This document shows, one piece after another, positions 1 to 46,682 of a stretch of DNA of 46,682 bases (position 1 is its first letter; every line of letters begins with the position of its first letter). The position numbers and the translations under genes were made by a program. The stretch lies in NCBI GenBank assembly GCA_013349405.1, contig DUZS01000030.1:1-46682 (forward strand). Direction: 5' to 3'. This DNA is from Desulfuromonadales bacterium. GTDB lineage: Bacteria > Desulfobacterota > Desulfuromonadia > Geobacterales > Pseudopelobacteraceae. Below the pieces are notes generated by a model. The model searched no databases and was not told where the DNA came from. It was given only the letters and a program-made list of their open reading frames with translations.

Positions 1-63
1 GGGTTAGGGTGGGGGGGAGGTTGCCATGAAATCAGCCGGTTGCAGCTTCACCCACCCCCCAAC

Positions 64-104
64 CCCCTCCTTTAGGCCCCAGAGGGTCCGTCAAGGGAGG
101 GGGA
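64..104. repeat. REP-like intergenic repeat, family C
   Basis: Contains the core CTTTAGGCCCCAGAGGGTCC, shared with copies near 14700, 16260, 21700, 35330, 38510, 40720 and 45830. The flanks here are C-rich on one side and G-rich on the other, so the element can fold into a hairpin. It lies beyond the 3' end of the TPR lipoprotein gene. The first 63 bases hold only G/C-homopolymeric sequence. Confidence 0.7.
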
Positions 105-140
105 GCCAATTTCTAAGACTTTTTGCAAGAGGCTCAAGTA

Positions 141-2126
141 TCAGAGTGTTTTTATGATTTTTTCGGCTTCACTCCTGCCGGAAAATTGTTCGTTTGATGC
201 CAGCGATTTTTTTAGTGATTCTTTTGCTTCCGCAATCTTGCCCAATTTATACTGCGTCATGCCGAGATGATAATTCAGCACCGGCGAAGCGGGAGCAACC
301 GCTTGAATCTTCGCTATTACTTCCAGAGCTCTCTTGAAGTCACCTTTTTTGTAATAGACCCATCCGAGGGTATCTGACACGGTGAGTTCTTCGGGGCTGA
401 GCGTCTGTGCCTTCTGAGCGAGCGTCAGCGCCCGGTCGAGACTGGCAGATGACTGGCTCTTCTCGCTCAGGAGAAATGCCAGGTCATTACAGACCCGCCA
501 TGAATCAGGGTTGCGTTTGTAGGCCTGCTCCAGTTCGTTCAGTGCCTTATCCATCTGCCCCTGTTTGATATACAGTTCGCTGAATTTTACGTAGCCGATC
601 GGCAACTGGGGAGCTTTGCGCTTCAATTCCGCATACTGGGCTTCGGCACGCTTCAGGTCGCCGGCACGAACAAACAGATCCCCGAGATCGCTTTTGATTT
701 CGAGATCGGCCGGGTTTTTGGCAAGGATCTTGTTCAAGGTCTCCTCCGCCTGTTTATAATCCTTCTGGATCATCAGCACCCGTGCCAAACCGCGCAGCAG
801 TTCGCGAGATTCGGGCTCTGCCTTGACCGCCGTTTTCAGCACATCCAGCGCCAGGGTGGGCTCTTTGTTGAGTTGGTGGGCATCAGCGAGGCGAATATGA
901 GCCATGGCAAATTTGGGATTTTCATTGACGACCGTACGAAATTCCGCCACCGCCTTCGAACCATCACCTTTCAGCAAAAAGATACTTCCCTTGGTAAAAT
1001 GGGCATCGCTGTTTTTCGGGCTTTCCTTGATAACATCATCAGCAAAGGTGGCGCTCGTTTCAAGATCGCGCCTGATCAGATAAATCTTGGCCAACGTGGT
1101 CTTAATCTGGATCAGGTCCGGTTTTTCAAGATCCTTGCCCTTTGCCATCGCTTCTTTTAACGTTTCGATTGCCAGATCACCCTTGTTCAGATTGGCATAC
1201 AGTTCACTGAGGGCAAAACGGAGCTTGAAATTTTTGGCAATGGCAGTAATGCCGTCTTTCAGTTCCCGTTCGGCGTCCTCCGGCTTATTGTGCGAGAGAT
1301 AAAATCCGGCTGCCTGCAGGCGTATGTTCTGATCCTGGGGTGCGGCTGTTATCAGACCCTTGACGGTATCCTTTGCTTTCTGCTCCTGCCCGGCAGACCA
1401 ATAAAGCTGCGCCAGCGTGATACCGTGCCGGGGTTCGTTCGGTTCTACCGTCATGACCTGTCTGATGACGGCGGCGGCATCGTCGATCTTGCCGGAACGG
1501 ACCTTGAGGTCGGCCAGTGCCATGAGTATTTCGACTGATTTGGGATTGGCAGCAGCACCCTTGCCGAGAGTTGCTTCGGCAGTCGTGACATCTTTTGTCT
1601 GCAGATGGGCTGAAGCCAGCAGCATAAATGCATCCGGCTTGGTGATTCCTTTGGCAATGAGCCCCTCCAGATAGGGAACAGCCGTGGCGAACTCCTTGCG
1701 CGAGATGTACACCGCGCCTTTCAGCAACTGTCCATCACTATGGGTGCCATCCTGTTTCAGTATCAGTTCGGCTTTTTCCAGTGCCTTGTCAGGTTGGGCA
1801 GCACCAAGCAGCAGCTTTCCCATCTGGTACTGAGCATCAAGATCCGCAGGGTTCAACTCGACCGCCTTGGAAAACAGACCATAGGCGCCGCGCAAATTTC
1901 CCTCTTTCATATCGATAAGGCCAAGCATGCGATAGGCGTCGGCATATTTGGGATCAATCTGGGCGGCATTTTTGAATTCGAGCCGCGCCTTGACGTAATC
2001 CGCTTTTTCGTAAAGCGCTTTGCCTTTGTTAAAAAATTTGGCTTTCTTGGCGTCAGGACCTCCGCAGGCCGCCAATACAGATGTTGCTACAAAAAGAAGA
2101 CAGTACTGCATAAATCTTTTTCTCAT
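141..2126 (-). CDS. TPR-repeat lipoprotein, PrsT-like (exosortase/EPS-associated)
   Basis: This 661-aa protein has a lipoprotein signal peptide ending in the lipobox LAAC (Cys at about residue 20), so it is probably anchored to the outer or inner membrane on the periplasmic side. The rest is a near-continuous run of tetratricopeptide repeats, with recurring A-x-x-x-L-x-K-A and N-P-x-x motifs. TPR lipoproteins of this kind (PrsT family) accompany exopolysaccharide and PEP-CTERM/exosortase loci and are thought to scaffold export or assembly. It is shorter than the roughly 900 residues I associate with classical PrsT. It follows the WecA-like gene by 46 bp on the same strand and is probably co-transcribed. 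PrsT assignment is by architecture and context; TPR lipoprotein is near certain. Confidence 0.8.
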   Translation of the reverse strand: MRKRFMQYCLLFVATSVLAACGGPDAKKAKFFNKGKALYEKADYVKARLEFKNAAQIDPKYADAYRMLGLIDMKEGNLRGAYGLFSKAVELNPADLDAQYQMGKLLLGAAQPDKALEKAELILKQDGTHSDGQLLKGAVYISRKEFATAVPYLEGLIAKGITKPDAFMLLASAHLQTKDVTTAEATLGKGAAANPKSVEILMALADLKVRSGKIDDAAAVIRQVMTVEPNEPRHGITLAQLYWSAGQEQKAKDTVKGLITAAPQDQNIRLQAAGFYLSHNKPEDAERELKDGITAIAKNFKLRFALSELYANLNKGDLAIETLKEAMAKGKDLEKPDLIQIKTTLAKIYLIRRDLETSATFADDVIKESPKNSDAHFTKGSIFLLKGDGSKAVAEFRTVVNENPKFAMAHIRLADAHQLNKEPTLALDVLKTAVKAEPESRELLRGLARVLMIQKDYKQAEETLNKILAKNPADLEIKSDLGDLFVRAGDLKRAEAQYAELKRKAPQLPIGYVKFSELYIKQGQMDKALNELEQAYKRNPDSWRVCNDLAFLLSEKSQSSASLDRALTLAQKAQTLSPEELTVSDTLGWVYYKKGDFKRALEVIAKIQAVAPASPVLNYHLGMTQYKLGKIAEAKESLKKSLASNEQFSGRSEAEKIIKTL

Positions 2127-2172
2127 GTTCTCTATTCCCCTCTCTCGGTAATTTGCGTACGTTGCCTTGTTT

Positions 2173-3804
2173 TCAGCGGGTTATCAGCACAAGCAGAGAC
2201 AGCATAATGGTCCCGGCAATAACGGTATATTTGCCGCGCAGCTCAGTCAGCAGCACTTCAAAACTGAAATAGAGCATGATGACTTTTGCGGCGACAAGAC
2301 CGTATTGATAGTCGAGTACGCTGTTGTTCGGCAGATTGGGCACAGCCACGGCCAGAATAATTATCAGAAAATCCATCGGAGAACTCTTAAAACCGCTGGT
2401 TCGACGGGAGAACTTGGAAATCACCAGAATCAACACGGCAAAAATTCCGAACAGGGAATTGTACAGCGTGTGCGGAGTTCCATTCAGCCACCGATTTGGC
2501 GCGGTTTCACTCAAATAGACCGCAAAGGGCACAAACAGGTAGATGGTCATGCGCAGTGTCCGTCCCAGCCACTGCCGTGCGAATAACCAGATCAGTCCGA
2601 TTGTTACCAGTAATGGCACTGCTGCGATTTTGAGGTAGTGTGGTACATCCCTGGCCATAAAACAGATGGAGAACAACAGTATCGATATGCCGTACACAAA
2701 GACCGGAAACGTTCTTTTTATGGCAGTTCCTTCGCGTTTCAGGAGCCTGAAGCGTCCGGCGATGCGTACTTCAAAAAAATCGAAATGGTGTGCCCGCCAC
2801 TCTTTTTTTCGTGCCCAGTGGAAAAACAGTAGAACAGCCGCTGAAAATCCCAGGTATTCAACCAGGAGCAGCCAGTCTGACTGGTAGCGAAAGAGGAGTG
2901 CGGAAATGATCAGGAGCGTCTGGAAAACGTATATGACCACTACAGATTCGGCGTGGTGCAGGCCGAGGCTCATCAGATGATGATGAAAATGGTTCTTGTC
3001 GGCGCTGAACGGCGATATCCCCTTTGATATGCGGGTTATCATGACCGTGAGTGTATCGAGTACCGGAAAGCCGAGCAATATGAGCGGCAGTACCGGGCTC
3101 AGGGTAGGAGTTGCCTGGGTCAGGGATATCGATAATGAAGCAGCCGAGAAGCCGAGGAACTGGCTGCCGGCATCTCCCATGAAAATTGATGCCGGATGCG
3201 TGTTGAAACGGAGGAAGCCGAACAGCACTCCGGAAAGAGCCAGGGCGATCAAGCCGATGGTCTGGTTCCCTTCAAGGTACGCAAGACAGCCGATTGACGC
3301 GAAGATCAGCAGGCAGATGCCGCCGGCAAGGCCATCCAGGCCGTCAGAAAGATTAATCGCGTTGGTAGCGCCGACGATGGCCAGCAGTGTCAGGGGGAGG
3401 GCGATAAATCCGGGCAACAGAAACCCGTCCGGCAGCAGCATGCCGAGAGATCTGATCTGGACATCCCCGGCGAGAATAATTACCAGTGCGGCTATAATCT
3501 GGCCGAGAAATTTAAATCTTGGGGGTATGTCCAGGGCGTCATCCAGCATGCCGAATGCAACAAGGATGGTTGCAGCTGCCAGATAGGCGGTGACGAAATG
3601 ATCAGCATGCAGCCAATACAGAAGCGGCACGAACGCGCCAACGGTCATGGCGATGCCGCCGATGCGCGGCACCGGGAGCGTGTGTACCTTGCGCTCTCCG
3701 GGCAGATCGACCGCCACCTTGAAATGAACCGCCAGCATACTGAGCAGGGGCGTCATGGCGATGGTTATCAGAAGTGCCAGCAGGAGTGTTGAAAGAAAGA
3801 TCAT
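2173..3804 (-). CDS. MraY/WecA-family undecaprenyl-phosphate glycosyl-1-phosphate transferase with C-terminal membrane extension
   Basis: Predicted membrane enzyme of 543 aa from the ATG at 3804; a TTG 21 codons upstream extends the frame but gives a hydrophilic, unlikely N-terminus. Family motifs are all present: DD pair (about residues 88-89), NLSDGLDGL (about 152-160), MGDAGS (about 209-214) and the HFHHH metal/substrate motif (about 272-276). The reaction is transfer of a sugar-1-phosphate from a UDP-sugar to undecaprenyl phosphate, the first step of exopolysaccharide, O-antigen or wall polymer synthesis. Beyond the usual ~340 residues there is a further ~200-residue multi-helix hydrophobic extension of unknown role. 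Location between a TPR lipoprotein and a disulfide-forming enzyme suggests an envelope-polysaccharide function. No strong ribosome binding site is visible. Confidence 0.85.
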   Translation of the reverse strand: MIFLSTLLLALLITIAMTPLLSMLAVHFKVAVDLPGERKVHTLPVPRIGGIAMTVGAFVPLLYWLHADHFVTAYLAAATILVAFGMLDDALDIPPRFKFLGQIIAALVIILAGDVQIRSLGMLLPDGFLLPGFIALPLTLLAIVGATNAINLSDGLDGLAGGICLLIFASIGCLAYLEGNQTIGLIALALSGVLFGFLRFNTHPASIFMGDAGSQFLGFSAASLSISLTQATPTLSPVLPLILLGFPVLDTLTVMITRISKGISPFSADKNHFHHHLMSLGLHHAESVVVIYVFQTLLIISALLFRYQSDWLLLVEYLGFSAAVLLFFHWARKKEWRAHHFDFFEVRIAGRFRLLKREGTAIKRTFPVFVYGISILLFSICFMARDVPHYLKIAAVPLLVTIGLIWLFARQWLGRTLRMTIYLFVPFAVYLSETAPNRWLNGTPHTLYNSLFGIFAVLILVISKFSRRTSGFKSSPMDFLIIILAVAVPNLPNNSVLDYQYGLVAAKVIMLYFSFEVLLTELRGKYTVIAGTIMLSLLVLITR

Positions 3805-3857
3805 CGGATTTTTTTTACCAGATAGCTGATGCGGAATTGTTTGTATGTGTTTTACGC

Positions 3858-3878
3858 ATAGTAACAAAGTAATGTTAC
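3858..3878 (-). promoter_or_regulatory. Candidate promoter: GTAACA box and -10-like hexamer
   Basis: Reading the minus strand, CGTAACA is followed after 9 nt by TACTAT, the same spacing as in several other upstream regions here. The site also contains the perfect palindrome GTAACA-N6-TGTTAC at 3861-3878. It lies about 55 bp upstream of the WecA-like start at 3804. Promoter function is inferred from position and recurrence. Confidence 0.45.
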
Positions 3879-3942
3879 GGCTGAGCGTCGATTGGGTTAA
3901 TGTTTGATAAAGAGTACGTAACAGAATCCTGAACGGAGTAAT

Positions 3943-4950
3943 TTACTCCACATCTTTGATACTTTTTAATATGAGAGCAGATGTAATCTCGCCGCTCCCG
4001 ACCAGAGCCCTTATCTTGCCGGTTTTACTGTTACGGATGATCATGGTCGGGGTCGAGGTGACCCGGAACTGTTCAGCCAGTTTGATAGAGTTGCCCATCT
4101 GCTGGGTAACATCGAGGAAGGAGAGTTGCTTGTAGGCTATTTTCTGGGGGGCTATGGCAGCCATTATGTCTTCGTTTGTCGGATTTTTGGTTTTCTGTCC
4201 AACGGCGAAGAGTGCTTTGCGCAGCTGGGGGTATTTGTCCTTCTCGTATGCGGCAAACGAAAGATGGTACGGTACGAAATTGGTGGCTTCGGGGTGGATG
4301 ATTTTGTCGACAAAAAACAGCTTCGCTTTGTTCGACAGAGTGGGGTAGAGCGGTTCGATAACCGCTTCCACCTTGACGCAGACCGGGCAGAGCCAGTCGG
4401 AAAACAGGTAGATTTCCACGTTGCTCTGCTGATTGCCGAGCGACAGATTGAGCTGACCGGCAACGGCATCAGGTTTGGCGATGCCGGAAAAGGTCACGAT
4501 AAAACTGAACAGCGCAACAACAACGATCAACAGCGGTTGGTAAACAAATTTTGGCTTCATGCAAAATTTCTCCTTACGGGTTAACAAGTATCTGACAAGG
4601 TTGGTTAGCAGTAAAAGATAGATCAATGCCGCGATGGCGAGGCAGACCGGGCACCAGGCTTTGATGACATTTTTCTGCAGCAGGATCATGTTGACCTCGG
4701 CGCCCCCGGCACCGGCTAGAAGCAGGTTTAACAGGAATTCAGCGACTGAAAACCTGGTTGTGAGCAACGTCAGCAGTCCGGCCAGGGTAAAGAAAGTTAC
4801 TCCGACGGCAGGGAAGGGGAGTCCCAGCAGGCGATATTGATGTGTCTCGCTGCAGCCGCCGAAATTGCACAGGTCGGTGGCCGAAAGGATCGAGAGTGCG
4901 AGGCCGATTGAAAGAAGTATCAGAACGAAGAGGCGATAACGAATGCCCAT
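3943..4950 (-). CDS. VKOR-DsbA fusion: disulfide-forming membrane protein
   Basis: The 335-aa protein joins an N-terminal vitamin K epoxide reductase domain to a C-terminal thioredoxin-fold domain. The VKOR part (about residues 5-125) has four to five hydrophobic segments, a loop cysteine pair (C28, C33) and the redox CxxC (WCPVC, C100 and C103). After a further membrane segment (about 137-155), the periplasmic domain carries CPVC (C188, C191) and a cis-proline motif (TSTPT) as in DsbA. Such fusions oxidise periplasmic protein thiols and pass the electrons to quinone. The gene starts 16 bp after the subtilase gene ends, so the two are probably one operon. The subtilase and many other secreted proteins in the window contain paired cysteines that could be substrates. 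Confidence 0.93.
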   Translation of the reverse strand: MGIRYRLFVLILLSIGLALSILSATDLCNFGGCSETHQYRLLGLPFPAVGVTFFTLAGLLTLLTTRFSVAEFLLNLLLAGAGGAEVNMILLQKNVIKAWCPVCLAIAALIYLLLLTNLVRYLLTRKEKFCMKPKFVYQPLLIVVVALFSFIVTFSGIAKPDAVAGQLNLSLGNQQSNVEIYLFSDWLCPVCVKVEAVIEPLYPTLSNKAKLFFVDKIIHPEATNFVPYHLSFAAYEKDKYPQLRKALFAVGQKTKNPTNEDIMAAIAPQKIAYKQLSFLDVTQQMGNSIKLAEQFRVTSTPTMIIRNSKTGKIRALVGSGEITSALILKSIKDVE

Positions 4951-4965
4951 GAAGCTGCTCCTCAG

Positions 4966-7152
4966 TTATTTTTTTCCTGAAGTGCCACACGCAGTCAGAA
5001 GTGACAGCGAAAGCGCGGCGACAACAGCCAGCGGCAGCGGCATACCGGGGACCGGTTCAGCGGGGGCAGTAGTTGTCAGAGAAACGGCGGCACTGTTGTT
5101 ACTCAGCAGAGGATCGGCAGTAGTCGCTGAAACCTGAGCCGAGTTCAGAAAATCTCCCGGTGAGGTAAAATGCAGCGTGATGTTGGCTGTGGCACTCCCG
5201 CCGGCGGCGAGCGTACCCATTGAACAGCTGATCGTTCCGGTCGCTTCAGTACATCCTGGTGGTATGGTGTCTATGACAGAGCCTGCGGGTGCTGTATCCG
5301 TTATCGTTACACTCGCTGCAGAAGAAGGACCGTTGTTGGTTACGACAAGATTATAGGAGACTATTTCACCCGTTGAGATCGGGGTGAGCGGCCCGGTCAT
5401 TCCGAGCGCCAGATCCGACTGGAGCGCAAGGGACCAGTTGAGCAGAATCTGCCCGACGGCGCCGTTGACTCCGTCTACGGCGATCTGGTACGTGGTTCCG
5501 GCCTGGGCAACGAACGAGACGCCGCTGGTGTTGCCGGCAGAGCCGTCATTGTCATTAAACGCTACGGATGTCAGACCGGTTACGACTGTTCCGGTATATA
5601 CTGCCAGCACTGTATCGAAATTGCTGCCGTGGGTATCAAGCGTAATGACGCCACTGCTTGGGGCGGTCCAGTTCCACCAGACCGATTTTCCGCCGATGAC
5701 GCCGGCGTGGTTCGGCTCTCCGGTCTCTTTGGTGGCGTTGAGGTTGGATGCCGTGATCTGACTGCTGGCGCCGTTGATGACGGTGTGGTTGCTGAACAGA
5801 TCGTTGGCCGGAACACCCATAACAGTTCCCAGCGCCGCCAGCAGATTAAGGCGGGGAATGGTAATGCTGCCCCGGGTGCTGTCCGATGTTACACTGACGC
5901 CGGTCGAGGTCAGGCGGGTCGCGGTATTGGTCAGTGAATCTGCCGGATACGCCGCGCGCAGCACCGCCACCGCACCAGCAACATGCGGTGAGGCCTGGGA
6001 GGTGCCGAAATCGGTGATGCCGGCAGCAGTTATCTGGGCTCCCGGGGCGAGCAGGGTCAGGAATGTGGCGATGTTGGAGAAACAGGTGATCTTGTCTGTA
6101 GCGGATGTTGAGTCGGTACAGGTGGTTCCATAGTCCCACCCCCCGATCGCCGAATCATAGACCGCGCCAACGGATATGACCCCCGGCGTACAGGCGGGAG
6201 TGGAGATGCCGCCGGTGAAACCATTGTTGCCTGAAGCTGCTACCGGGAGAATTTTAGCTTTCCGGGCATTGTTGATCGGGGTTGTATACACGTTACCGGT
6301 GCTGCAGGGAGCGGTGTTGTTGCTATTGTCTCCCAGGCTCATATTGATGGTGGTAATACCGTAGAGGCTTTTGTTGGCAATGCCCCAGTTGATGGCATTT
6401 ACGATCGAACTGCTTGAGCCGGTTCCACCCGGAATTGCGTTGTATGAAGCGATGTTAGCACCGGGAGCGACTCCGGCGACAATCCCGGCGACATTGGTGC
6501 CATGATTGCTGGTGGGGGTGGCCAGGTCGATCAGGCCGTTGGCGTCAACCGCCGCCACCACCCGGCATCCGGCCGGAACTCCCGGCGCGGTGCAGGAGCC
6601 GAAGGCGCTGTTGGTATAATCAATGCCGCTGTCTATGACCAGAACCGTCTGGCCGCTACCGGTAAATCCGGCTTGCGCGGCGGCGGGCTGGCCGATGAAC
6701 GGCAGGCTGGAGGCGAGCTGTTGGTAGACCGGCCTGTCTTCATAGATGGCGGTCACTTCTGGCCGCAGCAGGAATTTATCCAGGGCAGCCCGGGATTTGA
6801 TCCGCAGGAACCGCATCGGAAGGTGGCTGTAATCAGTGACAGTTTCCGCTTCTGCAGGGCTAAAAACGGCTGTGACGTTGTCTTTAATCGACTTGTAGCG
6901 TCCGGCCTTGTACGACAGAATTACGTCATCATCGTGTGCAACTCCCCTGTTGCGGCGCATAGCCACGCTTTCTTTCTCCACATCCTGATCATCGTAGAGG
7001 ACTATGATATCCTGGGAGATGCCGGCATCAAGTTTTTGGACAATCGTTTCCGGAACGTCCGCCAGAGTGGCGGCGTCGGCAAACGGTGTGCAGAAGATGG
7101 AGCAGGACGCCGTCAGCAAACTGAAGTACACTATGTATGAGGATGATTTCAC
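4966..7152 (-). CDS. Secreted subtilisin-like (S8) serine protease with DUF11 domain and C-terminal anchor
   Basis: The 728-aa protein begins with a Sec signal peptide and a ~130-residue propeptide-like region. The catalytic domain shows the full S8 triad: Asp in DSGID (D174), His in HGTNVAG (H217), Ser in GTSQASPH (S385), with the oxyanion Asn in ASGNNG (N309). Cysteines at about 187, 196, 283, 321, 345 and 357 could form disulfides. After it come a pre-peptidase-C-like beta domain (about 450-580) and a DUF11 repeat with two Cys (about 580-695). The C-terminus is a short Pro-rich linker (PVPGMP), a hydrophobic stretch, then Cys-Gly and KK, resembling an exosortase-type sorting tail but with an unusual sequence. 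The likely role is extracellular proteolysis or processing of surface proteins. VKOR-DsbA follows immediately. Confidence 0.93.
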   Translation of the reverse strand: MKSSSYIVYFSLLTASCSIFCTPFADAATLADVPETIVQKLDAGISQDIIVLYDDQDVEKESVAMRRNRGVAHDDDVILSYKAGRYKSIKDNVTAVFSPAEAETVTDYSHLPMRFLRIKSRAALDKFLLRPEVTAIYEDRPVYQQLASSLPFIGQPAAAQAGFTGSGQTVLVIDSGIDYTNSAFGSCTAPGVPAGCRVVAAVDANGLIDLATPTSNHGTNVAGIVAGVAPGANIASYNAIPGGTGSSSSIVNAINWGIANKSLYGITTINMSLGDNSNNTAPCSTGNVYTTPINNARKAKILPVAASGNNGFTGGISTPACTPGVISVGAVYDSAIGGWDYGTTCTDSTSATDKITCFSNIATFLTLLAPGAQITAAGITDFGTSQASPHVAGAVAVLRAAYPADSLTNTATRLTSTGVSVTSDSTRGSITIPRLNLLAALGTVMGVPANDLFSNHTVINGASSQITASNLNATKETGEPNHAGVIGGKSVWWNWTAPSSGVITLDTHGSNFDTVLAVYTGTVVTGLTSVAFNDNDGSAGNTSGVSFVAQAGTTYQIAVDGVNGAVGQILLNWSLALQSDLALGMTGPLTPISTGEIVSYNLVVTNNGPSSAASVTITDTAPAGSVIDTIPPGCTEATGTISCSMGTLAAGGSATANITLHFTSPGDFLNSAQVSATTADPLLSNNSAAVSLTTTAPAEPVPGMPLPLAVVAALSLSLLTACGTSGKK

Positions 7153-7303
7153 GGCTGTATCCTCGCAAGAAAAAGTAAAAATCCGGACCGGTGATTTCTC
7201 CCCAATCCGGATTTGATTCCCTGAAGCGGATCATATGCCCCGTATTTATATAGTGTGATTGGCGGGAATTGATCGTTCGGAAAGCTGAAAACATCCTAGC
7301 ATA

Positions 7304-7325
7304 GTGATATGACAGCGGTGTTACA
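7304..7325 (-). promoter_or_regulatory. Candidate promoter of the subtilase operon
   Basis: On the minus strand TGTAACA is separated by 9 nt from TATCAC, matching the recurring TGTAAYA-N9-TATAGT arrangement. It sits about 150 bp upstream of the subtilase start. A second TGTTACAG box lies at 7398-7405; both boxes continue into a GTAAATGTT segment, forming a 20-bp direct repeat 79 bp apart in the divergent region. Confidence 0.4.
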
Positions 7326-7450
7326 GGGGAGTAAATGTTGTGCAATAAATTGCGACGGGGTCGCAAGGCCCAATCCGGGCATGATTTGTTTCATCATTGT
7401 TACAGATGTGTAAATGTTTCTGCACACGGGAAGCAAGTCACGGGATTGGC

Positions 7451-7486
7451 TTGAAAATAGACTTTCAGCCAATTACAATCAGCGCA
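7451..7486 (+). promoter_or_regulatory. Sigma-70-type promoter giving a leaderless transcript
   Basis: TTGAAA (7451-7456) and TACAAT (7474-7479) are separated by exactly 17 bp. The ATG of the histidine kinase at 7486 lies 6 nt after the -10 hexamer, so transcription would start at or next to the start codon. No Shine-Dalgarno sequence precedes this ATG, which agrees with a leaderless mRNA. Confidence 0.55.
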
Positions 7487-8676
7487 TGTCGAACCCTACG
7501 GTCTTAACAAAAGGACTTGCTCGTTTTATACCGGTCAAAGGTACGCGCAACGCTTTTCTGGCAAACTTGCTCATTGGTACTTCCCTGGCCCTGCTGATCT
7601 ACTGCATCGAACAGACCGGCATGGTCGCGCAGCTCTTTAACCGTATCCTGTATCTGCTGCTCTCCGCTATCGGTGGCGTCCTCCATTTCAGTCAGTTCTC
7701 GCCGTTTACCAGCGAAGGGCTTGCCCTGGATGCCCTTGCCGTTGTTGTTGCCGTTTCCATCTGGACCTGGTCCACATCTCTGGCGCTGCGCATCACTGGC
7801 AACCTGCTGCTCTGTGCCGCCCTGATTCCACTGACATTCTACCTGATCGACAAAAACGGCATACTGCTCAGCGGAGCACCTATTGTCGCAGCAATAATTG
7901 TCGCCATACTGTGCGACGCTGCCGCCGACCGCTTCAGGGACCGCATGCGTCGGCGGATTGTCGTAAAAAAACAGGAAGCAGAGTACAGCGTCATCCGTCA
8001 CCTGGCGCACAATGTCAAGCCGGGGCTGCAGATTGTCCGCTCACCGCTGCTGGCGCTTCAGGAACTCCTCGACCGGCGCGGCCTGCTTGCTGCCGAATTA
8101 TCCCGGCGACTGGACGGTTCGGTCGAAACGGTTGGTGATGCCCTGAACAACGCCATTGCCAGCCTGGGACAGATAAATGCCATCATCGACAACACCCGGC
8201 AATTGGTGACCCGCGAAATTGACAGTGAAGCACTGTGCGAGGTGGAGATTCAGGAGTTGCTTGAACGGGACGCCTTTCCACTGCATGCCGGGAAATTTAA
8301 AATGACTGTGGTTGGCGGGCCGGTGTGGCTGCCGCTGCATCGGGAATCATTCGTCGAGGCGATCAATAACCTGCTGCGCAACGCCGAGGTGCATGGATTT
8401 TCAGAGCCGGATGCTGCCAACGAAGTCTGTTTCAGGTTACGCCAGACCCGCAAGATGGTGGTCATCGATTACACCAACAACGGGCGACCGTTTCCTGCCA
8501 ATCTGAGTACGGCTGATTTTCTCTCCTTCGGCAGGAAAGGGGCGGACAGCCCCGGCGAAGGTTTGGGCGGGGCCTGGATCGGCAAGGTTATCGAGGCGCA
8601 TGGCGGTGATTTTGAAATTATCCGCGATGGGCAGCCGCTACATTTCCGTATATCGCTGCCGAAAAGGGGGAACTGA
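7486..8676 (+). CDS. Membrane sensor histidine kinase
   Basis: The frame is open from 7414, but the ATG at 7486 is preferred because it follows a well-formed promoter at leaderless distance; this gives 396 aa. The N-terminal ~145 residues form about four membrane segments with no large periplasmic domain. A charged linker leads to a dimerisation helix with a non-canonical H-box (RHLAHNVKPG, His about 172 or 175). The C-terminal ATPase domain has an N-box (NNLLRNAEVHG) and a G-box (GLGGAWIGKVIEAHGG). The ligand is unknown. The stop codon overlaps the start of the response regulator gene by one base, so kinase and regulator form a two-component pair. Confidence 0.85.
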   Translation: MSNPTVLTKGLARFIPVKGTRNAFLANLLIGTSLALLIYCIEQTGMVAQLFNRILYLLLSAIGGVLHFSQFSPFTSEGLALDALAVVVAVSIWTWSTSLALRITGNLLLCAALIPLTFYLIDKNGILLSGAPIVAAIIVAILCDAAADRFRDRMRRRIVVKKQEAEYSVIRHLAHNVKPGLQIVRSPLLALQELLDRRGLLAAELSRRLDGSVETVGDALNNAIASLGQINAIIDNTRQLVTREIDSEALCEVEIQELLERDAFPLHAGKFKMTVVGGPVWLPLHRESFVEAINNLLRNAEVHGFSEPDAANEVCFRLRQTRKMVVIDYTNNGRPFPANLSTADFLSFGRKGADSPGEGLGGAWIGKVIEAHGGDFEIIRDGQPLHFRISLPKRGN

Positions 8677-9569
8677 TGAACGTACCTGATCAGGTGCTGG
8701 AGCGGATGCTGGTGATAGATGACAACCGTCCCTACGTGGAGGCTCTGCATCGCGATGCCAGGCGCTATGGCATAACCATGGTTCATGCCGGGAGTCTCGA
8801 GGAAGGGCGAGAAATTATGGAACAGCGCGACGGCTGGTCGCTGACCGGAGTCGTGCTGGATGTCAAATGTCTTAAAGAGCGCTCTCAGCAGGTGCCGGAC
8901 AGCAGTTTCCTTACCGCCGCCGTGCGCTACTTCAGTGAAAAAGCGCCCAATCTGCCGATGGTGGTACTCACCGGCGAACCGGATCAGTTCCGCAGTCTCA
9001 GTGAGCTGTATGCCGGGACGCTGCGGATTTTTTCCAAGGGGCGCGATGAAACAGAGATGCTGGTGTTTCTGCGGGAGGAGGCCGGCAAGCTGGATTACGT
9101 GCGGGTAGCCGGAGCCTATCCGGAGGCGTTTGCCACGGTCAGGAGCCACCTCGGGAGTGATGCCGAGCAGGAACTTTTCAATTGCCTGCGTGACATGACG
9201 AGTGCTGAGTTGACCACAATCAAGAACACGCTCGGCTGTCTGCGTCGGCTTCAGGAACGGATCTATATAGCCCTCAGCCGGGCTGATGACAAACTGTTAC
9301 CGAGCCAGTACGTGTCCGGTGAGATCAACCTGGTCGGTTGTTACAAGCATCTGGTGGAAAAAGGTGTCGTCGAGCGCTACCGCATCATCGACCGCTTTGC
9401 CGAGTTGATCTATAAAATAACGAGTGACAGTGGTGCCCACTCACCCTATGCCGACCCCAAATACCCTCCCACCTCTTACACCGTCAGGGCGGTTGTCTTT
9501 GCCCTGCTCGATCTGCTGCTCTGGTTTGGCGGCATAATGGATGAAATCAGGCGGCACACTACTCGGTAA
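8676..9569 (+). CDS. Response regulator with receiver domain and uncharacterised output domain
   Basis: The 297-aa protein has an N-terminal receiver domain: acidic pair VIDDN (D15, D16), likely phospho-acceptor D62 in VVLDVK, Thr in VVLTGE and Lys in FSKG. The receiver is stretched by an unusual insertion after D62 (about 10-15 residues with KERSQQVPDSSF). The C-terminal half (about 130-297) is mainly helical; I do not recognise a DNA-binding or enzymatic family in it. It is translationally coupled to the histidine kinase and its last 11 bases overlap the end of the convergent GGDEF-EAL gene. Output may be protein-protein rather than transcriptional; that is a guess. Confidence 0.8.
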   Translation: MNVPDQVLERMLVIDDNRPYVEALHRDARRYGITMVHAGSLEEGREIMEQRDGWSLTGVVLDVKCLKERSQQVPDSSFLTAAVRYFSEKAPNLPMVVLTGEPDQFRSLSELYAGTLRIFSKGRDETEMLVFLREEAGKLDYVRVAGAYPEAFATVRSHLGSDAEQELFNCLRDMTSAELTTIKNTLGCLRRLQERIYIALSRADDKLLPSQYVSGEINLVGCYKHLVEKGVVERYRIIDRFAELIYKITSDSGAHSPYADPKYPPTSYTVRAVVFALLDLLLWFGGIMDEIRRHTTR

Positions 9570-11793
9570 CCTCACCAAAGTAGCAGAGGTTCTGTTGTTT
9601 GTAATTGCTGATGATCGGCTGCTTCAATGCTTCAAGTAACAACAGCTCCACTTTTTCAGCCGGCAGAGGCTTGCTGAAAAAGAAGCCTTGCATCTCCTCG
9701 CAGCCCAACTCCCGCAGTATTCGCATCTGATAGCTCGTTTCAACCCCTTCAGCAAGGAGGTGCAGACCGAAGCCGCGTGCTATGCCGATGATGGCATGAA
9801 TAATCGGAGTAGCGTCATGTTGATCGTCCAGGTCGCGGATAAATGATTTGTCGATCTTGATGGTATTGACAGGAAAGCGGCGCAGGTAGTTGAGTGATGA
9901 ATAGCGGGTACCGAAATCGTCAATCGAAATACGGATGCCGCGTTCGCGCAGGCGCCGCAACTTGCTGATGACGTGCGGGTCATCGTGCATGAGCAGGTTT
10001 TCCGTTATTTCAATATCAAGAACCTCTTCCGGAAGGTGATATCTGTTCAGCTGCGAGACGATGCGTTCAACGACATCATCGTTGTTAAACTCCTGCGGTG
10101 AAACGTTGACCGCAATGCGCAGGTCGTTCATCCCCATGGCACGCCAGCGGACGAGCTGCCGGCAGGCCTCATCCAGCACCCAGTCGGTTATGGAACTGAT
10201 CAGCCCCAGCTCTTCGACCAGGTCGATGAAGCTGTCCGGATTCAGGAGGCCGTGCAGTGGGTGCTGCCAGCGGACCAGAGCCTCAAGGCCGACTATTCTA
10301 TTGCAGGTTATGTTGATTTGAGTCTGGTAGTGCAGTTCAAATTCTTTGTTCCGGATGGCCTGATGCAGTTCGTTTTCGAGACTGATGCGTTTCTGGTAGC
10401 TGGAACTCATCTCGCGGGTAAAGAAGGCGTAGCCGTTCTTGCCGCTGGATTTAACTTTGTACATGGCGATGTCGGCATGTTTCAGGAGCAGATCGGCGCT
10501 ATCGCCGTCACGGGGGAAAATCGCAATGCCGATGCTGGCGCTGGCGCGAAATTCATGTCCGGCAACGATGAACGGGGTGGCAAACTGTTCCATAATCTTT
10601 TTTGCGATCAGGGTTGCATCTTCAGCAAGCACAAGATTGGGCAGCAAAATCGTGAATTCGTCACCCCCCTGACGCGCCAGCGTGTCGCTGACCCGTACGC
10701 AGTGCAGCAGACGCTGGGCAACATTTTTGAGCAGTTCATCCCCTTCGGCGTGGCCGTAGGTGTCATTCGCCAGTTTGAAGCGGTCGAGGTCGATAAACAT
10801 GACGCCGATGACGCCCCCTTTGCGCAGGGTATGGGCCATTGCCAGATCGAGGCGGTCCTTGAACAGCCTCCGGTTGGGGAGGTGGGTGAGATGATCGTGC
10901 ATCGCCTGAAAGCTGATGGTCTCTTCGGCGCGCTTGCGTTCGCTGACGTCGCGGGCAACACCGTAGGTGCCCATGAAACGGGAGGCCTGCTCATCCTGGC
11001 AGTTATCGGGAGATTCATATATGCCCATTGCGCTGAGCATGGCCACAATGTAGCGGTTTTCGAACTGCCGGTAGTGGTTGTCCTTGCATTTAAGACGGAT
11101 CTCTCTATTGGAGATGGCGCGGTCATCGCTGCGGCGTTCGGTAAAGGCGTAGATGGCCTGTTCGAGGTCTTCTTCATGAACGATCACGGTATAAAAATTT
11201 CCGATCAGCTCATCACGCGAATAGCCGAGCAGTGATTCCACCCGGCTGTTGACAAAAATGAAGCGTCCTTCATGGTCGAGCGTGTAAATCAGATCGGGGG
11301 AGCTTTCAACCAGGAAGCGATGCAGGCGTTCCGACTGTTCCAGGCGGGCCGTCATCAGAACGTGCCGGCGGTCAAGGCTTCGCCGATGCAGGATGTTCGC
11401 AACCGTATGGCCGATTTTATCAAGCTCGTGCGGTTTGCGTACAAAATTTACGGCGCCACTGCGGGTCGCACGTATTGCAGAGTCGATGTGGGCATCGGCG
11501 CTGACAATGATTACGCTGGTCGATATATGATTACCTGCAATCCACTCCATTACTTCCAATCCGGAAATATCGGGAAGATGAATATCGAGCAGCAGCAGAT
11601 CGATTTTCTGAGTGGTAAGGATGTCAATTGCGCCGAGCCCCGTGGCTGATTCCAGTACGACTCTGTCTTCTCCTTCAAGCAGCAGTCTCAGGCTGGTGCG
11701 CATCAGCTCTTCATCATCAACAATAAGTATGCGCTGCGCGTTCTCCTGCCATTCATATGAAGGATTGGAATATGTAGCGGCAAGAGTGGCCAT
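9559..11793 (-). CDS. REC-PAS-GGDEF-EAL cyclic-di-GMP signalling protein
   Basis: The 744-aa protein has a receiver domain (acidic DDEE at about 26-29, phospho-acceptor D70, K120), a PAS domain (about 155-285), a GGDEF domain and an EAL domain. GGDEF is intact (376-380) with an inhibitory I-site RVSD exactly five residues upstream. The EAL domain keeps EAL (504-506), NVSPQEF, ENLLM, DDFGTRYSS and EGVE, so it looks catalytically competent for c-di-GMP hydrolysis. It could therefore make or degrade c-di-GMP depending on phosphorylation and PAS input. It starts 4 bp after the stop of the cohesin-like lipoprotein gene, with its GGTGAG ribosome binding site inside that gene. It matters here because GEMM riboswitches and a PilZ-like protein are nearby. 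Confidence 0.95.
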   Translation of the reverse strand: MATLAATYSNPSYEWQENAQRILIVDDEELMRTSLRLLLEGEDRVVLESATGLGAIDILTTQKIDLLLLDIHLPDISGLEVMEWIAGNHISTSVIIVSADAHIDSAIRATRSGAVNFVRKPHELDKIGHTVANILHRRSLDRRHVLMTARLEQSERLHRFLVESSPDLIYTLDHEGRFIFVNSRVESLLGYSRDELIGNFYTVIVHEEDLEQAIYAFTERRSDDRAISNREIRLKCKDNHYRQFENRYIVAMLSAMGIYESPDNCQDEQASRFMGTYGVARDVSERKRAEETISFQAMHDHLTHLPNRRLFKDRLDLAMAHTLRKGGVIGVMFIDLDRFKLANDTYGHAEGDELLKNVAQRLLHCVRVSDTLARQGGDEFTILLPNLVLAEDATLIAKKIMEQFATPFIVAGHEFRASASIGIAIFPRDGDSADLLLKHADIAMYKVKSSGKNGYAFFTREMSSSYQKRISLENELHQAIRNKEFELHYQTQINITCNRIVGLEALVRWQHPLHGLLNPDSFIDLVEELGLISSITDWVLDEACRQLVRWRAMGMNDLRIAVNVSPQEFNNDDVVERIVSQLNRYHLPEEVLDIEITENLLMHDDPHVISKLRRLRERGIRISIDDFGTRYSSLNYLRRFPVNTIKIDKSFIRDLDDQHDATPIIHAIIGIARGFGLHLLAEGVETSYQMRILRELGCEEMQGFFFSKPLPAEKVELLLLEALKQPIISNYKQQNLCYFGEVTE

Positions 11794-11797
11794 TGTT

Positions 11798-12994
11798 TTA
11801 TCTCACCGTCACGGTTACCCCGCTGATAGTGACGGTCGTGCCATCAACCGAGCCACCATCCGCTTTGATATTTCGTACGCTGAATGCCGTAGCAGATGGT
11901 GTTAAATAGTGCGGCACGATATCGCAGGTAATAGTCACGAGGTCCCCGGCACCAAAACCTTTGGTGGAAGTCACCCCAATATGAAGCACGCCATCTGTTG
12001 GGTTGTACCATGATAATTGCGTTGCTTCGGCAGCGGATGTTAACGGTGATAGCGTCACAATGCCTGGCAATGTTGCCCCGCCGGTGGCATCTGACCTGAC
12101 CGTCAAACCTTGTGGAATCAAAACTTCAAACTGAATGCCCTTGATGGCGTTCGCGGCAAAATCTCCCTGCAGCGCCAGAGTAAAGCTGGCGGTGACTGCT
12201 CCGTTGATTGCCGCGAGATTGGAATCTTTAAAAACAGTACCGTTGCTGCCAGTGGCCTTGAAATCGGTAACCGCTTTTTTGAAATTGGCGAGTGTTTGGC
12301 TGGTCATGCCGGTGGAACTGATGCCGGAAGCAAAACTCTTGAGTGTGTCTGCAAGCGGCACTCCTTGCGTTTTTGAAAGTTGTGAAAGGGCTGCCAGAGC
12401 CAGGGTATAATCTTTCTGGTCCTGGGTCACCGAACTGCCTGAGAGTGCTGCTTTTGAAGGATCTAGCGGTTGGGTGGTGATGATATCGAACTTGAAGATA
12501 TCAGAGAGAAGTTTATTGCTGTCATTAATATTTGTTTTGCTGAGCCCCCCGGTTTTTTGCTCGGCTTTCTGCACGGCAAGTTCAGTCAGCGGTGTTATGG
12601 CAATATCCGATGTAACAACGGAACTGGCGAGTGCCGCCCGCAATGGCTTGTCAAGGGGAATAACTGCACCGGTTGCCTCATCGGTGTAGCTGCCGCTCAC
12701 TTCGATAAGTACCGGCACATCGTATTTGCCGATATTGACAGAATAAACTCCCTTGGTCACCGGCACGCCACCCTTCAGCAATGTGCCCCTGCTGCCGTCG
12801 GCAGCGATCGCGTAGACAGCAACGTTGCCGTCAATCGGTCCTTTGGAAGCCATGCCCGGAATGACGCTGTCGCTGGTCGTGTTGGGAGTAACCGGTGGAA
12901 CAATGGGCGCGTTGCTTGAAGAACCACCGCCGCCGCAGGCTGCCAGCTGGAGGGCAATGAATGATGATATGGCCAGTTTCTTGATGGAAGGCAT
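11798..12994 (-). CDS. Lipoprotein with C-terminal cohesin-like domain
   Basis: The 398-aa protein has a lipoprotein signal ending LAAC followed by a GGGGSSS linker, so it is membrane-tethered. Residues about 40-140 form a beta-rich, carboxypeptidase-regulatory-like segment (GPIDGNVAVYAI). A helical middle region follows (about 145-255). The last ~130 residues follow the cohesin fold pattern: F-T-L-A-L..., I-K-G-I-Q-F-E-V, L-T-V, a central turn, then V-L-H-I-G-V-T-S-T-K-G-F-G-A-G-D-L-V-T-I. Cohesin-like domains bind dockerin modules in cellulosomes and are also found widely outside them. The gene overlaps functionally with the downstream GGDEF-EAL gene (4 bp gap). Binding partner unknown; the dockerin protein at 29570-33016 is the only dockerin I see in the window. 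Confidence 0.75.
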   Translation of the reverse strand: MPSIKKLAISSFIALQLAACGGGGSSSNAPIVPPVTPNTTSDSVIPGMASKGPIDGNVAVYAIAADGSRGTLLKGGVPVTKGVYSVNIGKYDVPVLIEVSGSYTDEATGAVIPLDKPLRAALASSVVTSDIAITPLTELAVQKAEQKTGGLSKTNINDSNKLLSDIFKFDIITTQPLDPSKAALSGSSVTQDQKDYTLALAALSQLSKTQGVPLADTLKSFASGISSTGMTSQTLANFKKAVTDFKATGSNGTVFKDSNLAAINGAVTASFTLALQGDFAANAIKGIQFEVLIPQGLTVRSDATGGATLPGIVTLSPLTSAAEATQLSWYNPTDGVLHIGVTSTKGFGAGDLVTITCDIVPHYLTPSATAFSVRNIKADGGSVDGTTVTISGVTVTVR

Positions 12995-13059
12995 TGAATG
13001 AACCTCGTTAATGGGATGTATAACAGGATGTAGAAAATTCTGATTTATCGTTTTTGATT

Positions 13060-13150
13060 GTAGGGGCTAAGCAAGTTTCATCTGCTTCGCCCGCCTTTGA
13101 TCTCCGTAGCAAAAGGGCGAAGCAGGTAAAGCTCTTGCTTAGCCCCTACA
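13060..13150. repeat. REP-like repeat, family B
   Basis: About 90 bp bounded by GTAGGGGC and GCCCCTACA, with an internal inverted pair built on GGGCTAAGCAAG / CTTGCTTAGCCC. The centre reads CCTTTGATCTCCG, which recurs as GATCAAAGG in the copies at 37290-37383, 38999-39054 and 40778-40835. It lies between the FN3 lipoprotein end and the cohesin-like lipoprotein start. Confidence 0.75.
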
Positions 13151-13182
13151 TGAAAAACGGCATATTAACAATTTCCAGCTCC

Positions 13183-14583
13183 CTAAAGCGATACCGAAAC
13201 TATACTGCTTGGCGGGCTCTCACCTTCACTAACTGCCGTCACCACGTAATAATAGGTCTGTCCTGCCGTGAGGCCGGTGTGAGTGAAATATGGTTTGCTG
13301 CTGTCGGTGTTGTTCTTCCTGTCACCTTTGGCCCTCAGCTCAGCCGGGCTGTTGGCATCCGTTGTCGAAACATAGATATTGTAGGTAACGCCGCTGAGAC
13401 CGGAACTGTCTTTGCTCCAGCTCACTGCTGCCTGCTGCGTTCCCTGGGTGGCGCTGACACCGGCCGGGACGGCGGGGGTTTTCAGGCCGGGAGTAGCCGC
13501 TACAACCGGACCGGAAGTGTAGCGCCCCTGGATGGGAGCGCCGGTGGCGTCTTTTACCGCGGCGGCTATCTGAAAATAATATGTAGTGCCATTGTTGAGG
13601 CCGGTAAGCTTGAATCCTCCGCTGGTCACATCTTTGATGACATTGTCGCTCTGACCGATTTTATTGGCGATCACATCCGGGGAGTCGGACCAGTACAGAA
13701 TGTAGTAGGGAATTACAGGGGTTGCGGATGCTGCCGGATCGGGATGCGTTATTGTGAGTGGTCCCACATCACTCCATCTGATGGTACAGGAACCAGCGCC
13801 CGCTTCGGCTGACATGTCGGACGGCGACGCGAAACTGGCCAGTTGCGTTGCGCTGGAAGCGACGGCGGCAGTTATTGCCTGTGGCCGGGCTGCAGCAATC
13901 GGACTGAAAGCGCTCTCTTTCCCGGCTACTACGGTGGTAAGCGCATAATAATAGGTCGAATCATTTGTGATGTTCTGATCTTTATCGGTGTAGGTCAGAG
14001 CAGTCAGTGAGGAGGCAATTTTACTGGCGGCAGTAAGCCCTGTTTTCGTGGTGGCGCGGTACAGGTTGTAACTGATGCCTGTTGTACCGGTTGAAGTCGG
14101 CACCAGAAAATCCAGTTTGACTGATGAGTCACGTGCAGTCACCTTGAGGCCGAAGGGTGAGCCTGGCAGCGCGGCGTAGGGCGTTGCTGAAACCATCCGG
14201 CTGGCCGGGCCTTCGCCCGCTGCGTTGACTTCGGTAACGACATAATAATAGCGCTGCCCGTTGGTGACATTGGTGTGATCAAAGGAGGTGCCGGCATATT
14301 TTGCAGCGATCCTGTTGCTGATGTTCATCATGTCGGTCGGAGTTGTGGAGCAGTAGATGTTATACGTTGACAGCGCGCTTCCAAACGACGAGCCGGTCGC
14401 TCTGTCCCAGTTGATATTTATCGTGCCGTCCAGCGCGCGGACGGAAATATTCGTCCATGATGCCGTTTTGGCGGTCGAAGGTGCGGCCGTTGGTGATGAA
14501 TCTGAACCACCACACGCAGAGAGGCACGTGGATACCGCGACCGCTACCAGCACAAAGCGTAATGCAACCCACATTTTTCCCAT
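13183..14583 (-). CDS. Fibronectin type III repeat lipoprotein
   Basis: Start chosen at the ATG at 14583, which has AAGGAG 8-9 nt upstream; the frame opens 30 codons earlier but that part runs through a REP-like repeat. The resulting 466-aa protein has a lipobox LSAC followed by GGSDSS. It contains four fibronectin type III domains (about residues 30-125, 126-220, 250-360, 370-466), each ending in the typical T-x-Y-Y-Y-x-V-T/A strand. There is no catalytic motif. It is probably a surface or periplasmic adhesion or scaffold protein. It follows the formylglycine-enzyme-family gene on the same strand but is separated from it by two repeats. Confidence 0.88.
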   Translation of the reverse strand: MGKMWVALRFVLVAVAVSTCLSACGGSDSSPTAAPSTAKTASWTNISVRALDGTININWDRATGSSFGSALSTYNIYCSTTPTDMMNISNRIAAKYAGTSFDHTNVTNGQRYYYVVTEVNAAGEGPASRMVSATPYAALPGSPFGLKVTARDSSVKLDFLVPTSTGTTGISYNLYRATTKTGLTAASKIASSLTALTYTDKDQNITNDSTYYYALTTVVAGKESAFSPIAAARPQAITAAVASSATQLASFASPSDMSAEAGAGSCTIRWSDVGPLTITHPDPAASATPVIPYYILYWSDSPDVIANKIGQSDNVIKDVTSGGFKLTGLNNGTTYYFQIAAAVKDATGAPIQGRYTSGPVVAATPGLKTPAVPAGVSATQGTQQAAVSWSKDSSGLSGVTYNIYVSTTDANSPAELRAKGDRKNNTDSSKPYFTHTGLTAGQTYYYVVTAVSEGESPPSSIVSVSL

Positions 14584-14610
14584 CGAATCATTCTCCTTAT
14601 AAAATAAACC

Positions 14611-14640
14611 GTAGGGGCGATCCGGTCCGGTCGCCCCGCA
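14611..14640. repeat. Short REP-like hairpin
   Basis: GTAGGGGCGATCCGG is followed by its near-complement CCGGTCGCCCC, giving a compact hairpin with the family head GTAGGGGCGA. It lies just upstream of the FN3 lipoprotein start. Confidence 0.65.
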
Positions 14641-14677
14641 TTTGATGTTGTTTTGTGTTATTTGCTTGACCATTGCT

Positions 14678-14725
14678 GCAGGGCGACCCGCCGGGATCGC
14701 CTTTAGGCCACAGAGGGTCCCTACG
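14678..14725. repeat. REP-like repeat, family C
   Basis: Contains GGGCGACCCGCCGGGATCGCC followed by the family C core TTTAGGCCACAGAGGGTCCCTACG. It lies between the end of the formylglycine-enzyme-family gene and the FN3 lipoprotein gene. Confidence 0.75.
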
Positions 14726-14750
14726 AATTGGTGCCGTACGTGTCAGAGAT

Positions 14751-15536
14751 TTACCGCCCCGGCAGCAGCAGCCTGAAACCGACCCCATCCCTGCGGACAG
14801 TCGGCGCAAGATATTCACGATAGCTGGTGCGCAACTGGCCATTGACGCTGTCGCTGCCGCCGCCGCGCAGAATGCGGTTGATGCCGAAGGGATCACCCTG
14901 AGGATTGTTTTTGGGACTCTGCCGGTAATAGTAAGGGTCGTAGCGATCCTGTACCCATTCCCAGGCGTTACCGCTCATATCGTACAGACCGAGAGCATTC
15001 GGTTTTTTCTGCCCCACCGGCAGTGCTGTGCCGGAACAGGACACTCTGCTGCAGGCATAATCAGCCAGCGTTTTTTCGTCATTGCTGCCGGAGTACATCT
15101 GAAGTTTTCCGCCGCTGCGGGCGGCGTATTCCCACTCAGCCTCGGTCGGCAGACGATAGTTCAGCCCGGAACGTCTGTTCAGCCTCGTGATATATTCACG
15201 GACATCGCTCCAGCTTACACCGTTGGCAGGGTAGCCCGGGCCGTGTCCGGAGTGCAACGGGAGGTCGCTCGCCATCACAGCGTACCATTGCTCTTCGGTA
15301 ACTTCAAAAACCCCCATTCTGAAATCATCAACACAGACCTCATGCACCGGCCTCTCGTCATAGCCGCCGCTTCCCGCCTGATCACCCATCATGAAACAGC
15401 CACCCGTGACGACAACAGTCTTGATATCAGTAATGGCTGCGCCCTGAGCCTGCCGGGTCATCAGCAACATATAAACGAACAGCAGGCTGAAAGCGGCCAG
15501 TAGATACCGTTGTTCGGTTCTTTTTGTTGATTTCAT
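14751..15536 (-). CDS. Formylglycine-generating enzyme (SUMF1/FGE-sulfatase) family protein, exported
   Basis: The 261-aa protein has an N-terminal hydrophobic segment that should export or anchor it. The FGE-sulfatase fold follows: GGCFMMGD, ERPVHEVCVDDF, the E-V-T-x-x-Q-W core, YPANGVSWSDV, LPTEAEWEYAARSG, G-L-Y-D-M-S-G-N-A-W-E-W and RILRGGGS, ending with GVGFRL. True sulfatase activators use a cysteine pair near the C-terminus; the R-T-S-Y-R-E segment here has none, so it is more likely a structural or divergent member than a sulfatase-activating enzyme. It starts 10 bp after the VPLPA-CTERM gene, with AGGAG upstream, and is probably in the same operon. Confidence 0.85.
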   Translation of the reverse strand: MKSTKRTEQRYLLAAFSLLFVYMLLMTRQAQGAAITDIKTVVVTGGCFMMGDQAGSGGYDERPVHEVCVDDFRMGVFEVTEEQWYAVMASDLPLHSGHGPGYPANGVSWSDVREYITRLNRRSGLNYRLPTEAEWEYAARSGGKLQMYSGSNDEKTLADYACSRVSCSGTALPVGQKKPNALGLYDMSGNAWEWVQDRYDPYYYRQSPKNNPQGDPFGINRILRGGGSDSVNGQLRTSYREYLAPTVRRDGVGFRLLLPGR

Positions 15537-15545
15537 GCGCTGCGA

Positions 15546-16115
15546 TTACTCCTGCCGCTGCCGTTTGCGCAGGCCGGTCATGCCAATGAGACCGGAGGCC
15601 AGCAGTAATCCGGCTGCCGGGAGTGGTACCGGGTTGGCATTAGGAGTAATGGTGGTAGTAAAGTTAACCGAGGCTGCCTGGAGAGTAGCCGACGAGACCG
15701 GTGTTGATGAACCGGTGCTTGTTGCCGTTGCCGGAGTCGTTTCGGCCTGCGCACCCAGATGTACGGAAGCTGTCAGGGAGAGATTGGGAGCTTGTGCCGA
15801 TTCCGGAGCGGGCGCTGATATCAGTTGCTCCGCGAGACCTGTCGGCTGTTGGGAACCGTCGCGTTCAAAATGGCCTTCCATGGTGCTTTTGGCCGGTTGA
15901 GCAGATTCCGCATGTTGCTTCAGGACCGTTCCGAACAGGTCGGCATGGTTGCCACCACCCAACAGCTGATCAAGGGGTTGCAGCGACGTATTCTGCGCCG
16001 TTTTTTCAATTGCGATTTCTGCACCTTCGTTGTCAATGGACAGGGCTGCATTGGCAGATACGGCGCTGAGAGAGACAAACAGCAGCGATAATGATGTTTT
16101 TTGTGAAAGATTCAT
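15546..16115 (-). CDS. VPLPA-CTERM sorting-signal protein
   Basis: Start at 16115 is favoured because AAGGAG lies 8 nt upstream; an upstream in-frame Met would add 18 residues that do not look like a signal peptide. The 189-aa protein has a Sec signal peptide (cleavage after SANA), a low-complexity Ser/Thr/Ala-rich body, and a C-terminal tripartite sorting signal: VPLPA, hydrophobic helix, then RKRQRQ. This class of tail is recognised by exosortases. No enzymatic domain is seen. It heads the minus-strand run toward the FGE-like gene. Confidence 0.85.
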   Translation of the reverse strand: MNLSQKTSLSLLFVSLSAVSANAALSIDNEGAEIAIEKTAQNTSLQPLDQLLGGGNHADLFGTVLKQHAESAQPAKSTMEGHFERDGSQQPTGLAEQLISAPAPESAQAPNLSLTASVHLGAQAETTPATATSTGSSTPVSSATLQAASVNFTTTITPNANPVPLPAAGLLLASGLIGMTGLRKRQRQE

Positions 16116-16183
16116 GGGATATTCTCCTTTATATTCAATATATTGAGTTATTACGTGTGGAAAGTGCATTCTCAGTGTGAGGT

Positions 16184-16248
16184 ACTATAGCAGGTTAATA
16201 TTACAGACACGCTGAAGTTAGGTAACGATTATCAAACAATTTCAGTTT
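16184..16248 (-). promoter_or_regulatory. Conserved upstream element with TGTAATA-N9-TATAGT
   Basis: On the minus strand, TGTAATA (16199-16205) is followed after 9 nt by TATAGT (16184-16189), preceded by an extended -10 TG. The ~65-bp element is closely similar to 33072-33134, upstream of the dockerin protein; both share GTTTnATAATCGTTACC and ACTTCAGC further upstream. Shared upstream DNA in front of two surface-protein genes points to co-regulation. Confidence 0.6.
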
Positions 16249-16257
16249 TTTGATGAC

Positions 16258-16304
16258 CCGCAGGGACCCACAGGGCCTAAAGGCGATCCCGGCGGGTTCC
16301 CTGC
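16258..16304. repeat. REP-like repeat, family C
   Basis: Carries GGGACCCACAGGGCCTAAAG followed by GCGATCCCGGCGGGTTCCCTGC, so the core and its hairpin arm are intact. It lies in the divergent region between the VPLPA-CTERM gene and the riboswitch leader. Between 16305 and 16535 there is AT-rich sequence with GTAACA boxes at 16373 and 16438 that may hold the plus-strand promoter. Confidence 0.75.
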
Positions 16305-16535
16305 TGCTATAGCTGAGTGAGAAGAATTCTGAATGCAGGGAGAGGTAGATGCCAATTAAGGGACTCAAATACGTAACATTAAAGACATGATAGTCTGATA
16401 ACATACTGTAATTTAAAGCATAAAATAAATATACGTCGTAACAATAAATTATCATACCCTTAACATGAAAATAATATTTACCTGTTATGATGCCGCTCGC
16501 ATAGCAATCAGACAAATATATATTCCGGGTACTTT

Positions 16536-16604
16536 GCTGACCTGTCCCAGGTATCAGAAAGCCCGCCACGAAGGTTATCATCTCGTGGCGGGCTTTTTAT
16601 TTTT
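16536..16604 (+). promoter_or_regulatory. Upstream attenuator-like element of the PEP-CTERM leader
   Basis: A small hairpin (GACCTG/CAGGT) follows GCTGACC and leads into AGAAAGCCC, which begins a strong intrinsic terminator: GCCCGCCACGA pairs with TCGTGGCGGGC, then T-rich sequence to 16604. No plus-strand gene lies upstream to be terminated, so this is part of a leader. The layout GCTGACC-hairpin-GAAAGCCC-terminator recurs on the minus strand at 43558-43671, also ahead of a GEMM aptamer. Confidence 0.5.
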
Positions 16605-16619
16605 AGCATACAGAAAAAA

Positions 16620-16688
16620 GTCAAAGCCAAACCCATCGCGAGGTGGGGACGGAAAGCCATTGGGTCCCCTGAGGATAGCCGGGTTGCC
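16620..16688 (+). promoter_or_regulatory. GEMM-I (cyclic dinucleotide) riboswitch aptamer
   Basis: The sequence matches the GEMM-I pattern: AAACCCATC, GNRA tetraloop GCGA, then GGTGGGGACGGAAAGCC, a second short stem (TTGGGTCCCC) and AGGATAGCCGGGTTGCC. These positions correspond to the P2 tetraloop hairpin, the ligand-binding core (GACGnAAAGCC) and the 3' closing segment. GEMM-I RNAs bind c-di-GMP or, in Geobacter, 3',3'-cGAMP. Which ligand applies here cannot be read with certainty. Confidence 0.85.
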
Positions 16689-16727
16689 TTTCAATAACGA
16701 AAGTTGATCCGGCTTTTGTTTTTTTCA
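16674..16727 (+). terminator. Riboswitch-controlled intrinsic terminator
   Basis: AGCCGG within the aptamer 3' strand (about 16677-16682) is complementary to CCGGCT at 16709-16714, followed by TTTTGTTTTTTT. Because the terminator arm overlaps the aptamer closing segment, ligand binding would prevent termination; an ON switch is the inferred outcome. Confidence 0.7.
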
Positions 16728-16845
16728 ATTCAGAAGTTGCAAGGAGGTGCGCACGGGAAAAGTATTCCACGATCGAACATAACAATTGAATAGCAGTCAT
16801 TTCAGCAGCAACTACAAATAAAAAAGGAAGAAAAGGAGAATTAAG

Positions 16846-17424
16846 ATGGAAATAAAAGCAAAAATAATAATGGTATTGACCCTCGTGGCACTCGTCTGTT
16901 TGCCTGGCTTTGCCATGGCTGCCTTATCAGGCCCTGTTGCAGGAGATTCAGTGGTCGGCCTCACAACATACAAGGGGTACGGTAGCTTCACCAACGGTGC
17001 TGCTTCAGTCACTCTTGGCTCAAATTTCATTTCAGCCACAGACAACAGTGTAGGAACTCCATTTTTTGCCACCGGAAGCTTGAACTGGACCGGTGATAGC
17101 CTTGTAATGCTCTCGTTTGATTACACTATTTCAGGGAATGGAACATCAGGTGCCAACAACTGGATTCAATATGGAGATGCCTTGTTTTTATCCGTAGGGC
17201 CGACGACACTTTCTGCAAACGGTTCAGGTCATGTCAGCCAACTCTATGATATGTCAACGTTTGGTGGTGGCCCGCTTATGGTTCAGGCATACGCTGATGG
17301 ACTCGCCTCGTCTGTAACCATTAGTAACATCAGTGCTACTCCCACCCCGATCCCCGCTGCCGCCTGGCTGCTCGGTTCAGGTCTGCTGGGTCTGGTTGGC
17401 ATCAGACGGAAAAATATTGCGTAA
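16846..17424 (+). CDS. PEP-CTERM-type (TPIPA) exported protein under riboswitch control
   Basis: The 192-aa protein has a Sec signal peptide (cleavage near FAMA), a ~125-residue beta-rich domain of no recognised family (one copy of a choice-of-anchor-like fold is possible), and a C-terminal sorting tail TPIPAAAWLLGSGLLG followed by RRK. Exosortase processing and covalent attachment or secretion are known for this type of tail. The ribosome binding site AAGGAG lies 8-9 nt upstream. A GEMM-I riboswitch with terminator sits ~120 bp upstream, so expression should respond to a cyclic dinucleotide. A strong terminator follows the gene. Confidence 0.85.
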   Translation: MEIKAKIIMVLTLVALVCLPGFAMAALSGPVAGDSVVGLTTYKGYGSFTNGAASVTLGSNFISATDNSVGTPFFATGSLNWTGDSLVMLSFDYTISGNGTSGANNWIQYGDALFLSVGPTTLSANGSGHVSQLYDMSTFGGGPLMVQAYADGLASSVTISNISATPTPIPAAAWLLGSGLLGLVGIRRKNIA

Positions 17425-17431
17425 CAGCAGG

Positions 17432-17462
17432 GGCGAAACCGTAACGGTTTCGCCTTTTTTTT
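17432..17462 (+). terminator. Intrinsic terminator
   Basis: GGCGAAACCG and CGGTTTCGCC form a perfect 10-bp stem with a 3-nt loop, followed by eight T. It separates the riboswitch-controlled gene from the next one, at least partly. Confidence 0.9.
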
Positions 17463-17498
17463 GTAATTAATCAACTTACCAAAGGAGATGTATCCATA

Positions 17499-18140
17499 AT
17501 GAAATCAGCACTTCGTACGCTTGCCACCGCCCTGCTGGGCGTCATCAGTTACGCCGCCGTCGCCCTCGCCGCACCTGCCGTTGATTTTACCGGCACTGTC
17601 ACCGACTGGAATGATGGCAATAACTACACTATCGGCTGGAGCTTCACCGCCAACCAGGACCTCTTTGTCAACTCGCTCGGCGTCTATGCCGCCCCGGATT
17701 TCAATACCGGTCTCCGAACTTTTACCCAGGATCATGCCGTCGGCATCTTCGATGCCACCAATGCTCTGGTTGCCTCCACAACAGTTACCAATGCCGACTC
17801 ACTGACCGGTTTCTTCCGTAACCACTCACTGGCAGCTCCAGTCATGCTGACGGCTGGTTCCACCTACACCATTGCTGCCTATATGGGTGCCGACCAGATG
17901 GTATTCGGTACCACCGGTTCCACCGTCAACCCGCTGATTACCTACAACGCCAGCCTTTATGAGGTTAGCAATTCACTTGTATTCCCGACACTCTTAGACG
18001 GCACAACCACCGTGGCAACCGGCACCTTCGGCCCGAACATGGACGTCACCCCGACACCGATTCCGGCCGCTTTCTGGCTGCTCGGTTCCGGCCTGGGAAT
18101 GCTCGGCGCTGCCCGTCGTAAAAAAATGGCTCAAAAATAA
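17499..18140 (+). CDS. PEP-CTERM-type exported protein with DUF4082-like domain
   Basis: The 213-aa protein has a signal peptide (cleavage near ALAA), one beta domain (about 27-185) and a sorting tail TPIPAAFWLLGSG ending in RRKKMAQK. The central pattern, G-W-S-F-T...L-F-V-N-S-L-G-V-Y then D-H-A-V-G-I-F-D, L-V-A-S-T-T-V and T-Y-T-I-A-A-Y, fits the DUF4082-type domain seen in many PEP-CTERM and surface proteins. AAGGAG lies 12 nt before the ATG. It is 39 bp upstream of the double phosphoesterase gene and likely co-transcribed with it. Confidence 0.85.
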   Translation: MKSALRTLATALLGVISYAAVALAAPAVDFTGTVTDWNDGNNYTIGWSFTANQDLFVNSLGVYAAPDFNTGLRTFTQDHAVGIFDATNALVASTTVTNADSLTGFFRNHSLAAPVMLTAGSTYTIAAYMGADQMVFGTTGSTVNPLITYNASLYEVSNSLVFPTLLDGTTTVATGTFGPNMDVTPTPIPAAFWLLGSGLGMLGAARRKKMAQK

Positions 18141-18179
18141 ATTTCACCTGTTCACACACTAAAAATCAGAGGAGAAAAC

Positions 18180-20951
18180 ATGTCTATTTTCGCACTGAAA
18201 AAAAAGTTTCTCGCCGCAGCGGTTCTCTCGACTCAGGTTCTTCTGCTGGCCGCCGGCTCTGCCTTTGCCGCACCGGTCGCCAATCTCAAAGTTAAACTCC
18301 TGGCCATCAACGATTTCCACGGCCAGCTTTCCCCCAAAACCGTCAGCGCCCGTCCTGCCGGTGGCGCTGCCGTTCTGGCAGCATACCTGAAAAACGCCCA
18401 GCTCGGCATGGAAGACCGTGCCATCATCATCAGCGACGGTGACTTTGTCGGTGCTTCGCCGGCCAACTCGGCCCTGCTGCAGGACGAGCCATCCATCCAG
18501 TTTTTCAATACACTGGCCAACCCCTTTTGTTCCCCGGACAAGATGAATTCCCGCTGCAACCTGCTGGCAACCGTGGGTAACCATGAATTCGACGAAGGGA
18601 CGACTGAGCTGTTCCGCATGATGAACGGCGGCAACCACGTCAAAGGGCCGTTCATCGAGAACCCTTACTCAGGCGCCCGTTTCCCCTATGTGGCCGCCAA
18701 CATAATTGACAACGCTACCGGCAAGACCCTGTTGCCGCCGTATGTCATCAAAACTATCCGCAACACACCGATTGCTTTCATCGGCGCAATCCTCAAGGAT
18801 ACGCCGAATATTGTTGCTCCGGCCGGTGTCGCCGGTCTCACCTTCCTTGACGAAGCGACCGCCATCAACAGCTACATCCCGGAACTCCAGGCCAAAGGGG
18901 TCAAGGCAATAGTTGCCGTCATCCACCAGGGTGGCGCAGATGTCGATGCCATTGTTGCCAAGCTTGACGGTGAAGTTGATGTCGTCATTTCGGGCCATGC
19001 CCATATCAACACCAATAAACTGGTCAAAAACGCTGCTGGTAACGACGTACTGGTCACCCAGGCCTTATCCGCCGGTACCGCTTTTGCCAACATAGATATC
19101 GAGATCAACCCGTTCAGCAAGGACATTGTCAAGAAATCAGCCGTCATCACCACCCCCTTCGGCGATGTCGCACCGGGCACTACCCCTGACGCTGCTGTTG
19201 CAGCTATCGTTGCACAGGCTGATACCATTGTCGCGCCGCTGGTTAATGTTGTAATCGGCCAGAGCGCCGCACTTATCAGTAAAACCCAGAACCCGGCCGG
19301 TGAATCGGCCCTCGGCAACCTGATCGCCGATGCCCAGCGCTTGTACGAGGGCACCGAGTTTGCCTTCATGAATCCGGGCGGCATCCGTGCCGATCTCAGC
19401 CAGGGCAACGTCACCTGGGGAGCGCTGTTTACCATTCAGCCCTTCGGCAACCAGATGGTACGCATGACCTTGACCGGTCAGCAGATCTACGACCTGCTTG
19501 CCCAGCAGTGGAGCAACCCCGCCGCGCCAAAAATGCTGCAGATTTCCGGTCTTACCTATAGCTGGACCAACAATGGCACCGGCGCAGCCGGTACTATCAC
19601 CGAAGTGCGCAAAGGTGGCGTGGCCATCGACAAGGCGGCCACCTTCACCGTGACCACCAACAACTTCCTCTCCGGTGGCGGCGACGGCTTCGCCGTCTTC
19701 AAGAGTGGCCTCAACCCGGTCATCGATGCCGCAGATATCGACGTGCTGGTTTCCTACATCAGGGGCCTGGCAACACCGTTTGATGCACTCATCGAAAACC
19801 GCATCATCCGCATTGAAACCGTCCCGACCCAGTTTGTCTACACTTCCGATTCTCACTACGGCATCACCAGACCGGCAATCGATGGAACCGCAACTACCGT
19901 AACCGGACAGGCCGTCAACGCTGCGCTGGTCAGCACCATCAATGCCCTGCAATCCACAACTACTCCGGTTGGTATCCCTTGTGACGGCGGCGTCAACGCC
20001 TGCACCACAACCGTTGGCGCACTTGATTTTGTTGCTCACACCGGTGATATCACCAACCGTATGGAAACAGCTTCAGCAGTTCAGAGCGCTTCCGCTTCCT
20101 GGGATCAGTTCAATATTGACTACCTCACCGGTCTGGCTGTAACCGACCGTTACAACACCAAAGCACCGATGTACCTGGTGCCGGGTAACCACGATGTCAG
20201 CAATGCCATCGGTTACTACAAGGCGATGAACCCGCTGTTCGACGCCACTGCATACGTCAATATCTACAACCTGATGATGAAACCGACGACCCTCCTGACC
20301 AACACCGGTTTCATCGGTGCCACACCGAACGCCACAACCGCTGCTGCCAGCTATGCCGCCAACAAGGTCTATTACTCAAAAGATCTGGGTGGCGTTCACT
20401 TTGTCTTCCTCAATATGTGGCCGGACAGCGCCGCCCGCGCCTGGATGGAATCCGATCTGCGCAAGGTAAGCAGCACCACTCCGGTTGTACTCTTTACTCA
20501 TGACGAGCCAGCTGTCGAAACCAAGCATCTGATGAATCCCAATAGCCCGTACACCATCAATTCGACCAATAAATTTGAAAATCTGGTACTGGGCGAAGCG
20601 CTTGGCGGACTTTCCAGCGTTGCTGCCATCACCGGTGCCAGCACAGTTGAGCAGGCCGCTCTGGCGACATGGCTCAAAAATCACAAAAACGTCGTGGCTT
20701 ATTTCCACGGCAATACCAACTACAACGAGTTTTACACCTTTGCCGGACCGAATGCAGACATCAGCCTGAATGTCTTCCGCGTCGATTCCCCGATGAAGGG
20801 CAATTTCTCGGCAACTGCACCTGGTCTGCTGTCCTATCAGGTAATCTCGATCGATCCTGCTGCTGCAAACATGACCGTTCGTGAATATCTCTGGAACACC
20901 AAAACCTGGGGCGCTTCAAAAACCGTATCACTGGCACCACGCGCTAACTAA
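18180..20951 (+). CDS. Secreted double metallophosphoesterase: 5'-nucleotidase domain fused to a second calcineurin-like domain
   Basis: The 923-aa protein starts with a Sec signal peptide (AFAA). Domain one (about 35-300) is a UshA-type metallophosphoesterase with NDFHGQL (D45, H47), DGD, GNHEFDEG (N134, H135) and GHAH. The 5'-nucleotidase C-terminal domain follows (about 355-550): GNLIADAQ, NPGGIRADL and GGGDGF. Domain two (about 553-900) is a separate calcineurin-like phosphoesterase: SDSHYG, HTGDITNR (about 619), GNHD (669-672), THDEP (about 774) and FHGN (about 842). The His-to-Asn change at the last motif leaves one metal ligand uncertain. It has no sorting tail, so it should be released or held by other contacts. 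Hydrolysis of extracellular nucleotides or phosphoesters is likely. AGGAG precedes the start. Confidence 0.93.
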   Translation: MSIFALKKKFLAAAVLSTQVLLLAAGSAFAAPVANLKVKLLAINDFHGQLSPKTVSARPAGGAAVLAAYLKNAQLGMEDRAIIISDGDFVGASPANSALLQDEPSIQFFNTLANPFCSPDKMNSRCNLLATVGNHEFDEGTTELFRMMNGGNHVKGPFIENPYSGARFPYVAANIIDNATGKTLLPPYVIKTIRNTPIAFIGAILKDTPNIVAPAGVAGLTFLDEATAINSYIPELQAKGVKAIVAVIHQGGADVDAIVAKLDGEVDVVISGHAHINTNKLVKNAAGNDVLVTQALSAGTAFANIDIEINPFSKDIVKKSAVITTPFGDVAPGTTPDAAVAAIVAQADTIVAPLVNVVIGQSAALISKTQNPAGESALGNLIADAQRLYEGTEFAFMNPGGIRADLSQGNVTWGALFTIQPFGNQMVRMTLTGQQIYDLLAQQWSNPAAPKMLQISGLTYSWTNNGTGAAGTITEVRKGGVAIDKAATFTVTTNNFLSGGGDGFAVFKSGLNPVIDAADIDVLVSYIRGLATPFDALIENRIIRIETVPTQFVYTSDSHYGITRPAIDGTATTVTGQAVNAALVSTINALQSTTTPVGIPCDGGVNACTTTVGALDFVAHTGDITNRMETASAVQSASASWDQFNIDYLTGLAVTDRYNTKAPMYLVPGNHDVSNAIGYYKAMNPLFDATAYVNIYNLMMKPTTLLTNTGFIGATPNATTAAASYAANKVYYSKDLGGVHFVFLNMWPDSAARAWMESDLRKVSSTTPVVLFTHDEPAVETKHLMNPNSPYTINSTNKFENLVLGEALGGLSSVAAITGASTVEQAALATWLKNHKNVVAYFHGNTNYNEFYTFAGPNADISLNVFRVDSPMKGNFSATAPGLLSYQVISIDPAAANMTVREYLWNTKTWGASKTVSLAPRAN

Positions 20952-20960
20952 GAAGCAGAC

Positions 20961-20993
20961 AGACCTCCGAGGTTTTTAAAACCTCGGAGGTCT
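20961..20993. terminator. Symmetric hairpin, possible terminator
   Basis: AGACCTCCGAGGTTTT is followed by its reverse complement. The stem is long, but only short T runs lie inside the loop and none after it, so it may act as a processing or stability hairpin between the phosphoesterase and lamin-tail genes. Confidence 0.5.
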
Positions 20994-21032
20994 TAGTACT
21001 CATCAAAACAAAGGAAGAAAAGGGGAAGGACA

Positions 21033-21698
21033 ATGAAAAAATTAGTCGCAGCAACAGCACTTTTGGCAGCATTGGCAGGGGCAGGCACGGCAGACGCCGC
21101 GCTCGTTATAAATCAAATCTACGGCGGAGGTGGAGCAACTTTAGCAGCTCCTCTGTACAGCAATGACTGGGTACAGTTGTACAACTCGGGAACAACGGCG
21201 ATTAATCTATCCGGCTATAGTCTCCAGTATGCTGCCGCCACCAACTTAACGACTTTTGGCTTGTCTCATGCCCTTACAGGTACGATTGCCGCCAACAGTT
21301 ATTTTCTAGTCCAGGAAAGTCGTGGTACCGGCTTGAACGGAACCACCGCTGATCCGATCTATGACCAGATCGGTGGAACTCTTGCCTTGTCTGCTACTGC
21401 AGGAAAGATTGCGCTCTTCAGCGTGACAACAACCGGTGCAAGTACAGTAGCCTCATCAGTTAATTTGGTTGATCTGGTTGGTTTTGGTACAACTGCCAAC
21501 TTCAGCCTTTACCCGACAATGACTGCAAATACAAGTACAACGACATCAGCTCTTCGCACTACCGATGCACTTGGCGCTGTTTCGTTTGTTGCCGGTACGC
21601 CGGTACTTCCCGCTACCCCCACTCCGATCCCCGCTGCGGCCTGGCTGCTTGGTTCCGGGCTGCTTGGTTTGGCAGGTTTCAGAAAACGTAACGCGTAG
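21033..21698 (+). CDS. Lamin-tail domain protein with PEP-CTERM-type sorting signal
   Basis: The 221-aa protein has a signal peptide (ADAA), a lamin-tail domain (about 24-180) and a sorting tail TPIPAAAWLLGSGLLG ending RKRNA. The lamin-tail match is shown by LVINQIYGGGG, D-W-V-Q-L-Y-N-S-G, I-N-L-S-G-Y-S-L-Q-Y, Y-F-L-V-Q-E and V-D-L-V-G-F-G-T. The same domain opens the next protein (21900-27398), so the two are paralogous in this part. Bacterial lamin-tail domains often sit in secreted nucleases and phosphatases, which fits the nucleotidase neighbours. A repeat begins at its stop codon. Confidence 0.9.
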   Translation: MKKLVAATALLAALAGAGTADAALVINQIYGGGGATLAAPLYSNDWVQLYNSGTTAINLSGYSLQYAAATNLTTFGLSHALTGTIAANSYFLVQESRGTGLNGTTADPIYDQIGGTLALSATAGKIALFSVTTTGASTVASSVNLVDLVGFGTTANFSLYPTMTANTSTTTSALRTTDALGAVSFVAGTPVLPATPTPIPAAAWLLGSGLLGLAGFRKRNA

Positions 21699-21738
21699 GG
21701 ACCCAAAATGCGGGCCTAAAGGCGTATTGCATACGCCC
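21696..21738. repeat. REP-like repeat, family C, starting in a stop codon
   Basis: GTAGGGACCC begins at the TAG stop of the lamin-tail gene; GGGCCTAAAGGCG and a GGCGTAT/ATACGCC hairpin follow. Confidence 0.7.
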
Positions 21739-21816
21739 ATTGACTTTCAGCGATAGTCTACCCCCGCCAACTTACAATGCCATAGTGCTACTGGGGATGA
21801 AGACTTACCGCTGGAA

Positions 21817-21853
21817 ACTGTCTGCTCCGGGGCTTGACCCCGGTGCAGACAGT
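21817..21853. other. Long perfect inverted repeat
   Basis: ACTGTCTGC-CCGGGG and its complement pair over about 16-18 bp around a 4-5-nt loop. There is no T run. It lies 46 bp before the start of the 1832-aa protein gene, so it may act in mRNA processing or be a decayed mobile-element end. Confidence 0.5.
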
Positions 21854-21899
21854 ATAAACGATACATACATTTCCGTCCCTACTCTCAAGGAGTTCAAAA

Positions 21900-24800
21900 A
21901 TGAAACCAAGCAGTAGCATCACATCCAGGCCCGGCATTCGTTCCCTGCTCCGCCTGACGGCATTCGTGTTTGTCATGGCGTTTGCCTGCCAGGCTTTTGC
22001 AGCCTCGCCGGATGTCGTCATCAGCCAGGTCTATGGCGGTGGCGGTAATACCGGCGCCACCTATAAAAACGATTTTATCGAGCTGCATAATAACGGTGCC
22101 AGCGCGGTCAGCCTTAACGGCTGGTCGGTGCAGTATGCTTCTGCAACCGGCACATCCTGGGCGGTTACACCACTCACCAATGTCACGCTGCAACCGGGAC
22201 AATATTACCTGATACAGGAGGCTGCCGGTGCATCTACCACGGCGATAAATCTGCCGACACCGGACGCAACCGGCACCATCGCCATGAGCGGCACTGCCGG
22301 TAAAGTTGCCCTGGTTACCAGCACAACAGCACTTACCTGTGGTGCAACATGTGCAACCAATGCCGCTGTCCGCGATTATGTCGGCTTCGGCACAACAGCC
22401 AATAATTTTGAAGGCACCGGCCCGACGCCAGCGCCAAGCAATACTACCGCAGTGCTGCGCGCCGGTAATGGCTGCAGCGATACCGATAATAATAACGTCG
22501 ACTTTGCAGCAGGAGCGCCAACCCCGCGTAACAGCGCTACGGCACTGAATGCCTGCACCGTTATCGTCGTTAACGGCGCCTGCGGCGGCGACAACGGCCT
22601 GACTCTTGCTGCAGTAGCACCGACCGGCCTCTGCGGTGCCGGTACCGCTTCGGCCATCACCGGCAGCGGCCATCCCTGGGGTTGGAGCTGTGTCGGAACT
22701 GGTGGTGGCACTACCGCAAGCTGTTCAGCCGCCATCCAGAGCTACACGCTCAACTTTGCCAGCGACGCCAACGGCACACTCAGCGGCACAACTCCACAGA
22801 GTGTTGATTACGGCGCTTCTGCTTCCGCCGTAACCGCCAGTGCCAATGGCGGCTATCTCTTCCAGAACTGGACCGGCACGGGCGGCTTTGCTACCTCGAC
22901 TGCCAACCCGCTGACTGTCGCTAACGTCACCGCCAGCCAGAACATCACCGCCACCTTCATCTTGGCCTCGGCGCCGGTCAACGGCGCGTGCGGCAGTGCC
23001 AACGGGGTAAGTTCTCTGTCCGTACCGACCGCCAACTTCTGCTCCGCCGGAACCGCCTCTGCAGTGACCGGCAGCGGCCCCTGGAACTGGAGCTGCACCG
23101 GCAGCAACGGCGGCAGCAGTGCCGGCTGTACAGCACCCAAAGCATTAGCTATCAGCATCTTCCACGTCAACGACACCCATGCCCGTCTGACACCGCACAA
23201 AATGGCGGCTCCGATGCATGGCACGACCAATGCCACATTTGAAGATGTGGGTGGCGCGGCCCACATGGCTGGCAAAATGCTCGAGCTGACCGCCGCCAAT
23301 CCCGATTCGCTGGTGATCGACGCCGGTGACATTTCCGAGGGGAGCCCCATCGGTGACTTCAGCGCCACCAACCCGATCACCATCCCCGGCTTCAGCATTT
23401 CAGGTTGTGCGCCACTCAGTCCCGGTGCCCTCAGCAGCAACTGCGGCATGACCCAGTTCTACCAGCTTCTCTCCCAGAAACTGCAGAACCAGCGGGGACG
23501 TGGCATGGACGCCGTCGTTGTCGGCAACCATGATGTCCGCGACGCCAGCTACATCACCAATCTTGAAAACCTGCAGGCATCCGGCGTTCCGGTCATCTCG
23601 GTCAACGTGCGCAACATGGATGGGACACCGCACTTCAAGCCCTATACCATTACAACCGTGGCAGGAAAAAGAGTCGGCATTCTCGGTTACACAACGCAAG
23701 CCGCCGAAGTCGGCGCCTCGCTGGCCACCACCCTTCAGGTGGTGGATTGTGACTGGAGTGCGGCAACAAATACTCTCTCACCAACTACAACAACATGCCA
23801 CCTGAAGTCATATGTCGACGAACTGCGCACCAACCCGAAAGACGCTCTGGGCAATCCGGTCGCCCCGGTAGATCTGGTCGTGCTGGCGGCTCATATCGGC
23901 CACAGCGGCATGGTCGACCCCAATCCCAAAGTTTCCCCGAAACTACTAGTTGACGACGGTGTCACCAAACTGCCGGAAGTCTCCGTCAACGGCCACTGGC
24001 ACACCTGGGCCGAAACCCCGGCCTGGCAGCCTGCTGAGCTCAATTACAAGACCACCATCACCGAGTCCGGCAGCTACCTGACCTACATCGGTGAATTGAA
24101 GATTGACGCCGCCGGCAAATTTCTCAGCGGGTATAACCACCTGCTGCGCACCGCCGACATCACTCCCGACCCGCAGGTGCAGAGCTTCGTCAATCAACTC
24201 GTCACCCAATTTGATGCCGCTGCCGTCGCACAAAACAAACCGAAGGCCTTTGAAGTGGTCGGATACACCAACGACAATCTGCTGCTGGATAATGAAATGC
24301 GCTGGTGGTCCCCCAACGAGTACCCCTGGGCCGGCAACAATCCGGCCGGACAGTGGATCTGCGACGCCATGCAGTGGAAGGCCGCCCAGCTGTTCGGCTC
24401 CTGCGATCTGGCCATCGAGACCGGCGGCGGTGTGCGCGCCGATATCCCGGCCGGCCCGGTTACCTACCTCCAGGTTTACGAGACCTTCCCCTGGAGCGAC
24501 GATACCTACGTCCGGATCAACATGACCGGCCAGGATATCCTTAACTTCCTCAAGAATACCAACATGAACGCCGGCTTTTCCCGCAGGCTGCACGTGACCA
24601 GCGTGGACGGCGTGCCGACGTCAATCCTGTTTGACGGTGCACCCCTCAACATGAGCCAGACCTACACCGTTGCCATAAATAACTATATGTTCGCCCATCC
24701 GCCAGCAGGCTACACCTGGCCGGCCAGCAGTTCACCGCTCACTAACGGTGCCCTGGTTCGCGACAGTCTGGTGGAATTCATGCAGGCCAATCATGCCACC

Positions 24801-27398
24801 CTGGCTGCTGCCTACAGCGTCGGCGGCCCGAGATATGACGTGAACACCGAGTTTGCCGGCGGTTTCCGCGCCGTTGTCACCATGATGAACGATAACGATA
24901 CCCGCCCGACCTTCGATAACGCCTTTGTCCGCCTGCTCAGCGCCAACCCCGAGACCCTGGCCCGACGCGGCCAGGGGAAGGTCCCGACCGATCTGGTCAC
25001 TGTAGATGGCAGCATCAACCCGGCTCATCATCTCGCCGAAGCGGAATGGTTCCGCAGCTATCTCGGTTTTAAAACCGGCGCCCTGAAAAATGGTGACATT
25101 GTGGAAATCTGGGGCAAGGGGAGCTTCTTTGACGGCAACCCGGAATTTGTCGAGCAGGAGGGGATTTACAGCCAGGGAGCAGAATTCAGGATTCTCGGCA
25201 ACGACCCGAGCCTGGCTAAACCGGCCTTCAAATCCTCGATCAGCGAGTTCTGGAATGATCAGAATAAAAACCACTACGTGCAGTTCCTGGCAAAGAAGAC
25301 CGGCGCCAGCACGGTGCAGGATCAGAACGGCCAGACGGTCACCATCAGCGACCGCACCGCCTATACCAGCTTCGCCCTCCCCGGTGCGGTCAACGACATA
25401 CTGCTGATCACCGGTATCCCGACCATGAAGAATTTCGGACTGGTCTTCCGTGGTGACACCGCTTCCGTCGCACCCGGCGGCAGCCTGCCGGCTGCAACGT
25501 CGATTAATTCCAGCGTCAACCCGACCCCGGCCGGCACCGATGCCGCCTCGGTCACCTTGACGGCTACCGCATCCACCTCCACCGGTTCCTACTTCCTGGC
25601 TCCGGTGGCCGATGCGCAGGTGGCGAGTGGTAATCCGGCTACCAACTACGGCGTCTGTGTCGGCACCAGCAAAACCTGCAACAACATCTATATCCAAAGC
25701 AGCAGCACAAGCTTCGGCAACGAGCGGGGCTGGCTGAAGTTCGATCTTTCCTCCATCCCGACCGGATCAATCATCAACAGCGCCACCCTGCAGCTCTGGA
25801 ACTGGAAATCCGCCGGCGCTTCACTGCCGGTCGAGGTGCGCAGTGCAGCGGTTGACACCTGGACCGAGTCGGGCATCACCTGGAACAGTCAGCCTGTTCC
25901 CGGCGCTGTTCTCGACACCGTGACACTTGCAGCCGGGGCCATCAACAACTGGTACAGCTGGAACGTAACCCCATTTGTTCAGGGCGAGTTCGCCGGTGAC
26001 AAGACGGTTTCCCTCATGCTGAAGCCGGTTACCGAGGGCTCGACTGACGCCACCGCGCCAAGCTACGCCTTCGACGCCAGGGAGTATGGCAGCAATGCAC
26101 CGCTGCTGTTGGTATCCACCGGCACGACGGCGGCCACCATCACCCAGGTGCAGTACTTCTACCGCTACTCCGCCAACAATACTACCTGGGGCACTTGGTC
26201 TCCTGCCGGAACGGCGACCTTTGCTCCCTACACCCTTTCATTTGCGTTCCCGAACGGTGAAGGGTATTACGAATTCTACAGCATCGCCACCGACAGCACC
26301 GGTGCGGTAACAGCAGCTCCCTCCGCCGCCCAGGCTGCGACACATTACAGCGCGACTCCGGCCTATTTCCCGATGGTCTCCATCGATAACCTCTACCAGA
26401 AGTACGACGGCTCGGCCAAAGCGGTAACCGCCATCACCATCCCGACCGCCGCCGCTGCTTCCGCCACCGTGACCTACAACGGCAGTTCCACGGCACCGAC
26501 CGCACCCGGCGTCTACACCGTGGTTGCCAACGCCACCTCCGGCAGCAACACCGGCACTGTCAACGGATTTCTGGTCATCGGCAAGGGAACCCCAACCATT
26601 GCAACAGTGCCAACCGCTTCCGCCATCACCCATGGTCAGTCTCTGGCATCATCCGTCCTGACCGGCGGCGCCGCTTCCGTTGCCGGCACCTTCGCTTTCA
26701 CATCGCCCGCTACGGTTCCTGCCGTTGGCACCGCAAACCAAAGCGTTACCTTCACCCCGTCTGACACGACCTTGTACAGCACGGTCAGCGGAACGGTCAG
26801 TGTGACCGTCACTCCGGCTGCTCCAGCCGTATCAAACTGGCCGACCGCTTCTGCAATCACCTACGGCCAGTCACTGGCAGCATCAACCCTGACCGGCGGT
26901 GTCGCATCCGTTCCCGGTACGTTCACCTTTACGACGTCAGCTGCTGTCCCCGGCGTCGGAACCGCAACTCAGGGTGTAACCTTCACCCCGACTGATGCCG
27001 TCAACTTCAGTACGGTCTCCACAACGGTCACCGTGACGGTCTACCAGGCGGGCCAGAGCATCGCCTTTCCGGTCATCACCGCCACACAACTGGGCAGCGG
27101 TCCGGTGACGCTGGTCGCCACTGCCGATTCCGGCCTGCCGGTGTCGTATACCTCCCTGACGGTCGGAGTTTGCACAGTAAGTGGTGCCACGCTCAATCTG
27201 CTGGCCACCGGAACCTGCACCATCGTCGCCGACCAGATTGGCGACGTCAGCTACACCGCCGCTCCACCCGTTGCACAGAGCTTCACCATCACCGCTGCGA
27301 CCACTGCAGCACCGGTACCCGCCCTCGGGCCGTGGGGAATCCTGATAGCCGTAGCCGGTCTTGGCGGCATCATGTTCCGCAAACGCACGGCCTGTTAA
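21900..27398 (+). CDS. Giant multidomain secreted 5'-nucleotidase with lamin-tail, DNRLRE and IPTL-CTERM-type tail
   Basis: The 1832-aa protein has a signal peptide (AFAA at about 37) and, in order: lamin-tail domain (about 38-215), Cys-paired repeats starting NGACGG (about 222-280, 360-412), an InlB-type WTG repeat (about 283-355), and a UshA-like 5'-nucleotidase (about 416-1010) with HVNDTHARL (D425, H427), DAGD, GNHD (542-545), AHIGHSG, NGHWH and GGGVRADIP. A further enzyme-associated region follows (about 1015-1190), then a DNRLRE-like domain (about 1230-1405) and MBG/Ig-like repeats (about 1490-1720). The tail VPALGPWG, hydrophobic helix, RKR matches the IPTL-CTERM signal class linked to exosortase H. 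Function: probably surface-bound nucleotide or polyphosphate-ester hydrolysis. Confidence 0.92.
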   Translation: MKPSSSITSRPGIRSLLRLTAFVFVMAFACQAFAASPDVVISQVYGGGGNTGATYKNDFIELHNNGASAVSLNGWSVQYASATGTSWAVTPLTNVTLQPGQYYLIQEAAGASTTAINLPTPDATGTIAMSGTAGKVALVTSTTALTCGATCATNAAVRDYVGFGTTANNFEGTGPTPAPSNTTAVLRAGNGCSDTDNNNVDFAAGAPTPRNSATALNACTVIVVNGACGGDNGLTLAAVAPTGLCGAGTASAITGSGHPWGWSCVGTGGGTTASCSAAIQSYTLNFASDANGTLSGTTPQSVDYGASASAVTASANGGYLFQNWTGTGGFATSTANPLTVANVTASQNITATFILASAPVNGACGSANGVSSLSVPTANFCSAGTASAVTGSGPWNWSCTGSNGGSSAGCTAPKALAISIFHVNDTHARLTPHKMAAPMHGTTNATFEDVGGAAHMAGKMLELTAANPDSLVIDAGDISEGSPIGDFSATNPITIPGFSISGCAPLSPGALSSNCGMTQFYQLLSQKLQNQRGRGMDAVVVGNHDVRDASYITNLENLQASGVPVISVNVRNMDGTPHFKPYTITTVAGKRVGILGYTTQAAEVGASLATTLQVVDCDWSAATNTLSPTTTTCHLKSYVDELRTNPKDALGNPVAPVDLVVLAAHIGHSGMVDPNPKVSPKLLVDDGVTKLPEVSVNGHWHTWAETPAWQPAELNYKTTITESGSYLTYIGELKIDAAGKFLSGYNHLLRTADITPDPQVQSFVNQLVTQFDAAAVAQNKPKAFEVVGYTNDNLLLDNEMRWWSPNEYPWAGNNPAGQWICDAMQWKAAQLFGSCDLAIETGGGVRADIPAGPVTYLQVYETFPWSDDTYVRINMTGQDILNFLKNTNMNAGFSRRLHVTSVDGVPTSILFDGAPLNMSQTYTVAINNYMFAHPPAGYTWPASSSPLTNGALVRDSLVEFMQANHATLAAAYSVGGPRYDVNTEFAGGFRAVVTMMNDNDTRPTFDNAFVRLLSANPETLARRGQGKVPTDLVTVDGSINPAHHLAEAEWFRSYLGFKTGALKNGDIVEIWGKGSFFDGNPEFVEQEGIYSQGAEFRILGNDPSLAKPAFKSSISEFWNDQNKNHYVQFLAKKTGASTVQDQNGQTVTISDRTAYTSFALPGAVNDILLITGIPTMKNFGLVFRGDTASVAPGGSLPAATSINSSVNPTPAGTDAASVTLTATASTSTGSYFLAPVADAQVASGNPATNYGVCVGTSKTCNNIYIQSSSTSFGNERGWLKFDLSSIPTGSIINSATLQLWNWKSAGASLPVEVRSAAVDTWTESGITWNSQPVPGAVLDTVTLAAGAINNWYSWNVTPFVQGEFAGDKTVSLMLKPVTEGSTDATAPSYAFDAREYGSNAPLLLVSTGTTAATITQVQYFYRYSANNTTWGTWSPAGTATFAPYTLSFAFPNGEGYYEFYSIATDSTGAVTAAPSAAQAATHYSATPAYFPMVSIDNLYQKYDGSAKAVTAITIPTAAAASATVTYNGSSTAPTAPGVYTVVANATSGSNTGTVNGFLVIGKGTPTIATVPTASAITHGQSLASSVLTGGAASVAGTFAFTSPATVPAVGTANQSVTFTPSDTTLYSTVSGTVSVTVTPAAPAVSNWPTASAITYGQSLAASTLTGGVASVPGTFTFTTSAAVPGVGTATQGVTFTPTDAVNFSTVSTTVTVTVYQAGQSIAFPVITATQLGSGPVTLVATADSGLPVSYTSLTVGVCTVSGATLNLLATGTCTIVADQIGDVSYTAAPPVAQSFTITAATTAAPVPALGPWGILIAVAGLGGIMFRKRTAC

Positions 27399-27424
27399 TA
27401 TATAGCAGCAGAAGAGCAGCACAA

Positions 27425-27459
27425 AAGTGGCCCGGAGTTTATGAGACTCCAGGCCACTT
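27425..27459 (+). terminator. Hairpin 3' of the giant nucleotidase gene
   Basis: AAGTGGCC-GGAGT pairs with ACTCC-GGCCACTT, a 13-bp stem with one bulge. Only TTCTT follows, so termination may be weak. Confidence 0.6.
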
Positions 27460-27535
27460 CTTGGCCCCAGGATGGGCAGTATTGTTACGTTGCTATTTCG
27501 CCTGTGTGCCATGTTCATGAAGAGCAACATTGTTC

Positions 27536-27565
27536 TTGACGCAGATTCGAAAGCAGCGATATATA
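27536..27565 (+). promoter_or_regulatory. Sigma-70-type promoter
   Basis: TTGACG (27536-27541) and TATATA (27560-27565) are spaced by 18 bp. Transcription would start near 27572 and give a ~180-nt leader to the gene at 27752. Confidence 0.5.
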
Positions 27566-27585
27566 GAATACAAGTTGGGTAGTCG

Positions 27586-27711
27586 GCTGACCTTATGCCG
27601 CATGCTGCAGGACGGAACCGTTGTCACTGCTTGTGTGTGCTTGAAGAGGGACCAGTGGCCCCGGGAATAATGCAGATGCACTATTGCATCCAATTTCCCG
27701 GGGTTTTTTTT
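27586..27711 (+). promoter_or_regulatory. Structured leader ending in an intrinsic terminator
   Basis: The leader contains GCTGACC (27586-27592), a small hairpin, GGACGGAACC, and a CACTG/CAGTG pair, then a strong terminator: CCCCGGGAA (27659-27667) pairs with TTCCCGGGG (27695-27703), an inner ATGCA/TGCAT stem, and eight T. The terminator ends 40 bp before the start codon, so it must be an attenuator. The 5' part loosely resembles a GEMM core but lacks the full consensus. Confidence 0.55.
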
Positions 27712-27751
27712 ATGTGCCGGCTCATTTAATAAACAATCGGGGGACATTTTT

Positions 27752-28378
27752 ATGAAGAAACAACTAACGGCACTCATTGCAGCAGCACTCCTGACCCTGT
27801 CCGCAAACAGCTCCTTTGCGGCAATTTCCTTCGCGGACAGTACACTTTTCCGGGTTATTTATGACAGTACCGGCATCCAGCAGCTTGCCAACCTCGGTTC
27901 TGTGAACAGCCTGCTGTCCGGCGGCACCAGTACGATAACGCCGGGAACCTTTTCGGCCGTCAACCCGGCCGCCCTGTCGGTCAGTTATTTTGCTCTGGAC
28001 AGGGCTACAGCCGCTCTGTGGGTAAGCGGTATCGCCGCACCGACCGCCACCGCCGGCGGCTTCACCGGCTTGACTAACGCTAGCGGCGTAGACAATAACA
28101 TAGTCCAAATGCTGGCCACCGCCGTCAGCGGCAGTACCGGCAGCAGCCTGGCCTCTCTGGCAAACGGCAGTGCATCGTCGGTGTCCCAGACGCTCTATTA
28201 TATCAACGATGCCAACAGTGCCGGAGTAGCCGGTATCGGTAAGGCGACCATCACCACCTCTGCAACCACCACTCAGATCGTACCGACCCCTCTTCCTTCT
28301 GCTATTCTATTGTTGGGCTCCGGCTTGCTTGGATTGGCGGGGGGGCGGAGAAGATGCTCAGATTCTGAAATCAGCTGA
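27752..28378 (+). CDS. PEP-CTERM-type exported protein, N-terminal module shared with 29570-33016 and 42527-43309
   Basis: The 208-aa protein has a signal peptide (SFAA), a ~150-residue domain, and a sorting tail VPTPLPSAILLLGSGLLG followed by GRRR. The domain opening (LFRVIYDSTG, then a LG-S loop, V-S-Y-F-A-L-D-R) aligns with LIRVISD...V-N-Y-Y-A-V-N-R in the dockerin protein and in the 260-aa PEP-CTERM protein, so the three form a family. Function unknown. GGGGGA lies about 10 nt before the ATG. Expression is likely controlled by the terminator-bearing leader. Confidence 0.82.
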   Translation: MKKQLTALIAAALLTLSANSSFAAISFADSTLFRVIYDSTGIQQLANLGSVNSLLSGGTSTITPGTFSAVNPAALSVSYFALDRATAALWVSGIAAPTATAGGFTGLTNASGVDNNIVQMLATAVSGSTGSSLASLANGSASSVSQTLYYINDANSAGVAGIGKATITTSATTTQIVPTPLPSAILLLGSGLLGLAGGRRRCSDSEIS

Positions 28379-28488
28379 TCAGGTTGATTCGCCCGGCAGC
28401 GCGTGAACGAAAGTCATGCGCTGTCGGGACACTCCGTTAGCCATATGAAAATTACTCCGTCTGCATCTACCACTTTGCCACGTAGAGT

Positions 28489-28668
28489 TTATGTATGTAT
28501 GGTCACCGCTAATGGTCCTGATTCCCAGGTGACTTCCGGATAGAGCGCTTTATCAAGGCGAAGATAGGTCCCGTCAACCCCTGTGGTAGCCCACCAGCAT
28601 TCATTGCCACGGTTCGGTAACTCGCAGAAAAGGTACAGATCGTCATTTTTGTCTCTGGCTAAATACAT
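28489..28668 (-). CDS. Small conserved-looking hypothetical protein
   Basis: From the ATG at 28668, which is 8 nt after AAGGAG, the product is 59 aa; an ATG two codons earlier is too close to the ribosome binding site. It begins MYLARDKNDDLYLF and has aromatic-acidic content (GNECWWATTGVDG, EVTWESGP). I recall similar small ORFs from phages and bacteria that start with M-Y-L-A-R-D-K, but cannot assign a function. No signal peptide or membrane segment. The interval 28379-28488 holds only an imperfect hairpin at about 28390-28428. Confidence 0.6.
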   Translation of the reverse strand: MYLARDKNDDLYLFCELPNRGNECWWATTGVDGTYLRLDKALYPEVTWESGPLAVTIHT

Positions 28669-28744
28669 GTGCATATCTCCTTGTGGGTTCGGTAAACATT
28701 GTGCCCTGATATAGTCAGTAATAAAGGCAATTATCATCGGTTAT

Positions 28745-28775
28745 CCCGGCAGGGCGAACGCAATTCGCCCCTACA
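28745..28775. repeat. Short REP-like hairpin
   Basis: GGGCGAA and TTCGCCC flank CGCAA; the element ends in GCCCCTACAG, the inverse of the family head GTAGGGGCG. It lies 3' of the PilZ-like gene. Confidence 0.65.
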
Positions 28776-28791
28776 GAAGGTACTCCCGATA

Positions 28792-29256
28792 TTATGCCTC
28801 AAGCATCTCTTTTTCCTGAAGACCGATATCCCTGAGTTTCGGGTCTTCCGAATTACACAATTTTTCGACAAATTCTTCCCATTCATGGCAGACAAAAGAA
28901 CATTCCTGGAGCGGAACATTAAGATTTTTACTCAGTAACTTATTGAGAAAATTCTGTTCTATGGGAACGTAGTAATAGATGCCGATGGCAACAGAACCGT
29001 CAGGTTCATCGGTGACATAAATGCACATTCCGGTTAAGGACATTTTAACAATTGACAATTTAACCTTGATAGAGTCATTTTTCCGCGGAAGGTCGCTTGG
29101 CTCTATCGACTTCGGGATTAAAACTCTCATGCCATGAGTACAAAAATTAGCAACGTTAGCTTCAGCTGAAGAATCATCTCCCCAGAAAATAGTTACTTTA
29201 CTCAGACTTTTCGGCAGTCGTTGCGTATCATACCTGGTTAAGTGGCGCTCTTTCAT
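28792..29256 (-). CDS. PilZ-like domain protein, degenerate c-di-GMP-binding motif
   Basis: The 154-aa protein begins MKERHLTRY, and N-F-C-T-H-G-M-R-V fits the second PilZ motif ([D/N]-x-S-x-x-G) with Ser replaced by Cys. Beta strands typical of PilZ follow (IKVKLSIVKM, MCIYVTDEPDGSVAIGI), and the C-terminal ~45 residues are helical and acidic. The RxxxR motif is only partly kept near the N-terminus, so c-di-GMP binding is uncertain. It could be a c-di-GMP effector or an ancestor of one. Nearby GEMM elements and a GGDEF-EAL gene make a signalling role plausible. The assignment rests on motif shape only. Confidence 0.6.
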   Translation of the reverse strand: MKERHLTRYDTQRLPKSLSKVTIFWGDDSSAEANVANFCTHGMRVLIPKSIEPSDLPRKNDSIKVKLSIVKMSLTGMCIYVTDEPDGSVAIGIYYYVPIEQNFLNKLLSKNLNVPLQECSFVCHEWEEFVEKLCNSEDPKLRDIGLQEKEMLEA

Positions 29257-29342
29257 AAATCCCCCTTATTATGGTTAGATTGATATGAGTGGCAGTGTAC
29301 CTGATTCTGCTGAAGGATGCAGTAACAGGTTGAACATCTCTG

Positions 29343-29513
29343 CTAATACCATTCCCAATCATCGTCATGCCCGTCATGAATTCTTCCACCGGAATAGTCG
29401 AAACAACAGTCACAATCAGCACCGAAATGATCCAGGCTTTCCTGAAAACAGGAATGACCGGGCAGTAGCGTGGAGATGGTTTTCTTTTCAGCAGATTTGG
29501 CGACAATGTGCAT
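29343..29513 (-). CDS. Small Cys/His/Asp-rich protein (56 aa)
   Basis: The ATG at 29513 is preceded by GAGGTGA at ideal spacing (about 4-6 nt). The 56-aa product begins MHIVAKSAEKKT and has a C-terminal half rich in Cys, His and Asp: G-A-D-C-D-C-C-F-D-Y, then I-H-D-G-H-D-D-D-W-E-W-Y. The cluster suggests metal binding. No signal peptide. It is upstream of the PilZ-like gene on the same strand (about 86 bp) and may share its transcript. I do not recognise the family. Confidence 0.5.
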   Translation of the reverse strand: MHIVAKSAEKKTISTLLPGHSCFQESLDHFGADCDCCFDYSGGRIHDGHDDDWEWY

Positions 29514-29548
29514 GGTTCACCTCGAATTATGGAGTAAATATGGCGATC

Positions 29549-29569
29549 CGGCGGATCGCCCTGATATTT
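29549..29569. other. Hairpin 3' of the dockerin protein gene
   Basis: GGCGATCC-GGATCGCC is a perfect stem abutting the stop codon of the dockerin gene on the minus strand. The transcript continues ATATTTACTCC, so a T run is missing; it resembles the short REP-like hairpins. Confidence 0.5.
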
Positions 29570-32500
29570 CTACCAGTTAAAAAGACCGATTGATTTTTGC
29601 AAAACAGCCACGGCATCAGCGATGTCGATAATGCCGTCCGGGGTTGATGTGCCGTTCACAAAAGGAGCAACATCGCCGCTGGCCAGTTCGGCAGGAGTCG
29701 CTTTTTTCAGGCCGATGGCAAACTGCAGTGCCAGCAGGGCATCAGCAACATTCACGGTGCCATCGCCGTTCAAATCGCCCTTGACAGCCGGTATGGCAAT
29801 AAATGTCGCGCTGACGGTGCAGTTGCCCAGAATTCCGGCGGTGGAAAAGCTGCTGCCGCTTATTTTCCCGCCACAGCCGCTGACGCTTGAGATCTGGTAG
29901 CCGCTGTCAGGGGTAATGGTAAAGACAGCGGTTTTACCGGCTTCGACCCCCTGGTTGACCGACGGACTGATGCTGCCATGCGGGCCGCTGACCGGGGCAA
30001 CGGTGAATTGAATCGGCGGAAGCGGGGCAAAGTTGGCCGTTATGGTTTGTGCTGCCGTTACATTTGATAGCGTCAGCGGATTGCTACTGCTGATGAAGCT
30101 GGCGCCGTCGCTCCAGTTGACAAAATAATAGCCGCTGGCCGGAACCGCCGTCACGGCTGATGCCGATGCGCCGTAATTGACCGTCTGGCTGGCGGCACCG
30201 GTCAGGGTGCCGTTACTGCCGCTAACGAAGCTGAGCGTGTAGGTATCGATGGCAAAGTTGGCAGTGATGTTCTGCGCTGCCGTGACGTTGGCGACCGTCA
30301 GCGGGTTGCTGCTGCTGGTGAGGAAACCACCCGTTCCGGTCCAGTTGACGAAGTGGTAGCCGGTGTTGGGCATTGCGCTGACGGCGGTTGCCGATGCGCC
30401 GTAGTTGACGTTCTGACTGGCAGTTCCGGAGACCGATCCGTTTATCCCGCTGCTGAAAGTTACCGTTACGGTATCAAGGGCAAAGTTGGCGGTAATGGTT
30501 TGTGCCGTAGTGACGTTGAGGAGTGTCAGCGGGTTGGCGATGGTCGTCACAAACCCTCCGCCACCGGTCCAGTTGACAAAGTGATAATGAGCTGCCGGAA
30601 CAGCAGTTACGGGTGATGCCGCCGCGCCGTAGCTGACATTCTGACTGGCGCTGCCGGTCAGCGAACCGTTGCCGCCGTTGATGAAGGTGACCGGCAGGGC
30701 ATCGATAGCAAAGTTGGCGGTTATGGTTTGTGCCGCCGTGACGTTTGACACTGTCAGCGGGTTGGCGATGGTCGTCACAAAGCCCCCGGTGCCGGTCCAG
30801 TTGACAAAGTGAAAGTTAGCTGCCGGGACAGCAGTCAATTCAGTTGTAGTTGCGCCATAGTTGATGGTCTGGCTGGTGGTGCCGGTCAGGCTGCCGTTGC
30901 CGCCGCTGGCGAAGGTAAGTGCAAAAGTTTTGATACTGAAGGTGGCATTGACCGAACAATCGGCGGTTACCGGGGCGGTGCTGTAGCTGGTGCCGGTAAG
31001 CGTTCCGCCGCAGCCGCTGACGGTGGCGATGTTGTAGCCGGTGTCAGGTTTAATCGTGATTGTCGCGCTGGCGCCATCGGAAACCGGCTGGGTTGCCGGG
31101 GCTACAGCGCCATTGATTCCGGCGCTGGCGGTTACGGTATGGTTTGTCTGGCTGAAGTTGGCGATGACGGTGCAGTGTGCCGTAATTGGATTGGTGTTGT
31201 AGGTCGTGCCGACCAGTGACCCGCCGCAGGTGCCGCTGACGCTGGCGCTGTAGCTGCCGGTCGGGGTAACCGTAAAAGATGCAGTGCCGTTGTAATTGAC
31301 GCTTTGGGCGGTCAGCGGGGTAATGCTGCCGTTGCCCGCACCGATGCCGATGCTGGGTGTGACGGTGAAGCTGTCAATCGCAAAGTTAGCGGTAATGGAT
31401 TGATCGGCGCTTACCGTGGTCACCGTCAGCGGGTTGGTGGCTGTGGTGACAAAGCCGCCGGTGCCGGTCCAGTTGACAAAATGATAGCCGATGTTTGGAA
31501 CAGCGGTGACGGCTGTTGCCGCAGCCCCGTAATTAACCGTCTGTGCCGTGGGGCCGTTGAGCGTGCCATTAGCGCCGGCGGCAAAAGTAAGGGCATAGCT
31601 GGTGATGGCGAAATTGGCGGTGATGCTCTGGTTGGCGGTTACGCCTGTTACCGTCAGTGGATTGGCGGTCGTGGTAACGAAGCCGCCAGTACCGGTCCAG
31701 TTGACGAAGTGATAGCCGGTGGCGGGAACAGCGGTGACGACTGTTGCTGAGGCGCCATAATTGACCGTTTGGCTGGCTGTGCCGGTCAGGGTGCCGTTGG
31801 CGTCGCTGGTGAAGGTGACGGTGAAGGTATCGATAGCAAAGTTGGCGGTGATCGTCTGTGCGGCGGTCACGTTGCTGACGGTCAGCGTGCTGTTTGTGCT
31901 AATAACAGTAGCGCCGCTGCCGGTCCAGTTGACGAAGTGATAGCCGATTGCCGGCACGGCAGTTACAGCGGTCGCCGCAGCGCCGGAGTTGACCGTCTGG
32001 CTGGCGCTGCCGGTAATGGTGCCGTTGCCGCCGGGGATAAAGTCGACCGTGTACGTTGTGACGGCGGGTGCTAGTGCAAACGTAGCACTCACAGTACAGT
32101 CTGCGGTGACGGGGCCGGTGGTGTAGGTGTGGCTGGTAACGGTAGAAACGGTGTTGGTATAGGCCGTGCCATTGCAGCCGGTAATTGAGGCAACGTAATA
32201 GCCGGTATTGGCATCGAAGGTAAAGCTGGAGGTGGCGTTCAATGCCACAGTCTGCGGTGTCGTGCCTGTAGTCAGGCTGCCGTTGGCTCCGGCGCTGGCA
32301 GTGACGGTGTAGGTTGGGTTGATGGTGGTAGAGCCGTCGGCGTTGGTGGTTAGATCAAGAATTTTTACGCCGGTATATTGTGCTGCCATATTACCGGGAC
32401 CAAACGACCAGACAGTCATGGCTACTGGTTTAGTCATCAGGTCGATAAGGGAAAGATTGGCACTTGATGACAATAAGCCTGTGTATCCACTGTAGCCACC

Positions 32501-33016
32501 TAGTGTTGTACTTCCGAAGGTAGAACCGAAGGAACTGGCGTTGGTATTGTTTGCAATCACCGTTGAAGTGCTGCCGGTGGCCGTAGCCAGGGTGCTGTAG
32601 TATTTGTTCACGCTGACTGGTTGCGGCGGCCCATTTAATGAGGTTATAGATAATTTGTTCTGAATCGCTGGCAATCCAGCAGTAACTGGAGCTGTTGGTG
32701 TGTCAATTCCGATGTACATGGTGCCATTGAGGGAATTGGTCCTGTTGACGGCATAGTAGTTAACTGACAGGTTACTGAGCGGGCTGGAACCGATAAAATT
32801 GGTAAAGGCGTCCCCCGCGTCCCCTTTTTTGGTATTAGTCACTCCTGCGAGCACGGTGATGTCACCCAGATCGGTAGCTATCTCCAGTGTAGAACCGGCG
32901 GTAGCGTCGGATATTACGCGGATCAGATGAACGTTCTCGAAGGCGGCAAAGGCGCTCCCGGCCAGGCTGAAGGAGAGCGCCAGTGCGGCGATGAGGGTGA
33001 CAGATTTCTTGAACAT
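29570..33016 (-). CDS. Large surface protein: N-terminal module, eleven InlB-type/Cys-pair repeats and C-terminal dockerin
   Basis: The 1148-aa protein has a signal peptide (AFAA), an N-terminal module (about 25-240) shared with the PEP-CTERM proteins at 42527-43309 and 27752-28378, then eleven repeats of ~75 residues. Seven are of the type N-Y-G-A...G-Y-H-F-V-N-W-T-G...T-A-N-F; four (repeats 1, 5, 6 and 11) have a Cys pair instead (S-G-C-G-G...C-T-V-S-A-T-F). The last ~70 residues are a type I dockerin: GDLNGDGTVNVADALLAL as first calcium loop, PDGIIDIADAVAVLQ as second. It has no sorting tail. Surface attachment through cohesin-dockerin contact is therefore likely. Its start is 323 bp from the divergent exosortase-cohesin gene. 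The Cys-pair repeats would need disulfide formation. Confidence 0.9.
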   Translation of the reverse strand: MFKKSVTLIAALALSFSLAGSAFAAFENVHLIRVISDATAGSTLEIATDLGDITVLAGVTNTKKGDAGDAFTNFIGSSPLSNLSVNYYAVNRTNSLNGTMYIGIDTPTAPVTAGLPAIQNKLSITSLNGPPQPVSVNKYYSTLATATGSTSTVIANNTNASSFGSTFGSTTLGGYSGYTGLLSSSANLSLIDLMTKPVAMTVWSFGPGNMAAQYTGVKILDLTTNADGSTTINPTYTVTASAGANGSLTTGTTPQTVALNATSSFTFDANTGYYVASITGCNGTAYTNTVSTVTSHTYTTGPVTADCTVSATFALAPAVTTYTVDFIPGGNGTITGSASQTVNSGAAATAVTAVPAIGYHFVNWTGSGATVISTNSTLTVSNVTAAQTITANFAIDTFTVTFTSDANGTLTGTASQTVNYGASATVVTAVPATGYHFVNWTGTGGFVTTTANPLTVTGVTANQSITANFAITSYALTFAAGANGTLNGPTAQTVNYGAAATAVTAVPNIGYHFVNWTGTGGFVTTATNPLTVTTVSADQSITANFAIDSFTVTPSIGIGAGNGSITPLTAQSVNYNGTASFTVTPTGSYSASVSGTCGGSLVGTTYNTNPITAHCTVIANFSQTNHTVTASAGINGAVAPATQPVSDGASATITIKPDTGYNIATVSGCGGTLTGTSYSTAPVTADCSVNATFSIKTFALTFASGGNGSLTGTTSQTINYGATTTELTAVPAANFHFVNWTGTGGFVTTIANPLTVSNVTAAQTITANFAIDALPVTFINGGNGSLTGSASQNVSYGAAASPVTAVPAAHYHFVNWTGGGGFVTTIANPLTLLNVTTAQTITANFALDTVTVTFSSGINGSVSGTASQNVNYGASATAVSAMPNTGYHFVNWTGTGGFLTSSSNPLTVANVTAAQNITANFAIDTYTLSFVSGSNGTLTGAASQTVNYGASASAVTAVPASGYYFVNWSDGASFISSSNPLTLSNVTAAQTITANFAPLPPIQFTVAPVSGPHGSISPSVNQGVEAGKTAVFTITPDSGYQISSVSGCGGKISGSSFSTAGILGNCTVSATFIAIPAVKGDLNGDGTVNVADALLALQFAIGLKKATPAELASGDVAPFVNGTSTPDGIIDIADAVAVLQKSIGLFNW

Positions 33017-33071
33017 AGTGACGATTCTCCTGCTATAGAGTGTATGGAGCTGATCTGAAATCCAGGCTGCG

Positions 33072-33134
33072 ACTATAACATGCTATTATTACAGTCGTGC
33101 TGAAGTAAGGTAACGATTATAAAACAATTTCGGT
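33072..33134 (-). promoter_or_regulatory. Conserved upstream element of the dockerin protein gene
   Basis: On the minus strand TGTAATA (33087-33093) lies 9 nt before TATAGT (33072-33077), and more than 60 bp match the element upstream of the VPLPA-CTERM gene (16184-16248). It is 56 bp from the start codon. Confidence 0.6.
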
Positions 33135-33141
33135 GTGGTGG

Positions 33142-33230
33142 GTAGGGGCGCGGTCCGTGACCCGCCCTTGGAGCAATATGCACCATGTTTGCCATTTGCG
33201 CCGAGGGCGGGTTTGGAACCCGCCCCTACG
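33142..33230. repeat. REP-like composite repeat, family A (single copy)
   Basis: Bounded by GTAGGGGCGCGG and CCCGCCCCTACG with two hairpins (GGTCCGTGACC; GGGTTTGGAACCC) and a central TGCACCATGTTTGCCATTTG segment. This is the same unit that is tandemly repeated at 45304-45855, in the opposite orientation. It lies between the dockerin and exosortase genes. Confidence 0.85.
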
Positions 33231-33326
33231 TTTAAATTCGGTACATCGGTAATTTTACGTCTCGATGTAGCATACCTTCACCGAAGATGTTGCTGAATCG
33301 TAACACCACGCAGCTCACTCCTGATA

Positions 33327-33340
33327 TATAATCCCCGGTA
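33327..33340 (+). promoter_or_regulatory. Extended -10 promoter placing the transcript start at the exosortase ATG
   Basis: TATAAT at 33327-33332, preceded by TGATA, is 7 nt from the ATG at 33340. There is no Shine-Dalgarno sequence, so the mRNA is probably leaderless. A GTAACA box is at 33300-33305. Confidence 0.5.
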
Positions 33341-35325
33341 TGCATCCCCACCAGACGGACATACTGTTACCTGACACAGCAGCACCCACTGCCTCTCCAC
33401 CCTGGCTCCGCTTTGCGCTGCTCTGCACTCTGTTTCTGCTCGCTTCAATCTGGCTGGAAACACATCTTCTGCCACTCAACGGCGTTATTGCGGGGCTGAG
33501 CGCACAGCTGCTGGCCCTGTGCGGGTATACGCCGCTGGTGGCGGGTGACCTGATAACCGTGGCCGGATTCAGCGTACGGATCGTACTAGAGTGCACCGCG
33601 ATACACCCGATCCTGATCTACGTTGCTTTCGTGCTGGCTCATCCCGGTTCATTGCGACGAACTCTTACCGGTCTGGCGGCGGGGAGTACGCTGCTCTTTT
33701 CGGTCAACATTGCGCGCATTGCGCTGGTCACGCTGGTCGGTGCCCGCTGGCCACTCTTTTTTGAACTGCTCCACGTCTATCTGGGGCAGGTCGTCATGCT
33801 GCTGCTGGTGCTGGCTGCGGCCCTGGCCTGGCAGCGCTGCGGCAGTGAAGGGGTGAGCCCGCTGCCGTTTGTCCTTCGGGCCCTGCTCTGGGCCAGCATG
33901 CTGTTTCTTCCCTGGGTGGTGCTCAATAAATACTTCTATATGAATGCTGTCGATGCGCTGGTGTTCCGGGTTATTGCGGCGCTCTCATCTCATACGGATT
34001 TTTCGATCGAGCGCCCGGTGGCACTCTATAACCATACCTTCGCACTCCCGTTGTACCTGGCGATGGTACTGGCTGTCGGCGGCTCTCCCGTTGCCCGACG
34101 CTTGAAATACACCCTTGCGGGCAGCCTGATCATTGTCGGCTGGCATATCATCTTCCGGATTTTTCAGGTTTCTATGGAAATATTTAAGCTGAACGAGTTG
34201 CAACCACTGTATCTGAGCATCTACCTGGGTGGTCAGTTTCTTGTTCCGCTGCTGCTCTGGGTCTGCTGGTTCGGGCCGCCTCGACGCAGTGAGTCGCTAG
34301 CGTCCGGTGGCGTCTGTGGGGGTGTTTCAGCGGCACTCCTGGTCTGCACCCTGCTCTGGCCGGGCGAAGCGCGGGCGGAAGCGCGGTTGATTATGAAGCA
34401 GACCGGCAGTAACGTCTATCAGTTGGAGATGAAAGGGTTGGAGCGGATAACCCGCGTGACCATTGCCCTGGAGTACGTACTGCAGGGGGCGGCCTCCGAA
34501 CCGAGCCTGCTTCCTTCTGGGCTGGGGTTTATCGGGTCACTTAAAATTGAATCTTCGCATGCAAGCGGCGACGCCAACAGTATGACGATTGTCTACGATG
34601 CTGCCCGCCCGCACAGCGGTGATGGCATGTTGGGGACTCTCACCCTTACCCGTAGAGGAGGAGCGGGGGTAATGATCGGTGGCATGCGGGCTGCAGTGGA
34701 AATGCAGAATTATAAAGGGGTGACCATTGCAGCTGCCAGCGAGGTTGAGGATGCTGCTCCTGGTACTGCGGAGGTTGTGAAAGATGACGGAGCGAACGCC
34801 GCTGTCATCGGAAAAGCCTCAAGCGCGGGTATCCCGATGGTTACTCCTGCCGCTGCAAAAACTGGCGCCGATGTCACGCGCCGTTCTCTTAAAGGTGTCT
34901 TGGTACAGTTTCTCGAATCTGCCGGAGAACGAACGACCGAAGTTTTGGCCGACCTGGTTGCACGCAGAGGTGAGGGGGGAGACTATCGCCAAGAACCGTC
35001 GCTACTGCTCAGCGATGGCGTCACTCCACTCAGAGTGCTATTTCACCAGGCGGCCAGTTCCTTCAAAGAAACCCCCAGCTTTGTCATCAAGGGAGCTGAA
35101 TTCGGCACGTTTACATGGCTGCCATCGGGAGAGCTGGCAGTTGACGTGCTGCCCGATAAAGGTGCCCTCAGGGCGAGTATCACGATTATCACCAAGGAAG
35201 AACAGGTGGAATATCCGCTGGCGATTGCTCCACCGTTGGAACAGTTTGATGCAAGCAGGGCAGGGGCGGGTGAAGCGGAATATGTGGCGGCGGCGAACCG
35301 GTTGGTGAGAGGGAACGTGCCGTAG
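33340..35325 (+). CDS. Exosortase (XrtH-like) fused to a second membrane domain and a cohesin-like periplasmic domain
   Basis: The 661-aa protein opens with an exosortase/archaeosortase domain (about 20-165) with the active-site triad: Cys in LECTAIHP (C85), Arg in NIAR (R126) and His in LLHVYLGQ (H145). Its short size fits exosortase H, whose substrate class (IPTL-CTERM) is represented by the giant nucleotidase at 21900-27398. A second multi-helix domain (about 180-312) resembles exosortase-associated membrane proteins. A further membrane segment (about 325-345, cleavable-looking ARAEA) leads to a cohesin-like domain (about 347-465): N-V-Y-Q-L-E-M-K-G, V-T-I-A-L-E-Y, M-T-I-V-Y-D-A, S-G-D-G-M-L-G-T-L-T-L. 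The C-terminal ~190 residues are unassigned. The stop codon lies inside a REP-like element. The fusion may couple sorting to dockerin binding. Confidence 0.82.
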   Translation: MHPHQTDILLPDTAAPTASPPWLRFALLCTLFLLASIWLETHLLPLNGVIAGLSAQLLALCGYTPLVAGDLITVAGFSVRIVLECTAIHPILIYVAFVLAHPGSLRRTLTGLAAGSTLLFSVNIARIALVTLVGARWPLFFELLHVYLGQVVMLLLVLAAALAWQRCGSEGVSPLPFVLRALLWASMLFLPWVVLNKYFYMNAVDALVFRVIAALSSHTDFSIERPVALYNHTFALPLYLAMVLAVGGSPVARRLKYTLAGSLIIVGWHIIFRIFQVSMEIFKLNELQPLYLSIYLGGQFLVPLLLWVCWFGPPRRSESLASGGVCGGVSAALLVCTLLWPGEARAEARLIMKQTGSNVYQLEMKGLERITRVTIALEYVLQGAASEPSLLPSGLGFIGSLKIESSHASGDANSMTIVYDAARPHSGDGMLGTLTLTRRGGAGVMIGGMRAAVEMQNYKGVTIAAASEVEDAAPGTAEVVKDDGANAAVIGKASSAGIPMVTPAAAKTGADVTRRSLKGVLVQFLESAGERTTEVLADLVARRGEGGDYRQEPSLLLSDGVTPLRVLFHQAASSFKETPSFVIKGAEFGTFTWLPSGELAVDVLPDKGALRASITIITKEEQVEYPLAIAPPLEQFDASRAGAGEAEYVAAANRLVRGNVP

Positions 35326-35365
35326 GGAACCTCAGGGGCCTAAAGGCGACGCCGGTGGCTCGCCC
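35321..35365. repeat. REP-like repeat, family C, overlapping the exosortase stop codon
   Basis: GTAGGGAACC begins at the TAG stop; GGGGCCTAAAGGCG and a GCC-rich hairpin follow. Confidence 0.7.
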
Positions 35366-35400
35366 CGTTCAATAGCCCCCGTAATTACTCCACTATAAAG

Positions 35401-35423
35401 TAAAAAGCCACCCGGAAGGTGGC
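35401..35423 (-). terminator. Intrinsic terminator of the DUF1640 gene
   Basis: On the minus strand GCCACC-TTCCG-GGTGGC is followed by TTTTTA. It lies 36 bp after the stop of the 89-aa gene. Confidence 0.8.
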
Positions 35424-35458
35424 AATAGCAAAAAATTGGCATATGCAAAAAAGGAGGC

Positions 35459-35728
35459 TTACTTTATCAGCTTCAGAAGTAAAGCTGCAATAAGCGCTGT
35501 CTGGAGAAAACCGGCACCCACTACCCAGCGGATCAACTCGGCTTTAACTTCAGCAATCTTGAGCTCGATCTCTTTAATGTCGGTTTTTGTTGCAAGTTCT
35601 TTTTGATCAAATATTTCAGTAAGAAGTTCTTTCTGTGCATCAGACATGGCCTTAGCTTGTGCTTCAGGCACACCCGCCCCACGAAGATGATCAACAAACT
35701 TTAATGTATCAAACGTAACAGTTGACAT
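35459..35728 (-). CDS. DUF1640-family coiled-coil membrane protein
   Basis: The 89-aa protein has the DUF1640/CCDC90-like layout: F-D-T-L-K-F-V-D-H-L-R-G-A-G-V-P-E-A-Q-A-K-A, then a charged coiled coil (about 35-65, E-I-E-L-K-I-A-E-V-K), and a single C-terminal membrane segment (about 68-88). Function of the bacterial proteins is not established. GAGGTGA lies 6 nt before the start and a terminator follows, so it is a single-gene unit. Confidence 0.85.
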   Translation of the reverse strand: MSTVTFDTLKFVDHLRGAGVPEAQAKAMSDAQKELLTEIFDQKELATKTDIKEIELKIAEVKAELIRWVVGAGFLQTALIAALLLKLIK

Positions 35729-35860
35729 GGCTCACCTCGGTTTGAACTATAACAAAGTAAAAAAATTAAGTCAAATAGTCAACGTATGGTCAATTAATGC
35801 GGCAAGCATTCGTATTTACCGTGAGTATGTCATTACCGATGAAATTCTCTCGGCTCGACA

Positions 35861-36214
35861 TCAAGGCACCTTGGCCAGCGCGGCGTGAAACGCGTTAGCA
35901 GAACCTCTTGCTGCATGCTGGGTCAGATATGTTTCGGTAGTCAACGCGCATGTCTTTTCTGCAACAGCCGAAGCGATTGTCACACTGCAATATACCTCTT
36001 CAGCAGACACGCAGCGAGCTGAATATAATAAAGCCGCTCTTATGTCATCACTCTTGAGAAAGGGATAATCCTCAAGCAGTTCCTGAATGGATGTGCCAAA
36101 AGCAACTTTCTCAACAAGCAGATCTACCGGCATACGTGTGCCTTTGATTACCGGTTTGCCGAGCATGACAGTAGGCTCAATTGAGATGCGTTTTAACAAA
36201 TTTGCAGACTTCAT
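35861..36214 (-). CDS. DUF433-domain protein (VapB45-like antitoxin) with unusual C-terminal tail
   Basis: The first ~72 residues of this 117-aa protein match DUF433: RISIEPTVMLGKPVIKGTRMPV, V-E-K-V-A-F-G-T-S-I-Q-E-L-L-E-D-Y-P and D-I-R-A-A-L-L-Y-S-A-R. Such proteins are small HTH-type antitoxins paired with DUF5615 PIN-like toxins. The ~45-residue tail (Y-L-T-Q-H-A-A-R-G-S-A-N-A-F onward) is not usual for the family and could come from a fused or decayed neighbouring gene. The DUF5615 partner is only present as a remnant upstream (36329-36543). GGAG lies 9 nt before the start. Confidence 0.75.
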   Translation of the reverse strand: MKSANLLKRISIEPTVMLGKPVIKGTRMPVDLLVEKVAFGTSIQELLEDYPFLKSDDIRAALLYSARCVSAEEVYCSVTIASAVAEKTCALTTETYLTQHAARGSANAFHAALAKVP

Positions 36215-36328
36215 ACTATTTTCTCCATAGAAATGAAACGTATTCTCTTCCGCGCGATCACTACAAAATGGTTACTGAATTTTTCCGGGTACTTCAGAAG
36301 CATATTCTTCAAAATAGTGATTTTCACC

Positions 36329-36543
36329 CTATACGTTCTGCTCGTCAATTCGAAACAATATTATCCCGACAGATGGTTTTCTCAGTAAAAAATTCAACTC
36401 TTCGAAATCTTTATCGTTTGTTATGATAATCCTATTTTCATCACATGCCAGCTTCAGTAATGACGCATCGTCAAGATGACAGCCGTAGCGCCTGGATCAT
36501 CAATCAGGATTCTGACAAGAACGTTTGTATCTACTGCAATCAT
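36329..36543 (-). pseudogene. Broken toxin: VapC N-terminus joined to a DUF5615-toxin C-terminus
   Basis: The ATG at 36543 overlaps the antitoxin stop by 2-4 bases and reads MIAVDTNVLVRILIDDPGA, a PIN-domain (VapC) start, but stops after 28 codons. In another frame from about 36459 the sequence reads D-A-S-L-L-K-L-A-C-D-E-N-R-I-I-I-T-N-D-K-D-F to a stop at 36329, matching the C-terminal half of DUF5615 toxins (ITNDKDF motif). The central part of both genes is missing. This looks like a recombination scar between two toxin genes. Confidence 0.7.
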
Positions 36544-36776
36544 AATCTACTGCCCCGACTATGAATTGCAGCCTCCATTTCGTCAAGGCTCACCGATCGT
36601 GATGCAGTAAGGACGCCAAATGCAGAGTTTTCCTGAATAGTCGTACTGGAACGCCGTCGAACTGCCGGAAGAATCGTAAGCAGCGCTCGCGATTTACCTT
36701 TGTGTGGTACAGGAATTTTTTCAAGTGGATGAATATGTCCCTTTGCATCAATTTCAACTTCAATTGTTTGTAGCAT
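36540..36776 (-). CDS. VapB-type antitoxin of a disrupted vapBC pair
   Basis: The 78-aa protein starts MLQTIEVEIDAKGHIHPLE and ends with V-S-L-D-E-M-E-A-A-I-H-S-R-G-S-R-L, a pattern typical of small AbrB-like/type II antitoxins co-encoded with PIN-domain toxins. The stop codon overlaps the ATG of the toxin fragment (ATGA), as in intact pairs. GGGGGGA lies 5 nt before the start. Because the toxin is broken, the antitoxin may be an orphan. Confidence 0.75.
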   Translation of the reverse strand: MLQTIEVEIDAKGHIHPLEKIPVPHKGKSRALLTILPAVRRRSSTTIQENSAFGVLTASRSVSLDEMEAAIHSRGSRL

Positions 36777-36822
36777 TGTCCCCCCTAATGACTTTACCTA
36801 CGGACCGGTAGCGGTAACAGCA

Positions 36823-36948
36823 TCAGGCATTCCCAAGACCCCAGGCAATATCTTTTTCCACGGCCAACCAGGCTAGTAATTTTGAAGAATCATTTCCCGC
36901 CTCGTGGATCAGAAAATCGAGTTCTTCTGTTGTATTGAGCTGTGCCAT
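36823..36948 (-). CDS. Possible short ORF (41 aa), maybe a gene remnant
   Basis: ATG at 36948 opens a 41-codon frame (MAQLNTTEELDFLIHEAGN) with credible amino-acid content but no ribosome binding site. It may be a fragment of an antitoxin or other small gene. Confidence 0.25.
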   Translation of the reverse strand: MAQLNTTEELDFLIHEAGNDSSKLLAWLAVEKDIAWGLGNA

Positions 36949-37026
36949 GTCAACGCTTATATTCTACAGAACAACATAAGTCGTAATACTCCAAACGTCA
37001 AATGCTTTTCAGAATACACCCAAAAC

Positions 37027-37053
37027 CCCGGCGCACGTCGGTGCGCCTTTACG
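37027..37053. repeat. Short REP-like hairpin at the 3' end of a RAYT gene
   Basis: GGCGCACGTCGGTGCGCC is a near-perfect hairpin followed by TTTACGTG. The same hairpin with intact GCCCCTACG tail is at 38735-38763 beside the truncated RAYT copy. Confidence 0.7.
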
Positions 37054-37654
37054 TGCCGGTGTTTGTGTGCGTATTGACCGGGTTTTCCCGGTCTAATTCC
37101 CATTTCAGCGGATTATTGACAATATATTCCCGTGCGCGGGTCAATTCATGCTCGTTTCTGATTACCCGTTCATAATAATTCCGTTGCCATACGGGACATC
37201 CCGGATTGGTGCGGATTTGGTTGATCTTGCGGGTGGTGACCGATTTAAAATTCTGAATGATCGAACCTATTGATCCTGGCATTGTTCCATGTAGGGGCGA
37301 CAGCACGGTATTATCGTGCTTCGCCCGTGTGCCGCGATGATCAAAGGCGGGCAAAGCAGGTGAGTCTTGCTTTGCCCCTACGTTGTCCTGAATTAAAATG
37401 ATTGCGTGGAAATGGTTAGGCATGATCGAATATTCGTCAAGGTTTATATTGGTGAAATGTTCAATTAATCGACAATAGACCGTGTCCACAACCCGCCCAA
37501 ATTCATTCAACACCATTTCCCCATTCACTATTTCACCGAACAGACAGCCGCGCTGCCAGGTGCATACCGTCACGAAATATGCGCCGGCCTGCGCATAGTC
37601 GTAATTCAGCAGTCTGATAGAATGACGGTGATGCAGGTCCGGGTTGAAGGTCAT
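37049..37654 (-). CDS. REP-associated tyrosine transposase (RAYT, Y1 family) with REP-derived insert
   Basis: The 201-aa protein is a single-domain HUH transposase: H-H-R-H-S-I-R-L, A-Y-F-V-T-V-C-T-W, the metal-binding IMPNHFHAIILI (HFH) and the catalytic tyrosine in NYYERVI, ending with Y-I-V-N-N-P-L-K-W-E-L-D. Such enzymes act on REP hairpins. About 33 residues directly after the HUH strand (from GAKQDS to SPLHGT) are encoded by a family B repeat at 37290-37383 and are absent from normal members. The flanking blocks are intact, so the enzyme could still fold. Truncated copy at 38757-39054; distant copy at 45867-46613. Confidence 0.88.
   Translation of the reverse strand: MTFNPDLHHRHSIRLLNYDYAQAGAYFVTVCTWQRGCLFGEIVNGEMVLNEFGRVVDTVYCRLIEHFTNINLDEYSIMPNHFHAIILIQDNVGAKQDSPALPAFDHRGTRAKHDNTVLSPLHGTMPGSIGSIIQNFKSVTTRKINQIRTNPGCPVWQRNYYERVIRNEHELTRAREYIVNNPLKWELDRENPVNTHTNTGT
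37290..37383. repeat. REP-like repeat, family B, inside the RAYT reading frame
   Basis: Bounded by GTAGGGGCGACAGCACG and GCCCCTACG, with hairpins AGCACGG-TATT-ATCGTGCT and GCAAAGCAGG...CTTGCTTTGC. It keeps the frame open and adds about 31 codons. Confidence 0.85.
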
Positions 37655-37683
37655 GTGCGGAGTGACCCGATGAGGATGGTGCT

Positions 37684-38148
37684 TTATGAGTTCAGCTTGG
37701 CAGTGTAGTTACTGACGGATAATACAAAGCGGGTGTGTACAGTCTCTACCATCTTCAACCCTTCTTTTATACGCTCCCAATCCAACTGAAAGCCATACCC
37801 GTGATAGACAACGTGCCGGAACTTGCGGAAAGGTGAGAGTTCTACTGCAAGGGACTCATCAAAGAGAACGAAGAATGGCGTATATGCAGGAGTGCAAAAT
37901 CTTTTAAATATATCGGTATGCCATGTTTCTCCAGTTGGTATTGGTACATTGTGATAACGATGTACACGTTTCAAAATGTTTTCAATACCGCCATAAAACT
38001 GGGCGAGAAATGCTCCTGCTGCGGTTTTCTCACGAATAGTCGGCTCCCTTGCAGAGAGCTCATTGAGCAGGGAGGTCGATTCCCGGACAGTGCTTTCCAT
38101 CATTTCCAGTTCTATACTGATCTCTTCACGTAACTCTGAAAGGGTCAT
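37684..38148 (-). CDS. HEPN-domain toxin (HepT-like)
   Basis: The 154-aa helical protein has the HEPN RNase signature R-x4-6-H-x-Y: R-K-F-R-H-V-V-Y-H-G-Y at about residues 107-117, and E-N-I-L-K-R-V in the first helix region. HEPN toxins cleave RNA and are controlled by a nucleotidyltransferase (MNT) antitoxin, which is encoded directly upstream with a 4-base ATGA overlap. Cysteine-free except one. The pair forms a HEPN/MNT toxin-antitoxin unit. Confidence 0.85.
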   Translation of the reverse strand: MTLSELREEISIELEMMESTVRESTSLLNELSAREPTIREKTAAGAFLAQFYGGIENILKRVHRYHNVPIPTGETWHTDIFKRFCTPAYTPFFVLFDESLAVELSPFRKFRHVVYHGYGFQLDWERIKEGLKMVETVHTRFVLSVSNYTAKLNS

Positions 38149-38414
38149 ATCAATTGTTTTCCTCTGCGTTCAATCATTCGGGTGAAACGATTGGCAGGTG
38201 TAAGCGGCACAAGGTCAAGCGGGAAATTGATCTCTTCTTCAAGGCGTGCGGCGAGTTCGTAAAGTTTCCAACCGGAAACTCCATCGCAGGCAAGATCAAT
38301 ATCCCTTGCTGTTTCAGGGGTGTTCAGAGCGCTGCCGAAAAGAATAAGACGCGTTGCGCCGTAACTCTTTGCTGTCAACGCAATCGCATCAAACTGTTCC
38401 TGATTAAACGTCAC
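38145..38414 (-). CDS. MNT nucleotidyltransferase antitoxin (MntA-like)
   Basis: The 89-aa protein has the minimal nucleotidyltransferase core G-S-A-x9-D-I-D-L (about residues 28-41): GSALNTPETARDIDLACDG. It begins with GTG, preceded by GGAGG at good spacing. MntA-type antitoxins neutralise HepT by AMPylating a tyrosine near the HEPN motif; the HxY tyrosine is present in the partner. The 3' end overlaps the toxin start. Confidence 0.87.
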   Translation of the reverse strand: MTFNQEQFDAIALTAKSYGATRLILFGSALNTPETARDIDLACDGVSGWKLYELAARLEEEINFPLDLVPLTPANRFTRMIERRGKQLI

Positions 38415-38449
38415 ACAGTACCTCCATTACATACTTGCTCCATAAAAAT

Positions 38450-38471
38450 TACTTATGGTACGAATGTTACA
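38450..38471 (-). promoter_or_regulatory. Candidate promoter of the MNT-HEPN operon
   Basis: On the minus strand TGTAACA (38465-38471) is 9 nt from TAAGTA (38450-38455), the window's recurring arrangement, about 36 bp upstream of the GTG start. Confidence 0.4.
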
Positions 38472-38502
38472 TTACTCGTTGTGGTAGTCAATAATTATAT
38501 CG

Positions 38503-38540
38503 CAGGGACCCTCTGGGGCCTAAAGGCGACCCGGTGGGTC
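38503..38540. repeat. REP-like repeat, family C
   Basis: CAGGGACCCTCTGGGGCC-TAAAGGCGACCCGG; the fullest form of the family C core in the window. Confidence 0.8.
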
Positions 38541-38587
38541 AATTGGCAACCTGATTCGTTCAAATTCGCCGCTTGGTTTCATATCCT

Positions 38588-38669
38588 GTCGTTCCCGAGG
38601 TAGTAATCGGGAATCCAGTTTTTAAAGCTCTTGAAATCTGGATCCCCGATAGAAGCATTCGGGGATGAC
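38588..38669. repeat. Different inverted repeat pair (GGGAATCCAG type)
   Basis: GTTCCCGAGGTAGTAATCGGGAATCCAG faces CTGGATCCCCGATAGAAGCATTCGGGGATGAC over an A/T-rich loop. Both halves are hairpins and together form a larger palindrome. It lacks the GTAGGGGCG head and belongs to a separate repeat class. Confidence 0.7.
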
Positions 38670-38734
38670 AATTTTTTTAGCGGAAGATTAGAACGAATCA
38701 GAATTGGCAATAATTTTGGATATTGCAACGAAGA

Positions 38735-38763
38735 TAGGGCGCACATCGGTGCGCCCCTACGTG
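38735..38763. repeat. Short REP-like hairpin beside truncated RAYT
   Basis: TAGGGCGCACATCGGTGCGCCCCTACG is a hairpin with the GCCCCTACG tail, equivalent to 37027-37053. Confidence 0.75.
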
Positions 38764-39054
38764 CCGGTGTTTGTGTGCGTATTGACCGGGTTTTCCCGGT
38801 CCAATTCCCATTTCAGCGGATTATTGACAATATATTCCCGTGCGCGGGCCAATTCATGCTCGTTTCTGATTACCCGTTCGTAATAATTCCATTGCCATAC
38901 GGGACAACCCGGATTTGTGCGGATTTGGTTGATCTTGCGGGAGGTGACCGATTTAAAATTCTGAATGATCGAACCTATTGATCCTGGAATTGTTCCATGT
39001 AGGGGCGATAGCACAGAATTATCGTGCTTCGCCCGTGTGCCGCGATGATCAAAG
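38757..39054 (-). pseudogene. Truncated RAYT copy (C-terminal half only)
   Basis: About 300 bp nearly identical to 37045-37345: it encodes the segment from the internal repeat (L-S-P-L-H-G-T) through N-Y-Y-E-R-V-I to the C-terminus, lacking the N-terminal half with the HUH motif. The break lies inside the family B repeat (CGATGATCAAAG) and then abuts the end of hipA. It cannot encode an active transposase. Confidence 0.88.
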
Positions 39055-39060
39055 ATGTAT

Positions 39061-40323
39061 TTATCGCATTGCCAACAGTATCTCTATTTGTCTGGTAATG
39101 GGATTGCTTGTTTTTACGGGCACGTCATACTCATGTGCCAGACTCTTAAATGTTGCCACTGCTGACTTTACCTGGTCGATAATAGAATGTGCGCTTTTCT
39201 CATGTATTGACGCAATTTTTGCTACATTCAGCAGTTGTGTCATGCCGGGGTTTTTACCTTCACCGCTGAAGCTGGTCCAGTGTTCTCCGTGTGGTCCACT
39301 TGAATAGGTCAAGTCATACGCAGGAGACAATTCCCATCTGCCATCATTTGACATGACATAGCCGTGGTTTTTGGCATGATCATCCCGGTTGTGGGCGAAC
39401 AGGTTAAAGGCGGCGCGCCTGAACTGCTCTTCCACCTGTGCAGCACTCTGCGTCAATTTCCACGCAACTTTCATAAGCACTTCATAGTCAAGCGTCGGAG
39501 CCATATAGTCAGCATGCAGCAGTCCACACGCTGTTGCACTGTGCCGCCGCCGGTTACCGGACAAACGATCAAAGCGGCGGGTTGCGATGTGTTGAACACC
39601 GTTATCATCAGAGATCAGAAAATGTTCCGGAACAGACATCCCGGCGTTTTTTGCCACCAGATTATAGATCAGCTCCAATACTCCGTCATACGGATGAGCT
39701 ACATCGGAAAACTTTACAAACCAGTGTGAAAAACCGTCAGGAAGATAACCGGTTCCCGATATGAATCTGTCTTTCTGGTCGGAAATACCAATCAGCGCCT
39801 TTGGCCTGGCACCGCCGGGAGAGCCGCCAACTTGTGTCAACAATCGCCCGGCACTTTCTATGCGCCCTTCGTACAGATCATATGCTTCCCGAGCCATATC
39901 TCCGACATGCACCGCCTCAAATGAATGGTTTTGTTCGGCTTCAAGAGGTGGATGATAGCGCAACGCGCCCATGGCATGACTGCCAAGAAAAGCAAGCCTG
40001 TCAAGTGGTGTTATGTCCTTTTTGTCAATGCCCGTTTTTTTAAAGAATCGGTCCATAATCAGCATGCCCCATCCATCAGGCAGCGAATCGGCAAACAGCC
40101 CGAATGTGGAAGTCACGCTTTTGCGTGGGTCCAGGTGAAAGCTCAGTTTTTTGTTGGGTAGATCAAATGGAGAAATTTCCAGGCCACGCGCTATCCAGGC
40201 GTCGGTGTATTCAAAAACGGTAGCAGTAGACGTTGCTGCCAGACGACCCACCGGAGCGGTGCTCTGTCCGTTATCGTACAGCACATCCAGTTCACGATAT
40301 TTCACTGGTTCTTCTCCTGCCAC
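39061..40323 (-). CDS. hipA: HipA-family serine/threonine kinase toxin
   Basis: The 420-aa protein carries the HipA N-terminal domain (V-G-R-L, E-Y-T-D-A-W-I) and kinase core: the Gly-rich loop GGSPGGARPK, HWFVKF, ATRRFDR, catalytic NRDDHAKNHG, and the metal-binding D-L-T-Y-S. HipA kinases phosphorylate a translation factor (glutamyl-tRNA synthetase in E. coli) and cause growth arrest or persistence. It overlaps the hipB gene by 32 bp. The stop codon abuts the truncated RAYT fragment. Confidence 0.93.
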   Translation of the reverse strand: MAGEEPVKYRELDVLYDNGQSTAPVGRLAATSTATVFEYTDAWIARGLEISPFDLPNKKLSFHLDPRKSVTSTFGLFADSLPDGWGMLIMDRFFKKTGIDKKDITPLDRLAFLGSHAMGALRYHPPLEAEQNHSFEAVHVGDMAREAYDLYEGRIESAGRLLTQVGGSPGGARPKALIGISDQKDRFISGTGYLPDGFSHWFVKFSDVAHPYDGVLELIYNLVAKNAGMSVPEHFLISDDNGVQHIATRRFDRLSGNRRRHSATACGLLHADYMAPTLDYEVLMKVAWKLTQSAAQVEEQFRRAAFNLFAHNRDDHAKNHGYVMSNDGRWELSPAYDLTYSSGPHGEHWTSFSGEGKNPGMTQLLNVAKIASIHEKSAHSIIDQVKSAVATFKSLAHEYDVPVKTSNPITRQIEILLAMR

Positions 40324-40621
40324 GCTGCCGTTGGTGCCGTGTGCTCAATTTTTTTAATTCTGCAATCGATAATTGTTTTTCTGGTGGTTCCAGTGCAGAG
40401 ACCAGCTGATCAAGGACGCCGAGCGCAGCAAGTACTTTTACCTGGGTTTCTGTTGAGCCGGCTCCCTGTTTCTCCAGTCTTATAAGGGATGAACGGCTTA
40501 CGCCGGTTCTTGCAGCAAGTTCTTCCAGGGTCATTTCCTGGTTCAGTCTGACGGTCTTGACAAAGGTTGCCAAAGTCAGCAGGGCTTCGTGCGGTGTATT
40601 CCGGAGGGTTATGATTGACAT
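40292..40621 (-). CDS. hipB: HipB-type XRE antitoxin/repressor
   Basis: The 109-aa protein has a Cro/C1-type HTH (about residues 27-70): M-T-L-E-E-L-A-A-R-T-G-V-S-R-S-S-L-I-R-L-E-K. The C-terminal tail is basic (RHQRQRGRRR). HipB binds and neutralises HipA and represses the operon. The start has no strong ribosome binding site. Direct repeats upstream could be the operators. Confidence 0.88.
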   Translation of the reverse strand: MSIITLRNTPHEALLTLATFVKTVRLNQEMTLEELAARTGVSRSSLIRLEKQGAGSTETQVKVLAALGVLDQLVSALEPPEKQLSIAELKKLSTRHQRQRGRRRTSEIS

Positions 40622-40647
40622 GGCGATGACTATATATGTTCTGATTT

Positions 40648-40701
40648 AAAGTATCAAATATAAAATGTTATCGTTGATTTATATTATAAAGTATCAAATA
40701 T
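40648..40701 (-). promoter_or_regulatory. Direct-repeat operator upstream of hipBA
   Basis: AAAGTATCAAATAT occurs twice (40648-40661 and 40688-40701), 40 bp apart, in the AT-rich region upstream of hipB. Two spaced identical boxes are what HipB-type repressors use. Confidence 0.55.
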
Positions 40702-40714
40702 GAAATTCTGTATG

Positions 40715-40756
40715 GATCCACAGGGCCTAAAGGCGACCCGGCGAGTCGCCCCTACG
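40715..40756. repeat. REP-like repeat, family C
   Basis: CCACAGGGCCTAAAGGCG then ACCCGGCGAGTCGCCCCTACG; it includes both the family C core and the GCCCCTACG tail. Confidence 0.8.
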
Positions 40757-40777
40757 AACATGCTGTTAACCGTTCCA

Positions 40778-40835
40778 TGCAGGGGAGACAGCACAGTTTT
40801 ATCGTGCTTCGCCCTTTTGCCACAGAGATCAAAGG
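40778..40835. repeat. REP-like repeat, family B (partial)
   Basis: TGCAGGGGAGACAGCACAG, ATCGTGCTTCGCCC, then GATCAAAGG, as in the RAYT-internal copy, even including the preceding GTTCCATG. It is therefore probably derived from a RAYT gene. Confidence 0.7.
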
Positions 40836-40892
40836 CCGACCTCAATGCGCCTAAAAGGGATCGAGCGGGATGTGCCGGTGAATATGATAAGC

Positions 40893-40920
40893 AAAAAAAG
40901 GGCCCCGTTGCCGGGGCCCT
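40893..40920 (-). terminator. Intrinsic terminator of the PstS-like gene
   Basis: On the minus strand AGGGCCCCGG-CAA-CGGGGCCC is followed by TTTTTTT. It lies 24 bp after the stop codon. Confidence 0.9.
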
Positions 40921-40943
40921 CAATAACATAGAGAGAATCAAAT

Positions 40944-42407
40944 TTACGGAGCTATTGGAGCAGTTGCAGTCGTTTTTGAAGGATACGCAGGATCTGAACC
41001 GCGGACGAAGTTCATTTCATTGACGGTGGCCCAGAACGCTGCTTTGCCGCTCGGAACATTGGCCGGGGTCTGAACATACGCGACAACGGCGTTAGCAAGC
41101 GCTGAAGCATCAGTATACATATGACCGACTGTGTAGAACTCGTAGGCGCCATTGCGGACGTTGGTACGGTTAGCGGATACACCGTTGTAGGTGAGCTTGT
41201 TGTACAGCGGAGCAGTTGTAGCAGAGTTACCATTGTCGGCATCCATGTAGCCGATTGCTCCGGTAGCCGGAATAGCAGCGCCGGTTGGCGAAACGAACGT
41301 TGTATCAGTTCCGCCGATGCAAGCTTTCATGTCGGTCGTGGAACCGGCAAAGTTGGTGTACGGCAGGACATTGGCCAGATCGTTATTTGCGAAGGTAGTG
41401 TAGTCAGCGCCCCAACCGGTTTTGCCGGCAGCTCTCATGACAGTTACGTCAAAGCCGACGTGTGTCCCGGAACCTGGTTTACGCATGCAGAGTTTGACCG
41501 GGTTGCTGGTGAAGTAGCTACCCAGCTTGTTCCAGTTGAGGATTGTGCCGGAATAGAGGATGTTGGCCTGCAGGCGGCTGATGTTGGTGATGGTGCTGGG
41601 GGTTGTTTCGCAGGTGTCACCAGAGAGGCACTGCTCCGTGTTGGAAGATGTGCAGTAGCCGCCGGTGTGCTTGCCGAGCGAGTTGATGCAGTGAGTCGCA
41701 GTTACGCCGGGGTTAACGTAGAAGGCAAACGGTACGGCCACGGTTTTGTTGTCATTACCGGGATTCGTGAATGTCGGCAATACGGTGTAGGTATTGAGGC
41801 CGGTGGCGGATATAAGCTCATCTGAGGCGAACTGGGTGAACTGATCGAAGGCAACATCAGATGTGCCAATTTGGACCGGTTTACATACCGTTGCAGCCAC
41901 ATAGGCAGCCTGAGCAGCGGGGACCGGGTTACCGGCAGCGTCAACGCCATCAGCAAGTGTAGGACTGGATGCTAAACCGGCAGGAGCAACGAGACGCTCT
42001 TTATTGGTGACAGTACAGCCGGTTGTGAACTCTGGGTCAAGGGCGGTAGCACCGGTCCGGGTAGTAATGCCTTCGCCGGAACCGAAACCGTTATACCGGA
42101 AGGTCAGGAAATTGTCGGTAGAGCCCGGAATTGCTGGCTTAGAAGAAGCGGTGCCACAGTTTGTGCCAGTGACGACGCCGTTCTTGATGGTGTTGCCCAT
42201 GGCGGTTTTGTACTGGATCACGTTGCCATTGCCGGTGGCAAGAGCAGGGACGGTTGTTGTGCAATACTGCTGCACAAACTTGACGGCATTGGCGTTCAGA
42301 AAGTCGAACTGGGCGGAAGCGCCATAGATGTTGATTTCTGCAGCTCCGGCCAGCGAGGCGACGGAGAGGCCGGCAACGGCCATTACGGATACGATCTGCT
42401 TTTTCAT
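40944..42407 (-). CDS. Secreted PstS-like substrate-binding protein, Cys-rich
   Basis: The 487-aa protein has a signal peptide (AGAA) then INIYGASAQFDFLNANAVKF, which resembles the start of PBP-like phosphate-binding domains. RKPGSGTHVGFDVTVM fits the anion-binding S-G-T loop of PstS-like proteins, and T-S-D-V-A-F-D-Q corresponds to a second ligand loop. It has at least nine Cys (for example C-I-N-S...Y-C-T-S-S-N-T-E-Q-C-L-S-G-D-T-C), unusual for PstS. No transporter genes are adjacent, so it may act as an extracellular binder rather than a classical uptake component. Ligand unknown, phosphate plausible. AAGGAG lies before the start. Confidence 0.8.
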   Translation of the reverse strand: MKKQIVSVMAVAGLSVASLAGAAEINIYGASAQFDFLNANAVKFVQQYCTTTVPALATGNGNVIQYKTAMGNTIKNGVVTGTNCGTASSKPAIPGSTDNFLTFRYNGFGSGEGITTRTGATALDPEFTTGCTVTNKERLVAPAGLASSPTLADGVDAAGNPVPAAQAAYVAATVCKPVQIGTSDVAFDQFTQFASDELISATGLNTYTVLPTFTNPGNDNKTVAVPFAFYVNPGVTATHCINSLGKHTGGYCTSSNTEQCLSGDTCETTPSTITNISRLQANILYSGTILNWNKLGSYFTSNPVKLCMRKPGSGTHVGFDVTVMRAAGKTGWGADYTTFANNDLANVLPYTNFAGSTTDMKACIGGTDTTFVSPTGAAIPATGAIGYMDADNGNSATTAPLYNKLTYNGVSANRTNVRNGAYEFYTVGHMYTDASALANAVVAYVQTPANVPSGKAAFWATVNEMNFVRGSDPAYPSKTTATAPIAP

Positions 42408-42483
42408 TGGTGTTTCTCCTTTTTTTGGTGTGTTTCGGGTGTGGTTTTTTCTCCTGGGGAGAAAGAGTGCTAACGCTTGTTTT

Positions 42484-42508
42484 GCCGGGGCGCGTTATGC
42501 GCCCCGGC
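42484..42508. other. GC-rich hairpin between two minus-strand genes
   Basis: GCCGGGGCGC-GTTAT-GCGCCCCGGC is a perfect 10-bp stem, without a T run on either strand. It probably protects or separates mRNA segments between the PEP-CTERM gene and the PstS-like gene. Confidence 0.5.
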
Positions 42509-42526
42509 GCGTGATACGATTACAAA

Positions 42527-43309
42527 TTACGCATTCATCTTGCGACGGAGGCCAAACAGTCCCATCAGGCCGGATCCAAGCAGCCAGGCGGCAGCCGGTA
42601 TCGGTGTTGCAGCCGTGGCAACTGCGTTAATGGTGGTGGAACCGTCGGCGTTGGTTGTCAGGTCAAGCACCTTTACGCCGGTATATGCTAAACCCATGTT
42701 GCCAGGGCCGTATGACCAGATGGTAGTGGCAACTGAAGCTGTTGCCAGGTTGGCCAGGGACTGAACGGCGTCAGATGAATTCAATCCGGTGTATCCTGCA
42801 TAACTGCCAAGGGTTGTGGAACCGTTCGTGCCCGACAGGGAGGCTGCATTTGTGCTGTTGGCCACTACAGTAGAAGCCGTTGGATTGATACTGTTGTAAT
42901 ACTTGTTGACACTGGCGGTTGTTGAAGTGATTGCATATTTGTTTTGGATTGCAGCGAGACCAGCAGTGCTGGTAGATGTTACAACGGAATCAAGGCCGAT
43001 CCACATTTGTCCGGCAAGGGCGGACGTTCTATTGACGGCAAAGTACTGAACCGACAGGTTGCTGAGCGATGCGGTACCGATGTAATTGGTGAAGGCGTCA
43101 GCAACTCCTCCGCCGACGATGGTGTTAGGGGCCAGTGAAGCGAGTGTGGTGATGCTGCCGAGGTCGGTAGCGATTTCCAGTGTTGAACCGGTGGTCTTGT
43201 CGGTGATGACGCGGATCAGGTCCATGTTGGCGAAGTTGGCGGCGAAGGCGCTGCCGGCGGAGAGGGTCATCATAGCTGCTGCGATGAGCATAATCATTTT
43301 CTTTTTCAT
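42527..43309 (-). CDS. PEP-CTERM-type exported protein, paralogue of the dockerin protein N-terminus
   Basis: The 260-aa protein has a signal peptide (AFAA), a ~205-residue module and a sorting tail TPIPAAAWLLGSGLMG ending RRKMNA. The module (LIRVITDKTTGSTLEIATDLG, V-Q-Y-F-A-V-N-R, T-T-I-W-S-Y-G-P-G-N-M, V-L-D-L-T-T-N-A-D-G-S-T-T-I-N) is closely similar to residues 25-235 of the dockerin protein at 29570-33016; the two diverge directly after NADGSTTIN. AAGGAG precedes the start. A GEMM-I aptamer and an attenuator lie in its leader. Confidence 0.88.
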   Translation of the reverse strand: MKKKMIMLIAAAMMTLSAGSAFAANFANMDLIRVITDKTTGSTLEIATDLGSITTLASLAPNTIVGGGVADAFTNYIGTASLSNLSVQYFAVNRTSALAGQMWIGLDSVVTSTSTAGLAAIQNKYAITSTTASVNKYYNSINPTASTVVANSTNAASLSGTNGSTTLGSYAGYTGLNSSDAVQSLANLATASVATTIWSYGPGNMGLAYTGVKVLDLTTNADGSTTINAVATAATPIPAAAWLLGSGLMGLFGLRRKMNA

Positions 43310-43385
43310 GGGTGAAACTCCTTTTCTTCCTTTTTTAGTGTGGTGTGAAATTGATGGTATCGACGCTTCCTTCTCAATTTCCCCT

Positions 43386-43455
43386 CAGACAGCCCGGCCA
43401 TCCATTTTCAGGACCCGTCGGCTTTCCGTCACCCGGTTACCCGTGGTTTTGGCCT
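43386..43455 (-). promoter_or_regulatory. GEMM-I riboswitch aptamer
   Basis: On the minus strand AAAACCACGG-GTAA-CCGGGTGACGGAAAGCC gives the tetraloop hairpin and core GACGGAAAGCC, then CGGGTCC and GGATGGCCGGGCTGTC as the closing segment. It is 75 bp upstream of the PEP-CTERM start. I see no clear terminator of its own after it. Confidence 0.75.
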
Positions 43456-43557
43456 ATTCTGAAGAGTGGCTGATAAACTGCGGTCAGCCGTTCTTGAATC
43501 AATTTATGTATGGTCTCTTTGTCGGTGCACCCCCTTTCGTCGGCAGTCAGCCGCGTT

Positions 43558-43671
43558 ACAAAACAAAAAAACCCACTCCAATGAGACCATCTGTAGCCGG
43601 GTCAGGTATACTGAGCCGTGCTACGGTCTGTGAAGTGGGCTTTCCGGTCCCTGGAGAATTTCCAGGTCAGC
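43558..43671 (-). promoter_or_regulatory. Second, upstream riboswitch-like element with terminator
   Basis: On the minus strand GCTGACCTGG and CCAGGGACCGGAAAGCC form a hairpin and core-like segment. AAGCCCACT at its end pairs with AGTGGGTT (43570-43577) to make an intrinsic terminator, with GACC/GGTC and TAGC/GCTA pairs inside and TTTTTTTG after it. It precedes the GEMM aptamer in the same leader. Confidence 0.55.
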
Positions 43672-43910
43672 TAAAGTTCCCAGCATATTCAGTTGTGTTT
43701 ATCAGAAAAAGCAGTAACGCAAAGGCGCCAAGTTGCAAAGACGCAAAGAACATCAAAAAAAGAATTATTGTTTTACCCCAAAGAGTTTAGGGTTTTTTCC
43801 CTGGTTTTCTTAACGTCTTTGCGTCTTGCCTAGAGGCACCTACTTCTGGTTGCGTTAATGCTTTTGACTTGGAATTTCAGTCGTTGTTAATCTGTTATTG
43901 ATATTTACAA

Positions 43911-44129
43911 TTATTCTACGGTTTGTGCGCCCAGCTGTATTTCTTCGTATTTCTCAATCCGCCCGATGCCGCCCTGGGAGAAGTTGATCTTGATGTGCCC
44001 GGTGAATTCCTGCTCATTCATCTCCTGAATGATTTTCATCAGATCAGTCATCCGGTTCATCCTGGTAGCCGTTCCCTTGCTGCGGTAGCCGCCTTTTATC
44101 AATACCGGTTTGCTTGCATCACCCATCAT
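43911..44129 (-). CDS. Small DUF2292-like protein
   Basis: The 72-aa protein ends with I-K-I-N-F-S-Q-G-G-I-G-R-I-E-K-Y-E-E-I-Q-L, similar to the DUF2292/YezD pattern (strand, G-x-I/V-x-x-I-E-x-x-E). The N-terminus (MMGDASKPVLIKGGYRSKG) has a basic, flexible character. There is no signal peptide. Function of the family is not known. No good ribosome binding site. Three repeated promoter-like units lie upstream. Between 43672 and 43910 I see only A-rich sequence and a degenerate GCAAAGACGCAAAG-type repeat. Confidence 0.6.
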   Translation of the reverse strand: MMGDASKPVLIKGGYRSKGTATRMNRMTDLMKIIQEMNEQEFTGHIKINFSQGGIGRIEKYEEIQLGAQTVE

Positions 44130-44178
44130 TTATATTACCCGGTGCCATCAAAATTTTACCGCTTCATTCTTGTCAGGC

Positions 44179-44593
44179 ACTGTAGCAAATTATTGTTACA
44201 AACAAAGGTCAGATTGGAAAACAGTTTGTTAAAATTTGAACCGGTACAAAAAACATTTCACTCGGATACAATCTGATAACTTCGGATAAAGGCGGATAAA
44301 CCTTTTTGTATTTTAAAATCAGACTGTTATCGTAGGTTGTATCTGAAATTATCAGCGTGAAGCGGTACCGACTACAGGTATTAATTAATAATTGCAGACT
44401 GAAACACTCTTATACAAAACGACTATAGCAGATGTATGTTACAAACAAAGGTCAGACTGGAAAACTGTTTGTTAAGATTTAAAGCGGTGATTTTTTTCCA
44501 GTTGTTTTTACTTTTTTGCCGATTCTTGTTTTTAATTAATATTAAAGACTGAATCGGTCTTGTATGAGTCGACTATAGCAGATGTTTGTTACA
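44179..44593 (-). promoter_or_regulatory. Triplicated promoter-like unit upstream of the DUF2292-like gene
   Basis: TGTAACA-N9-TATAGT (or TACAGT) occurs three times on the minus strand: 44179-44200, 44422-44443 and 44572-44593. Each is followed upstream by CTGACCTTTGTT. Copies two and three are 150 bp apart and share a further ~45 bp (AATTAAT...AGACTGAA). Between copies one and two an inverted repeat (44265-44280 with 44326-44343) could fold into an RNA or DNA hairpin. Confidence 0.6.
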
Positions 44594-44735
44594 AACAAAG
44601 GTCAGTTTGGAAAAGATTTTGTGAAATATTGGGGGGCCAGATAATGCTTTGCGGCGCTCTCCTGTAGTTTATTTGTGAACAGAATTTCTAGTTTGACCCG
44701 TATGACTTCCAGCTTGCATTCAAAGATAACGTAGC

Positions 44736-44754
44736 GTATATTTTTGCCATATAC
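44736..44754 (+). promoter_or_regulatory. Inverted repeat operator of brnTA
   Basis: GTATAT-TTTTGCC-ATATAC is a perfect 6-bp inverted repeat immediately before the AGGAG of brnT. BrnA-type antitoxins autorepress through inverted repeats in this place. Confidence 0.6.
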
Positions 44755-44763
44755 AGGAGTATC

Positions 44764-45057
44764 ATGTTTTCTTTAGATAAAATAACCGGCTTTGATTGGG
44801 ACTTTGGTAACGAACAGAAGAACGCAAAACATGGCGTGTTACCTTCTGAGGCGGAACAAGTATTTTTGAATGAGCCCATTATTATTTTGGATGACCCAAA
44901 ACATAGCGATATGGAGCAACGTTATCACGCGTTGGGACAAACTGGCGCCGAGAGATTATTGCAGGTCACTTTTACTATAAGAGGTGACAAAATCCGGGTG
45001 ATCTCCGCTAGAGATATGCACCGAAAGGAGCGACTGATTTATGAACAAGAAACTTAA
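44764..45057 (+). CDS. brnT: BrnT ribonuclease toxin
   Basis: The 97-aa protein matches BrnT (DUF497): F-D-W-D-F-G-N-E-Q-K-N-A-K-H-G-V, E-A-E-Q-V-F, D-D-P-K-H-S-D-M-E-Q-R-Y-H-A-L-G-Q-T, L-L-Q-V-T-F-T-I-R-G, and I-R-V-I-S-A-R-D-M-H-R-K-E-R. BrnT is a RelE-fold RNase that inhibits translation. The 3' end overlaps the antitoxin gene by 17 bp. AGGAG lies 4-5 nt before the ATG. Confidence 0.93.
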   Translation: MFSLDKITGFDWDFGNEQKNAKHGVLPSEAEQVFLNEPIIILDDPKHSDMEQRYHALGQTGAERLLQVTFTIRGDKIRVISARDMHRKERLIYEQET

Positions 45058-45364
45058 ACAGATACCAGATTTCAGCGATGAAGCCGAAGAACGCGAGTTT
45101 TGGCTCACCCACGACACAACTGATTATCTTGACTGGTCAAAGGCAAAGAAGGTGTCTTTTCCCAACTTAAAACCAACTTCGCAGTCAATTTCCCTACGGC
45201 TGCCTCTCTGGATGCTCGACTCAATCAAGGTTAACGCAAATCGCCAGGATGTTCCTTACCAGTCCCTTATCAAAGTTTGGTTGAATGAAAAACTGGAAGC
45301 TAAGGGCGGGTCACGGACCGCAACAAGGGCGGGTCACGGACCGCGCCCCTACAAGAATAAATGA
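45041..45364 (+). CDS. brnA: CopG/BrnA-type antitoxin with repeat-derived C-terminus
   Basis: The first ~88 residues of this 107-aa protein are a normal antitoxin: W-L-T-H-D-T-T-D-Y-L-D-W, then a ribbon-helix-helix S-Q-S-I-S-L-R-L-P-L-W-M-L-D-S-I-K-V-N-A-N-R-Q-D-V-P-Y-Q-S-L-I-K-V-W-L. It binds BrnT and represses the operon. The last ~19 residues (K-G-G-S-R-T-A-T-R-A-G-H-G-P-R-P-Y-K-N-K) and the stop codon come from the adjacent REP-like repeat (CGGGTCACGGACCG units). Confidence 0.9.
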   Translation: MNKKLKQIPDFSDEAEEREFWLTHDTTDYLDWSKAKKVSFPNLKPTSQSISLRLPLWMLDSIKVNANRQDVPYQSLIKVWLNEKLEAKGGSRTATRAGHGPRPYKNK

Positions 45365-45855
45365 AAAATCAGGTATGTTGATCTGCCAACGGTTGCGTAG
45401 GGGCGGGTTCCAAACCCGCCCATGGTGCAAATGGCAAACATGCTGCATATTGCAGTAAGGGCGGGTCACGGACCGCAGCAAGGGCGGGTCACGGACCGCG
45501 CCCCTACGGAAAATAAAATGAAAAATCAGGTATGTTGATCTGCCAACGGTTGCGTAGGGGCGGGTTCCAAACCCGCCCATGATGCAAATGGCAAACATGC
45601 TGCATATTGCAACAAGGGCGGGTCACGGACCGCAGCAAGGGCGGGCCACGGACCGCAACAAGGGCGGGTCACGGACCGCGCCCCTACGGAAAATAAAATG
45701 AAAAATCAGGTATGTTGATCTGCCAACGGTTGCGTAGGGGCGGGTTCCAAACCCGCCCGGTTCCAAACCCGCCCATGGTGCAAATGGCAAACATGCTGCA
45801 TATTACAACAAGGGCGGGTCACAGATCGCGCCTTTAGGCCCCAGAGGGTCCCTAC
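45304..45855. repeat. Tandem array of family A REP-like composite elements
   Basis: Units of 157 and 180 bp repeat from 45364, 45521 and 45701 (at AAAAATCAGGTATGTTG). Each holds GTAGGGGCGGGTTCCAAACC-CGCCC, a TGCAAATGGCAAACATGCTG spacer, and two to three 23-bp CAAGGGCGGGTCACGGACCG units, then CGCCCCTACGG. The longer unit has one extra 23-bp copy. The array ends in a family C core (45830-45855). A single inverted unit is at 33142-33230. No spacer-type variability, so it is not a CRISPR. Confidence 0.92.
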
Positions 45856-45866
45856 ACGAAGGCAAC

Positions 45867-46613
45867 ATGACCTATAATCCCGAGATCCATCACCGCCATT
45901 CGATCCGTTTGAAGGAATATGATTATGCCAGTGAAGGCGCATATTTTGTCACCATATGCGCTTTCCAGCGAGAATGCTTGTTCGGAGAAATCGTTTCTGT
46001 AGGGGCAGGTTCCAAACCTGCCCTGTCCAAACCTGCCCTGTCCAAACCTGCCCTGTCCATGCCTGACCTGTCCAAACCTGCCCTGTCCATGTCTGCCCTG
46101 TCCATGTCTGACCAGGAAGACGAGCCAGCCAGTATGGAATTGAATGAGTTTGGCAGGTTGGTTGATTTTACGTGGCACGATTTACCAAACCATAATCGAA
46201 ATATTTGCCTGGACGTTTTTGTTATCATGCCGAATCATGTCCACGGAATAATTGTGATCGAAAATGATCGGGCAGGTGTGGAACGGGCAGGTGTGGAACG
46301 GGTAGGATTAGAACGGGCAGGTTTGGAAAAGAGGGCAGGTTTGGAACGGGCAGGTTTGGAACGGGCAGGTTTGGAACGGGCAGGTTTGGAACCTGCCCCT
46401 ACGGCGGTGTCGGAAATTATTCGGCAATTCAAGACGTTTTCGTCGAAACGCATCAATAAATTGCGCGATAATCCTGGTTGCCCTGTTTGGCAGCGCAATT
46501 ATTACGAGCGGGTGATTCGCGACGAAAATGAATTGGCCAGAGCGCGGGAATACATCGTCAACAACCCGTTGAAATGGTTATTGGATAAGGAAAATCCGGT
46601 AAATACGAATTAA
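45867..46613 (+). CDS. REP-associated tyrosine transposase (RAYT) with two in-frame repeat arrays
   Basis: The 248-aa protein is a Y1 HUH transposase: H-H-R-H-S-I-R-L, A-Y-F-V-T-I-C-A-F, IMPNHVHGIIVI (HVH), and the catalytic NYYERVI, ending Y-I-V-N-N-P-L-K-W. Removing two low-complexity segments leaves about 165 residues, the normal size. Segment one (after GEIV) is S-K-P-A-L repeated; segment two (after I-V-I-E-N-D) is E-R-A-G-L repeated. Both are encoded by 15-bp repeat units made of REP DNA in opposite orientations. Segment two sits at the same site as the insert in 37049-37654. Confidence 0.88.
   Translation: MTYNPEIHHRHSIRLKEYDYASEGAYFVTICAFQRECLFGEIVSVGAGSKPALSKPALSKPALSMPDLSKPALSMSALSMSDQEDEPASMELNEFGRLVDFTWHDLPNHNRNICLDVFVIMPNHVHGIIVIENDRAGVERAGVERVGLERAGLEKRAGLERAGLERAGLERAGLEPAPTAVSEIIRQFKTFSSKRINKLRDNPGCPVWQRNYYERVIRDENELARAREYIVNNPLKWLLDKENPVNTN
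45999..46112. repeat. 15-bp tandem array 1 inside RAYT
   Basis: After GTAGGGGCAGGTTCCAAACC the unit CAAACCTGCCCTGTC repeats about seven times with variants (CATGCCTGACCTGTC, CATGTCTGCCCTGTC). Being 15 bp, it preserves the frame. Confidence 0.92.
46268..46404. repeat. 15-bp tandem array 2 inside RAYT, inverted relative to array 1
   Basis: GGGCAGGTTTGGAAC repeats about eight times and ends ACCTGCCCCTACGG, the inverse of the array 1 head. One unit has a 3-bp expansion (AAGAGG). Confidence 0.92.
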
Positions 46614-46629
46614 TAGTCCGTTGCATTGT

Positions 46630-46682
46630 CGTAGGGGCGGGTTCCAAACCCGCCCGGTTCCAAACCCGCCCGGTTCCAAACC
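46630..46682. repeat. REP-like repeat, family A, running off the window edge
   Basis: GTAGGGGCGGGTTCCAAACC followed by repeated CGCCCGGTTCCAAACC units. The element continues beyond 46682. Confidence 0.85.

Follow-up and report, generated by a model that had tools for sequence, protein, structure and literature searches.

Exosortase H Fused to a Protein of Predicted Cohesin Fold, Encoded Divergently from a Dockerin-Ended Protein

Fusions of the exosortase EpsH with EpsI have been described (in a passage of PMC1569441), and the cohesin and dockerin proteins that sulfate reducers carry are viewed as adhesins in a section of PMC10553843 from which exosortases are absent. The passages found that bear on exosortases and dockerins record the two in archaea but no fusion like the one presented here. 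Searches of the literature for PEP-CTERM together with cohesin and for exosortase together with IPTL-CTERM returned nothing. Cohesin and dockerin folds also occur outside cellulosomes, as in 2xdh from Archaeoglobus fulgidus. A 2009 review by Peer is said to concern these non-cellulosomal cohesins and dockerins. In the cytochrome b/c1 precursor FbcH, one chain joins a polytopic membrane protein to a partner that has its own internal signal, and signal peptidase cuts it.

The window analyzed here is a stretch of 46,682 nucleotides from a Desulfuromonadales bacterium, and its features are collected in Table 1. The plus-strand gene at 33340 was confirmed as a real fusion of exosortase H with a cohesin-fold protein, a variant that differs from the EpsH-EpsI and XrtH-only forms. 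In contrast to the EpsH-EpsI fusions, its C-terminal region has a predicted cohesin fold and is preceded by an internal signal-peptide-like segment, and the EpsI family is not among the matches listed for the window protein at E <= 1. The fusion resembles the exosortase H/IPTL-CTERM system in its XrtH domain, which is over the cut-off; an IPTL-like tail elsewhere in the window scores below its cut-off. However, the XrtH model covers 158 residues, and the fusion adds a membrane domain and a cohesin protein. Unlike the non-cellulosomal cohesins, the window cohesin shares its chain with a sorting enzyme. The layout resembles that of FbcH, although the proteins are unrelated and the cutting of the window fusion is putative.

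Table 1. Positions of the features of the fusion, the dockerin protein and other genes in the window
Feature	Residues	Position (strand)	Basis or remark
Exosortase H domain	1-175	33340..33864 (+)	NCBIfam TIGR04177, PF09721, triad
Second membrane domain	176-315	33865..34284 (+)	resembles XrtH-associated membrane protein
Signal-peptide-like hydrophobic segment	318-346	34291..34377 (+)	ends ARA before E
Cohesin-fold domain	347-472	34378..34755 (+)	predicted fold
D domain, conserved	509-635	34864..35244 (+)	present in standalone relatives
C-terminal segment	636-656	35245..35307 (+)	alignment A3
Dockerin	1080-1148	29573..29779 (-)	AlphaFold2, Foldseek, profile A5
InlB B-repeat region of dockerin protein		29804..32311 (-)	PF18998 E 3.5e-91, 9 stretches
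N-domain of dockerin protein		32312..32938 (-)	PEP-CTERM-like tail in most relatives of the domain (by eye)
Second N-domain protein		42527..43309 (-)	PEP-CTERM-like tail
PstS-like binding protein		40944..42407 (-)	TIGR02136 E 1e-10, below cut-off
IPTL-CTERM-like tail VPALGPWG...		27315..27386 (+)	end of 21900-27398 protein

The NCBIfam model TIGR04177 matched the fusion protein at 89.2 bits (cut-off 86), and PF09721 was also matched in the exosortase H domain. An initial sequence-only reading of this DNA had named C85, R126 and H145 as the exosortase triad; these residues are present and are invariant among the eight fusions compared. The second membrane domain of that reading matched NF041730 at an E of 0.0024, below the cut-off of that model. 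Unfused relatives carry the exosortase and the second membrane domain in the same arrangement. The segment that follows is hydrophobic by the Kyte-Doolittle scale. Directly before the cohesin, all 22 distinct fusions have A or S at -3 and A, S or G at -1, a permissive rule for a signal-peptidase-like pattern, and eight kinds of residue are found at -2. This conserved cutting-site pattern at the joint suggests that the two halves of the fusion may be separated after synthesis.

Residues of about 347-465 had been read as cohesin-like, and the predicted structure of the window protein places the domain among the cohesin folds. PF00963 (cut-off 24.1 bits) gave no match to the window fusion protein at E <= 1 in the Pfam search. 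The same model reaches 24.9 bits for one standalone relative. The cohesin fold and the D domain are together called C-D. When solved structures were searched with a sequence profile, 5nrm_A and 5nrk_A came up at an E of about 0.6, and phmmer against solved structures gave no match for the sequence. In structure comparison, cohesin folds match CBM3 too. For the D domain, Pfam yields nothing at E <= 1, and structure comparison barely covered it. The C-terminal segment aligns with the EF-hand-like end of the standalone relatives, the ligands being lost.

The divergent gene (29570-33016, minus strand) encodes a protein of 1148 residues. The dockerin that had been recognized at its end is borne out by the predicted fold (AlphaFold2 pLDDT of 92.5; Foldseek rows 1-25 back a dockerin). 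Two helix-loop units are predicted, and by eye the first loop is canonical and the second elongated. The local dockerin profile A5, of which the window dockerin is itself a row, matched it at an E of 9.9e-30. PF00404 (dockerin type I, cut-off 22.9) gave 16.2 bits for this dockerin; in another search it gave 20.8, or 24.2 with the neighbours in frame.

The search of genomes for exosortase-cohesin fusions that had been proposed as a check yielded 22 distinct sequences in related bacteria (21 of 41 database hits are fused proteins, to which locus L114 is added), with identities to the window fusion down to approximately 35%. Three of the 22 are cut at the N-terminus, and a full-length fusion is found in 3 of 277 genomes. 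The TIGR04177 scores are 102.9 for the L114 fusion, above the cut-off of 86, and 84.1 for the L033 fusion (genome G030), just under it. In most relatives (most genomes of the order) C-D is a free secreted protein. At L119 the exosortase and C-D are separate genes with an overlap of 26 bases as called, which indicates that a covalent tether is unnecessary. In a midpoint-rooted tree the unfused forms fall within groups of fused ones; L053 sits on a very long branch there, and the tree does not fix how many times fusion or splitting took place. The 410-residue gene that follows exosortase H at L053 was considered as an unfused C-D and rejected, since it is a relative of L,D-transpeptidases (below cut-offs).

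The linkage of C-D to dockerin genes, which the sequence-only reading had set as a check, is supported; the co-occurrence of the two is strong with the local profile but not significant with the Pfam model. Among 141 genomes, 98 have matches to both the local dockerin and C-D profiles, 11 to C-D only, 4 to dockerin only, and 28 to neither (Fisher 1.4e-16, kinship ignored). The corresponding counts for 39 genomes of the same genus are 34/1/0/4 (p of 6e-5, kinship ignored). The local profile leans towards a link with C-D because it was built partly from dockerins beside C-D genes. With the Pfam dockerin model, the counts for 58 genomes are 39/14/2/3 (p of 0.14, kinship ignored). The two genomes with a Pfam dockerin and no C-D match are G027 and G043, the latter with a dockerin over the cut-off; in these and in G037, G040 and G045 the local profile missed Pfam dockerins, and 13 genomes show the reverse. 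The four genomes with local-profile dockerins and no C-D match comprise three that are 66-85% complete and G124, which is 99% complete. Of the listed dockerin matches, out of a total of 215, 14 lie within 10 kb of a C-D match, compared with 2.5 expected, and these are distributed over 10 of the 58 genomes, the window's own included. At L139 the protein encoded divergently from C-D ends in a different tail. Pfam cohesins occur in 57 of the 58 genomes, including 8 of the 9 that lack local-profile dockerins, so their presence alone does not track dockerins (the matches of the 57 genomes were inspected in part). Another candidate partner of the dockerin, the cohesin domain that ends a secretin-like protein (L001, E of 6.5e-14; named a secretin by eye), was set aside. 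In several relatives the C-D gene lies among FtsEX-, EnvC-, protease- and deacetylase-like genes, named by eye.

The domains, their recurrence, the -3/-1 pattern and the linkage of C-D and dockerin genes are computational observations and predictions. The explanation that is tentatively preferred, with a chance slightly short of even, is a precursor that is cut at A346 and whose cohesin protein, freed or tethered, binds dockerin surface proteins. The gene would produce one precursor containing exosortase H with its associated membrane domain, an internal signal peptide and the secreted C-D protein. Signal peptidase would cut after A346, and the enzyme and the cohesin protein would thus be made together in the same membrane stretch. 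The freed (or, if uncut, tethered) C-D protein may then bind surface proteins that end in a dockerin, the divergent 1148-residue protein among them, and keep them at the cell surface. The result would be a co-made pair of exosortase and dockerin receptor, not a sorting enzyme gripping its cargo. The C-D family is thereby a candidate dockerin receptor within a single bacterial order, and its recurrent fusion to a sorting enzyme would connect dockerins with the sorting of surface proteins.

It is unlikely, though with appreciable weight, that the cohesin fold lacks dockerin binding here and that C-D is an export accessory for exosortase/PEP-CTERM proteins, linked to dockerins by shared lifestyle or descent. 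In the DNA read at the L114/L143 and L119/L144 loci (two of the four exosortase H plus C-D loci read), dockerin matches are absent, and at L114 and L119 C-D has N-domain PEP-CTERM proteins and a PstS-like protein as neighbors. The Pfam co-occurrence, the 11 of 141 genomes with C-D only, the FtsEX-type neighbors and the match to CBM3 agree with an accessory role. It is opposed by the co-occurrence within the genus and by physical clustering, as at L145, where a single C-D gene is surrounded by four dockerin proteins, and at L048/L062, L063 and L091.

The sequence-only reading had proposed that the exosortase itself holds dockerin proteins at the export site, with no need for a C-terminal sorting tail. 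This tethered arrangement is improbable, and the replacement of a PEP-type tail by non-covalent sorting, through capture by an exosortase-coupled cohesin, is quite improbable; the tail-free sorting route is a hypothesis. If such capture takes place, the window's genome would have in the fused copy its sole C-D receptor for some eight dockerin-like proteins. The recurrence of the fusion is in favor of the tethered arrangement, and a dockerin protein is divergent from the fusion both in the window and at L033, there with one further gene between them. That intervening gene and the degenerate first Ca loop of the L033 dockerin count against the preferred explanation. Most N-domain relatives end in a PEP-CTERM-like tail (by eye), whereas the window protein has a dockerin. 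The fusion is also the only C-D gene found in its own genome, beside eight dockerin-like matches to the local profile, by which an early Pfam reading of the window dockerin as the only one in the genome was rejected. The folds, the recurrence and the linkage of that proposal were upheld, but the holding of dockerins by the exosortase is not supported, in view of the -3/-1 pattern in 22 of 22 fusions, the free C-D proteins of most relatives, the separate genes at L119 and the two loci lacking dockerins. An assembly or gene-call artefact, as could be suspected from the several named contigs that are metagenome assemblies, is extremely improbable given the number of independent fusion sequences, all in continuous frames.

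The second N-domain protein of the window is 64% identical to the first over the N-domain, and its tail matches VPLPA-CTERM at an E of 1.1e-4, below the cut-off. By eye, PstS-like proteins adjoin N-domain genes in relatives. The IPTL-like tail gave an E of 0.0058 and 16.9 bits with TIGR04174, below the cut-off of 20.5; this tail type is the one named for exosortase H in the source name "exosortase H (IPTLxxWG-CTERM-specific)". IPTL-like tails were also seen by eye beside L034 and L067.

The exosortase triad (C85/R126/H145), the second membrane domain and the cohesin-like segment (about residues 347-465) that the sequence-only reading had assigned to the plus-strand protein were each recovered, the last as a predicted cohesin, and the features are collected in the table. 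C85, R126 and H145 are unchanged across eight aligned fusions. A low-confidence linker lies between the predicted cohesin and the D domain, and the C-terminal segment corresponds in the alignment to an EF-hand-like stretch that many standalone relatives carry close to their end, with the ligands lost. The dockerin that had been noted at the end of the divergent minus-strand protein was modeled with a pLDDT of 92.5. Foldseek rows 1-25 are all dockerin or cohesin-dockerin entries (E 0.004 to 1.4, none under 0.001), and the Pfam score is under the cut-off alone and over it with frame neighbours.

Features of the fusion and of the divergent dockerin protein
Feature	Position	Strand	Remarks
Fusion frame	33340-35325	+	661 residues
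Exosortase H domain	residues 1-175 of fusion		89.2 bits vs NCBIfam cut-off of 86
Second membrane domain	residues 176-315 of fusion		weak match to NCBI exosortase H-associated membrane protein, E 0.0024, below cut-off
Hydrophobic segment	residues 318-346 of fusion		ends ARA, E next
Predicted cohesin	residues 347-472 of fusion
D domain (conserved, second)	residues 509-635 of fusion
Dockerin protein	29570-33016	-	signal-like start (by eye), N-domain, InlB B-repeats, dockerin
InlB B-repeats	within 29570-33016 protein	-	PF18998, E 3.5e-91
Dockerin	residues 1080-1148 of 29570-33016 protein	-

A search for exosortase-cohesin fusions, as that reading had proposed, led to a count of 22 distinct proteins. 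At E ≤ 1e-10, the profile search of the protein database, in which the 7998 candidates with most words in common were scored, found 41 proteins, of which 21 are fused (577-675 residues) and 20 are not (317-353 residues). The fusion at locus L114 is the twenty-second; database protein P0008 is identical to the fusion at L033. The N-terminus is missing from 3 of the 22. Full-length fusions were found in 3 of 277 whole genomes of the class, namely the window's own, G030 (L033) and G101 (L114). The L033 fusion scores slightly under the exosortase H cut-off (84.1) and the L114 fusion over it. At L119 (G067), the exosortase and the secreted cohesin-plus-D protein (C-D) are separate genes, with a 26-base overlap when the first start is taken. 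A tree of 50 exosortase domains nests unfused rows among the fused: P0034, P0028 and P0040 fall inside one supported group of 14, 11 of them fused, and further fused rows lie elsewhere. P0007 is a standalone C-D protein whose start resembles the first helix of the exosortase, and P0040 is an unfused exosortase H. Their source contigs are both 104852 long; we infer that they share one contig, and the pair looks like a fusion with its middle lost.

The fusion is tentatively read as a precursor that would give rise to exosortase H together with a secreted cohesin receptor, within a surface system that would combine tail-based and dockerin-based display. FbcH is a precedent for a membrane protein and its secreted partner in one chain. 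No account of an exosortase-cohesin fusion was found in the open-licence literature searched, and print beyond that may contain one. According to PMC1569441, EpsH-EpsI is a known exosortase with an added C-terminal region, and EpsH-CAAX protease-like fusions are also on record.

Within the order, 109 of 141 genomes had a match to the C-D profile (14 rows, E ≤ 0.001) and 102 had one to a profile of 15 local dockerins (E ≤ 1e-4). Both were present in 98, C-D only in 11, dockerin only in 4 (G085, G109, G124 and G126) and neither in 28 (Fisher p 1.4e-16, kinship ignored), a result weakened by the inclusion in the dockerin profile of several dockerins found beside C-D genes. The corresponding counts are 78, 4, 1 and 20 for 103 genomes with completeness of 90% or more and contamination of 5% or less, and 34, 1, 0 and 4 for 39 genomes of the own genus (p 6e-5, kinship ignored), where the four lacking both may reflect a single loss. 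The Pfam dockerin model (E ≤ 0.01) gives 39, 14, 2 and 3 in a 58-genome set (p 0.14, kinship ignored) and 23, 10, 1 and 3 in its 37 genomes of the own genus (p 0.11, kinship ignored). G043 lacks a C-D match, and its Pfam dockerin passes the cut-off when neighbours are included. C-D thus follows the local kind of dockerin, not all dockerins.

The local dockerin profile gave 215 matches in the 58-genome set. Among the matches listed, at least 14 from at least 10 genomes are no more than 10 kb away from a C-D match, with the window and L033 counted, vs 2.5 matches (P 4e-7) and 2.4 genomes (P 2e-4) expected; same-contig pairs were taken by eye, and some clusters look orthologous and are not independent. 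By profile, three dockerin proteins precede a C-D gene in G005 (L062, L048), as do two in L063 and three in L091; in L145 four surround the C-D gene, their tails 0.1 to 10.4 kb away. In L048, L062, L063, L091 and L092, two to three dockerin-tipped proteins form a recurrent cluster; the C-D gene closes it in L048, L063 and L091, and the L092 contig stops earlier. At the fusions themselves, a dockerin protein is nearby in the window and in L033, where a further HipA-like gene (by eye) intervenes and the first calcium loop of the dockerin is degenerate. The exosortase H and C-D pairs of L114/L143 (G101) and L119/L144 (G067) gave no dockerin match in 28.9 and 29.5 kb of DNA; these genomes have 10 and 16 dockerin matches elsewhere. 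The comparison covers the window, L033, L114/L143 and L119/L144. The two loci weaken the dockerin link at the fusion and favour an accessory role for C-D that does not involve dockerins, which we nevertheless consider rather unlikely.

Immediately ahead of the cohesin, all 22 fusions have Ala or Ser at -3 and Ala, Ser or Gly at -1, with a hydrophobic run upstream, and eight residue kinds occur at -2. Since identity among the fusions falls to about 35%, the -3/-1 pattern looks to be kept by selection. It resembles a signal peptidase site, although the rule is permissive, and the cohesin part may therefore be released by cutting. This joint is the chief evidence against the earlier proposal that the exosortase itself holds the cohesin and recruits dockerin proteins while tethered, which is improbable.

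If, as in the precursor reading, C-D is a dockerin receptor, the fused copy would serve all eight dockerin-like matches of the own genome, where it is the only C-D gene found. A further, unseen copy is possible because the assembly is 96% complete. In several relatives (L038-L041, L050) a standalone C-D gene lies between protease-like and deacetylase-like genes (named by eye); C-D is absent from the corresponding site of the own genome (L061). A secretin-like protein (by eye) of the own genome (L001, G000:C9:30399-30707) has a terminal Pfam cohesin domain (E 6.5e-14), and in many of the 58 relatives the frame that contains the top PF00963 match is about 800-900 residues long.

The N-domain of the dockerin protein was matched in 6 of 58 genomes. 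Among 20 distinct N-domain proteins from the window and fetched loci, tails assigned by eye are PEP-CTERM-like in 13, dockerin in 2 and another shared tail in 2; 3 are cut by contig ends. Beside fusion-subfamily C-D genes, the long N-domain proteins end in a dockerin in the window and L033, have the other tail in L139 and are cut in L037 and L043. In L138 a dockerin apparently begins before the contig end (by eye), unflagged by the profile. The long N-domain protein of G043 (L087) also has the other tail, which in L087 and L139 ends like GxLxVxxGSLxVdrIiI (by eye). A PstS-like protein is close to the N-domain genes in most such loci (by eye); that of the window, the only one scanned, matches TIGR02136 at E 1e-10, below the cut-off. 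In G023 (L053:4513-7869), an exosortase H-like gene that scores below the exosortase H cut-off has a dockerin-tipped protein immediately upstream and is followed by an L,D-transpeptidase relative. At L054:216-10570 and L055:6310-18001, the neighbours of dockerin-tipped proteins (about 900-1000 residues) are large proteins with many heme-binding-like CxxCH-type motifs (by eye).
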